42,075 nucleotides of DNA from Chitinophagales bacterium (GTDB taxonomy: Bacteria > Bacteroidota > Bacteroidia > Chitinophagales > CAIOSU01), in contig JBBDNB010000007.1 of assembly GCA_040877935.1 (NCBI GenBank), forward strand, positions 1 to 42,075, given 5' to 3'. The stretch's first letter is position 1; each line of letters starts with the position of its first letter. This document shows positions 1 to 42,075 of this stretch, one piece after another. The position numbers and the translations under genes were made by a program. A model generated the notes under the pieces. That model worked only from the letters and a program-made list of their open reading frames with translations, had not been told where the DNA came from and made no database searches.

Positions 1-33
1 CGGAAAATTAGCAGCAGCTTTTGTTTCTCTCAT
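1..33 (-). CDS. Possible 5' end of a gene running off the window
   Basis: On the minus strand an ATG at position 33 opens 11 codons (MRETKAAANFP) without a stop before the window edge. It would be divergent from aceB, where a regulator is often found, but 11 residues cannot identify a family. This is only an open frame at a boundary and could be chance. Confidence 0.2.
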   Translation of the reverse strand, partial: MRETKAAANFP

Positions 34-163
34 TTTTTAACCCTTGATTCGCATTTATATGAATTAATTAAAGATAGTATGATAAAAATGCATTTTCAAA
101 TAGAATTTGAAAAGCATTTGTTGACTTTAGATAAATGATGTTTTGCTACAATAGCTCTCTCGC

Positions 164-195
164 TTTGAATTTAATCTCTTAAATCACTAACTTTG
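164..195 (+). promoter_or_regulatory. Bacteroidota-type promoter of aceB
   Basis: TTTG (164-167), a 20-nt spacer and TAACTTTG (188-195) match the Bacteroidota primary sigma factor consensus TTTG / TAnnTTTG. Transcription would begin near 200, giving a leader of about 25 nt before the aceB ATG at 228. A second, weaker candidate lies upstream: TTTG 117-120, 18-nt spacer, TGTTTTGC 139-146. No transcript data; inferred from consensus only. Confidence 0.5.
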
Positions 196-227
196 CACAA
201 CTTTTAAGCACTCAAAATCCTCATGAT

Positions 228-1838
228 ATGTCAACTAGTTCAGGAACAAGTCAATTAATAGAAGGTGTAGAAATTAAAGCCGCAGTAAGCGATGTCTTTG
301 CTGAAATTTTAACTCCTGAAGCATTGAGCCTGGTGGCGAAAATGCACCGAAAATTTAATAAGAGAAGGAAAGAACTGCTTGCTAAGCGGCAAGAGCGGCA
401 AAAAGAAATTGACAATGGTAAATTTCCTGATTTTCTGCCAGAAACAAAAGAAATAAGAGAAAGTGAATGGACTTGCGCACCACAACCTAAAGACCTTTTA
501 GACCGGAGAGTTGAGATTACCGGTCCTGTTGATCGCAAAATGGTGATCAATGCCTTAAACTCCGGAGCCAAGACTTTCATGGCAGATTTTGAAGATTCCA
601 ACTCTCCTTCATGGAACAACAATATCAATGGGCAGATCAATCTGAGAGACGCCATCAATAAAACCATCACTTTTGAAAATCCTACCAAAGGCAAAAGCTA
701 TAAGCTGAACGATAAAGTAGCTACTTTACTGGTACGTCCCAGGGGTTGGCATTTGGTCGAGAAAAATATTTTAATAGACGGAGAACCTGTAAGTGGTGGT
801 CTTCTGGATTTTGGACTTTATTTTTTCCACAATGCAAAAACACTGATCAAAAACGGAAGCGGCCCTTACTTCTATTTGCCAAAAATGGAAAGTCATTTGG
901 AAGCCAGGCTTTGGAATGATGCTTTTGTGCTGGCTCAAGATGAATTGGGTATTCCACAGGGAACAATCAAAGCAACAGTGCTGATTGAAACAATTTTGGC
1001 CTCTTATGAGCTTAACGAAATACTTTACGAACTGCGCGAACACTCAGCAGGACTGAATTGCGGAAGATGGGATTATATTTTTAGCTATATCAAACGATTC
1101 AGAAATCACAAAGAATTCATGACTCCTGACCGCGATCAAATTACCATGACAGTTCCTTTTATGCATGCCTATTCACTTTTGGTGATTCAAACCTGCCACA
1201 AGCGCGGTGTGCACGCAATGGGTGGAATGGCAGCCCAAATTCCTATTAAAAACGATGAGGAAGCCAATGCCAAGGCCATTCAAAAAGTAGTGGCCGATAA
1301 AGAGCGTGAAGCCAAAGACGGACATGATGGTACCTGGGTAGCACATCCTGGGCTGGTAAAAGTGGCAATGGATGTTTTTGACAAGTACATGCCTAATCCT
1401 AATCAATTAGATAAAAAAAGAGCAGACGTCAATGTTTCAGCCAAGGATTTGATTGAAATTCCAGAAGGAACAATCTCTGAAACCGGCCTGAGAAAAAATA
1501 TTAATGTAGGAGTATTGTACATTGAATCTTGGTTGAGAGGCAATGGTGCTGCTGCTATCTATCATTTGATGGAAGATGCTGCTACTGCTGAAATATCAAG
1601 AACTCAAGTCTGGCAATGGCTGCATTACGGTGCTAAATTGGACGATGGAAGAACTGTTACCGAAGAGCTGTACAAAGAATTGTTGCCACAGGAATTGGCC
1701 AAAATCAAAGCCTATGTGGGAGATGACGCTTTTCACAATGGTAAGTTTGAAAAAGCAACACAATTGTTTGATGCACTGGTAATGCAAGATGAATTCGAGG
1801 AATTTTTGACTTTGTCGGCTTACGAATTTATCCAATAA
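228..1838 (+). CDS. aceB: Malate synthase A (glyoxylate shunt)
   Basis: Condenses glyoxylate with acetyl-CoA to malate in the cytoplasm, the second step of the glyoxylate shunt, allowing growth on acetate or fatty acids. The 536-residue length is normal for the A isoform. Visible signatures are the acidic loop [12 protein letters not shown] (from residue 118), the RPRGWHLVE segment that carries a conserved active-site arginine, and the C-terminal [26 protein letters not shown] stretch split across the last domain. Start ATG 228 lies about 25 nt after a good promoter. Isocitrate lyase follows on the same strand, separated by a small broken ORF and with no terminator seen between them, so aceB and aceA are probably co-transcribed. 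Identification is secure. Confidence 0.97.
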
Positions 1839-1881
1839 AAAGAATTATAAACAATCATTATTAATTCATAAAATCAAAAGA

Positions 1882-1970
1882 ATGTCAACAAAACAAGAGC
1901 GCATTGATGCCCTAAAAAATTGTTTGACATGCTGATTAAAAATGAAGAATTATTAACCCTTCCAGCTTAG
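1882..1970 (+). pseudogene. Tiny frameshifted ORF between aceB and aceA
   Basis: ATG 1882 begins MSTKQERIDALK, then the frame meets TGA at about residue 18. Shifting -1 inside the run of six A bases (CTAAAAAATTG, near 1911-1921) restores a frame ending LLTLPA at a TAG (1968-1970). The joined product would be 29 residues. The heptamer A-AAA-AAT at the junction is of the type that can permit -1 slippage, but a one-base homopolymer sequencing error or a real decay mutation would look the same. I do not recognise the peptide. It sits 43 nt after aceB and 34 nt before aceA on the same strand. Confidence 0.35.
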
Positions 1971-2004
1971 GACTTAATCGACTATAAACTATAAAATTTA
2001 ACAC

Positions 2005-3594
2005 ATGAAAAATCCACAATCTAGTTATGTTTCTGCTCTAGAAACAGTTCAAAAACTAAAAGAAAAATACGGGGAAGCTTGGAGAGAGATCAACCCTGAA
2101 TACGTAGCACGCATGTACACACAAAACCGTTTTAAAACGGGATTGGAAATTGCAAAATATACTGCAGCAATTATGCGTGAAGATATGGCCGCGTATGATG
2201 CAGACCATTCAAAATACACACAATCATTGGGTGCTTGGCACGGGTTTGTGGCGCAACAAACAATGATTGCCGTAAAAAAACACCACAAAACAACTAAAGG
2301 AAGGTACATCTATCTGTCTGGTTGGATGGTAGCAGCATTGCGTTCTGAATTTGGTCCTTTACCCGATCAGTCGATGCACGAAAAAACTACTGTGGTTAAC
2401 TTGATTGCAGAAATCTATGATTTCTTAAAGCAAGCAGACGCAACAGAATTAAATGATCTGTTCCGTAGAAAAGCAGCAGGTGAAGATGTACAAGATCTGA
2501 TCGATAATTTTGAAACACATGTAGTGCCAATTATCGCTGACATAGATGCTGGTTTTGGTAACGAGGAAGCAACATACCTACTTGCTAAGAAAATGATTGA
2601 AGCGGGTGCTTGTGCAATCCAAGTTGAAAATCAGGTGTCTGATGCTAAGCAATGTGGTCACCAAGATGGTAAAGTAACCGTTCCCCACGAAGACTTTATC
2701 GCCAAGTTAAATGCAATCCGTCACGCATTTTTGGAATTAGGTGTAGAAGATGGAATCATTGTGGCTCGCACAGATTCTGAAGGAGCAAGTTTAACACAAA
2801 AATTACCTGTGTCAATGGAACCAGGAGATTTAGCTTCTCAATATTTAGATTTCGTTGATGCAGAAGAAGTAAGCATTGATGAAGTAAATGATAATGATGT
2901 ATTGTTAAAACGCAATGGAAAGTTAGTTCGTCCTGTTCGTTTATCAAATGGTTTATACCGTTTCAAAGCTGGAACAAACATTGACAGAGTGGTACTGGAC
3001 TGTATAACTAGTTTACAACATGGTGCAGATTTACTATGGATTGAAACCCCAACTCCAGATGTAGAAGCTATTGCAGCAATGGTTAACAGAATCAAAGAGC
3101 AAGCACCTCATGCAAAATTAGTTTACAACAACTCTCCATCGTTTAACTGGACCTTGAATTTCCGTCAGCAGGCTTACAGACGTTGGAAAGCCGCAGGAAA
3201 AGATTTGTCTGAATATGATGCAAATGATCTGATGAATGCGAAATACGATAATTCTGAATTGGCAATTGAAGCTGACCAGAAGATCAAAACATTCCAGGAA
3301 GATTCATCTAAAGTATCAGGTATTTTCCATCACTTGATCACTTTACCAACATACCATACTACGGCTTTACATATGAACGATTTATCTCAAGGTTACTTTG
3401 GAGAAGATGGTATGTTGGCTTACGTAGGTGGTGTTCAACGTCAAGAAATTCGCAAAGGCGTTTCTTGTGTGAAACATCAGCGTATGGCTGGTTCTGATTT
3501 AGGTGATGACCATAAAGAATTTTTTGCTGGAGATAAGGCTTTAAAGGCAGGTGGTACTAAAAACACTTCTAATCAGTTTGAAACTGCAAAATAG
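2005..3594 (+). CDS. aceA: Isocitrate lyase, long form
   Basis: Cleaves isocitrate to succinate and glyoxylate, the first step of the glyoxylate shunt; the glyoxylate feeds the malate synthase encoded just upstream. At 529 residues it is the long form, like the Pseudomonas aeruginosa type rather than the roughly 430-residue E. coli type. The active-site signature is KQCGH with catalytic Cys217, followed by QDGKVTVPHEDF, typical of the long subfamily (the short forms have KKCGH). The metal-binding region ADIDAGFGNEEATY and the ETPTPD segment are also present. A rho-independent terminator follows at about 3700, closing the aceB-aceA unit. Confidence 0.97.
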   Translation: MKNPQSSYVSALETVQKLKEKYGEAWREINPEYVARMYTQNRFKTGLEIAKYTAAIMREDMAAYDADHSKYTQSLGAWHGFVAQQTMIAVKKHHKTTKGRYIYLSGWMVAALRSEFGPLPDQSMHEKTTVVNLIAEIYDFLKQADATELNDLFRRKAAGEDVQDLIDNFETHVVPIIADIDAGFGNEEATYLLAKKMIEAGACAIQVENQVSDAKQCGHQDGKVTVPHEDFIAKLNAIRHAFLELGVEDGIIVARTDSEGASLTQKLPVSMEPGDLASQYLDFVDAEEVSIDEVNDNDVLLKRNGKLVRPVRLSNGLYRFKAGTNIDRVVLDCITSLQHGADLLWIETPTPDVEAIAAMVNRIKEQAPHAKLVYNNSPSFNWTLNFRQQAYRRWKAAGKDLSEYDANDLMNAKYDNSELAIEADQKIKTFQEDSSKVSGIFHHLITLPTYHTTALHMNDLSQGYFGEDGMLAYVGGVQRQEIRKGVSCVKHQRMAGSDLGDDHKEFFAGDKALKAGGTKNTSNQFETAK

Positions 3595-3695
3595 ATAGTT
3601 TAGAGATGTGATGTTACAGTGGTCATCAGGTTACAGACCTACGATTATTGAAACTGCACAGTTCAATAAATAGATTAATCGATAATGATTACAAA

Positions 3696-3725
3696 AACCT
3701 GTCTCTTTTTGAGGCGGGTTTTTTT
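3696..3725 (+). terminator. Rho-independent terminator after aceA
   Basis: AACCTGTCTC pairs with GAGGCGGGTT (two G-T wobbles) across a short T-rich loop and is followed by a run of seven or more T. Its place about 100 nt after the aceA stop and before the next gene supports termination of the aceBA transcript. Confidence 0.7.
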
Positions 3726-3745
3726 AATTTTGAGAAAAATTAAAA

Positions 3746-4189
3746 ATGAGCAATAGATATATATTAATACTGATTAGTGTCCTGCCCTTGCTTTTTTCTT
3801 GTTCTGCTACAGCTCCCGAAGGTTTGGGCGTGTTTGAAGATAAATTGTCAGATTGCCCTGCTTCTCCCAATTGTGTTTCTACTATGGAGTCCGAAGATGA
3901 TGAAAAACACTACATGGAACCATTGCAATTTGATGATCTTCAGGAAGCACGTTTGAAAGTGATTTCTATAATTATGGAAACTCCAAGAACGGAAATTTTA
4001 CTGCAAAATCGCGAGTACATTCATGCGGAATACACCACACCAATCCTTCGCTTTGTAGATGATGTTGAGTTCTATTTTGATACAGAAAATAAGCTGTTGC
4101 ATTTTCGTTCGGCCTCAAGAGTAGGTTATTCAGATTTTGGAGCCAATAGAAGGCGGATGGAGAAATTTAAGAAAGCATATTTAGAATAA
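3746..4189 (+). CDS. DUF1499 family lipoprotein
   Basis: A 147-residue protein with a lipoprotein signal: hydrophobic stretch then LPLLFSC with the lipidation Cys at residue 19. The mature part matches DUF1499: CPASPNCVST near the N-terminus, the MEPLQF segment, and the C-terminal RFVDDVEFYFD and RSASRVGYSDFGANRRR block. The family's function is not known; members are often membrane-attached in bacteria and also occur in plastids. The gene precedes a cation exchanger by 4 nt, so the two are likely co-transcribed. A TAATTTTG box at 3725-3732 could be its -7 element but lacks a well-spaced TTTG. Confidence 0.85.
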   Translation: MSNRYILILISVLPLLFSCSATAPEGLGVFEDKLSDCPASPNCVSTMESEDDEKHYMEPLQFDDLQEARLKVISIIMETPRTEILLQNREYIHAEYTTPILRFVDDVEFYFDTENKLLHFRSASRVGYSDFGANRRRMEKFKKAYLE

Positions 4190-4193
4190 AACT

Positions 4194-5165
4194 ATGGACC
4201 TACTATTGTGGAGTGTGATTTTTATTGCAGCACTTGCCTTACTTATCAAATCATCGGATTATTTTATCGATTCAGCCGAAAAATTTGGGTTGTACCTAAA
4301 GCTATCACCGGTTGTTATCGGCACTTTGATTTTGGCATTCGGCACTTCCTTGCCCGAATTGATTACTTCCTCTCTATCTGTATTGAAAAATGAATCGGAA
4401 ATAGTGCTGGGAAATGTGCTCGGTTCGAATATTGCCAATACCTGCCTGATTTTTGGCGTCATCCTCTTGATGAAAAAGGAGAAGGGCAGCCTTAAATTTT
4501 TGTCTTTTAAAGCAGACAACTGGGTAGTGCTTGCAGTTACTTTTTTGCTTGTTTATTTGATTTCAGATGCATTGCTCCCGGCTTATGAGTCATTTGTCTT
4601 GCTCGCTGGATTTGTGCTTTATGTGCTTTATTCAGTATGGCAATCAAGAGCTCAGGAACTTGTAGATGATGTAGAAACTGTACCTGAGGCATTTCCGATC
4701 AATTCATTGCTTATTCTTTTCGCTTCTGGAGCAGGAATTTATTTTGGTGCAGATTATACCATACAATCTGTTGTGAAAATATCAGATATATTGGGTGTAG
4801 GTAAAGATATAATTGCAATTACAGCGGTAGCCCTGGGTACTTCATTGCCCGAATTGGTTGTAAGTATTGTAGCTGCTAAAAAAGGAAGTATGGAACTGGC
4901 CATTGGTAATGTGCTGGGGTCAAGTATTTTCAATATACTTGGTGTTACGGGCATTTCTACTTTACTGGGACCGGTAGTGGTTTCTGAAAATATTTTATAT
5001 CCTGCAGTGCCTTTTCTAATTGGAATTACAGTGTTGTCATTTCTGATTATCCATTTTAATAAGCCGCACAAATTTTTCGGCATATTGTTCCTATTGCTCT
5101 ATTTGCTTTTCAACCTCGATATTATTTTTACTTTTTCGGACAAATATTTCGGGCAATATTTCTAA
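4194..5165 (+). CDS. CaCA-family Na+/Ca2+ antiporter (YrbG-like)
   Basis: An inner-membrane cation exchanger, 323 residues, about 10 hydrophobic segments. The two inverted alpha-repeats that form the ion site are plain: FGTSLPELITS with LGNVLGSNIANT in the first half, and LGTSLPELVVSI with IGNVLGSSIFNILG in the second. Both keep the acidic GTSLPE motif and the GN-LGSN/S motif. Family knowledge supports Ca2+ or other cation exchange against Na+ or H+; the exact ion cannot be read from sequence. It follows the DUF1499 gene by 4 nt, and its stop codon overlaps that of the convergent HTTM gene. Confidence 0.92.
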   Translation: MDLLLWSVIFIAALALLIKSSDYFIDSAEKFGLYLKLSPVVIGTLILAFGTSLPELITSSLSVLKNESEIVLGNVLGSNIANTCLIFGVILLMKKEKGSLKFLSFKADNWVVLAVTFLLVYLISDALLPAYESFVLLAGFVLYVLYSVWQSRAQELVDDVETVPEAFPINSLLILFASGAGIYFGADYTIQSVVKISDILGVGKDIIAITAVALGTSLPELVVSIVAAKKGSMELAIGNVLGSSIFNILGVTGISTLLGPVVVSENILYPAVPFLIGITVLSFLIIHFNKPHKFFGILFLLLYLLFNLDIIFTFSDKYFGQYF

Positions 5166-6496
5166 TCCTTCAACTCAGTAATCCATTCTTTGTGTTTGAA
5201 GCGTTCCCATTTTTCAACTTCTGAAAGATTAAAGTTCGGGTCAACAATAGCCTGTGCAGGTCGGCCATTCAGGCTGATACGTGTATGCGCATAAATACCA
5301 ATGGAGTCCATACCTTTTTCATTGTAATAGTCTTTCAGATATTGTGAAAATTGCCAGATCATATCTGGTCTTTTAAACATAGCTCTTTCCTGGTGTGGTT
5401 TTAAGTGCTCACGGGTATTGACCCTTTGTTTTTTACCGTTTCTGAAATTTTCTACAATAAAGTAGCCGCTACCTGATTTTGAGCGTGTCATCATATGCCA
5501 GGAGAGCCTGTGTCCTTCCTCTGTCCAGTTTACATTCCCTTCGTAGAAGTGGTGGCGCAGCGGCAAATAAATTTGCCCGCACAAATAGAACCCTATACAT
5601 AGCAACAGAACTTTTCTTGAAAAAGTGATTTCCCGGGGCATTTGTAAAGGAGTGAATTTTTCTTTTTTCCTGAAGAACATGCGTTTGATTTCTGTCGGAT
5701 CCCAGTATAAAACAATAGCAGAAATAGCCATGAAAGGAAAAATCCCGATCTGGAAAATAGCAGAATTACTCAGGTGAAAAACAAGCGTAAGTCCCAGGGC
5801 GAGATAACGGGTTTTTCTGAAAAGCAGTAGCGGAATAATGGTAGCATCGTAAAAGATACCCCCGTAAGCCATCAACCAGAGCATCCATTCCTGTTGAAGA
5901 ATGGGGCCTATCAACCAGTAGTCGCTTTTGTAGGACAGCCACAGTTTTAGAGGCATAGCCTGAAGCCAGTCGGGATGGAGTTTGGCCAATACGGCAGAAA
6001 AATAAACAATGGCAAATTGCATCTGCAACACAAAATAAGTCCAGTAGGGAATGCTTAGCTTTTTCAATGCTGGATTTTTTCGCACATCAAGAGAAGCATA
6101 AGTATTTGCTGGAATAAAGATCATAATGCCAACAAGTAGCAGCAGCAAATAATAATGATTGTTGTAGCTTGATTTTTGGCCGAAATAGATTCCCGCCCAC
6201 ATAATGAAATAGGCAATTGCTGAAAAACGATACTTCCAGCCCAGCATAAAGAAAAGTCCGAAAAAGCCCATTACAATATTGTAGGCATACATCTTTGGGC
6301 CTGATAGCATACTCAAAAATTCAAAGCCAATAAATGTAAATCGAAAGCTGGGTTCTACAAATTTTTCGGTCATCCAGCTGGTGAGTATCGCCCCCCATGC
6401 TTCAGCTACCAGCAAAAAACCCAACAATATTCGCCAGAGGATAATGCCGCTGCTGTCTCTTTCTTCAAAAAGCTTTTGATAGAATATTTTCAGCAT
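5162..6496 (-). CDS. HTTM-domain integral membrane protein
   Basis: A 444-residue membrane protein of the HTTM (vitamin K-dependent gamma-carboxylase-like) group. About eight hydrophobic segments fill residues 15-290; motifs include the YWTYFVLQMQFAIVYFSA segment and the KLHPDW stretch that is typical after it. The C-terminal third is soluble and hydrophilic. True gamma-carboxylases are much longer, so carboxylation should not be assumed; most bacterial HTTM proteins have no known role. The gene is convergent with the exchanger and overlaps its stop by 4 nt, leaving no room for a dedicated terminator. Confidence 0.8.
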   Translation of the reverse strand: MLKIFYQKLFEERDSSGIILWRILLGFLLVAEAWGAILTSWMTEKFVEPSFRFTFIGFEFLSMLSGPKMYAYNIVMGFFGLFFMLGWKYRFSAIAYFIMWAGIYFGQKSSYNNHYYLLLLLVGIMIFIPANTYASLDVRKNPALKKLSIPYWTYFVLQMQFAIVYFSAVLAKLHPDWLQAMPLKLWLSYKSDYWLIGPILQQEWMLWLMAYGGIFYDATIIPLLLFRKTRYLALGLTLVFHLSNSAIFQIGIFPFMAISAIVLYWDPTEIKRMFFRKKEKFTPLQMPREITFSRKVLLLCIGFYLCGQIYLPLRHHFYEGNVNWTEEGHRLSWHMMTRSKSGSGYFIVENFRNGKKQRVNTREHLKPHQERAMFKRPDMIWQFSQYLKDYYNEKGMDSIGIYAHTRISLNGRPAQAIVDPNFNLSEVEKWERFKHKEWITELKD

Positions 6497-6567
6497 AAAT
6501 GAAGATTGATTGAACTTGTCATTGCGAGATGTAGCATTTTTTTGAAACCGGGCAAATTGTGATGTTT

Positions 6568-6613
6568 GCTTTAAATGTAGGGGCGCACGGCCGTGCGCCC
6601 CTACATTTAAAGC
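6568..6613. repeat. 46-bp perfect palindrome (REP/MITE-like)
   Basis: The half-site GCTTTAAATGTAG followed by GGGCGCACGG (6568-6590) is mirrored exactly, with no loop, by its reverse complement through 6613. The G+C-rich core GGGCGCACGGCCGTGCGCCC is far from local base composition. Related GTAGGGGCG-CGCCCCTAC palindromes are scattered through many bacterial genomes, so this is probably a dispersed palindromic element rather than an operator. Confidence 0.75.
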
Positions 6614-6784
6614 CTATTCCATTTTAATGGATTATAGTAATCATCAAACTCATGTTACAATTAAATTAAACTCTAAATTAATCAGGAATGCTGAAATTAT
6701 CAGGTTTATGAATTTTTTCTCACAGAAAATTAATATTGCCCCAAACACGTTATAACCTTAGTTCGTAAATTCTTTAATGCTCAG

Positions 6785-6880
6785 AATGCCAGAAAATTGT
6801 GAGATTCGACTGGAAATATTGATGGAATAGCGGGCTATTTTAAGATATTTCCAGGAATAAGATTGCTGTTTTCTGGCATT
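6785..6880. repeat. 96-nt nested inverted repeat
   Basis: Three nested stems share one axis: AATGCCAGAAAA (6785-6796) with TTTTCTGGCATT (6869-6880), 12 bp perfect; CTGGAAATAT (6810-6819) with ATATTTCCAG (6845-6854), 10 bp perfect; and AATAG/CTATT (6826-6830, 6835-6839) closing a CGGG tetraloop, extendable by two G-U pairs. The near-symmetrical internal loops are 13 and 14 nt. Either a small transposon-like element with terminal repeats or a structured RNA. Confidence 0.6.
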
Positions 6881-6890
6881 TGAAATCCAT

Positions 6891-6968
6891 AAAACACAAT
6901 TTGCTGCGTTGCATTTGTTTGGTTTATCCCGATAGGCCTTCTCAAATGCGCCTTGCCTATTGCGTTTT
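6891..6968. repeat. Imperfect inverted repeat
   Basis: AAAACACAAT (6891-6900) pairs 9/10 with ATTGCGTTTT (6959-6968), and GCATTTG (6911-6917) pairs exactly with CAAATGC (6943-6949). The CAAATGCG core and nearby CCTTGC recur in the inverted repeat at 34880-34925, suggesting a dispersed repeat family. Confidence 0.4.
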
Positions 6969-7064
6969 AATGAATTTCCCCGCCTGCATGAAACATTCGG
7001 GCAGGTGAGCTCTTAAATAATTATAGAACTCAGGTTTATAAAGCGCATCTTTAAATTCTTGTTT

Positions 7065-7122
7065 AGGGTTTGTTGCAAAATAAGGTCAACAAAATTGAGG
7101 CAGTTATTTTGCTACAAACCCT
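7065..7122. repeat. 19-bp hairpin upstream of the 7163 gene
   Basis: The arm AGGGTTTGTTGCAAAATAA (7065-7083) and the arm at 7104-7122 are inverted copies matching at 18 of 19 positions around a 20-nt loop. No T-run follows on the plus strand, so it is not an ordinary terminator. It ends 40 nt before the next start codon and could be a repeat element or a leader structure. Confidence 0.5.
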
Positions 7123-7162
7123 TAGCTTCGCAGATTAAACTCATGCTATTTAATTGATTGAT

Positions 7163-8098
7163 ATGTACAGAATTGTTTTGCTTTCAATTTTATTACTGTT
7201 ACCTGGCGCATACCTATTTGCGCAATCTCCGGTGCAGGGAGAAGATCTAATTAAAGCCCTGGGACAAAGGCAAAATACTGATTTGGTCAGCCGGTTGAAC
7301 AATTATATAGGGGAAGATCACGAAAGCAAAGGGGCGCAGATTATTATTTCCGGCTCAAAACTGACACGAATTGATATTTACAATGACAAAAATGTTTTGA
7401 TGCAGAATATGTCTGCTTTCAAGGGCGATTTGCCATTAGGGCTTAAATTGAGCAGTACTATTTTTGAAGCCAAAAAATTGCTTGGAGAAGGCTACGAGGA
7501 GGAAGGGGACAAAGGCGGTTCTTATACCTTAACAAAAGAATTTCCCTTGAATGAGCTCGATGCCTGGCAGATCAATATTATGTACAATCGGGGGCGTGTC
7601 AATTTGGTTTCTATGATTTTTGTGGAAAAAGGCAGGGCTGCTGCTGAAGATGCAGAGATGATTTCCAAAACCGGCCTTTCGGGAGAGGATTATTTTTTGA
7701 TGATCAGAAAAAACCTTTACAATTTCCAGGTAAAAACGCTTTTATCCCATTTTGGAAATCCCGATTATTCCAAAAAGAACAGGAGAATTTATTTAGACGG
7801 TGGGCTTGAAATGCAATTGTCCAAATACAAAACAATAGAAAAATTGGTGATGCACCCTTCGGGCAGTAGAGAACCGCTTACTGGTAAAACTTTTAAGCAA
7901 TTCCCATTGGCTTTGCCTTTTGGAATTAAATTTTCAGACAATAGAAATCTTATACAGGAAAAATGTGGGCAGGCACCACTGCAAGATGGAAATTCTATGA
8001 CTTATTTTGAACAAAATACCGAAATGCGACTTTTCTTTTCGGGCAATACGCTCAGCAGAGTAGAAATTTATAAACCTGAAGCAGAAAAAAAGGATTGA
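7163..8098 (+). CDS. Secreted protein of unknown function
   Basis: A 311-residue protein I do not recognise. The start chosen is ATG 7163 (MYRIVLLSILLLLPG), which gives a clean signal peptide ending LFAQ; the TTG nine bases earlier would add only MID. The mature part is mixed alpha/beta with two similar-looking halves: LPLGLKLSSTIFEAKKLLGEG near residue 95 and LPFGIKFSDNRNLIQEKCGQ near 265 resemble each other, which hints at a duplicated domain in which each unit starts with a short hydrophobic strand and a helix. It lies 17 nt before the asparaginase-like gene, apparently first in a four-gene operon. Confidence 0.6.
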   Translation: MYRIVLLSILLLLPGAYLFAQSPVQGEDLIKALGQRQNTDLVSRLNNYIGEDHESKGAQIIISGSKLTRIDIYNDKNVLMQNMSAFKGDLPLGLKLSSTIFEAKKLLGEGYEEEGDKGGSYTLTKEFPLNELDAWQINIMYNRGRVNLVSMIFVEKGRAAAEDAEMISKTGLSGEDYFLMIRKNLYNFQVKTLLSHFGNPDYSKKNRRIYLDGGLEMQLSKYKTIEKLVMHPSGSREPLTGKTFKQFPLALPFGIKFSDNRNLIQEKCGQAPLQDGNSMTYFEQNTEMRLFFSGNTLSRVEIYKPEAEKKD

Positions 8099-8115
8099 GG
8101 GATTAAAAAGAGAAT

Positions 8116-8616
8116 ATGAAGATCAGGATTTTTGTAACAGGAGGTACATTCGACAAAGAATATGATATGATCAATGGCCGCCTGTTTTTTAAAGATACCC
8201 ATTTGCAGGAAATGTTGAAGCTGGGCAGGAGTGATTTGGAGAATCTTAGTATTCGTACTTTGATGATGATCGATAGCCTCGAAATGCGGGATGAGGACAG
8301 GGAAATGATTGTAACCAATTGCAAAAGATGTTTGGCAGATAAAATTGTTATCACACACGGCACAGATACTATGGTGAAAACCGCACTGGAAATCGCCAAA
8401 CATAAAATGAATAAAACCATTGTATTGACAGGCGCAATGATTCCCTACACCTTTGGCAGTTCCGATGGGTTTTTCAATTTGGGCTCTGCTTTGGCATTTG
8501 TGCAAACCTTACCCGATGGCGTGTATATTGCAATGAATGGCAAATATTTCAAAGCCAATAATGTGATGAAAAACCGCAAGACCGGTTATTTTGAAGAATT
8601 AAACACAGAAGTTTAA
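8116..8616 (+). CDS. Single-domain asparaginase-like protein
   Basis: 166 residues corresponding only to the N-terminal domain of L-asparaginase. It keeps the nucleophile motif TGGTF (Thr11), the second motif HGTDTM (Thr83, Asp84) and the lysine of the NKTIVLTGAMIP segment (Lys100), so the residues usually needed for amide hydrolysis on this domain are all there. The C-terminal domain of ordinary 330-residue asparaginases, which completes the active site across the dimer, is missing. The end is clean and the next gene begins 10 nt later, so this looks like a natural short form rather than a broken gene. Its substrate is not known. Confidence 0.8.
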   Translation: MKIRIFVTGGTFDKEYDMINGRLFFKDTHLQEMLKLGRSDLENLSIRTLMMIDSLEMRDEDREMIVTNCKRCLADKIVITHGTDTMVKTALEIAKHKMNKTIVLTGAMIPYTFGSSDGFFNLGSALAFVQTLPDGVYIAMNGKYFKANNVMKNRKTGYFEELNTEV

Positions 8617-8626
8617 TCTGCGAAAA

Positions 8627-9307
8627 ATGAATGAGACAAGCCCGATTGACAAAAAATACCTGGAGCCTACAAAATATGTAGATTCCGATCATCCTGCAAT
8701 TATAAAAAAAGCAGAAGAAATTGTTGCCGGGCTCAATAATGATAAAGACAAGGCCGTAGCACTCTATTATTTTGTTAGAGATTCCATTCGCTACAATCCC
8801 TATGAGATTGATCTGAGCGAAGAAGCATTGAAAGCCAGCACTGTATTTAAAAGGGGCTATGGGTTTTGTGTGGAAAAGGCCAATCTGCTGGCCGCTTTTG
8901 CGCGCTCACAGGGCATTCCCGCCCGCTTTGGATTTGCGGATGTTAAAAATCACCTGAGTTCTCCCAGGCTTATCAAAGCACTGCGATCCGAGGTTTTTGC
9001 TTTTCATGGCTATACCGAATTGTTTATCAATGGAAAATGGGTAAAAGCCACACCTGCTTTCAATCGCGAACTTTGTGTGATTTTGAATGTAAAACCTCTG
9101 GAATTCGATGGAGAGGAAGATTCTATATTCCAGGAATTCGACAGCGATGGAAAAGCATTTATGGTTTATTTAAAAGATCACGGTATTTTTCACGATATCC
9201 CCCGTGCCTATATGATTGAAGTATTGCAAAAGCATTATCCGCATTTGTTCACTTCCGGAAATATCAGTTTTTCGGAAACAGGGGATCAATATTTCTTTAA
9301 AACTTGA
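8627..9307 (+). CDS. Transglutaminase-like domain protein
   Basis: A 226-residue cytoplasmic protein with a papain-like transglutaminase core. Catalytic Cys81 lies in RGYGFCVEKANLLAAFAR and His127 in FHGYTELFINGKW. The third catalytic position, usually Asp in a DPT motif, is ATPAF here with Thr142 at the expected place, so the triad may be altered or completed by another residue. Family members act as proteases, amidases or cross-linking enzymes on peptides. The gene is 10 nt after the asparaginase-like gene and overlaps the next one by 4 nt, indicating translational coupling. Confidence 0.8.
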   Translation: MNETSPIDKKYLEPTKYVDSDHPAIIKKAEEIVAGLNNDKDKAVALYYFVRDSIRYNPYEIDLSEEALKASTVFKRGYGFCVEKANLLAAFARSQGIPARFGFADVKNHLSSPRLIKALRSEVFAFHGYTELFINGKWVKATPAFNRELCVILNVKPLEFDGEEDSIFQEFDSDGKAFMVYLKDHGIFHDIPRAYMIEVLQKHYPHLFTSGNISFSETGDQYFFKT

Positions 9308-10509
9308 AAGCTCCACAGACAGCAAATATCAAAACAGAAGTCAATGCTGGAATACAGCATATTGATGACTTTAAAGCAATTCCAGAAGCACTGTATCAGG
9401 CTGCTTTCACCAGGGGCAATACTTTTTGGTCGCGCGCCTATTTTCAGATGATAGGCGAGACCTGCGATAAGGATTTTGAGCAACACTGGCTTTTGTATTA
9501 TAACAGTGTCGGCAGATTGATAGCTGCTGCCACATTCCAGGTTTTTAATTTTTCGGGAAAAAATTACCGCTTTGATTTTAATTACGATGGACTGAAATCA
9601 ATAATCCCTGAATTTTCAAAATTGATCTTAAAATACCTTATCCGTCCTTTCTCTGTGAAAATATTGTTGCAGGGCAATGCCTTTACCACAGGTAATATTT
9701 CACTGGTCTGCGATACAGAAAAAATCAAAATGGCAGACTGGGTGCAAAAAGTGGAGCAATGGCAATGGAATACATTTCTGAAAAAACGCCTCGATATAGA
9801 TGTGGTGCTGTGGAAGGATTTCAATAAAAAAGAGTTGGCAAATTTCGCGCATTTGCAGCAAAAGGATTATTTGAAATTTGAAGTACAGCCCACAATGACA
9901 CTCTCTATTCCCGATTCCTGGAAAAGCTTCAACGATTATCTGGGTGCCATGCAAAGCAAGTACCGCACCCGTATGCGGAAAGTTTTCAAAAAAGGCAAAG
10001 CTGTTAAAACCAAACGGATGGACAGCCAGGAGATACAAGCACAGATCGGGAAAATGGAGGAACTTTACAATCAGGTAGTGGCGCCCTCCAACTTTAAAAT
10101 GACCACACTTCCTGTAGAGCATCTTTGGAAATTGATGGAAGGAAATGGTGACAGTTTTAAAGTCCTTGGGTTTTATGCGCCAGAGGGTTTAATAGGTTTT
10201 ATCTCTTTTTACAGAAAGAATAATGAAATGTATGCCGGGTTTATGGGCATAGAACGAGAGCATCAGTTTAAATACGATCAATACCTGCGCACACTTTTGG
10301 AATTGATAAAAGCCGGGATTGAACTGGATTTTTCACAAATTTATTTTGGACGAACAGCACTTGAGATCAAAAGCTCAGCCGGTGCTGTACCAGAACAACT
10401 CTTTTTATTTGCCAAACACAGAAAAAGTATTTTCAACACATTTCTTAAACCAATGGTGAAAAGGCTTTCCAAACAAGCCGAATGGACCCAGCGACATCCT
10501 TTCAAGTAG
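9304..10509 (+). CDS. FemAB/GNAT-like acyltransferase
   Basis: 401 residues with the double acetyltransferase-like fold seen in FemAB and BioF2-like proteins. The clearest region is the C-terminal half: a basic segment YRTRMRKVFKKGK, the strand VLGFYAPEGLIGFISFYRK, and FGRTALEIKSSAGAVP, the usual end block of this group. Relatives transfer aminoacyl or acyl groups to peptidoglycan peptides or other amines; the substrate here is unknown. The start is TTG 9304, overlapping the upstream stop as TTGA; the first in-frame ATG would remove about 48 residues, so TTG with translational coupling is preferred. Confidence 0.7.
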   Translation: MKAPQTANIKTEVNAGIQHIDDFKAIPEALYQAAFTRGNTFWSRAYFQMIGETCDKDFEQHWLLYYNSVGRLIAAATFQVFNFSGKNYRFDFNYDGLKSIIPEFSKLILKYLIRPFSVKILLQGNAFTTGNISLVCDTEKIKMADWVQKVEQWQWNTFLKKRLDIDVVLWKDFNKKELANFAHLQQKDYLKFEVQPTMTLSIPDSWKSFNDYLGAMQSKYRTRMRKVFKKGKAVKTKRMDSQEIQAQIGKMEELYNQVVAPSNFKMTTLPVEHLWKLMEGNGDSFKVLGFYAPEGLIGFISFYRKNNEMYAGFMGIEREHQFKYDQYLRTLLELIKAGIELDFSQIYFGRTALEIKSSAGAVPEQLFLFAKHRKSIFNTFLKPMVKRLSKQAEWTQRHPFK

Positions 10510-10543
10510 AAATATTATCTTTATAGTAATAATTTCTAAAACC

Positions 10544-10885
10544 ATGAAGTATTCGATAGTTTGTCTTTTTGTATTATTCCTTTTTCTACAAGTAAAAGCC
10601 CAGGGAGAACTCGATATTTATTTTACGGTGCAGTTGGCGGCAGTAAAAAACCCCATACCCAAAACCAATAAGCTTTTCAGCGATATGCCCAACTTAGAGG
10701 AAGTAAAGTTCGAAGATGGTTTTTACCGCTATTTCAGCGGCAATTTTATGGCGCATCATTTTGCCCAGGATTATTTGAAGAAAGTACATGCAATGGGTTA
10801 TGAAGATGCGTTTATTCTTGCCATTAAAGACGGCAAAGAAAGATTAACGGCTGAGGAAGCTATAGAGTTGATTTATGGGGAGTGA
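10544..10885 (+). CDS. Secreted SPOR-like domain protein
   Basis: 113 residues: a signal peptide ending VKAQ, then a single domain of about 85 residues resembling Bacteroidota SPOR repeats. It begins with a strand YFTVQLAAVKNP, continues with the FEDGFYRYFSGNF block and ends GYEDAFILAIKDGKERL, the usual strand after the second helix. SPOR domains bind peptidoglycan stripped of stem peptides, so periplasmic cell-wall binding is likely. It follows the GNAT-like gene by 34 nt and may belong to the same transcript. Confidence 0.65.
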   Translation: MKYSIVCLFVLFLFLQVKAQGELDIYFTVQLAAVKNPIPKTNKLFSDMPNLEEVKFEDGFYRYFSGNFMAHHFAQDYLKKVHAMGYEDAFILAIKDGKERLTAEEAIELIYGE

Positions 10886-10971
10886 GTTAAATTTTCGAAC
10901 TGATTCTCTTTTATAGATGTTAAGCATCTCAGACTTTCAAAAAGAACTCTCAAAGCAATTTGCATTAAAGT

Positions 10972-11002
10972 TTTGATTTTATCCGAAAAAAGCGGATTTT
11001 TG
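10972..11002 (+). promoter_or_regulatory. Candidate promoter of rpmB-rpmG-DUF4295
   Basis: TTTG (10972-10975), 19-nt spacer, GATTTTTG (10995-11002), one mismatch from TAnnTTTG. Transcription would begin near 11009, about 28 nt before the rpmB ATG. A short ATCCG/CGGAT hairpin with a T-run overlaps the spacer and may end the upstream transcript. Confidence 0.4.
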
Positions 11003-11036
11003 CAGTTCAAATTTTGCGAAGATTAAATAGAAAACA

Positions 11037-11279
11037 ATGGCAAGAATATGTGATTTAACAGGAAAAGCTACGGTTAGCGGCAATCGCGTGTCGAAATCAA
11101 ACCGCAAGATCAAGCGTAAATTTTATCCCAATTTGCAGAAAAAACGCTTTTATATCCCTGAAACAGATGAGTGGATGACCCTGAAAGTTTCTACTAAGGC
11201 GATCAGAGCAATCAATAAAAAAGGCATGTACCAATATCTTCGCGAATTGGAGAAAAAAGGTGATATCGTAGTAATATAA
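11037..11279 (+). CDS. rpmB: 50S ribosomal protein L28
   Basis: 80-residue basic protein of the large subunit. The N-terminus MARICDLTGKATVSGNRVSKSN is the family signature (split CDLTGK and GNRVSHSN-like motif), followed by KRKFYPNLQKKRFY and a C-terminal helix. Length is normal for the Bacteroidota form. It is the first gene of the L28-L33-DUF4295 trio. Confidence 0.97.
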   Translation: MARICDLTGKATVSGNRVSKSNRKIKRKFYPNLQKKRFYIPETDEWMTLKVSTKAIRAINKKGMYQYLRELEKKGDIVVI

Positions 11280-11293
11280 AATAATAAGCAGCA

Positions 11294-11482
11294 ATGGCTA
11301 AGAAATCAAAAGGTAACAGAATACAGGTAATTTTAGAATGCATGGAACAAAAAGAGAGTGGTGTTCCAGGTATTTCAAGATATATTACCACTAAGAACAG
11401 GAGAAACACCCCTGACAGGATGGAATTGAAGAAATACAATCCCTACCTGAAGAAAAAAACACTTCATAAAGAAATCAAATAA
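11294..11482 (+). CDS. rpmG: 50S ribosomal protein L33
   Basis: 62-residue large-subunit protein. [11 protein letters not shown] at the start of the fold, [23 protein letters not shown] in two parts, and [10 protein letters not shown] at the end are the L33 pattern. It has a single Cys rather than the four zinc-binding cysteines, so it is the zinc-free form. It starts 14 nt after rpmB. Confidence 0.97.
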
Positions 11483-11484
11483 TT

Positions 11485-11649
11485 ATGGGAAAAGTAAGTA
11501 AGAACGCAAGAACCGACCGTGGTAAATTTTCCGGAGAGAAAAACATGGTCAAAGTAGTAAAAGCCGTGAAAAACAAAAACGGAGCATACAGCTTTAAACA
11601 AAAAGTAATGCATAAAGACACGGTAAAAGATTTTCTGAATCAGAAATAA
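11485..11649 (+). CDS. DUF4295 small protein, probable ribosomal protein bL38
   Basis: A 54-residue strongly basic protein starting MGKVSKNART and ending VKDFLNQK, beginning 2 nt after the rpmG stop. The KVVKAVKNKNGAYSFKQKVM core matches the DUF4295 family, which is confined to Bacteroidota and nearly always placed after rpmG. The Flavobacterium johnsoniae ribosome structure revealed an additional large-subunit protein named bL38; I believe this is that family, but I recall the link rather than being able to check it. The terminator immediately downstream closes the operon. Confidence 0.85.
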   Translation: MGKVSKNARTDRGKFSGEKNMVKVVKAVKNKNGAYSFKQKVMHKDTVKDFLNQK

Positions 11650-11672
11650 TCTGAATATTTCAGACCAATTTT

Positions 11673-11707
11673 AAAAAGCTCTCTTTCAGGCAAGGAGGGC
11701 TTTTTTT
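11673..11707 (+). terminator. Rho-independent terminator after the ribosomal trio
   Basis: AAAAGCTCTCTTT pairs with AAGGAGGGCTTTT (with G-U pairs) around a short loop, followed by T7. It lies 24 nt after the DUF4295 stop and 32 nt before ftsY, so ftsY needs its own promoter or read-through. Confidence 0.75.
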
Positions 11708-11738
11708 AATTTTATTCATCACTCACAACTAACTAAAG

Positions 11739-12704
11739 ATGGCATTATTCGGTTTTTTTTCGAAAGATAAAGAGGAAGAAAAAGAAAAATTAGACAAGGG
11801 GCTTGAGAAAACAAAAAGCAGCTTTTTCTCAAAAATGGCCAAGGCTGTGGCCGGCAAGACCACCATTGACGAAGAAGTGCTCGATGAACTGGAAGATGTG
11901 CTGATCTCATCAGATGTTGGTTTGCAAACCACTGTAAAGATTATAGAGAATATTGAAAAGCATGTTGCTGAAAATAAATATTTCGGTACGGATGAGCTCA
12001 ATAATATTCTGAAAGCAGAAGTAGAGAAAATTCTGGATATTGACGGATACAAAGATCACAGTGACATTGATACTGTGCTTACCAAAAAACCTTATGTTAT
12101 AATGGTAGTGGGCGTAAATGGTGTTGGCAAAACCACTACGATTGGTAAGCTGGCTTACCAGTTTAAATCAGCAGGTAAGAAAGTGGTGATGGGTGCTGCT
12201 GATACTTTTCGGGCTGCTGCTGTAGATCAGTTGACCATTTGGTCGGAAAGGGTAGGAGTCCCCATTGTGAGTAAAGGAATGGGAGCAGATCCGGCTTCAG
12301 TGGCTTTTGACAGTATAAAATCCGCACAGGCACAGGATGCAGATGTGGTACTGATCGATACGGCTGGTCGATTGCACAATAAAATCGGTTTGATGAACGA
12401 ACTTTCTAAAATTTCCAATGTAATGAAGAAAGTGATTCCTGATGCTCCGCATGAAATATTGCTGGTACTCGATGCTTCCACAGGTCAAAATGCCATAGAA
12501 CAAGCCAAACAATTTACTGCTGCTACAAAGGTCAATGCACTGGCCATTACAAAATTAGACGGTACGGCAAAAGGTGGCGTAGTACTCGGAATTGTAGATC
12601 AGTTTAAAGTGCCGGTAAAATATATCGGTATTGGTGAACAAAAAGAGGACTTTCAGCTTTTCAATAAGTCAGCATTTGTTGATTCGCTTTTTAATAAAGC
12701 ATAA
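11739..12704 (+). CDS. ftsY: Signal recognition particle receptor FtsY
   Basis: GTPase that docks the SRP-ribosome complex at the inner membrane. 321 residues with a short charged A region (1-30), the helical N domain (about 30-110) and the G domain. GTP motifs are G1 GVNGVGKTTTIGK (125-137), DTFRAAAVDQL (155-165), DTAGR (207-211) and TKLDGTAKGG (271-280). The acidic A domain is short compared with E. coli, as usual outside Proteobacteria. It leads a probable operon with rimO, bshC and pdxJ. Confidence 0.97.
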   Translation: MALFGFFSKDKEEEKEKLDKGLEKTKSSFFSKMAKAVAGKTTIDEEVLDELEDVLISSDVGLQTTVKIIENIEKHVAENKYFGTDELNNILKAEVEKILDIDGYKDHSDIDTVLTKKPYVIMVVGVNGVGKTTTIGKLAYQFKSAGKKVVMGAADTFRAAAVDQLTIWSERVGVPIVSKGMGADPASVAFDSIKSAQAQDADVVLIDTAGRLHNKIGLMNELSKISNVMKKVIPDAPHEILLVLDASTGQNAIEQAKQFTAATKVNALAITKLDGTAKGGVVLGIVDQFKVPVKYIGIGEQKEDFQLFNKSAFVDSLFNKA

Positions 12705-12716
12705 GCCTCAATTATT

Positions 12717-14036
12717 TTGAAAACAGGAAAAATTGCGCAGGATAAAGTCAATGTAATAACTTTGGGATGTTCCAAAAACCTAGTGGATTCCGAAGTCTTC
12801 ATGGGACAGCTGCGCGCCAATAATGTAGATGTAGTACACCAAAGCGATCAAGAGGACAGCAATATCATTGTCATCAATACCTGCGGTTTTATCGATCTGG
12901 CCAAAGAAGAATCGGTCAATACCATTTTACAGTATTCGGAAGAAAAGCGAAAAGGAAATATAGAGAAACTCTTTGTTACAGGTTGTCTGTCGCAGCGCTA
13001 CAAAGATGACCTGGAAAAGGAAATTCCCGAAGTAGATGCATTTTTCGGCACCATGGAGCTGCCGCTTTTGCTCAATAAATTCAATATCGACTACAAACAC
13101 GAATTGCTGGGCGAAAGGGTGATTACTACTGAAATGCACTATGCGTATTTGAAAATTTCGGAAGGTTGTAATCGTACCTGTACTTTTTGTGCCATCCCGC
13201 TGATGCGCGGCAAACACGTTTCCAAACCTATTGACGAACTGGTGGCGGAATGCAAAAAACTGGCTGCAAAAGGCGTGAAAGAAATTATGTTGATTGCCCA
13301 GGAACTGACCTATTATGGCCTGGATATTTACAAAAAACGCGCACTTACAGAATTGCTGCAAGCCCTTTCAGGAGTTGAAGGCATAGAATGGATACGCCTG
13401 CATTATGCCTATCCGCATAAATTTCCGCTGGAAATTATTGATGAAATGGCGCGCAATCCCAAGATTTGTAATTACCTGGATATGCCTTTGCAGCACATCA
13501 GCAACAATGTACTGGCGCAAATGAAAAGACAGATCACAGCGGATGATACGACAGAGCTGATAACGGCAATCAGAAATAAATTACCGCGTATTGCACTTCG
13601 AACTACAATGCTTGTTGGCTTTCCCGGTGAAACTGAGGCTGACTTTGAGGCCCTCTGTGATTTTGTGCGGGAGACAAGATTTGAGCGATTGGGTGTATTT
13701 GCCTATTCACATGAGGAAAGTACAGGGGCCTTTGATCTGGAAGATGATGTGCCTGATGAAGTTAAACAAGATCGCGTTAGCCGGTTAATGGAAATCCAAT
13801 CTGAAATTTCCTTTGAGCTCAATCAAAATAAGATTGGAAAAACATACAAAGTGCTTTTTGACCGAAAAGAAGGGGGCTATTTTGTGGGCAGAACAGAATT
13901 TGATTCTCCCGAAGTTGATAATGAAGTGCTGGTTTCTGCTAAAGATGACTATGTAAGAATTGGTGATTTTGCAGAAATTGAAATTACCGATGCAGAAGAA
14001 TACGACCTTTATGGAAAGGTGTTAAAAAATGAATAA
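12717..14036 (+). CDS. rimO: Ribosomal protein S12 methylthiotransferase RimO
   Basis: Radical-SAM enzyme that adds a methylthio group to the conserved aspartate of ribosomal protein S12. 439 residues with three domains: an N-terminal UPF0004 domain (NVITLGCSKNLVDSEVFMG), the radical SAM core with the cluster motif CNRTCTFC (Cys151, Cys155, Cys158), and a C-terminal TRAM domain. The start is TTG 12717, 12 nt after ftsY; it gives the usual MKTGKI N-terminus and the next ATG would cut into the first domain. Its stop overlaps the bshC start by one base (TAATG). Confidence 0.96.
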   Translation: MKTGKIAQDKVNVITLGCSKNLVDSEVFMGQLRANNVDVVHQSDQEDSNIIVINTCGFIDLAKEESVNTILQYSEEKRKGNIEKLFVTGCLSQRYKDDLEKEIPEVDAFFGTMELPLLLNKFNIDYKHELLGERVITTEMHYAYLKISEGCNRTCTFCAIPLMRGKHVSKPIDELVAECKKLAAKGVKEIMLIAQELTYYGLDIYKKRALTELLQALSGVEGIEWIRLHYAYPHKFPLEIIDEMARNPKICNYLDMPLQHISNNVLAQMKRQITADDTTELITAIRNKLPRIALRTTMLVGFPGETEADFEALCDFVRETRFERLGVFAYSHEESTGAFDLEDDVPDEVKQDRVSRLMEIQSEISFELNQNKIGKTYKVLFDRKEGGYFVGRTEFDSPEVDNEVLVSAKDDYVRIGDFAEIEITDAEEYDLYGKVLKNE

Positions 14037-15637
14037 TGCAGAAAACCGAAATCTCCTATGAAGTTGCCGGGATACTCAATAATTTGATTGGGGACTATGT
14101 GAAAGGCAGTAAAAATATCAACGAATTTATCAGCCATCCTTTTGAGTTTTCTGCTTTTGAAAAAATTATAGCAGAAAAAGAAAAGGCCTATAAAAACAGG
14201 GAAATCCTACATACTGAACTGCTGCGGCAATACAATGATTTTGATTGCAGCGATGCTGTAAAGCAGAATATTGATTTGCTGAAAAATGAAAATGCTTTTA
14301 CAATTACTACAGCCCATCAGCCCAATATATTCACTGGCCCTTTGTACAGTATTTACAAAGCTGTTTCTACAATTAAGCTCTCACGTTCTTTAAAGAAAGC
14401 TTTTCCCGACAAAGATTTTGTGCCTGTATTCTGGCAGGGCTCTGAAGATCACGATTTTCCTGAGATCAACCATATTCAGTTGTTTGGGAATAAAATTGAA
14501 TGGGATTTTGAACACAAAGGTGAAGCTGTAGGCCGGATGAAAACAGAGGGCTTCGTACCCCTTCTGGAGCAAATTGGAGAAATTCTGGGAGATCGGCCTT
14601 ATGCTGAGGAACTCAACACACTTTTGAAATCTGCTTATGATGGCAAGCGAAGTATTGCTGATGCTTATAAATACATTATGAATCAGCTGCTTGGCGCAGA
14701 AGGTTTATTGATACTTAACCAGGATGCTGAAGTATTGAAGAAAGCATACCTGCATGTATTGAAAACAGAGATCAACGATGAAATTGTGACCAAAAATGTA
14801 TTGCCGCAGATTGGGCAATTAGAGGAAAAAGGCTATAAAGTCCAGGCGAGTCCCCGTGAGCTGAACATTTTCTATATAGATCAGGACAATGTTAGAAACA
14901 GGATTGTGAAAAGCGAAAGCGGTTTTTCTGTTTTGAATACTAAATCGAAATGGAATTCTGAAGTAGATCTGTTTCAAGAAATGGAAGAGTATCCACAGCG
15001 CTTCAGTCCAAATGTGTTTTTACGCCCCCTTTACCAGGAGCAAATTTTGCCCAATCTGGCCTATGTTGGAGGGCAGGGTGAATTGTCCTATTGGATGGAA
15101 TTGAAAAAGCTTTTTGATGCTTGCGAAACCCCTTTTCCTATACTGGTTTTGCGCAATATGCTGGCCATAGTCAATAGCAGTAGCTGTAAGAAAATCAAGA
15201 AATTAGAGCTTACACACAAAGAGTTGTTTTTGGATGAGGCCACAATACTCAAACGATTTGTTAAAAATCATTCTGATAATCCCCTGGAATTAGACCGTGA
15301 AAAAGCCGAGTTCGAAAAACTTTACGGGAAAATTAAGGAGAAAGCCATTTCAGTTGACCCATCGCTCGGGGCCAGTGTGGAAAGTATTATGCAGGGGCAG
15401 CTCAAAGCATTGAGCAATATTGAAAGCAAAATTCTAAGAGCGGAGAAAAAGCATTTTGATATTGCCCAAAACCAGATCAGCAGTGTAAAAAACGCATTAT
15501 TTCCAAATGGGAATTTGCAGGAACGCAGTGAGAACTTTATGCATTTTTACAGTGTATATGGAAAGGATTTTATAAAAGCATTGTTGGAAAACCTGGAGCC
15601 TTTTGAAAAAAGCTTTTATTTGTTGAAAGATGATTGA
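14036..15637 (+). CDS. bshC: Bacillithiol synthase BshC (cysteine-adding enzyme)
   Basis: Adds cysteine to glucosaminyl-malate in the last step of bacillithiol synthesis. 533 residues, the normal length. Signatures are TTAHQPNIFTGPLYSIYK near residue 90 and the FWQGSEDHDFPEINH motif near 135, both typical of the Rossmann-like core, and a long coiled-coil region in the last 130 residues. The ATG overlaps the rimO stop, implying coupling. A bacilliredoxin at 27891-28301 in the same window supports the presence of bacillithiol chemistry; bshA and bshB are not in the window. Confidence 0.95.
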   Translation: MQKTEISYEVAGILNNLIGDYVKGSKNINEFISHPFEFSAFEKIIAEKEKAYKNREILHTELLRQYNDFDCSDAVKQNIDLLKNENAFTITTAHQPNIFTGPLYSIYKAVSTIKLSRSLKKAFPDKDFVPVFWQGSEDHDFPEINHIQLFGNKIEWDFEHKGEAVGRMKTEGFVPLLEQIGEILGDRPYAEELNTLLKSAYDGKRSIADAYKYIMNQLLGAEGLLILNQDAEVLKKAYLHVLKTEINDEIVTKNVLPQIGQLEEKGYKVQASPRELNIFYIDQDNVRNRIVKSESGFSVLNTKSKWNSEVDLFQEMEEYPQRFSPNVFLRPLYQEQILPNLAYVGGQGELSYWMELKKLFDACETPFPILVLRNMLAIVNSSSCKKIKKLELTHKELFLDEATILKRFVKNHSDNPLELDREKAEFEKLYGKIKEKAISVDPSLGASVESIMQGQLKALSNIESKILRAEKKHFDIAQNQISSVKNALFPNGNLQERSENFMHFYSVYGKDFIKALLENLEPFEKSFYLLKDD

Positions 15638-15659
15638 GCTCAATTAAGCACAAACCGTT

Positions 15660-16373
15660 ATGACAAGATTAAGTGTAAACATCAATAAAGTAGCGTTGGT
15701 TAGAAATGCGAGAGGAAGCAATTTGCCAGATTTGGTACAGGTTGCCAAAGATTGTGAAAGGTTTGGTGCAGAAGGAATCACCATTCATCCCCGGCCAGAT
15801 GAAAGACATATCAAGTACCGGGATGCTTATGATTTAAAAGAGGTTGTAACTACTGAATTGAACATTGAGGGCAACCCCCAAAAGCGCTTTATGAATATGG
15901 TGCTTGAAGTTAAGCCCGAACAATGCACACTTGTGCCTGATGCCAGCGACCAATTGACTTCCGATCACGGATGGGATACGGTGCAGCATCAAAGTTTTTT
16001 GAAGGATACTATCGCACAATTGCATGAGCAAAATATCCGTGTTTCTATTTTTATTGATCCGGTTCCTGAAATGCTGGAAGCCGCAGTTGATACAGGAACT
16101 GACAGAATTGAATTATATACCGGCCCTTATGCTACAACATACGATAAAGATCGGGAATTGGCTGTGAAAGCTTTTAGGGAAGCCGCATTACTTTGTGATG
16201 AACTAAATCTGGGCATAAATGCTGGCCATGATCTGAATTTGAAGAATCTGCAATACTTTAAAAGTCAAATTCCCGGCTTGTTAGAAGTTTCCATTGGCCA
16301 TGCATTGATTTGTGATGCGCTTTACTTTGGACTGGAAAATGTAGTTCAGATGTATTTGAACAGGTTGAGTTAA
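15660..16373 (+). CDS. pdxJ: Pyridoxine 5'-phosphate synthase
   Basis: Closes the pyridoxine ring from 1-deoxyxylulose 5-phosphate and 3-amino-2-oxopropyl phosphate in the DXP-dependent vitamin B6 route. 237-residue TIM barrel. Characteristic segments are LSVNINKVALVRNARG at the N-terminus, ITIHPRPDERHI (active-site His and Arg), EVKPEQCTLVPD and the C-terminal INAGHDLNLKNL and EVSIGHALICDAL. It follows bshC by 22 nt and appears to end the ftsY-rimO-bshC-pdxJ unit. Confidence 0.97.
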   Translation: MTRLSVNINKVALVRNARGSNLPDLVQVAKDCERFGAEGITIHPRPDERHIKYRDAYDLKEVVTTELNIEGNPQKRFMNMVLEVKPEQCTLVPDASDQLTSDHGWDTVQHQSFLKDTIAQLHEQNIRVSIFIDPVPEMLEAAVDTGTDRIELYTGPYATTYDKDRELAVKAFREAALLCDELNLGINAGHDLNLKNLQYFKSQIPGLLEVSIGHALICDALYFGLENVVQMYLNRLS

Positions 16374-16378
16374 TTTTA

Positions 16379-16450
16379 ATGATGAATTTGAAGCTTGGTC
16401 ACAATTTAATTGAAATTAGAACGCCAAGAGAAATCTTAAAAATCAAATAG
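16379..16450 (+). CDS. Tiny ORF after pdxJ
   Basis: 23 codons beginning MMNLKLGHNLIEI, 5 nt after pdxJ and 2 nt before the next small gene, on the same strand. I recognise no family. It may be a real small peptide, a remnant, or chance; its only support is tight spacing within the transcript. Confidence 0.25.
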   Translation: MMNLKLGHNLIEIRTPREILKIK

Positions 16451-16452
16451 TA

Positions 16453-16611
16453 ATGAAAGCGACTAAAAAATTCGATGCTGTTAAAATGATGAGAAAAATT
16501 CGCGAGAAGTTAAGTGAAAAATATTGGAAGCATCCCGATATTTTGAAAAAAGAAATGAAAGCAATACGGGAAAAACATAAGTTTAATGTAGATGTATCAA
16601 AATCTAATTGA
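16453..16611 (+). CDS. Small antitoxin-like protein, no toxin partner
   Basis: 52 residues, rich in Lys and helix formers, starting MKATKKFDAVKMMRKIREKL and ending in a basic tail. The FDAVKMMR-IR-KLS pattern is familiar from small proteins encoded next to PIN-domain or other toxins in cyanobacteria and Bacteroidota, from which an antitoxin role is inferred. No toxin-like gene lies next to it here: pdxJ and the 23-codon ORF are upstream and a convergent phosphatase gene is downstream. It could be an orphan antitoxin or a remnant of a module. Confidence 0.5.
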   Translation: MKATKKFDAVKMMRKIREKLSEKYWKHPDILKKEMKAIREKHKFNVDVSKSN

Positions 16612-16643
16612 GGCCTAATAGCTATAAAACTATAGGTTAAAAA

Positions 16644-18341
16644 CTACTCCACTTTTACAATTTTTTCAATCTTCGTTTCATTGCCATCATTAACGGTAAC
16701 CAAGTACATGCCTTTTGATATCCCCAAGCTATTAGAGTTGATATAGTGGTTTTGAGGTCCGGCAGGCAGCGTTCCTTCAAATACTGTACTGATTTTTTTG
16801 CCGGTAATGTCAAGCAATTCAACCTGCACATCCGTTTCTTTATTCAGACTGTAATATACATTGGCATAATCCGTAAAAGGATGTGGAAATACTTTCAATT
16901 GATTGAGATTGCTTTGTTCTTTAGGATTGCTAATCGCCCCCCCGTCAGATGTTGGAATGCCTTTTTTTACTATACTGAATTTATCTCCAATTGTACTGTC
17001 AGATTTAAGGTAAATCAGATCCAATTGATTGCCTGAAACTTCAATTACAACAGAACCATAAGCACTTGATCCGCCATCAGCAGCGGCCATTATTGGATGA
17101 TTTAACTCTGGGTTGGATGTACTGCTACCTCCATTTCCGGAAACCACATACATGGTTCCATTATTGCCGCCAACGAGATCAACATTTTTTATGTATTCTT
17201 CTCCAAGGTCAGGATTGCCACTTAATCCATTAATCACATGTACTGAGGAATCAAAATCTCCTGAACTTCCATAAAATCCTTTTATCATATAGGAGCGCTC
17301 ATAAACATGGCTATGTCCACAAAGGATCATATCCACGTCATAGCTTTCCAACAATGGCACTACATTTTCACGCATGCCTTTCATATACAATTCCCATTGA
17401 TCATCAGAATCATGAGAACCTTTGGAAAATGGAACTTGATGCCAGAATGCAATCACCCAGGGTTGCTCATTTTGATCCAAATCTTCTTCTAACCAGGCTT
17501 TCATAGGGGAATTATTCCATCCCGCAGTACTCATAATCCCGGTCCAGTCATAGTCTTCTACTGAAGAGCCTATTTCCGAATTCAAAGAGATAAAATGTAT
17601 ATTGCCATAATCGAATGAATAATATAGCGGGAGTCCTGAAGGTGTTCCACCTGCTTCTCCATCTTCAGGTACGCTTACAATATTATAATAAACGCCTTCG
17701 TGATGAGTTGGGTTTTCTGTACATATAATAGGACAAACACTATTATAATCGTGATTACCGGGGCAGGGCCAGAAGGGCATGTTTTTTAATATACTGCTGT
17801 AGATAGTTTCATCAAAAACTTTGTCGCTGTATTCTTGTTCATTGCCATCATCATAGGCATTATCGCCCAACCAAAGCCACACATTTGTTCTCAGTGAATC
17901 TCCAAGATAGTTGAGGTAGGCATCTCGTACATCCTTTTGTCCCTGGTTGCCTTTTCCAAAATCACCTATAGCCCAAATTCTTATAGGGTCGGTTGATTCC
18001 GGTCCTGGTATTGGTGCAGTGTAAAAATGTTGTGCTTCTTCCGAAGCAGATAAAATCCCGGAAGAATCACCAACACTGTAATAGTATTTTGTATTGGGTT
18101 CAAGGTTGGTCAATTTAACCTTGTGTTTGATCACTTTATCACTTAGTACCTCATTCATGTCTAAATTATTGAGGTTTTTGCCATAATACACCCTGCTGTC
18201 AGTGGTTGAATCTGTATCCCAGCGCACTACTATACTGTTAGATGTATTGACTTGTAAATAGGGGCCTCTTACAAGTGTCTGGGCATTGCTGTCGCTATTA
18301 AAAAAAATAGAGAGCATTAATATGATAATAAGCTTTTTCAT
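16644..18341 (-). CDS. Secreted purple-acid-phosphatase-like protein with T9SS sorting domain
   Basis: 565 residues using the start at 18341 (MKKLIIILMLSIFFN), which gives a normal signal peptide ending SNAQ; a longer frame upstream adds 37 residues without signal character. Order: a fibronectin-like PAP N-terminal domain (LVRGPYLQVNTSNSIVVRW), a calcineurin-like metallophosphoesterase domain with IGDFG (Asp127), GDNAYDDG (Asp160), GNHD (195-198), a WHQVPFSKGSHDS segment and CGHSHVYERS, then a C-terminal Por sorting domain (VFPHPF to KIEKIVKVE). The dimetal ligand set looks complete. It is exported by the type IX system and probably releases phosphate from organic phosphate esters outside the cell. 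Confidence 0.9.
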   Translation of the reverse strand: MKKLIIILMLSIFFNSDSNAQTLVRGPYLQVNTSNSIVVRWDTDSTTDSRVYYGKNLNNLDMNEVLSDKVIKHKVKLTNLEPNTKYYYSVGDSSGILSASEEAQHFYTAPIPGPESTDPIRIWAIGDFGKGNQGQKDVRDAYLNYLGDSLRTNVWLWLGDNAYDDGNEQEYSDKVFDETIYSSILKNMPFWPCPGNHDYNSVCPIICTENPTHHEGVYYNIVSVPEDGEAGGTPSGLPLYYSFDYGNIHFISLNSEIGSSVEDYDWTGIMSTAGWNNSPMKAWLEEDLDQNEQPWVIAFWHQVPFSKGSHDSDDQWELYMKGMRENVVPLLESYDVDMILCGHSHVYERSYMIKGFYGSSGDFDSSVHVINGLSGNPDLGEEYIKNVDLVGGNNGTMYVVSGNGGSSTSNPELNHPIMAAADGGSSAYGSVVIEVSGNQLDLIYLKSDSTIGDKFSIVKKGIPTSDGGAISNPKEQSNLNQLKVFPHPFTDYANVYYSLNKETDVQVELLDITGKKISTVFEGTLPAGPQNHYINSNSLGISKGMYLVTVNDGNETKIEKIVKVE

Positions 18342-18403
18342 GAGTGTTGTGTTTGTTTTATAAATATACAGGAATTGCTTCAAAAAATAGGCAAAAACTA
18401 TTT

Positions 18404-21301
18404 TCATGATGTATGCTCTTCCATATATGCTTCCATATCCGGGCAAGTACAAATCAGGTTTCTATCACCATGTGAATTGTTGATTCTACCAACAGGAGTC
18501 CAGAATTTTTTATCGCGCACAAAGGGCAGTGGATAGGCTGCTTTTTCACGGGCATATTTGTGTTTCCAGGCATTGGCGGTAATTACTTCACAGGTATGTG
18601 GTGCATGTTTCAGCACATTGTCTTCCAGGTCTGCCTCACCGGTTATTATTGCTTCAATTTCTCCTTTAATGGAAAGAAATGCTTCACAAAAACGGTCTAA
18701 CTCTGCAAGATCTTCACTTTCTGTAGGTTCAATCATCATTGTTCCGGGTACTGGAAATGACATTGTAGGTGCATGAAAACCATAATCAACTAACCTTTTA
18801 GCTACATCTTCCACTTCTATTTGTGCTGATTTTTTCAATTTTCTGAAATCCACGATCAACTCATGTGCTACCCGGTTATTTTTACCGGTATAAAGTATAT
18901 CATAGCTGTCCTGAAGCCGACTTTTGATATAGTTGGCATTTAGAATGGCATATTCAGTAGCAGATTTTAAACCGCCTTTGCCCAATAGTTTTATATAGGC
19001 ATAAGATATCAGTAAAATACTTGCACTGCTGAAAGGCGCAGAAGAAATGGCATTAATAGCCTGTTCTCCTCCTGTTTTAACTAGGTGATGCCCGGGTAAA
19101 AAAGGAGCGAGATGCGCCTTCACGCATATTGGCCCCATGCCCGGACCGCCACCGCCATGAGGTATGGCAAATGTTTTGTGCAAATTGAGGTGGCATACAT
19201 CCGCACCGATAATTGATGGATTGGTCAATCCAACCTGTGCATTCATATTGGCCCCATCCATGTACACCTGTCCGCCATTTTCGTGAATACTTGCACATAC
19301 TTCCTTTACATGCTCTTCAAAAACCCCATGTGTGCTTGGATAAGTGATCATCAGCGCGCTGAGGTTTTCTGTGTATTTTTCAGCTTTAACTTTAAGGTCA
19401 TCAAGGTCAATATTGCCGTTTTCATCGCATTTTACCACTACCACTTTCATACCTGCCATTACTGCACTTGCAGGATTGGTACCATGTGCAGAAGAGGGAA
19501 TTAAAACGATATTGCGCTGTCCTTCACCTTTTGATTCCTGAAAAGCCCTTATGATCAGGAGGCCTGCATATTCCCCCTGGGCACCGGAGTTGGGCTGCAG
19601 GGAAGTGGCATCAAATCCGGTAATGGTATTGAGGTATTTTTCCAGTTCTTCTATTATCTCGTAATAGCCCAATGCCTGATCTTTTGGCACAAAAGGGTGC
19701 AGGGCAGCAAATTCAGGCCAGCTAACAGGTATAAGCTGAGTTGTGGCATTGAGTTTCATAGTGCAGCTGCCAAGTGCTATCATAGAATGTGTAAGTGAGA
19801 GGTCTTTATTTTCCAGAGATTTAATATAGCGCAAAAGCTGACTTTCCGAATGATAATTGTTAAAAATAGGCTGAGTGAGATAATTGCTGTTGCGTATCAG
19901 GGAATTTTGCCAATCCAGGGTGATCTCTAATTCATTGGCAGTTTTTGCATCAGAGGAATCATTGCCCAATGCATTTGAAAAAACAGAAACAATTTGATCG
20001 ATATCTACTGGAAGAGTAGTTTCATCAATAGCTATAGCAATACTTCCATCCTGAAAATACCTGAAGTTTACTTTATTGTTTACTGCTGTCTTTTGTATTT
20101 TTTCTTGTTCGCCTTTACTGGTTTTGATCTTTAGGGTGTCGAAATAGGCTTCGTTTTTCTGACTAAGACCGAGTGCTTTTAATTGTCTTTCGAGTTCACG
20201 CGCAAGGCCATGAATTTTTAATGCTGTTTTTTTCAACCCTTCAGGCCCGTGAAAAACTGCATACATACCGGCCATAATTGCGAGCAATGCTTGTGCAGTA
20301 CAAATATTGGAAGTGGCTTTTTCCCTGCGAATATGCTGCTCTCTTGTTTGCAATGCCATTCTGTACGCAGGATTGTCATTTGCATCTATAGAAACGCCTA
20401 TAATTCTACCGGGGACGAGCCGTTTAAAATCTTCTGTAGTGGCAAAAAAAGCAGCATGAGGGCCGCCAAATCCCATAGGAACCCCAAATCGTTGTGTGTT
20501 TCCAACTGCCACATCTGCACCTAATTCACCCGGAGCTGTGAGTAGTGTGAGGCTCATTAAATCTGTTGCCATTACAATATATACGCCTTTTTCTTTTGCA
20601 GCTGCAATCCAGTCATTGTAGTTGAAAATAGCCCCTTCCTGATCGGGGTATTGCAAGAGCGCTCCAAAAAATGTTTCGTCAGGATTAACATTTTCCACGG
20701 CATCTATCACCAGCTCAATTTCCAGAAAGCGGGCTCTGCTTTTTAGCACTTCAATGGTTTGTGGCAGGCAATTTTCAGCAACAAAAAATTTAGGGGCTTC
20801 AGTTTTTCTTTTATTGCGCTGTCCGAAAAACATACTCATGGCCTCGGCAGCAGCAGTACCTTCGTCCAGTAAGGAAGCATTGGCAATAGGCAATGCTGTG
20901 AGCTCACTCACCATTGTCTGGTAATTGATCAGTGCTTCTAATCTACCCTGGGCAATTTCTGCCTGGTAAGGGGTATATTGGGTGTACCAACCCGGGTTTT
21001 CAAAAATATTGCGCTGAATAACAGTAGGGGTGAAGGTGTTATAATACCCCATACCAATGTATGATTTGAAAACCTGGTTTTTAGCAGCTTTTTCTTTGGT
21101 CTCTCTTAGAAATTCATACTCGCTTATACTTTCTGGTAAATCCCATTCACCTTCTAAGCGAATAGAGGCAGGAATTGTTTCTTCAATTAATTGATCAATA
21201 GAATCAACTCCAATAACATTCAGTATTTTTTGAGTCTCTTCTTTATTAGGGCCAATATGTCTATTGACAAACTTTTCGCTAGCGTTAAGATTGATTTTCA
21301 C
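18404..21301 (-). CDS. gcvP: Glycine dehydrogenase (decarboxylating), P protein
   Basis: PLP enzyme of the glycine cleavage system: decarboxylates glycine and passes the aminomethyl group to lipoylated H protein. 965 residues, the fused single-chain form (N- and C-terminal halves in one polypeptide). PLP-binding Lys709 lies in LNLHKTFAIPHGGGGPG. The N-terminal FVNRHIGPNKEE and the glycine-rich GGGGPGMGP loop are standard. Other gcv genes are not adjacent, and I see no glycine riboswitch in the 250 nt upstream. The phosphatase gene lies 62 nt downstream on the same strand. Confidence 0.97.
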   Translation of the reverse strand: MKINLNASEKFVNRHIGPNKEETQKILNVIGVDSIDQLIEETIPASIRLEGEWDLPESISEYEFLRETKEKAAKNQVFKSYIGMGYYNTFTPTVIQRNIFENPGWYTQYTPYQAEIAQGRLEALINYQTMVSELTALPIANASLLDEGTAAAEAMSMFFGQRNKRKTEAPKFFVAENCLPQTIEVLKSRARFLEIELVIDAVENVNPDETFFGALLQYPDQEGAIFNYNDWIAAAKEKGVYIVMATDLMSLTLLTAPGELGADVAVGNTQRFGVPMGFGGPHAAFFATTEDFKRLVPGRIIGVSIDANDNPAYRMALQTREQHIRREKATSNICTAQALLAIMAGMYAVFHGPEGLKKTALKIHGLARELERQLKALGLSQKNEAYFDTLKIKTSKGEQEKIQKTAVNNKVNFRYFQDGSIAIAIDETTLPVDIDQIVSVFSNALGNDSSDAKTANELEITLDWQNSLIRNSNYLTQPIFNNYHSESQLLRYIKSLENKDLSLTHSMIALGSCTMKLNATTQLIPVSWPEFAALHPFVPKDQALGYYEIIEELEKYLNTITGFDATSLQPNSGAQGEYAGLLIIRAFQESKGEGQRNIVLIPSSAHGTNPASAVMAGMKVVVVKCDENGNIDLDDLKVKAEKYTENLSALMITYPSTHGVFEEHVKEVCASIHENGGQVYMDGANMNAQVGLTNPSIIGADVCHLNLHKTFAIPHGGGGPGMGPICVKAHLAPFLPGHHLVKTGGEQAINAISSAPFSSASILLISYAYIKLLGKGGLKSATEYAILNANYIKSRLQDSYDILYTGKNNRVAHELIVDFRKLKKSAQIEVEDVAKRLVDYGFHAPTMSFPVPGTMMIEPTESEDLAELDRFCEAFLSIKGEIEAIITGEADLEDNVLKHAPHTCEVITANAWKHKYAREKAAYPLPFVRDKKFWTPVGRINNSHGDRNLICTCPDMEAYMEEHTS

Positions 21302-21330
21302 CTGGGAATTTTTTTGTTTAAAAATTCATG

Positions 21331-21338
21331 CAAAATTA
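21331..21338 (-). promoter_or_regulatory. Candidate -7 box for gcvP
   Basis: Read on the minus strand this is TAATTTTG, a full match to TAnnTTTG, 29 nt upstream of the gcvP start. No convincing TTTG occurs at the right distance upstream, so the call is tentative. Confidence 0.3.
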
Positions 21339-21500
21339 CGATTCAGCAGTCAGATTTTTTAGGATTTACAAGCTTTAATCTGCTAACATTTGAACATTTA
21401 ATTAAGTTGGTTGGGAATGTAGTTTTTTATGTTGATTTTATGTTTTTTAGCGTTAATTATCTCAATTCTGGTTATTAGGTACACATCTCCCATAATTTTA

Positions 21501-21508
21501 TAATTTTG
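21501..21508 (+). promoter_or_regulatory. Candidate -7 box for the CAP-domain gene
   Basis: TAATTTTG fits TAnnTTTG and lies 50 nt before the ATG at 21559. The -33 TTTG is not clear. Consensus match only. Confidence 0.3.
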
Positions 21509-21558
21509 TAAATTGGTGGCTGTTCAAAATTAGTTGCTCAAAAAAATAGTATTTCTGT

Positions 21559-22323
21559 ATGCTTCAAGCCCTGACATTTCTTTTTTTATTATTCCCTGTA
21601 TTTCTTATTCAAGATAATGAAGTAGTAGATGTAAGGGTATCTGACCCTGATGCTCCTCCTGCGGAGCAAATTAAAGCATACAATGCCTTACCGGGAGCTT
21701 ATTCTGATGAGGTTTATAAAGATTTGAATATTGAAAATTTTGAGTCCTTACCGGTGTTCAACAGGGAGATTGACTATACTGAAATGGATTACACTGTTTT
21801 GAATGTTTGTATAGTAATGTACACCAATAAATACAGAAACTCCAAGGGTTTACCCGCCCTTGAATTCAGACAGATTTTGAGAGATGCTGCTGTGTACCAT
21901 ACGCTGCAAATGGTGAATAAAAGATTTTATGGACATGAAAATCCACATCAGCGCAAATTTAAAACAGTGGTGGACAGGCTTGGTTTTCTGGGTTTTGAAG
22001 GACGCAATATGGCTGAAAACCTGGCACGTGATTTTATTCATCACTACAATGAAAAAAGCCCGTATTGGTATGATCAAAAACCGGATGGTAAAAATGATTT
22101 CTACTATGGCGATAATCAGGAAGTTAAGGGCTTAATCGTGCCAAAGACTTATCGTGAACTGGCTAAAACTATTGTTGCCAAATGGGTGCGATCGCCACAA
22201 CATCGGCAGAATATTTTAAACAAAGATTATACATGGGTAGGTGTTGCAGCATTGATTGATTTTGTGAATGTTGAAACGAACAAATTGCCCAAGGTTTTTG
22301 TAACACAGGTACTGGGAGGATAA
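21559..22323 (+). CDS. Secreted CAP (SCP/PR1)-domain protein
   Basis: 254 residues. A hydrophobic N-terminus (MLQALTFLFLLFPVF) acts as signal or anchor. The CAP domain spans about residues 75-250: NVCIVMYTNKYRNSKGLPAL, the ILRDAAVYHTLQM helix, YGHENP (CAP His), the GRNMAENLA segment, and AKWVRSPQHRQNILNKDYTWVGVA. The domain carries a longer than usual insertion between GRNMAENL and the KWVRSPQHR block. Bacterial CAP proteins have varied or unknown functions outside the cell. The next gene follows by 7 nt. Confidence 0.85.
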   Translation: MLQALTFLFLLFPVFLIQDNEVVDVRVSDPDAPPAEQIKAYNALPGAYSDEVYKDLNIENFESLPVFNREIDYTEMDYTVLNVCIVMYTNKYRNSKGLPALEFRQILRDAAVYHTLQMVNKRFYGHENPHQRKFKTVVDRLGFLGFEGRNMAENLARDFIHHYNEKSPYWYDQKPDGKNDFYYGDNQEVKGLIVPKTYRELAKTIVAKWVRSPQHRQNILNKDYTWVGVAALIDFVNVETNKLPKVFVTQVLGG

Positions 22324-22330
22324 CAACACT

Positions 22331-22966
22331 ATGAAAATTACAACACTTGCTTTAATAATATTGATCGGATTTTCAACATTTGAGCTTTTTGCACAAAAGA
22401 AAAAAAAACAAGTCATACAGTTCTCAGGAGTGGTTTTGACAAGTGACAGTTTGCAGGGTATTCCTTATGCAAGTGTTTTGATCAAAGGAACGGGAAACGG
22501 AACGATAGCCAATCATCAGGGTTTCTTTTCGCTTGTGGCCAATGCTGGTGATTCCATTCGCTTTAGTGCGCTGGGATTTTTGCCAAATGTTTATGTGATT
22601 CCAGATACATTGAGCGATACAAAATATTCTGTTATCGAGCTTTTGAGCAGGGATACTATTTATTTGCCAGAAACAGTAATCAATCCCTGGCCTACACCGG
22701 AGCAATTTCGCCAGGCATTTCTTTCGCTTAATATCTCAGATGATGACTGGGAAAGAGCACGTAAAAACCTCGATCAGGAGCGCATGAAAGAGCTGGGTGA
22801 TATTATGGCCTATGATGCCGATGAAAACCAGGATTTTTATTTGCGCAATGAAGCATACAAATACAGCTATGCCGGTCAGGTTCCGCCAATGAATATTTTC
22901 AACCCGCTTGCCTGGTCACAATTTATAGATGCATGGAGAAGCGGTGCCTTTAAGCGGGATAAATAG
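22331..22966 (+). CDS. Secreted carboxypeptidase-regulatory-like domain protein
   Basis: 211 residues with a signal peptide ending ELFAQ. Residues 30-105 form a CarboxypepD_reg-like beta-sandwich: FSGVVLTSDSLQGIPYASVL, IKGTGNGTIANHQGFFSLV, and GDSIRFSALGF, the same domain found at the start of TonB-dependent receptors. No receptor barrel follows; the C-terminal 100 residues are charged and end in a short segment before GAFKRDK. Families like this are common stand-alone envelope proteins in Bacteroidota. It probably shares a transcript with the CAP gene. Confidence 0.8.
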   Translation: MKITTLALIILIGFSTFELFAQKKKKQVIQFSGVVLTSDSLQGIPYASVLIKGTGNGTIANHQGFFSLVANAGDSIRFSALGFLPNVYVIPDTLSDTKYSVIELLSRDTIYLPETVINPWPTPEQFRQAFLSLNISDDDWERARKNLDQERMKELGDIMAYDADENQDFYLRNEAYKYSYAGQVPPMNIFNPLAWSQFIDAWRSGAFKRDK

Positions 22967-23049
22967 AGTTCTGAAGATTACTTTCCTCTATAATTTCAAT
23001 TCTTTGCAGATTAAATAATAAATTGCAGCTTTTTAAGAGTTGTGACTGC

Positions 23050-24597
23050 ATGGAGCTGAATACTTTAGACCTAGTTTGTTTTGTTGGATTTATTGTACTG
23101 GTTATTGTTGTATCGCTCTATGCCGGGCGCAAGGAAGACAATTCACAAGACTATTTTCTGGCAGGTCGGAAGTTGAGTTGGTGGCTGATTGGACTTTCTC
23201 TTATAGCCTCGAATATTTCCTCTGAACATTTTGTCGGCATGTCTGGCAAAGGCTATAGCCTTGGTTTAGCCATAGCAAGCTATGAATGGATGGCCGCTAT
23301 CACGCTTATTTTGGTGGCTTTGTTTTTTTTGCCACGCTTTCTCAAAATTGGTATTTATACCATTCCCGAATACCTGGAATATCGCTACAATAGAACTGCC
23401 CGAACCATTATGGCCGTTTTTATGATGGTGTTTTATGTGATGGTGACTTTGGCAACGGTATTGTATTCAGGTGCCCTGGCCTTATATTCTATTTTTGATT
23501 TTCCTATTGTAAAAGGTGTTTGGCTAATCGGTGTGATTTCCGGTCTTTATACGGCTTATGGAGGCTTAAAGGCAGTTGTCTGGTCGGATTTAATCCAGGG
23601 AACTACACTTATGATTGGTGGTTTGGTGGTGTTGTTTCTCGGATTTGAAGCAGTAGGAGGTTGGGAAAGTTTTGTGGCAAATTCTGAGGACAAACTCCAT
23701 ACTGTCCTGCCCTGGGATCATCCAGAAATGCCCTGGGTAGCTGTGTTTATTGGAGGCTTGTGGTTGCCCAATATTTTTTATTGGGGTTTGAACCAGTTTA
23801 TTACACAGCGGACACTGGGTGCAAAAAGCATTGATGAGGGGCAGAAAGGCATTCTTTTTGGAGCGACCTTAAAACTCCTGATTCCATTCATTGTGGTTTT
23901 TCCGGGTATTATGGCTTATCAGCTTTATGCCGATCAGATAGAGATAGCTGATGCAGCTTATCCTGTATTGCTGAAAAATCTATTGCCTTCCGGTCTTTTT
24001 GGAGTTATGTTTGCCGCACTTTTTGGAGCGGTATTGAGCACTATGGATTCGCTGTTAAACTCTGCTGCTGCAATTTTCACCCTGGATATTTACAAGACTT
24101 ATATAAACCCGGAAGCCAAGAACCGCAATATTGTGCGAACAGGTCGTATTGTTACACTAGTTTTGGTATTGGCAGCCTGTTTATGGGCGCCCGTAATTGG
24201 TGGTTTTGGCAGTCTTTACGATTATATTCAAAAGTTCTGGGGATTGATTCAGCCCGGAATTGTAGCGGCTTTTGTATTTGGTATTTTATGGAAGAAAGTA
24301 AGTCCTCCAGCTGCAATTGGCGGTATGCTGCTCAATATTCCTGTTTATGCAGGCTGTCTGATTATGGATGAATTTTTACCTGCTGGTGAAAAAATTGCTT
24401 TTTTGCACTACATGGCCATTACCTTTGTAATTATTTCGCTGTATATTATAATTGTAAGCAGTATTTGGCCCAATACTAAAACTATAGTGATGCCAGAAAG
24501 AAAAGAACATTTGAATTTTAAAACATCACTTTTTGTAAAAGTGTGGAGTGTCTTGGTTTTTTTAGCTACACTTACGCTTTATGTTATTTTTTATTGA
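23050..24597 (+). CDS. Sodium/solute symporter (SSS family), probable inositol transporter
   Basis: 515-residue inner-membrane transporter starting at ATG 23050 (MELNTLDLVCFVGF); a TTG 27 nt upstream would add nine residues of no TM character. Signatures are DYFLAGRKLSWWLIGLS, the IASNISSEHFVGMSG stretch in the first bundle, AYGGLKAVVWSDLIQG in the middle, and the GVMFAALFGAVLSTMDSLLNS helix, all typical of the SGLT branch. The inositol oxygenase gene starts 6 nt downstream, so uptake of myo-inositol (or a related polyol) with Na+ is the natural inference; sequence alone does not fix the sugar. Confidence 0.9.
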   Translation: MELNTLDLVCFVGFIVLVIVVSLYAGRKEDNSQDYFLAGRKLSWWLIGLSLIASNISSEHFVGMSGKGYSLGLAIASYEWMAAITLILVALFFLPRFLKIGIYTIPEYLEYRYNRTARTIMAVFMMVFYVMVTLATVLYSGALALYSIFDFPIVKGVWLIGVISGLYTAYGGLKAVVWSDLIQGTTLMIGGLVVLFLGFEAVGGWESFVANSEDKLHTVLPWDHPEMPWVAVFIGGLWLPNIFYWGLNQFITQRTLGAKSIDEGQKGILFGATLKLLIPFIVVFPGIMAYQLYADQIEIADAAYPVLLKNLLPSGLFGVMFAALFGAVLSTMDSLLNSAAAIFTLDIYKTYINPEAKNRNIVRTGRIVTLVLVLAACLWAPVIGGFGSLYDYIQKFWGLIQPGIVAAFVFGILWKKVSPPAAIGGMLLNIPVYAGCLIMDEFLPAGEKIAFLHYMAITFVIISLYIIIVSSIWPNTKTIVMPERKEHLNFKTSLFVKVWSVLVFLATLTLYVIFY

Positions 24598-24603
24598 TCT
24601 TTT

Positions 24604-25440
24604 ATGGAAATTTCAAAACAAAACACAGGTAAAGTTTTTAGGAATTACAGCACTGGCGAGCAGGAAATTATGGCGGCTATCAGGGACAATTACAGAAAAA
24701 TGCGTAGCCGCCAAACCCTGGGTTATGTGCAGTGTATGCATAAGAAATACCTCACTTTTGACCGCCCCATGCATATTTGGGATGCCATTGAGAAGCTGAA
24801 TGAATTTGTTGATCTGAGTGATCCTGATATCAATTTGCCCAATGCCCTGCATTTGTTCCAAACTGCTGAAGCCATTCGCAAAGACGGGCGTCCTGATTGG
24901 ATGCAATTGGTTGGTTTAATCCATGACCTGGGAAAGATCTTATTTGTAAAGGGTTGTGATCAAGACGGCACCTCAATTAAGGAACAATGGGGACTTGTGG
25001 GTGATATATTTCTTGTGGGTTGCGCTTTGCCCGATTCCTGTGTTTACCCGGAATACAATAAGGAAAATCCGGACATGCAAAACCCAGCATACAATTCTGA
25101 GCTTGGTATTTACCTGGAAAACTGCGGAATAGACAATTGCTGGAAAGCCTGGGGGCATGACGAATATTTTTACTGGGTATTAAAGCAGCACAAAGCCTGT
25201 GAAATTCCCGAGCCGGGAATGATTATGATTCGCTATCATTCTTTTTATCCCTGGCATACAGAAGGCAGTTACCGACATTTAATGAATGAAAAAGATGAGC
25301 AATACCTGGAGTGGGTCAGGGATTTTAATAAATATGACCTCTATACCAAATCGCAGGATACTTTTGATATAGCGCAACTCAAATCCTATTATCAGCCGAT
25401 TATAGAAAAGTATTTGGGAACTGAGCCAGTTTATTTTTAG
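24604..25440 (+). CDS. miox: myo-Inositol oxygenase
   Basis: Mixed-valent di-iron enzyme converting myo-inositol and O2 to D-glucuronate. 278 residues against 285 in human MIOX, with close matches throughout. All six iron ligands can be placed: His83 (NALHLFQTAEA), His107 and Asp108 (LIHDLGK), His185 (WGHDEY), His212 (YHSFYPWH) and Asp245 (FNKYDLYTK). The substrate lysine region GK after HDLG is kept. MIOX is widespread in eukaryotes and patchy in bacteria. The partner transporter is immediately upstream; downstream glucuronate genes are not in the window. Confidence 0.95.
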   Translation: MEISKQNTGKVFRNYSTGEQEIMAAIRDNYRKMRSRQTLGYVQCMHKKYLTFDRPMHIWDAIEKLNEFVDLSDPDINLPNALHLFQTAEAIRKDGRPDWMQLVGLIHDLGKILFVKGCDQDGTSIKEQWGLVGDIFLVGCALPDSCVYPEYNKENPDMQNPAYNSELGIYLENCGIDNCWKAWGHDEYFYWVLKQHKACEIPEPGMIMIRYHSFYPWHTEGSYRHLMNEKDEQYLEWVRDFNKYDLYTKSQDTFDIAQLKSYYQPIIEKYLGTEPVYF

Positions 25441-25641
25441 CTTAAATTCCTAAAAAAATCTGAAACTTACACTATTGCTGACCTTGTTTTGCTATATATG
25501 CTAAGCATATACCCTAAAGGGTTTTAATATAGAAACAATGTTGTCTCTTTAGCAAGTACAAGCCGTTTTATAGGAATTTGATTACCATAATAAAGTGTTT
25601 ATAGCTAAAAATTGTCAGATAGATAAGTGTTCTATTTCAGA

Positions 25642-25744
25642 AACTGTCAGACGGTTAGTGTATTTACAGGACTTATGTCGCTTAACAAGCTCTAAACCTT
25701 TGTGTAAAACATAATGCTATTAAGTTAAAAACCGTCAGACAGTT
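25642..25744. repeat. Inverted pair of 15-mers able to form a long stem
   Basis: AACTGTCAGACGGTT (25642-25656) and AACCGTCAGACAGTT (25730-25744) are reverse complements at 14 of 15 positions, the exception being the central A. Each is also near-palindromic by itself (AACYGTC-A-GACRGTT). They could be two sites for a dimeric regulator or the arms of an RNA stem with a 73-nt loop. A third degenerate copy begins at 25611. Confidence 0.45.
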
Positions 25745-25768
25745 TGCTCAATTGTTTGTTAAAGCAAA

Positions 25769-25802
25769 AAAAAATGCGGAATTTTTAAGTTCCGCATTTT
25801 TT
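25769..25802. terminator. Bidirectional rho-independent terminator
   Basis: AAAAAATGCGGAA and TTCCGCATTTTTT form a perfect 13-bp stem around TTTTTAAG. A-tract on one side and T-tract on the other let it work for both converging transcripts. It is 20 nt past the stop of the minus-strand gene. Confidence 0.85.
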
Positions 25803-25822
25803 ATAGTTGATTACACAATATT

Positions 25823-27646
25823 TTATTGCATTTCAATCAATTTCTTAGTCAAAGATTTATCGTTCATGGTAACTCTCACAAAGTAAATGCCGTTAGAAGA
25901 AGCATTTTTGGAATTGAAGCTAAAGCGGTGCTCTCCGCTTTGGTGTGTTCCGCTTGCAAGTATTTCCACTCTTTTTCCAAGCATATCATACACTTCGATA
26001 TTCAAGTCTGCTTGCTGAGGCATATCTACAACAATATTGGTGCTTCCCTGGAAAGGATTAGGATATACTTTTACTGATTCTTCATCTAATGCAATATCAT
26101 AAATACCTGTGGTATCTTCAGGTATAAAATTATCACAAGGGTCAGCATCAGGGAAAGGCTCACTTGCATCACACTGAGCCGTAGCTAAAGGATTATGTGG
26201 GACTTCATATGTACCGTCAACGTATTGCATATAGATCAACATCATTTCACCTGTAGTTTCAAAACTCCAGGAAGTCCAGGGAACATTTCCCAACGTTGGG
26301 ATATAACCCTGTGGTTCTTTGTTATGTGCGTTTAAGCTTGTATATCTTGCTTCATGCACTAGTCCGAGGTTCATGTCTATCGGCATCAAAGGTTCAAAAA
26401 ACCTTATGGGTGGGTGTTCCCAGTTGTATTTTTGTACAGACTCCTGTTTTATGTAATCAAAATTTCCATCGTAAAGCATTTGCCCTTTTTTCTGAGGAGC
26501 CGCAGGATCTCTTCTAAAAATATCATAACCAGCTCCCCAGGAATGTGTATGTGTGGAAAGCATGAATAAGCTGACGGTATCCAAGCTGTTTCGAATCACT
26601 TCTTCTGTAAAAGTTGCTGTGACTTTCTCAGGGGGATCATTGGGATCGGAAGGAGGGATATAGAGACTAGTGATTGGGTCTATTGTGATCAGTGTAGATT
26701 TCATCTCTTTCTCAGCGGTTCCCTTTGGCTGTGTATATACATTTAGGTATACTTCAGCGGGAAGAATTTTATCGCTGTTGTAGTTGTATATGTGATAATT
26801 CAGGTCAAGCACCTTGTCTTTTTTCCAAAAGAAAGCCGTTCCATTTGGTAATTCGTATTCAGCATCATTTTGCCAGGCGTTTACAAAGCTGCCACCAAAA
26901 GCATCAGCACCGAGTTCTCTTAATCCTTTCGGTTTGTTTTGTGCATTTGCAGAATCCAGGCTATAGAGGATAAAATGATGGGATTCCGTATTCATTTTCA
27001 CTTCCAGCTTTGTAACCTCCAGGTCATCATCTACCCCAAGATCATAGGGAACAAAATATTCCACTTCCTCATTTGGTTTTAAGAATATAGGTCCCAAGTG
27101 AATTTGGAAACCTTCACATTCCCTAGGTGGTGCCAGTGGGTACAAGCGTTTAACATGATCTTTAGGATTGGCATAGTATTCCGATATTAATTCTTCATTA
27201 TGAATCTTTCCACTTTCTTCAGCTCCATAAAGTATCCATTGACGAATCATTTCAACAGTAGAGTCTGGAAGTGCTGGACGGTTTTCCGGCATGGGGGCAT
27301 TTTCGTCAGGATGCAATAACAAATCACCATCCATGCAGTGTGCTATTTTTCTTAAAAGGAAACTTCTTGCTGGGTCACCGGGGTAGATCAGTTTATTGTT
27401 AACACTATCCCTTGCGTGATTATTGAATATTTTTGCATTTATAAGTGAATCGTAAAGAACAGATTTGCTATTATCTACAAAAAAATCACCATGAGGGGAG
27501 CCTGTACCGTGACAAGATGAAGTGCTACAATTAGTCTGTAGAATAGTGTAAATATTGTCCCAGGTACCTTGTGCTGAGGCTTCATAATTTGAAGAAAAAA
27601 CAGTTAATAATAAAAGCGTTAGTACTGTAGAAAAATGTTTCATCAC
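25823..27646 (-). CDS. Secreted heme-c/copper type II monooxygenase-like fusion with T9SS sorting domain
   Basis: 607 residues. Signal peptide to about residue 25 (EASAQ). An N-terminal cytochrome-like segment carries a CX4CH motif (Cys40, Cys45, His46) and MPENRPALPD, like small cytochromes of Planctomycetes and Bacteroidota. Residues about 175-480 resemble the PHM/dopamine beta-hydroxylase fold with its full copper set: His223-His224 and His285 (CuH), His366-x-His368 and a Met in GEMMLIYM near 468 (CuM). A Por sorting domain (VYPNPF to KLIEMQ) ends the protein. It is therefore exported and may hydroxylate a substrate at C-H using external electrons through the heme. The substrate is unknown. 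Confidence 0.82.
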   Translation of the reverse strand: MMKHFSTVLTLLLLTVFSSNYEASAQGTWDNIYTILQTNCSTSSCHGTGSPHGDFFVDNSKSVLYDSLINAKIFNNHARDSVNNKLIYPGDPARSFLLRKIAHCMDGDLLLHPDENAPMPENRPALPDSTVEMIRQWILYGAEESGKIHNEELISEYYANPKDHVKRLYPLAPPRECEGFQIHLGPIFLKPNEEVEYFVPYDLGVDDDLEVTKLEVKMNTESHHFILYSLDSANAQNKPKGLRELGADAFGGSFVNAWQNDAEYELPNGTAFFWKKDKVLDLNYHIYNYNSDKILPAEVYLNVYTQPKGTAEKEMKSTLITIDPITSLYIPPSDPNDPPEKVTATFTEEVIRNSLDTVSLFMLSTHTHSWGAGYDIFRRDPAAPQKKGQMLYDGNFDYIKQESVQKYNWEHPPIRFFEPLMPIDMNLGLVHEARYTSLNAHNKEPQGYIPTLGNVPWTSWSFETTGEMMLIYMQYVDGTYEVPHNPLATAQCDASEPFPDADPCDNFIPEDTTGIYDIALDEESVKVYPNPFQGSTNIVVDMPQQADLNIEVYDMLGKRVEILASGTHQSGEHRFSFNSKNASSNGIYFVRVTMNDKSLTKKLIEMQ

Positions 27647-27681
27647 TTGTTTTATAAGGGTTTGTTTTAAAAATACTACTC

Positions 27682-27712
27682 CAAATATACGGAATATGAA
27701 TCGGTTTCTAAA
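27682..27712 (-). promoter_or_regulatory. Promoter of the copper monooxygenase-like gene
   Basis: On the minus strand TATATTTG (27689-27682) is a perfect TAnnTTTG box 36 nt upstream of the ATG, and TTTAG lies 18 nt further upstream where TTTG is expected. Consensus match only. Confidence 0.45.
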
Positions 27713-27842
27713 ACATAAATCATACAGATAAGTTCCTGATCAATATGCTTTTACCTGACATTTTTTATTAGGTAAACATCAACTTCCTGATTTTGTTCTC
27801 TAATAGCTTGAATATTCGCATAGAATATATGTTGAAATAAAA

Positions 27843-27868
27843 CAGCTCTGTCTTTTCGGACAGAGCTG
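27843..27868 (-). terminator. Terminator after the bacilliredoxin gene
   Basis: CAGCTCTGTC and GACAGAGCTG make a perfect 10-bp stem with a 6-nt loop. Read on the minus strand it is followed by TTTTATTT. It lies 22 nt after the bacilliredoxin stop and ends the suf-bacilliredoxin direction of transcription. Confidence 0.85.
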
Positions 27869-27890
27869 AATATAACTGTTGCCGATGTGA

Positions 27891-28301
27891 TCAGCAATAC
27901 TCTTGATAAGCTGTTTTAAGGTTTTCAGCGATCATTTCTGCCGGTCTGCCTTCAATATGATGCCTTTCGAGGAAATGCACCAATTTACCATCCTTAAACA
28001 ATGCAATAGAAGGAGAAGAGGGCGGATATGGAATCATATGTTCCCTGGCTTTTGCCACAGCCTCTTGATCCACACCCGCAAAAACGGTGGTAAGATTTCC
28101 GGGCTTTTTATCCCCTTCCAAAGATTGCAATACACCTGGCCTTGCATTTCTGGCAGCACATCCGCAAACGGAATTTACGACCATCAAGGTTGTACCTTTT
28201 GCTTTTACTGCATTATCTACATCATCAGCACTCAGCAATTCCTTAAAGCCATTGCCTGAGAGCTCTTGTTTCATGGGTTCTACTAATTCTGCTGGATACA
28301 T
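27891..28301 (-). CDS. BrxA/BrxB family bacilliredoxin
   Basis: 136-residue thioredoxin-fold protein of the YphP/YqiW group, which removes bacillithiol from mixed disulfides on proteins. The active site is VNSVCGCAARNARPG with Cys46 and Cys48 (CGC rather than CXXC). The MYPAELVEPMKQEL N-terminus, the VFAGVDQEAVAKAR segment and the PPSSPSIALFKDGK cis-proline strand are standard. It lies downstream of sufT on the same strand, 101 nt away, and fits with bshC in the same window: thiol protection linked to Fe-S assembly. Whether it acts on Fe-S proteins is inference. Confidence 0.93.
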   Translation of the reverse strand: MYPAELVEPMKQELSGNGFKELLSADDVDNAVKAKGTTLMVVNSVCGCAARNARPGVLQSLEGDKKPGNLTTVFAGVDQEAVAKAREHMIPYPPSSPSIALFKDGKLVHFLERHHIEGRPAEMIAENLKTAYQEYC

Positions 28302-28402
28302 ATTTATCTGTTTATTGAGTTATTTAATTATTTGTTTATTTTAAAAGCGATTGTCGCTTATGACTTACTACTTATCACTATTCACTTTTAACTATTCACT
28401 TA

Positions 28403-28726
28403 TTAAAGCATTCCAAGTTCAAGTTTGGCTTCCTCCGACATCATTTCCATATCCCAAGGTGGATCGAACACGAGTTCTAGTTTTACTTCATTTACACCTT
28501 CCACGCCTTTTACTTTTTCTTCAATTTCTGCCGGAAGTGATTCCGCAACAGGGCAGGAGGGAGAGGTTAATGTCATGATTAACTCTACATTGTTTCCCGG
28601 ATCTACATTTACCTCATAAATCAATCCCAGCTCATATACATCTACCGGAATTTCGGGATCGTAGCAAGTTTTTAATTCTTGAATGATTGTGTCTTTCAAT
28701 TCCATAAATGATATTGTTTTACTCAT
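28403..28726 (-). CDS. sufT: SufT / MIP18-family Fe-S assembly protein
   Basis: 107-residue DUF59 (MIP18-like) protein that helps mature Fe-S proteins. Features are YDPEIPVDVYELGLIYEV and TSPSCPVAESLPAEIEEKV with the conserved Cys58, then VFDPPWDMEMMSEEAK. The chosen start at 28726 overlaps sufE by 8 nt; Met8 (MELKDTI) is an alternative start. In Bacteroidota the gene commonly ends the suf operon, as here. Confidence 0.9.
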   Translation of the reverse strand: MSKTISFMELKDTIIQELKTCYDPEIPVDVYELGLIYEVNVDPGNNVELIMTLTSPSCPVAESLPAEIEEKVKGVEGVNEVKLELVFDPPWDMEMMSEEAKLELGML

Positions 28727-29159
28727 TCTCTAATTTTGCTTTTTCGTTCAGTGCCAGGGCATAGAGCTTGATTTGCTTGATCATGGCATTCAACCCATTG
28801 GAGCGTTGCGGACTTAAATGCGCCTTTAAACCAATTTTATCAATGAATTCCAATTCGGCATTGACTACATCTTCAGGCTTTTGGCCAGAAAATACGCGCA
28901 GGAGCAAAGCTATAATTCCCTTCGTAATCACAGTATTGCTATCCGCCCTTAATTCCAACAAGCCGTTTTCCTCAAAGGCGTGCAACCAAACTTTTGATTG
29001 ACAACCTTTTACCAATCGATCATCGGTTTTGTATTTATCTTCCAACTCGGGCATTTCCTTTCCCAGATCAATAATATAGTCATAGCGATCCATAGGATCT
29101 TCAAACATCCCAAACTCTTCTACTATTTCAGCTTCTATGTCTTTGATTGCTTGCGGCAT
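28719..29159 (-). CDS. sufE: Cysteine desulfurase partner SufE
   Basis: 146-residue sulfur acceptor that takes the persulfide from SufS and passes it to SufBCD. The acceptor Cys53 is in VKGCQSKVWLHA. The C-terminal SPQRSNGLNAMIKQIK helix is typical. Its ATG overlaps the sufS stop by one base, so translation is coupled to sufS. Confidence 0.95.
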   Translation of the reverse strand: MPQAIKDIEAEIVEEFGMFEDPMDRYDYIIDLGKEMPELEDKYKTDDRLVKGCQSKVWLHAFEENGLLELRADSNTVITKGIIALLLRVFSGQKPEDVVNAELEFIDKIGLKAHLSPQRSNGLNAMIKQIKLYALALNEKAKLENE

Positions 29160-30406
29160 TATTTCAACATTTTTATCGCCCTATTTAAGGCTTCTACAAA
29201 CAAATCTATTTCTTCTTCGCTGTTGTATAGGGCAAATGAAGCCCTACAAGTACCTTCAATTCCAAAGCGGTTCATCAGCGGCTGACAACAATGATGGCCC
29301 GTTCTGAGGGCAATTCCCTGTTTGTCGAGCAATACACCAATATCGTAGCTGTGAATTCCGTCTATTAAAAACGAAACCAATCCGGCAGAATGCATGGAAT
29401 TGCCATATCTTTTAAAACCTTCAATTTCATTGAGTTGATTCAGCGCATATTGCAACAGGTTTTGTTCATGCGCTTCAATATTTTCAATGCCCCATTTATT
29501 CATGAAATCTACGGCTGCTGCCAGTCCTATTCCCCCAGCAATATTGGGAGTACCAGCTTCAAATTTATAGGGCAGCTCATTAAAAGTAGTTTTTTCAAAG
29601 CGCACTTCTTTTATCATTTCGCCACCGCCTTGGTAGGGTGTCATTTTATTGAGCAAATCTTCTTTTCCGTACAAAACGCCTGTGCCAGTTGGTCCAAACA
29701 TTTTATGTCCTGAAAAAGCAAAGAAATCACAATCCAGTTTTTGCACATCTACCTTTAAATGAGGTACAGCTTGTGCGCCATCAAGTAAAGTAATTGCTCC
29801 GTGTTTTTTGGCCATTTGTATCAGCTCCTCTACGGGATTGATAATTCCCATTGCATTGGAGACATAAGATACAGCAAGGATTGCCGTCTTGTCATTGATG
29901 ATTTTGGAGGCTTCTTCCAATATGATTTCCCCACTGTCGTGAATGGGCAAAATGCGCAATGTAGCGCCTGTTTTTTCAGCGGCAATTTGCCAGGGCACAA
30001 TATTGGAATGGTGCTCCATTGTACTGATGACAATTTCATCGCCCGGTTTTAAAAATTCCTGGGCATAGCTGTGCGCCACCAAATTGATTCCCTCCGTAGT
30101 TCCCTTGGTGAAATTGATCAGTTTTGAATCGGGCGCATTGATGAAATCAGCCAATTTTTGTCTGGCAGCCTCATATGCATCGGTGGCTTTTTGGCTTAAA
30201 TAATGTACGCCCCTGTGAATATTGCTATTGTAGGTGCTGTAATATTCATTGATGGCCTCAATTACCTGAATGGGTTTTTGGGAAGTCGCTCCATTGTCAA
30301 AATACACCAGTGGCTTTCCATTTATCTTTTCTTTTAGAATTGGAAATTCCGCTCTTACTTCCTCAATATTGAAAGCTGTAGTTTTTGTCAATGTATCTGT
30401 ACTCAT
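29159..30406 (-). CDS. sufS: Cysteine desulfurase SufS
   Basis: PLP enzyme that takes sulfur from cysteine for Fe-S cluster assembly. 415 residues. PLP Lys235 is in FSGHKMFGPTG; catalytic Cys373 is in RTGHHCCQPLMNRF, the group II (SufS) form with a short loop. FDNGATSQKP near residue 37 and HRGVHYLSQKAT are usual. It is 9 nt from sufD and overlaps sufE. Confidence 0.97.
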   Translation of the reverse strand: MSTDTLTKTTAFNIEEVRAEFPILKEKINGKPLVYFDNGATSQKPIQVIEAINEYYSTYNSNIHRGVHYLSQKATDAYEAARQKLADFINAPDSKLINFTKGTTEGINLVAHSYAQEFLKPGDEIVISTMEHHSNIVPWQIAAEKTGATLRILPIHDSGEIILEEASKIINDKTAILAVSYVSNAMGIINPVEELIQMAKKHGAITLLDGAQAVPHLKVDVQKLDCDFFAFSGHKMFGPTGTGVLYGKEDLLNKMTPYQGGGEMIKEVRFEKTTFNELPYKFEAGTPNIAGGIGLAAAVDFMNKWGIENIEAHEQNLLQYALNQLNEIEGFKRYGNSMHSAGLVSFLIDGIHSYDIGVLLDKQGIALRTGHHCCQPLMNRFGIEGTCRASFALYNSEEEIDLFVEALNRAIKMLK

Positions 30407-30415
30407 TTTGTGTTT

Positions 30416-31723
30416 TTAAGCAGTTTCAAAGCACTGATTAAAGTAATCCTTCAAGTGATTTTTCAATTCCGGGATACTGATATAATCCAGAACTTCACTC
30501 AAAAATGCTTGATTTAAAATGGCTTTTGCTTTTTCCTTTTCAATGCCCCTGGCTTGCAGGTAAAAGAGTTGGTCTTCATTCATCTGACCTGTTGTGGCAC
30601 CGTGACTGCATTTTACATCATCGGCATATATTTCCAATTCAGGTTTGCTGTTGATAGTCGCCTTTTCTGAAAGCAATAGGTTTTTGTTGGATTGAAAGGC
30701 ATTGGTGCGCTGCGCATCTTTCCTTACCAATACTTTTCCATTGAAAACCGCTGTGGAATTGTCATTGTAAGTACCCTTGAACAATTGGTTGCTTTGGCAA
30801 TCTTCCACCGCATGATCTACCAATATGTGATTGTCGGCATGGCTTTTCCCATTTTGGAAAGACAAACCATAAATATTTGTTTCTGCAAAAGGCCCTGTCA
30901 ACTGCACATAGGTATTGTTTCGCAATTTTTGCACATCCTTGATAAATGACCAGGATTTGAAATAACTGTTTTTTTCCTGTTTTACTTTTTGCGATTGCAC
31001 ATGAATGCCCGGGCAATTTTCATTTTCCAATCTGTACCATTCTACCCTGGCACTGGCATTTACGAAAATTTCCTGCAAATCGTTGTAAAGAAAAGTAGCC
31101 GCATTTTTACTTTCAAAATATTCTGCAAATTTCACTTGCGCATTTTCCCCAACATCTATAATGCTCCTATTTTGGACAATTCCATTTTCGGGGATGGCAT
31201 CAAAATGATGGACTATGACAACGGGATGCTCTATGATTTTCCCTGCTTTTATTTTCAAAAAGAGGGCATCTTTTAGAAAAGCTGTATTCAATAAATGCAG
31301 TGGCTCTGTTTCGTGATTCTCGATGGAATCAATGTATTTTTCAATAAAAGCTTTTCCCTCACTGCTTTTCAATTCTTCTTGAACCGAACTTAAAATCAGG
31401 TTTTGGTCAATGATTTTAGAAGCTTCTTGATTGATGTTTCCATTGCTCAATACAATCAAGTTCACCTTTTTCATGCCCAAAACAGGCGATTGTATTTTTG
31501 GATTGGAAACCGGAATATCTTCAACAGGTGTGAAATTGCCTTTGGTCCAAGCTGCAAGATTGCTGTATTTCCAGCTTTCTACTTTAGAGCTGGGCAATCC
31601 TGTTTTCTCAAAATCTTCAAGTGCGTTTTTTTTCTTTTCCTTAAAGGCCTCATTGAGGCTGCCATTTAGGGCATTCACTTGATTTTCGAAAGCTGTTTTG
31701 TATATGCTGATATCAGTTTTCAT
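30416..31723 (-). CDS. sufD: Fe-S cluster scaffold subunit SufD
   Basis: 435-residue beta-helix partner of SufB in the SufBC2D scaffold. The N-terminal half is variable; the C-terminal half holds the conserved region, with DNHILVDHAVEDCQSNQLFK, the VRKDAQRTNAFQSNKNLLLS stretch, KPELEIYADDVKCSHGATTG and an ARGIEKEKAKAIL helix. The HGATTG His of SufD is retained. It is 8 nt after sufC. Confidence 0.96.
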   Translation of the reverse strand: MKTDISIYKTAFENQVNALNGSLNEAFKEKKKNALEDFEKTGLPSSKVESWKYSNLAAWTKGNFTPVEDIPVSNPKIQSPVLGMKKVNLIVLSNGNINQEASKIIDQNLILSSVQEELKSSEGKAFIEKYIDSIENHETEPLHLLNTAFLKDALFLKIKAGKIIEHPVVIVHHFDAIPENGIVQNRSIIDVGENAQVKFAEYFESKNAATFLYNDLQEIFVNASARVEWYRLENENCPGIHVQSQKVKQEKNSYFKSWSFIKDVQKLRNNTYVQLTGPFAETNIYGLSFQNGKSHADNHILVDHAVEDCQSNQLFKGTYNDNSTAVFNGKVLVRKDAQRTNAFQSNKNLLLSEKATINSKPELEIYADDVKCSHGATTGQMNEDQLFYLQARGIEKEKAKAILNQAFLSEVLDYISIPELKNHLKDYFNQCFETA

Positions 31724-31731
31724 AAATAATT

Positions 31732-32484
31732 TTAAACGGCTGTTTCAGTTCTGATCCAATCGTATCCTTTCTCTTCCAATTCCAGGGCGAGTGATTTGTC
31801 TCCGGTTTTTACAATTTTTCCTTCTGCCAATACATGCACAAAATCCGGCACTATATAATCGAGCAATCGCTGGTAGTGCGTAATTACGATAAACGAGCGA
31901 TTTTCATTTCTCAACTTGTTCACTCCATCTGATACAATGCGCAATGCATCGATATCCAAGCCCGAATCGGTTTCATCTAAAACGGCTAATGTAGGATCAA
32001 GCATGGCCATTTGGAAAATTTCGTTTTTCTTTTTCTCTCCTCCGGAAAATCCTTCATTTACGGCACGGGAAATCAACTTGTCGTCAATTTCAACAGATTT
32101 CATTTTTTCGCGCATGGTTTTCAAAAACTGCGCTGCATTCAACGGCTCTTGCCCTCTGTATTTCCTGGTTTCGTTTACAGAAGCTTTCATAAAATTGGCC
32201 ATGGATACGCCCGGGATTTCTACCGGATATTGAAATGCCAGGAATACGCCTTCCTTGGCACGGATTTCAGGATCCCACTCCAATAGGTTTTTGCCATTGT
32301 AAATGATTTCTCCTTTGGTAACTTCATAGCCTTCCCTTCCTGCCAATACGGAAGCCAAGGTACTTTTCCCGGCTCCATTTGGACCCATTATGGCATGTAC
32401 TTCACCTGGGTTTATTTCTAGGTTGAAATCTTTTAGGATTTCCTTGCCCTCTATTTCTACACTTAGGTTTTTAACTTTTAACAT
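31732..32484 (-). CDS. sufC: SUF ATPase subunit SufC
   Basis: 250-residue ABC-type ATPase that powers conformational change in the SufBCD scaffold. Walker A GPNGAGKST (34-42), a Q-loop within FLAFQYPVEIPGV, the NEGFSGGEKKKNE signature and Walker B LAVLDETDSGLD are all present. No membrane domain is encoded nearby, as expected. A 102-nt A+T-rich gap separates it from sufB without a terminator. Confidence 0.97.
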   Translation of the reverse strand: MLKVKNLSVEIEGKEILKDFNLEINPGEVHAIMGPNGAGKSTLASVLAGREGYEVTKGEIIYNGKNLLEWDPEIRAKEGVFLAFQYPVEIPGVSMANFMKASVNETRKYRGQEPLNAAQFLKTMREKMKSVEIDDKLISRAVNEGFSGGEKKKNEIFQMAMLDPTLAVLDETDSGLDIDALRIVSDGVNKLRNENRSFIVITHYQRLLDYIVPDFVHVLAEGKIVKTGDKSLALELEEKGYDWIRTETAV

Positions 32485-32586
32485 TTATTTTATTTTAAAC
32501 TCTAAATTTTAATTACTAAAATCTAAATAATTCTAAAATTTATCAAACTGCTATTGAACTTCAATTTAGCTTTTCATTTTTACTGA

Positions 32587-34038
32587 TTATCCAACCGAAC
32601 CTTCCAAGCTCACTTCCAATAATTTTTGGGCCTCAGCGGCAAATTCCATCGGTAGTTTTTTAAATACTTCCTTGCAATAGCCATTGATGATCAAATTCAT
32701 GGCCACTTCTGGATCCAAGCCTCTTTGATTGCAATAGAACATGATGTCCTCGCCAATTTTGGAAGTTGTGGCTTCGTGTTCTACTTGAGCGGTTTTATTT
32801 TCAATTTCCAAATAAGGAAAAGTATGCGCACCGCATGTTTCTCCAATCAGGAGCGAATCGCATTGGGAGAAATTATAGGCTTTATCGGCTGTTTTGTTCA
32901 TCCGTACCAATCCGCGATAACTGTTTTGGCTTTTTCCGGCAGATATACCTTTTGATACAATTCTGCTTTTGGTGTTTTTGCCAATATGCAACATTTTGGT
33001 TCCGGTATCGGCTTGTTGGTAATTATTGGTTACGGCCACCGAGTAAAATTCTCCAATGGAATTGTCGCCTTTGAGGATTACGCTGGGATATTTCCAGGTA
33101 ATGGCAGAACCGGTTTCAACTTGTGTCCAAGAGATTTTTGAATTTGCGCCATTGCAAATGCCTCTTTTGGTTACAAAATTGTAAATACCGCCTTTTCCAT
33201 TTTCATCACCGGGGTACCAGTTCTGAACGGTGGAGTATTTAATTTCCGCATTTTCCTGAGCTACCAATTCTACTACTGCAGCGTGCAATTGGTTTTCATC
33301 GCGCATGGGAGCGGTGCAGCCTTCCAGATAACTTACATAACTGCCTTCTTCGGCCACAATCAATGTGCGCTCAAACTGCCCGGTATTTTCCGCATTGATC
33401 CTAAAATAGGTGGACAATTCCATAGGGCAGCGCACGCCTTTGGGAATATACACAAATGAGCCATCGGAAAAAACGGCTGCATTCAGTGCTGCGAAATAAT
33501 TATCCCTTACTGGCACAACTGAACCCAAATATTTTTTGACCAATTCGGGGTGATTGTGCACGGCCTCGCTAAATGAGCAGAAAATTATCCCTTTTTTAGA
33601 CAATTCTTTTTTGTAGGTAGTCGCTACCGAAACGGAATCCATCACAGCATCTACGGCTACGCCCGTTAATCTTTTTTGCTCTTGCAGGGAAATTCCCAAT
33701 TTGTCGAAAGTAGCTCTCAATTCAGGATCTACCTCGTCAAGGCTGTCCAATTTTTTCTTGGGTTTGGGCGCAGAATAATAAATCATATTCTGGTAGTCGA
33801 TGGGAGGGTGGTGCAAATGGGCCCAACTGGGTTCCTTCATTTTTAGCCAGGCTTTATAAGCTTTCAGGCGATATTCCAACATCCATTCGGGTTCATTCTT
33901 TTTGGCAGAAATAAAGTGAATGGTTTCCTCTGTCAATCCCTTTGGAGCACTATCGGCATCAAAGTCGCTACTGAAGCCATATTTATACTTTCCTCCGGTT
34001 ACTTCATCTATAATTTTCAGGTCTTCTGATTCTGACAT
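32587..34038 (-). CDS. sufB: Fe-S cluster scaffold subunit SufB
   Basis: 483-residue main scaffold on which new Fe-S clusters form, in complex with SufC and SufD. Conserved blocks include [18 protein letters not shown], the [19 protein letters not shown] segment, [19 protein letters not shown] and SCAH-like [20 protein letters not shown], which bears the cluster Cys. [21 protein letters not shown] in the C-terminal region is standard. First gene of the suf operon, preceded by a good promoter. Confidence 0.97.
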
Positions 34039-34062
34039 TTCCTTTGTTTTAATGCGCTATGG

Positions 34063-34095
34063 CAAAGTTAAACAATTACTTAGAATAAATCTAAA
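34063..34095 (-). promoter_or_regulatory. Promoter of the suf operon
   Basis: On the minus strand TAACTTTG (34070-34063) matches TAnnTTTG exactly and lies 25 nt before the sufB ATG. TTTAG is found 20 nt upstream (34095-34091), in the place of TTTG. I see no clear operator for an IscR- or SufR-like regulator. Confidence 0.45.
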
Positions 34096-34160
34096 TAACA
34101 TCGATTGTCTAACACAAAGCCAAGCAAAAAGTTTCGTGCAAAAGCAAAGAAAAATAAGGT

Positions 34161-34175
34161 GGAATGCAAAATGAA
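34161..34175. repeat. Direct repeat, left copy, flanking the toxin-antitoxin pair
   Basis: GGAATGCAAAATGAA occurs here and again at 34939-34953, one copy on each side of the toxin-antitoxin genes. It could mark a past insertion of the module, or be chance in an A+T-rich genome. Confidence 0.35.
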
Positions 34176-34220
34176 GCTTGGGGAGATTTTAGTGTTAATT
34201 CCAATTTTGTTGGAAAGATG

Positions 34221-34535
34221 TCATTTCTGTTTCGCTTTCTTACTCAATGTGAGATTTTCAGGGTCTTGTCGGCTATCCCATATTGTCAATATGTATATTT
34301 TATTCCCTGCTTGCTCGTAAAACATTAAGTAATCCCGAACGATTTTAAACCTTGCATTTCCATCATCTGAAAGCTTTCCAATACTTGGGTATATCGAAAT
34401 TAATTGCTCGGCTGATTTGAAGAGATTATTCAAGCTAATGCTATAATGGTTTGACTTATTTTTCTCGACCCAATATTCGAGAATTTCATTCCGTTTTCTT
34501 TTTGCAAGAGGTGACCAAATTACTTCTTTAGCCAT
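34221..34535 (-). CDS. RelE/ParE-family toxin
   Basis: 104-residue basic protein of the RelE/ParE fold. Hallmarks are VIWSPLAKRKRNEILEYW at the N-terminus, ISIYPSIGKLSDDGNARFKIVRDYLMFYE in the middle and IYILTIWDSRQDPENL at the end, where WDSRQDP is typical of the ParE-like branch. ParE toxins block gyrase and RelE toxins cut mRNA; I cannot say which applies. The gene overlaps the antitoxin's stop by 16 nt, a common arrangement. Confidence 0.9.
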   Translation of the reverse strand: MAKEVIWSPLAKRKRNEILEYWVEKNKSNHYSISLNNLFKSAEQLISIYPSIGKLSDDGNARFKIVRDYLMFYEQAGNKIYILTIWDSRQDPENLTLSKKAKQK

Positions 34536-34753
34536 TCATCTATTTCTTTATTTACTTCTTCAGATGATATGCCTTTACCAGCCTTGATTTCTGCTCTGGC
34601 CTGTTCTATTTCTTTTCTTTGCTCATCATTCAATTGATAAACAGTATCGTCAAAGCTGATTTCCAAAAAACGATAAATTTCATCGATAACCTCTTCATCA
34701 TCAATGTTTTTTATTTTATCGATTAGTTTTTTTCTGTGATTTACCTTGCCCAT
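34520..34753 (-). CDS. Antitoxin of the RelE/ParE pair
   Basis: 77-residue acidic and helical protein. The start is ATG 34753 (MGKVNHRKKLIDKI); the longer frame adds 13 hydrophobic residues that overlap the promoter box. The N-terminal helix set is followed by YQLNDEQRKEIEQARAEI and the C-terminal SSEEVNKEIDEWLKK, the usual toxin-binding tail of this family. It lies upstream of the toxin and would be made first. Confidence 0.85.
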   Translation of the reverse strand: MGKVNHRKKLIDKIKNIDDEEVIDEIYRFLEISFDDTVYQLNDEQRKEIEQARAEIKAGKGISSEEVNKEIDEWLKK

Positions 34754-34758
34754 ACTTT

Positions 34759-34766
34759 CAAATATA
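34759..34766 (-). promoter_or_regulatory. -7 box of the toxin-antitoxin operon (possibly leaderless)
   Basis: Read on the minus strand this is TATATTTG, a perfect TAnnTTTG, ending 5 nt before the antitoxin ATG. Transcription starting at the usual distance would begin at or near the A of the ATG, giving a leaderless mRNA. The TTG upstream is not well spaced, so this is tentative. Confidence 0.35.
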
Positions 34767-34879
34767 CAAAAATCAAGCAACCAATAAACCAAGTTACTAA
34801 CTTGTTTTTAGTTGCCACAAGATACCTTGCGGCAGTTTGTTTGGGATCAAATGATAGTTGGATGAGAATTCGTCTTAAA

Positions 34880-34925
34880 TTGCACGCATTCGCTATACGC
34901 CTTGCTATGCTGCAAATGCGCGCAA
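34880..34925. repeat. Inverted repeat with CAAATGCG core
   Basis: TTGCACGCATT (34880-34890) pairs 10 of 11 with AATGCGCGCAA (34915-34925) around a 24-nt loop containing ACGCCTTGC. The core resembles the repeat at 6891-6968. It lies in the 236-bp gap between the antitoxin and DUF2188 genes, in which I see no gene. Confidence 0.4.
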
Positions 34926-34938
34926 GTAGGGCAAGTGG

Positions 34939-34953
34939 GGAATGCAAAATGAA
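34939..34953. repeat. Direct repeat, right copy, flanking the toxin-antitoxin pair
   Basis: Second copy of GGAATGCAAAATGAA (first at 34161-34175), bracketing the toxin-antitoxin genes at about 780 bp spacing. Confidence 0.35.
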
Positions 34954-34989
34954 AGTGTGTTTTACTGGATAACTAAATGATCATCCATT

Positions 34990-35235
34990 TTATTTTGAGG
35001 TTCTAAAATTACCATCCTTAGTGTGAACAATAATAGAACTTGCATTTCCTGATTTCACCCATTTTTCAGCAAAATCTATAGCTTTTTGTTGTGTTTCCAA
35101 TACTCTTGTTGCATGAAAATTACCTTCTTTTCTTACTGCCCAACCATTTGTTCGGGGTGTAATATGAATTCTTTTAGAATCAGTTCTCGCTGATTTTATC
35201 AGTCTTTTGTTTACCCTTTTTGTTTTTACAGTCAT
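34990..35235 (-). CDS. DUF2188 domain protein
   Basis: 81 residues. After a basic N-terminal tail of about 22 residues comes the DUF2188 pattern: IHITPRTNGWAVRKEGN, a short helix with TQQKAIDFAEKWV and the final strand IIVHTKDGNFRTSK. These small proteins are common and of unknown role. It stands alone, between the toxin-antitoxin module and a pair of secreted proteins. Confidence 0.8.
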   Translation of the reverse strand: MTVKTKRVNKRLIKSARTDSKRIHITPRTNGWAVRKEGNFHATRVLETQQKAIDFAEKWVKSGNASSIIVHTKDGNFRTSK

Positions 35236-35337
35236 TTTACAGAATTTTTTACAATCATATAACTCTCCATAGACTTTTTAAATTCAGACATTTTACTTTG
35301 ATGGTAGAAGTTGTTTTTTCTAAAAATATTCCAAAAA

Positions 35338-35988
35338 TCAAAATTTTCTTACTGCGAGTGTTGCATAAGCGTTAGTAGATTTAAAATCTTCAAAGTAATT
35401 ACCACCGGTCATTGAGATCAACCAAGCACTATTAGAAGGTGAAGTGGAACTTTGAGTTGAGCTCCATATACTCTGGTTGCCATTCATTAAAAATGAATAG
35501 TTTAACTGACTAGAATTGTATGATAAATATAACATGTTTAACTCTTCTACAGAAGGCAAAAACCAATCATCGTAATTCACGCCATTTATATTTGTGAAAA
35601 AATTATCAACAACTCTAGCTGCAATTCCAGGTGTTGCACAGCCATTTAATATAGCAGTTGTGTTTGCCTGTCCAGTACCGATTGCATCAGATGTACCGCT
35701 AATCGACTGACCAGAACATCCCCATAAAGACTGATTCATATAGTCGGGATAAACCTCTAAATAGCGCCAGCCATTGCTGTAAGATCCTTTGTCGTAAAAA
35801 ATAATGCCCGCTTGTCCTGTATCTCCAACTGTATAGGAGGGTGGTGCAGTATTGCTGTAGGTAATACTGTCAATATTGCTAAGCGAAAAAGTTTCAGTAG
35901 TACCGTTGCTCAAATGAATGGTCATATTGGTTTGGGCAATTGCGGAAATAGAAAATAAAAGGGCTGTTAAAAAGAATAATTTTTTCAT
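35338..35988 (-). CDS. Secreted DUF1566-like protein
   Basis: 216 residues with a signal peptide ending SAIAQ. Residues 20-50 (MTIHLSNGTTETFSLSNIDSITYS) form a short domain shared with the upstream gene. The rest resembles DUF1566/Lcl C-terminal domains: GIIFYDKGSYSNGWRYLEV, the DDWFLPSVEELNMLY motif and SIWSSTQ near the end, like the FGE/C-lectin-type fold often found at cell surfaces. It lacks a Por sorting domain, unlike its neighbour. The gap to the upstream gene is 12 nt. Confidence 0.7.
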   Translation of the reverse strand: MKKLFFLTALLFSISAIAQTNMTIHLSNGTTETFSLSNIDSITYSNTAPPSYTVGDTGQAGIIFYDKGSYSNGWRYLEVYPDYMNQSLWGCSGQSISGTSDAIGTGQANTTAILNGCATPGIAARVVDNFFTNINGVNYDDWFLPSVEELNMLYLSYNSSQLNYSFLMNGNQSIWSSTQSSTSPSNSAWLISMTGGNYFEDFKSTNAYATLAVRKF

Positions 35989-36000
35989 AATATTAATGAT

Positions 36001-36513
36001 TTATTGCTTAATGATCTTTTTCGTTAATGAAGAATTTTGTGTAGAGATTTTGCAGAAATAAATACCAGAGCTGAATACCTCACCTGATACATCTATTGAT
36101 AATTGGTGGTTTCCAGAACTATGGTTAAAATGCTCTTTTTGGTAAATGATTTTACCTGTAACATCCAGTAATTCAATGTTCATCTTACCCACTTCATCAG
36201 TGGAATAACTGAGGTTCAACTGACTTTGGACTGGGTTTGGAAACACCTCAAAATCCTTAAAAGCAGAATTGAATTCATTCACAGAAGTAAATTGCTTATA
36301 ACTGTATCTTTCTATTTGCAAAACATTCCAACTCTCGGTACTTCCATCATTTAAGTTCAGGTTCATATCGTTACCTGAGAAAGTGATATTCTTAACATTG
36401 CTCAAAGCAAATTGAGCAGTGGTTCCATCCGTGAAATTCAAGTAGATATTTTGAGATTGAGAAACAATACTCAAGAAAGAAAATAAAAAAATTACAACGA
36501 GTTTTCTAAGCAT
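36001..36513 (-). CDS. Secreted protein with T9SS sorting domain
   Basis: 170 residues: signal peptide (to VSQSQ), a short domain NIYLNFTDGTTAQFALSNVK and ITFSG, then a Por sorting domain from FEVFPNPVQSQLNLSYS to LTKKIIKQ. The N-terminal 30-residue domain is close to that of the next gene (IHLSNGTTETFSLSNIDSIT), so the two are related and lie in one operon. With little besides the sorting domain, it may be a carrier or surface peptide. Confidence 0.75.
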   Translation of the reverse strand: MLRKLVVIFLFSFLSIVSQSQNIYLNFTDGTTAQFALSNVKNITFSGNDMNLNLNDGSTESWNVLQIERYSYKQFTSVNEFNSAFKDFEVFPNPVQSQLNLSYSTDEVGKMNIELLDVTGKIIYQKEHFNHSSGNHQLSIDVSGEVFSSGIYFCKISTQNSSLTKKIIKQ

Positions 36514-36573
36514 GATATTTGAATTTAATTACTCTAAATTAAAGTTTTTTATTAGAAGGTTCTAAAATATTCA

Positions 36574-37440
36574 CTATTTTTCAGCTTGCTGCTTTTGATA
36601 TTTCTTTTCCAGCATTTTTTCCAGCTTTTCCCTTTTTCGGTAGAGCATCGCATTGATTTTCAGCATTAAGCCGGGCATCCATCTTTTGGCTATGTATAGC
36701 ATTTTGGATTTCCAGGGCAGGATAATATAAAACTGTTTTTTGCTGGCTGCTTTCAGGATAGTACGCGCCACTGCATCTGGTTCCAGCCCCGAAGTAGCAA
36801 TCATCAGCTCCCCTAATCTTCTTCCTTCGCTATCGGTACTTACATCTTGCATGATATTGGTTTTGAAAAACGTAGGCATTACCACTGATACACTGATGTT
36901 TTCATCTTTTAGTTCAGCATGTAAGGTTTCTGAAAGTGAAAGCACCGCTGCTTTGCTCACATTGTAGGGACCCATTCCTGCAGCACTTGAAAATGCGGCC
37001 GCACTTGCAATATTGATAATGGTGCCCGAACCTTGTTTTTTCATTTGCGGAATAAAAAATTTACAGCCAAAAACCACAGCCATTTGGTTGATGCCTATGA
37101 CTTTGTTCCAATACTCAATACTCAGTTCATCTGTCTTTCCAGAGGCACCAATGCCCGCATTGTTTATCAATACATCTATACTGTTTGTTTTTGCAAGAAA
37201 ATCGGAGCAAATTTCTTGAAATCTGGTAGAGTCGGTAATGTTTAAGGAATAGGACTGTATTTTCCCTCCCGATTGCTCGGCAAGTTCCTGTGTTTCTTTT
37301 AGTCCATTTGTGTTGAGATCGCAAATTCCGATGGTCCAATTCTGGGCAGCTAATTCCAAGGTCAATGCCCTGCCCAGGCCAGAAGCAGCTCCGGTAATAA
37401 AAGCGGTTTTATTGGGCGCTGATTTTTTAAAGTATTCCAT
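36574..37440 (-). CDS. Short-chain dehydrogenase/reductase
   Basis: 288-residue Rossmann-fold oxidoreductase. NAD(P) motif TGAASGLG (16-23), NNAG (93-96), and catalytic Ser in IASAAAFSS with Tyr159-x3-Lys163 (YNVSK). The last 40 residues are basic and coiled-coil-like (KREKLEKMLEKKYQKQQ), a tail seen in membrane-associated SDRs. It is divergent from the sterol methyltransferase-like gene with a 253-bp gap. A role with hydroxysteroid-type substrates is possible but rests only on position. Confidence 0.88.
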   Translation of the reverse strand: MEYFKKSAPNKTAFITGAASGLGRALTLELAAQNWTIGICDLNTNGLKETQELAEQSGGKIQSYSLNITDSTRFQEICSDFLAKTNSIDVLINNAGIGASGKTDELSIEYWNKVIGINQMAVVFGCKFFIPQMKKQGSGTIINIASAAAFSSAAGMGPYNVSKAAVLSLSETLHAELKDENISVSVVMPTFFKTNIMQDVSTDSEGRRLGELMIATSGLEPDAVARTILKAASKKQFYIILPWKSKMLYIAKRWMPGLMLKINAMLYRKREKLEKMLEKKYQKQQAEK

Positions 37441-37693
37441 GATTTAGAATGGGTTTTGGAAATATGAAAGTAGTGAATTTTTTAACCTGTAATAACAATT
37501 GAAAGATTAATACCCTATTTGAAAATCGCTTTTCAATGGAATTTCAATAGCAAGTGGGCAGGAAATAGGGCTAATTTTACTATTTTTTGTTTTCTATACA
37601 TCCCCATGATTTTTATGGTTTTCAATATGTCAATTTGATTACTCCCTAAAATATTTTTATAATTATGCTCAATAAATAATTCAACAACAAAAA

Positions 37694-38674
37694 ATGTCAA
37701 CTGCCCAGCACGAGAAAGTCTCGGATTACAACAAGGTTTTTAAGGAAAAGGACTACGATAAGCGCAGCAAAGCAGCACAGAAAGTCACCGATAATTTCTA
37801 CACACTCATTACCAAATTTTACGAGCGCGGTTGGGGCCAATCCTTTCATTTTGCACCCCGCCAAAAAGGAGAGGATTTTCAGGCCAGCATCCTGCGCCAC
37901 GAGCATCACCTTTCCGATCAGCTCAAGCTCGGCCCAAAGGACAAAGTATTGGATGTGGGCTGCGGTATTATGGGCCCCGCTCGGAACATTGCCAAATATT
38001 CGGGCGCAAACATCACCGGACTTACCATCAATCAACACCAGGTAAATCGCTGCAAGGAATTGAATGCGGCATCAGAAGCTAAGGATTTGCTACAGGTACA
38101 GCAAGGAGATTTTATGGATATTCCATTTCCTGACAACAGCTTTGATAAAATGTATGCGATAGAAGCTTTGTGCCATGCCCCCAGTATTTTGGGCGTTTAC
38201 CAGCAGATTTCACAAAAACTAAAGCCGGCCGGAACCGCTTGTTTCTATCAATGGGCACTCACCGATAAGTACGATCCCAGTAATGCCGAACATGTAAAAG
38301 CCAAGGAAATGATAGAATACGGCAATGGCATCACAAGGCTAAGCACTATTCAGGAAATCAATCAGGCCATAGATGATGCCGGATTTGAAAAAGAATTGAG
38401 TATCGACCTGGCAAAACACGATGCTGAAAACAATATGCCCTGGTACGCAACCCTTCAGAGTGGTTGGTCTTTGTCGCAAATAAAGCATACCAAAGTGAGC
38501 CGCACATTCACCCACTATCTGCTCCGAACACTGGAAGCATTTGGCATTGCCAAAAAAGGCGTAAGTCGTGCCCAAAAAATACTGCTGGTAGCGGCCGATG
38601 GATTGGTGGCCGGTGGCAAACTCGATATTTTCACTCCCATGCATATGTTTGTTGTGCGTAAAAAAGCGAATTGA
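37694..38674 (+). CDS. Sterol C-24-methyltransferase-like SAM methyltransferase
   Basis: 326 residues, similar in length to eukaryotic SMT/ERG6 (about 330-380). Signature regions of the family are retained: FYERGWGQSFHFAPR (42-56, sterol region I), the SAM motif VLDVGCGIMGPAR (85-97), YAIEALCHAP (154-163) and QWALTDKYDPSNAEH (186-200), as well as GDFMDIPFPDNSFD. These are the regions tied to sterol and SAM binding in fungal and plant enzymes. SMTs alkylate the side chain at C-24. Bacterial relatives are known only from a limited set. A Rieske oxygenase gene follows after 4 nt. Substrate is inferred. Confidence 0.85.
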   Translation: MSTAQHEKVSDYNKVFKEKDYDKRSKAAQKVTDNFYTLITKFYERGWGQSFHFAPRQKGEDFQASILRHEHHLSDQLKLGPKDKVLDVGCGIMGPARNIAKYSGANITGLTINQHQVNRCKELNAASEAKDLLQVQQGDFMDIPFPDNSFDKMYAIEALCHAPSILGVYQQISQKLKPAGTACFYQWALTDKYDPSNAEHVKAKEMIEYGNGITRLSTIQEINQAIDDAGFEKELSIDLAKHDAENNMPWYATLQSGWSLSQIKHTKVSRTFTHYLLRTLEAFGIAKKGVSRAQKILLVAADGLVAGGKLDIFTPMHMFVVRKKAN

Positions 38675-38678
38675 TATT

Positions 38679-39857
38679 ATGATTTTAAAAGTTTTGATTG
38701 TAGTACTGGCAATTCTTCTTGCTTTGGCAGCACTCATTTACCTGGTGCTTTTCAAGGACAAATCCAAAAAACGCCAAAAGCACGAATTCGATCCTGATTT
38801 TGAAGCAAAACGCGCAGAAACCTTTCCCCCGCCATTTCCCAATGGATGGTTCAACCTTTGCAGCTCCGATAGTATAAAAAAAGGAGAAGTAAAGGAGATC
38901 ACTGCATTTGGGCAAAAATTAGCGGTATTTCGCGCTGAAAATGGTGAAGTGGGCGTGGTAGATGCATATTGCCCGCATTTGGGTGCCAATTTATCCGATG
39001 GAAAAGTAGAGGACAACACATTGGTCTGCCCATTTCATGCCTGGAATTTTAATACCAAAGGAAAATGCGTGCACATTCCCTATTCGGATAATGGGCACAA
39101 TCAAGAACATACCAATGCCAATTGCTGGACAGTGAAGGAAAACTGGGGACTGATCTTGGTTTGGTACCACAGCGAAGGCAAAGCCCCCACTTGGGATACG
39201 GAAGGGTATCTGGAAGAATTGAAATCTTATAAATACTACGGCAGCACGAAGGAAACCTTGCGCATCCATTTGCAGGATTTTTCTGAAAATGGAGCCGATT
39301 ATGCGCACTTTAATGTAGTGCACGATTTACTGACCATCCCTTTTGCCAATAAATTTGTGCATGTAACCCACAAGACGCACATCGAGTTTGGCGAAGGCGA
39401 AGAAAAGCACATGGCCTATTTTTACGATCATGCGCAAATAGCCCGCAACAAAGACAATTCCCTTATAGAGAATGCCGGTGGCAAAGCCAAGGTGACCTAT
39501 TTTGGGCCTGGTTTTTTGGTATTTGCTTTTGATACCCGTTTTGGCTGCCCGATGATCGTGAAAACTTTCACCCCAATTGGAACACTCAAGGTCCGTATGG
39601 AAGACCATATTTATGCACCGCGCAATAATTTCAGCTTGGCCGTAAAATACATTGTGGGAGAAGCAGCAGTGCAGTTTCACGATGACATCAATATCTGGGA
39701 GCGCAAAACATTTGCCCGCAAGCCAATGCTGGTAAAAGGCGATGGGCCAATCATGAAAATGAGGAAATGGTACAGTCAGTTTTACTCAGAAGAAAATGCT
39801 TTTTCTGAAGCTGATGACGAAAAAGAACCCCTGTATCAGGAAGTGCAATCGAATTGA
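38679..39857 (+). CDS. Neverland/DAF-36-like Rieske oxygenase
   Basis: 392 residues from ATG 38679; an upstream frame overlaps the methyltransferase and has no sensible start. An N-terminal TM helix (2-25) precedes FPPPFPNGWFNL (the family's PPPYPNGWY motif), the Rieske cluster ligands Cys98-x-His100 and Cys117-x2-His120 (CPHLGAN, CPFHAW), then the non-heme iron site ENGADYAHFNVVH (His210, His215) and an Asp in FHDDINIWE (335/336). The pattern fits the animal cholesterol 7-desaturase family and bacterial relatives that oxidise sterols. An electron-donor reductase is not encoded here. Confidence 0.85.
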   Translation: MILKVLIVVLAILLALAALIYLVLFKDKSKKRQKHEFDPDFEAKRAETFPPPFPNGWFNLCSSDSIKKGEVKEITAFGQKLAVFRAENGEVGVVDAYCPHLGANLSDGKVEDNTLVCPFHAWNFNTKGKCVHIPYSDNGHNQEHTNANCWTVKENWGLILVWYHSEGKAPTWDTEGYLEELKSYKYYGSTKETLRIHLQDFSENGADYAHFNVVHDLLTIPFANKFVHVTHKTHIEFGEGEEKHMAYFYDHAQIARNKDNSLIENAGGKAKVTYFGPGFLVFAFDTRFGCPMIVKTFTPIGTLKVRMEDHIYAPRNNFSLAVKYIVGEAAVQFHDDINIWERKTFARKPMLVKGDGPIMKMRKWYSQFYSEENAFSEADDEKEPLYQEVQSN

Positions 39858-39909
39858 GGGATTGCTACTAAAGTGCCAAGTGTATTTTTGCCGCTAAGGC
39901 TATAATTTC

Positions 39910-39943
39910 GCCACAAAGCCACAAAGCCACAAAGAGCACAAAG
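39910..39943. repeat. CCACAAAG micro-repeat, left of the membrane-protein gene
   Basis: Three tandem CCACAAAG units and a fourth partial unit. CACAAAGCCACAAAG here (39912-39926) is the exact reverse complement of CTTTGTGGCTTTGTG at 41949-41963, so the 40308 gene is flanked by inverted copies. The motif is common in intergenic regions of Bacteroidota. Confidence 0.6.
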
Positions 39944-40016
39944 TCAACTATCAAAAAATGGTCTGATTCTAAGGGCTCAAAGAATTAATTCAAAGGAACA
40001 CAGCAAAAATACTCCC

Positions 40017-40095
40017 GTCATTCCCCTGCCCGCCTGACCCAGCCTGTACCGAAGTATAAGTTCTGGTGGGTGGCTGGGCAGGTAGAGGGGAATCT
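40017..40095. repeat. Degenerate palindromic element (GTCATTCCC family)
   Basis: GTCATTCCCCTGCCCGCC at the left and GGCAGGTAGAGGGGAATCTCC (last 21 bp read as two parts, GGCAGG and GGGGAATCTCC) at the right form an imperfect inverted repeat. GTCATTCCC...GGGAATC elements are dispersed in many bacterial genomes. Confidence 0.5.
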
Positions 40096-40119
40096 CCATC
40101 TATGGAAATGAGCATAATG

Positions 40120-40151
40120 TTTTCGATTGAATTAAGAAAGCGTTATATTTG
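40120..40151 (+). promoter_or_regulatory. Candidate promoter in the intergenic region
   Basis: TTTC (40120-40123), 20-nt spacer, TATATTTG (40144-40151), a perfect TAnnTTTG with a one-base change in the upstream element. A transcript would reach the 40308 gene with a leader of about 150 nt, or serve a remnant ORF. Confidence 0.3.
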
Positions 40152-40307
40152 TAATGCAGCTTTCTTCTCTGAATATGGTTCATGAAATCATGGTCGATGT
40201 TTCAATGCCTTTGAAAGTGAATTGAAGGATGAGGAAAGGAGTTTTTTGAAGCAAGCACTATTTATACTAATAAAATTATACGATTTTATTAATACTTAAC
40301 TATTTAA

Positions 40308-41924
40308 ATGAAAGAAACGGCAACTTTTGAAATACATAAACTGGAGAAAATAAAGGATAGGTTATTTGATGACGTTACTATCAATATAGCTCAACCAAAA
40401 GAAGGGGAACCAATAAAAACTGGCAGGATTTCATTTGCTAACTGTGTTTTTTATGGAAAGGTAAATTTCTACAAATTTAATTCACTTCCTGAAATTATAT
40501 TTATTAATTTCTACAACTGTATTTTTTATTCTGAATTTGAAAGTTGTTTAGGGAATAATTGGTTGGATGATGAAAAAATGAATATCTCAATTGAATATTC
40601 CAACTGCAGAATTAGAAGTTTATGGTTTGACGAAAGCAATATCAAATCTTTAACATTTTCAAATGTAGTCATTCAAGAGAATGTTGAGCTTAGCAACACG
40701 AAAAACATAGAAAATATATTTTTATATAATACTATAGGCAAATTAACTATAGATGGTGGAGAAAATACTAAAGTCAATGTCCGTTATTCAAGTAAACACT
40801 TAAAAACAAAATCAAATACCAAATCAAAATTTGTAAAATCCAAGCTGCTAGGCCTGATTAGTCGCAAAACTGAACTGAATTTTAACTATTTGAAATCTTT
40901 ATATTTTCAATTTGACAAGGAGGAGGAGAAAGGCTGGGTTAAAAAAGGGAACACCTATAAATATTTCTCAAACAATAAAGACTTAAATAAAATAGATTTA
41001 AATGTAAATATCCTCATACACGAAAATAAAAACAAGACTGAATTCATTAGAATTAAGAATTCTATTCTTTCTAGCCTAAAAATAATAGGTAAATCAACTT
41101 CCAAAATTGATATTGAAGACTCTAGAATAAATAAATTAAGTCTTTATCATATTGAAATTTCTGATTTTAAAATCTATAATTTAAAATCAAGAAAACTTCC
41201 GGGAAGCTATTTTAATTCTTCAAAATCAATTCTAAATAATGTCTGGTTTGATAGAGTCGATTTTTCATCCTTTGAAAAAGTTAATTTTTACAGAAGTACT
41301 TTGTCAAAATCTATGTTTACAAATGTTACTTTTCCAAAGGAAATTTATGCTTGTCCAAACATTAATAAACCAAAAAAACTACCAAAAGATGAGTATGAAA
41401 ATTATCGTCAACTAAAGTACGCTTTAGCCAACCAAGCTGACCAAGTTGGAGCTTTGGAAATGCATCAAAAAATGTTTGCAGCTTATGATAGTAGAGAAGA
41501 CCTAAACTGGGAAGATAGGCTAGTTACTTATGCTAATAAAGTTTCGAACAATCATGGCATTTCTATTTGGAGAGCTCTAAGATTAATTTTAATCCTAAAT
41601 ATTATAATCATTCCCCTTCTTCTACCTATTACTTTTTCAAATGCTCCTTATCATTTTGGTTGGGTAGATTTCACTTCATTTTTAATTGCTATTAAAAATA
41701 CTTCATTAAGCGTATTCAACTATTTCTTCTCTGAAGAGAATATCAAGGTTTTAACTATTATGCTTAATCCTGTGCATAGAGTTAGTACTATTGAGACTAT
41801 ACTCAATGATAGTTATACTTTGAGTAGTGTTTCGTATGTCATTTCATTTCTAGTCAGAATTATCAATGCTTGGTTAATCTATCAATTTGTTGCTGCATTT
41901 AGGAAATTTGGCAAAAAGCTGTAA
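40308..41924 (+). CDS. Membrane protein with degenerate pentapeptide-like repeats
   Basis: 538 residues. Residues 1-350 are low-complexity beta strands rich in N, S, F and K with irregular five-residue periodicity (FANCVFYGKVNFYKF, FYRSTLSKSMFTNVTF), resembling decayed pentapeptide repeats. Then comes YRQLKYALANQADQVGALEMHQK, a linker found in pentapeptide proteins joined to channel-like membrane domains, and three hydrophobic segments (about 425-450, 460-480, 505-530). The gene is clearly A+T-richer than its neighbours and is bracketed by inverted CACAAAG repeats, pointing to transfer. Function is unknown. Confidence 0.6.
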   Translation: MKETATFEIHKLEKIKDRLFDDVTINIAQPKEGEPIKTGRISFANCVFYGKVNFYKFNSLPEIIFINFYNCIFYSEFESCLGNNWLDDEKMNISIEYSNCRIRSLWFDESNIKSLTFSNVVIQENVELSNTKNIENIFLYNTIGKLTIDGGENTKVNVRYSSKHLKTKSNTKSKFVKSKLLGLISRKTELNFNYLKSLYFQFDKEEEKGWVKKGNTYKYFSNNKDLNKIDLNVNILIHENKNKTEFIRIKNSILSSLKIIGKSTSKIDIEDSRINKLSLYHIEISDFKIYNLKSRKLPGSYFNSSKSILNNVWFDRVDFSSFEKVNFYRSTLSKSMFTNVTFPKEIYACPNINKPKKLPKDEYENYRQLKYALANQADQVGALEMHQKMFAAYDSREDLNWEDRLVTYANKVSNNHGISIWRALRLILILNIIIIPLLLPITFSNAPYHFGWVDFTSFLIAIKNTSLSVFNYFFSEENIKVLTIMLNPVHRVSTIETILNDSYTLSSVSYVISFLVRIINAWLIYQFVAAFRKFGKKL

Positions 41925-41948
41925 GAATTATCTAAAATTTCTTTGAAA

Positions 41949-41963
41949 CTTTGTGGCTTTGTG
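41949..41963. repeat. Inverted CACAAAG repeat, right of the membrane-protein gene
   Basis: CTTTGTGGCTTTGTG, exact reverse complement of the repeat at 39912-39926. It lies 24 nt after the gene's stop codon. Confidence 0.55.
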
Positions 41964-41990
41964 ACCAAGAAAAAGGGCACCTTAAATCCA

Positions 41991-42024
41991 AGGAGATTGC
42001 CACAGCCTTACCTCCTTCGCAATG
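41991..42024. repeat. Fragment of a dispersed CATTGCGA-type repeat
   Basis: On the minus strand this reads TCATTGCGAAGG through to GCAATCTCCT, the ends of the TCATTGCGAG...GCAATCTCC repeat dispersed in many genomes. A related GTCATTGCGAG fragment is at 6518-6528. The final 51 nt of the window show no gene. Confidence 0.45.
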
Positions 42025-42075
42025 AACTGTGCTTAAAAGCAAATATTTTTTGAATAATTTTCATCAAAAGTTGTT

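What the first reader, a model, noticed from the sequence alone, without database searches (positions are those of the whole stretch)
37694..39857. Two-gene sterol-tailoring cassette in a Bacteroidota genome
A sterol C-24-methyltransferase-like gene and a Neverland/DAF-36-like Rieske oxygenase gene are separated by 4 nt on the same strand. Seen: signature regions of both families and complete Rieske and non-heme iron ligands. Known: these families act on the sterol side chain and ring B in eukaryotes and a few bacteria. Inferred: a joint pathway that alkylates and desaturates or oxidises a sterol. No squalene epoxidase or cyclase is visible, so the substrate may be made elsewhere or taken from eukaryotes.
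Basis: partly seen in the sequence, partly recalled or inferred. Interest (0 to 1): 0.85.

Follow-up and report, generated by a model that had tools for sequence, protein, structure and literature searches.

The report
Bacterial sterol side-chain methylation gene pair
A bacterium of the Bacteroidota carries two neighbouring genes that probably decorate a sterol which the same genome appears able to make itself by the plant-type (cycloartenol) route, so plant-like alkylated sterols may not be a mark of eukaryotes alone.

Summary
The two genes are as described: a sterol-C24-methyltransferase-family gene (SMT, 37694-38674 +) and, 4 nt on, a Rieske oxygenase of the KshA/Neverland type with an N-terminal hydrophobic helix (38679-39857 +). 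Its single P450 does not look like CYP51; no SdmA C-4 demethylase or C-8 isomerase reached its cut-off. Best reading: cycloartenol is made de novo, methylated at C-24 by the SMTs and oxidised on the rings by the Rieske enzyme. The pairing recurs: a KshA_C-type Rieske gene lies beside an SMT in 8 of 79 named SMT loci, in five or more phyla. Against a strict joint pathway: 14 of 24 genomes of the order with an orthologous Rieske show no cyclase. The Rieske reaction (C-7, C-9 or C-4) is open, and no eukaryotic SMT or Neverland sequence was available for trees. Bacterial SMTs (including lanosterol-type clusters of Rhodothermia), bacterial cycloartenol and sterol Rieske enzymes are known; the combination seen here was not found in the papers searched.

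The parts
37694..38674 (+). sterol-C24-methyltransferase-family gene (SMT_A), 326 aa, first gene of the pair
   Evidence: Sterol_MT_C 78 bits; tree; motifs
38675..38678 (+). 4-nt spacer between the two genes; one transcript is inferred
38679..39857 (+). KshA/Neverland-type Rieske non-heme iron oxygenase, 392 aa; N-terminal hydrophobic helix about residues 2-31, Rieske centre residues 98-120, iron site residues 203-215

Best explanation
The pair is a tailoring cassette of an endogenous, plant-type (cycloartenol) sterol pathway in a Bacteroidota. Step 1 (genes shown, activity inferred): squalene synthase and squalene epoxidase make 2,3-oxidosqualene. Step 2 (cyclase and its diagnostic residues shown, product inferred): the cyclase makes cycloartenol, which carries the C-24 double bond that SMTs need. 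Step 3 (genes shown, activity inferred): SMT_A, and a second copy SMT_B on another contig, transfer one or more methyl groups from SAM to C-24, giving for example 24-methylene- or 24-ethylidene-cycloartanol-type sterols. Step 4 (inferred): the Rieske oxygenase, anchored by its N-terminal helix, inserts oxygen into, or desaturates, the ring system of the methylated sterol, most likely near C-7 to C-9, the positions attacked by its relatives Neverland and KshA. As no CYP51-like P450 and no SdmA were found, the products may well keep their C-14 and C-4 methyl groups.
For: Cyclase of 763 aa: 714 bits to lanosterol synthase 1w6k, 148 bits to squalene-hopene cyclase 2sqc; trio Y420/H486/I490 at human positions 381/449/453, which PMC5101207 says is invariably Y, H, I in cycloartenol synthases (passages). 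Epoxidase 224 bits to SE; squalene synthase over its NCBIfam cut-off, 383.5 against 286.75. Two SMTs in the genome, 70% identical. Pairing in 8 of 79 named SMT loci, with KshA_C confirmed for all 8 Rieske proteins and Sterol_MT_C for all 8 methyltransferases. In 248 genomes of the order (counts): SMT and cyclase together in 5 genomes, 0.71 expected; Rieske ortholog and cyclase together in 10, 2.42 expected. 17 of 18 cyclases examined in the order carry Y/H/I; none of the 41 cyclases examined beside SMTs in the other named loci does. A cultured Bacteroidota, Fluviicola taffensis, makes cycloartenol (PMC4919349 section 13). The Rieske protein scores 77 bits to the SdmA model, cut-off 600, and its nearest fold is KshA (Z 28.9).
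Against: 14 of 24 genomes of the order with an orthologous Rieske show no cyclase at E 1e-50 (8 of 16 among genomes at least 90% complete), so that enzyme can do without endogenous sterols. The sterol genes of this genome are scattered over five contigs, and in G162 SMT, Rieske and cyclase lie on three contigs. SMT and Rieske ortholog together: only 3 genomes, 0.68 expected, p 0.02. The Fisher tests ignore kinship. No lipid data for this organism were found or sought beyond the papers. The trio predicts cycloartenol; parkeol or lanosterol is not excluded without an assay. Eleven FA_hydroxylase-family proteins were not classified and could hold C-4 or C-5 sterol enzymes, so the statement about the methyl groups is weak. 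The genome is a 63-contig assembly, so a missed gene is possible.
Confidence: 0.58

Rival explanations
1. The pair alkylates and oxidises sterols taken up from eukaryotes (prey, algae, detritus); the endogenous cyclase serves another end.
For: 14 of 24 genomes of the order with an orthologous Rieske show no cyclase; an SMT of a Chlamydiae MAG without other sterol homologs was active in vitro (PMC10070321, text and passages).
Against: This genome itself has squalene synthase, epoxidase and cyclase; SMT and cyclase co-occur in the order (5 seen, 0.71 expected).
Confidence: 0.14
2. The Rieske enzyme oxidises a C-4 methyl group, a KshA-type stand-in for SdmA, and starts C-4 demethylation.
For: SdmA is the best NCBIfam match, though only over the Rieske half; no SdmA above cut-off in the genome.
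Against: Three SdmA-like proteins of SMT loci carry VanA_C and score 400 to 415 bits to the SdmA model; this type carries KshA_C and scores under 80. L061 and L086 hold both types in one stretch, so they are unlikely to be interchangeable.
Confidence: 0.12
3. The methyltransferase does not act at C-24 but at another position or on another terpenoid (for example C-4, as in a nematode enzyme).
For: A nematode sterol C-4 methyltransferase exists (PMC6997595, title and start of abstract in a listing; that it is SMT-like is recalled). The window's clade stands on a long stem (0.88). Its third motif reads IEALCHAP where I recall IEATCHAP.
Against: Sterol_MT_C 78 bits; the tree puts it with Sterol_MT_C proteins of which many lie beside cyclase, epoxidase and ERG24-type genes; a close relative (L023) has IEATCHAP.
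Confidence: 0.08
4. The Rieske enzyme is a steroid-degrading 3-ketosteroid 9alpha-hydroxylase (true KshA) that happens to lie beside an SMT.
For: Best solved match by sequence is KshA, E 1e-37, and by fold, Z 28.9.
Against: N-terminal hydrophobic helix; far from the two KshA rows in the tree (path 6.25); adjacency to an SMT recurs in several phyla.
Confidence: 0.05

Closest known systems
Bacterial sterol methyltransferases of uncultured bacteria (Brown et al. 2023, PMC10070321)
   Same: Same protein family; members were shown there to methylate desmosterol at C-24, several in clusters with other sterol genes.
   Different: The text read describes clusters with erg and sdmAB homologs and cyclases of Groups 1 and 2; its main text does not hold the words Bacteroidetes or Bacteroidota. 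Here the cyclase has the cycloartenol trio, the SMT clade is separate (100) and the neighbouring Rieske is not SdmA-type.
Sterol gene clusters of Ircinia sponge symbionts, including Rhodothermia placed in Bacteroidota (PMC9531527)
   Same: SMT beside sterol genes in MAGs of a class that this paper counts to Bacteroidota (passages).
   Different: There the core is ERG24, CYP51 and lanosterol synthase; NCBI puts Rhodothermales in a phylum of its own. The window's genome is of another order, has no CYP51-like P450 and a cycloartenol-type cyclase.
Cycloartenol-making Bacteroidota (Fluviicola taffensis, PMC4919349)
   Same: Same phylum; cycloartenol-synthase-type cyclase.
   Different: F. taffensis had no homologs of sterol genes downstream of the cyclase and only cycloartenol (section 13). 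This genome has two SMTs, a Rieske oxygenase and an ERG24-type reductase.
Neverland / DAF-36 cholesterol 7-desaturase
   Same: Rieske and iron motifs of the family (PMC7609953 passages); KshA-like fold; KshA and Neverland are reported to cluster together (PMC4064121 passages).
   Different: Bacterial; next to an SMT; position of attack untested; no eukaryotic sequence could be compared.
KshA, 3-ketosteroid 9alpha-hydroxylase oxygenase
   Same: KshA_C domain over its full length, fold Z 28.9 with 27% identity.
   Different: Hydrophobic N-terminal helix, an SMT as neighbour, long tree distance.
SdmA, bacterial sterol C-4 oxygenase; msb cluster of a sponge symbiont (PMC7074536)
   Same: Rieske oxygenase and SMT in one bacterial sterol gene cluster (passages).
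   Different: Three SdmA-like proteins scanned carry VanA_C and score 400 to 415 bits to the SdmA model; this one carries KshA_C and scores 77. MsbB itself was not scanned.
Plant SMT1/SMT2 with cycloartenol synthase (recalled)
   Same: Cycloartenol as SMT substrate (inferred here), two SMT copies.
   Different: The two copies of this genome are sister rows in the tree (support 84), which points to a duplication within this lineage; plant rows were not available.

Membership tests
Sterol C-24-methyltransferase | Sterol_MT_C domain and SAM-binding methyltransferase domain | tested here: met
   78 bits (cut-off 21.7) and 64 bits (cut-off 21.2)
Sterol C-24-methyltransferase | Groups with Sterol_MT_C proteins from sterol gene clusters | tested here: met
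   67-row tree; the two weak matches L019 and L020 served as outgroup; eukaryotic rows and tocopherol or phospholipid methyltransferases were not in it
Sterol C-24-methyltransferase | C-24 methylation of a sterol | not testable with these tools
   needs an assay
Neverland/DAF-36 | C-X-H-X16-17-C-X2-H and E/D-X3-D-X2-H-X4-H | tested here: met
   residues 98 and 203; motifs from PMC7609953; the KshA row printed fits them too, so not discriminating
Neverland/DAF-36 | Clade with eukaryotic Neverland proteins | not testable with these tools
   no eukaryotic Neverland sequence in the collections or among the PDB matches
Neverland/DAF-36 | C-7 desaturation of a sterol | not testable with these tools
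   needs an assay
SdmA | NCBIfam NF052579 cut-off (600 bits) | tested here: not met
   76 to 77 bits, over model positions 16-175 only. The cut-off is strict: three SdmA-like proteins of other phyla scored 400 to 415
SdmA | VanA_C C-terminal domain, as in the SdmA-like proteins of SMT loci | tested here: not met
   KshA_C instead
KshA | KshA_C domain | tested here: met
   97.2 bits, profile 1-207 of 207
KshA | Steroid catabolic gene cluster with KshB | not tested
   KshB was not searched for; near the pair lie an SDR, SUF genes, a T9SS sorting-domain protein and genes without family
Cycloartenol synthase | Tyr/His/Ile at human positions 381/449/453 | tested here: met
   rule from PMC5101207
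Cycloartenol synthase | Cycloartenol as product | not testable with these tools
   needs expression
C-14-demethylated sterol pathway (CYP51) | A CYP51 in the genome | tested here: not met
   One P450 in the genome. None of the 60 chains shown (of 138 at E 1e-40) is named CYP51; they are BM3, carotene-hydroxylase and other types. Control: the P450 of the L061 sterol cluster, searched the same way, gave 56 chains, nearly all named CYP51 or sterol 14-demethylase. Genome 98.75% complete, so a missed gene is possible

The most novel reading that the evidence does not exclude
Some Bacteroidota make phytosterol-like lipids de novo by the plant-type entry: cycloartenol synthase followed by two C-24-methyltransferases, then ring oxidation by a membrane-anchored Neverland-type Rieske oxygenase, with no C-14 or C-4 demethylation. 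The SMT plus KshA/Neverland-type Rieske pair would be a repeatedly assembled sterol-tailoring module shared by several bacterial phyla.
Probability: 0.35. Interest if true: 0.8.

Novelty: new variant of a known kind. Interest (0 to 1): 0.58.

Why it matters
C-24-alkylated sterols are used as fossil markers of eukaryotes (PMC10070321). The bacterial cycloartenol makers in the passages I read were described as stopping at cycloartenol or nearly so (PMC4919349 section 13; Myxococcaceae in PMC12004948). A Bacteroidota with a cycloartenol-type cyclase, two SMTs and a Neverland-type oxygenase would be a bacterial source of alkylated sterols of another kind than the lanosterol-type clusters of sponge symbionts, and it gives a short gene set (cyclase, two SMTs, Rieske) for an E. 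coli expression experiment. It would also offer a bacterial relative of the enzyme that makes 7-dehydrocholesterol in insects and nematodes.

Tried and rejected
Substrate only from eukaryotes: weakened by the cyclase and epoxidase in the genome.

SdmA identity of the Rieske gene: rejected. CYP51 for the single P450: rejected (with as control). EBP-type isomerase: one match of 18 bits, cut-off 25.7.

A divergent SDR at 36574-37440 as third member: not kept, since by eye no SDR stands beside the pair among the ORFs listed for L024 and L029.

The Terriglobia pair L063 (Rieske overlapping a methyltransferase by 4 nt) was left out of the count of SMT-Rieske pairs because that methyltransferase shows no Sterol_MT_C. 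L024 and L032 are the same contig and count once. Of 42 named loci with a cyclase match over 200 bits, 41 gave a frame and were examined; L096 was dropped.

Solo Rieske orthologs: 16 contexts compared; no neighbour family recurs in more than 3 loci, so context gave no clue to the substrate.

Rieske tree: rooting on SdmA-type rows puts a very long branch (4.13) inside the Bacteroidota rows; the places of KshA, L063, L107 and L048 there are not to be trusted (long-branch warning in the output). Only the split of KshA_C type from SdmA type is used. The split that sets the window, L024, L029 and L144 apart from the other Bacteroidota Rieskes (99) is only suggestive. Both trees are of the quick kind, without bootstraps.

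PMC9531527 reports lanosterol-type sterol clusters, usually flanked by SMT or FDFT1, in Rhodothermia, which it counts to Bacteroidota; and in the phylum sample two SMT loci (L173, L174) have a cyclase of non-cycloartenol type (gap/H/V and A/H/V). The claim is narrowed to the combination with a cycloartenol-type cyclase or a KshA/Neverland-type Rieske. The overall interest was lowered from 0.60 to 0.58 for this.

Absence from print rests on searches (open-licence PubMed Central only; listings were capped at 10 to 30 rows where more papers matched). 'sterol methyltransferase' with 'Bacteroidota' gave 0 papers, which shows how word-bound these searches are, since PMC9531527 uses other words. Hoshino and Gaucher 2021 (PNAS), a likely place for an earlier listing, is not held and was not read; no supplementary files were read, so Supplementary Data of PMC10070321 may list Bacteroidota.
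Full report
OBSERVATION. The window is one whole contig (C7) of a 4.03-Mb, 63-contig genome, 98.75% complete. The first has Sterol_MT_C at 78 bits and SAM-methyltransferase domains; the second has Rieske (88 bits) and KshA_C (97 bits, whole model). The Rieske ligands C98, H100, C117, H120 and the iron motif E203, D207, H210, H215 are complete, and all eight are invariant in a ten-row alignment of KshA_C-type proteins from several phyla. The Rieske protein begins with a strong hydrophobic helix.

THE REST OF THE PATHWAY IS IN THE GENOME. A search of the own genome found a 763-aa cyclase on C56 that matches lanosterol synthase 1w6k (human, recalled) with 714 bits and squalene-hopene cyclase with 148. 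A squalene epoxidase lies on C28 (224 bits) beside a squalene synthase that passes its NCBIfam cut-off. Next to them I recognised by eye, without a family scan, a polyprenyl synthase, a type 2 IPP isomerase and an HMG-CoA reductase. An ERG4/ERG24 protein on C39 has a delta14-sterol reductase, 4quv, as best solved match, E 3.6e-36. A second SMT, 70% identical, stands on C18 without a Rieske neighbour. The one P450 matches terpene, carotene and BM3 types; as a control the P450 of a lanosterol-type cluster (L061), searched the same way, gave CYP51 chains. There is one KshA_C protein, the one in the window; the only match to the SdmA model is that same protein, far below cut-off; EBP gave nothing above cut-off. 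Eleven FA_hydroxylase matches are present and unclassified. The stretches around the pathway genes carry genes that look ordinary for this phylum and have similar G+C (0.38 to 0.41; the five sterol genes measured 0.42 to 0.46), so mis-binning is unlikely, though not excluded.

CYCLOARTENOL TYPE. At human positions 381, 449 and 453 the cyclase has Tyr, His and Ile. PMC5101207 (passages) states that the trio is invariably Y, H, I in cycloartenol synthases. Of 25 cyclase-bearing genomes among 248 of the order I examined 18: 17 have Y/H/I and one (L160) Y/H/V; seven were not fetched. Of 42 named SMT loci with a cyclase match, 41 were examined: 39 have A/H/V, L035 has Y/N/V and L070 gap/Q/T. Two loci of other members of the window's phylum (L173, L174) have gap/H/V and A/H/V. 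The SMT-linked cyclases of the other bacteria in this sample are thus of another type. In 14 of the 18 order genomes examined the cyclase shares its fetched stretch with a squalene synthase match; in the own genome it does not.

RECURRENCE OF THE PAIR. A scan of named genomes with an SMT alignment returned 79 loci (the best 80 of 208 confirmed stretches). In 8 of the 79 a KshA_C-type Rieske gene lies within 300 nt of, or overlaps as called, an SMT on the same strand: L029 (Saprospiraceae, 199 nt), L032 (Bacteroidetes HKST-UBA60, 8 nt), L048 (Polyangiaceae, 10 nt), L107 (Gemmatimonadota, Rieske first, 16 nt), and L059, L061, L085, L086 (unnamed bacterium, Nitrospirales, Nitrospinae, Nitrospira; Rieske first, 288, 92 and 91 nt, and overlapping in L086, where the SMT frame seems called too long). 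I take the last four for sponge symbionts from recall; their titles do not say so. KshA_C was confirmed for all 8 Rieske proteins and Sterol_MT_C for all 8 methyltransferases. In those last four the SMT belongs to a separate, diverged clade (100, stem 1.08) and the Rieske is only 25 to 30% identical to the window's, so pairing may have arisen more than once. Three SdmA-like Rieske proteins of such clusters are another family: VanA_C and 400 to 415 bits to the SdmA model. L061 and L086 hold both types.

TREES AND FOLD. In a 67-row SMT tree (quick method, SH-aLRT only) the window SMT is in a fully supported clade of 8 rows, seven of Bacteroidota and one MAG labelled Chlorobiota, on a stem of 0.88; the second SMT of the same genome is its sister (84). 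In a 56-row Rieske tree the KshA_C rows split from the SdmA-type rows with full support; inner placements near the long branches are not reliable. AlphaFold2 with ten rows gave mean pLDDT 78.5. VIA-align put KshA structures on top, Z 28.9, rmsd 3.3 over 305 residues, ahead of dicamba monooxygenase at 25.1. PMC4064121 (passages) reports that KshA clusters with Neverland.

CO-OCCURRENCE. In 248 genomes of the order: SMT match with E below 1e-60 in 7 (two further matches, G191 and G225, at 1e-21 and 1e-22 were dropped), Rieske ortholog at 55% identity or more in 24 (17 genomes with only weaker matches were dropped), cyclase in 25. Together: Rieske and cyclase 10 (expected 2.42, Fisher p 1.4e-5), SMT and cyclase 5 (0.71, p 1.3e-4), SMT and Rieske 3 (0.68, p 0.02). 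Among the 202 genomes at least 90% complete: Rieske 16, cyclase 20, both 8 (p 1.7e-5); SMT 5, cyclase 20, both 4 (p 3.4e-4). These tests ignore kinship. Against the joint-pathway reading, 14 of the 24 Rieske genomes show no cyclase, among them four members of the window's own family. Solo Rieske genes have no conserved neighbours in the 16 contexts compared. In a sample of 395 genomes of the phylum, 10 have an SMT match at E 1e-40.

MECHANISM. Shown: the genes, the motifs, the trio, the recurring adjacency. Inferred: oxidosqualene to cycloartenol; C-24 methylation by SAM at the side-chain double bond, as known for the family; then ring oxidation by the Rieske enzyme with electrons from an unidentified reductase. 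C-7 to C-9 is my best guess because Neverland (C-7) and KshA (C-9) are its relatives; C-4 is the main alternative. The hydrophobic helix fits a substrate that stays in the membrane.

KNOWN AND NEW. Papers and what I saw of them: PMC10070321 (parts 1 and 2 of 7 and passages): bacterial SMTs active in vitro; the words Bacteroidetes and Bacteroidota are not in the main text. PMC10202945 (parts 1 and 2 of 6): cholesterol in Enhygromyxa, SdmABC. PMC4919349 (passages, sections 10 and 13): Fluviicola makes only cycloartenol and has no downstream genes. PMC12004948 (passages): Myxococcaceae with cycloartenol-type cyclases seem not to modify it further, Cystobacter reductase excepted. PMC9531527 (passages): clusters of ERG24, CYP51 and lanosterol synthase, usually flanked by SMT or FDFT1, in 11 classes including Rhodothermia. 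PMC7074536 (passages): a sponge-symbiont cluster with a Rieske oxygenase and an SMT. PMC8172173, PMC12445004, PMC7609953, PMC13277303, PMC4064121, PMC5101207 (passages). PMC6997595 (listing only). Hoshino and Gaucher 2021 is not held. Within the searches listed under Tried and rejected I saw no report of an SMT together with a cycloartenol-type cyclase in a Bacteroidota, nor of an SMT paired with a KshA/Neverland-type Rieske gene. Each part is of a known kind; the combination is a new variant.

VERDICT.

Noticed in passing
L132, L133, L134, L145 (own family) and L135-L147: Orthologs of the window's Rieske protein stand alone, without conserved neighbours, and in 14 of 24 such genomes of the order no cyclase was found; their substrate is unexplained.
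   Followed up: partly
L059:3299-5713, L061:4561-6713, L085:3612-5769, L086:6547-8702: MAGs of other phyla carry a second, diverged SMT paralog beside a distant KshA_C-type Rieske gene; in L061 and L086 the same stretch also has a lanosterol-type cluster and an SdmA-type gene.
   Followed up: partly
G000, eleven places listed: Eleven FA_hydroxylase (sterol desaturase superfamily) matches in one 4-Mb genome; none classified.
   Followed up: no
L063:6489-8524: Terriglobia MAG: KshA_C Rieske gene overlapping by 4 nt a methyltransferase without Sterol_MT_C, in a stretch that also has SMT, cyclase, epoxidase, P450 and ERG24-type matches.
   Followed up: partly
L178 (G503:C121:14851-15675): SMT match with one TGA and one TAG inside: decayed gene or sequence error.
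   Followed up: no
L070: A 3.6-kb contig labelled Patescibacteria holds a cyclase fragment and an SMT; possibly mis-binned.
   Followed up: no
window 29159-34038: SUF iron-sulphur assembly genes (SufB, SufC, SufD, SufS) on the minus strand, a few kb from the Rieske gene; likely chance neighbourhood.
   Followed up: no
L009:6333-8188: ERG24-type reductase directly downstream of an SDR, overlapping it by 4 bases; possible second two-gene sterol unit.
   Followed up: no
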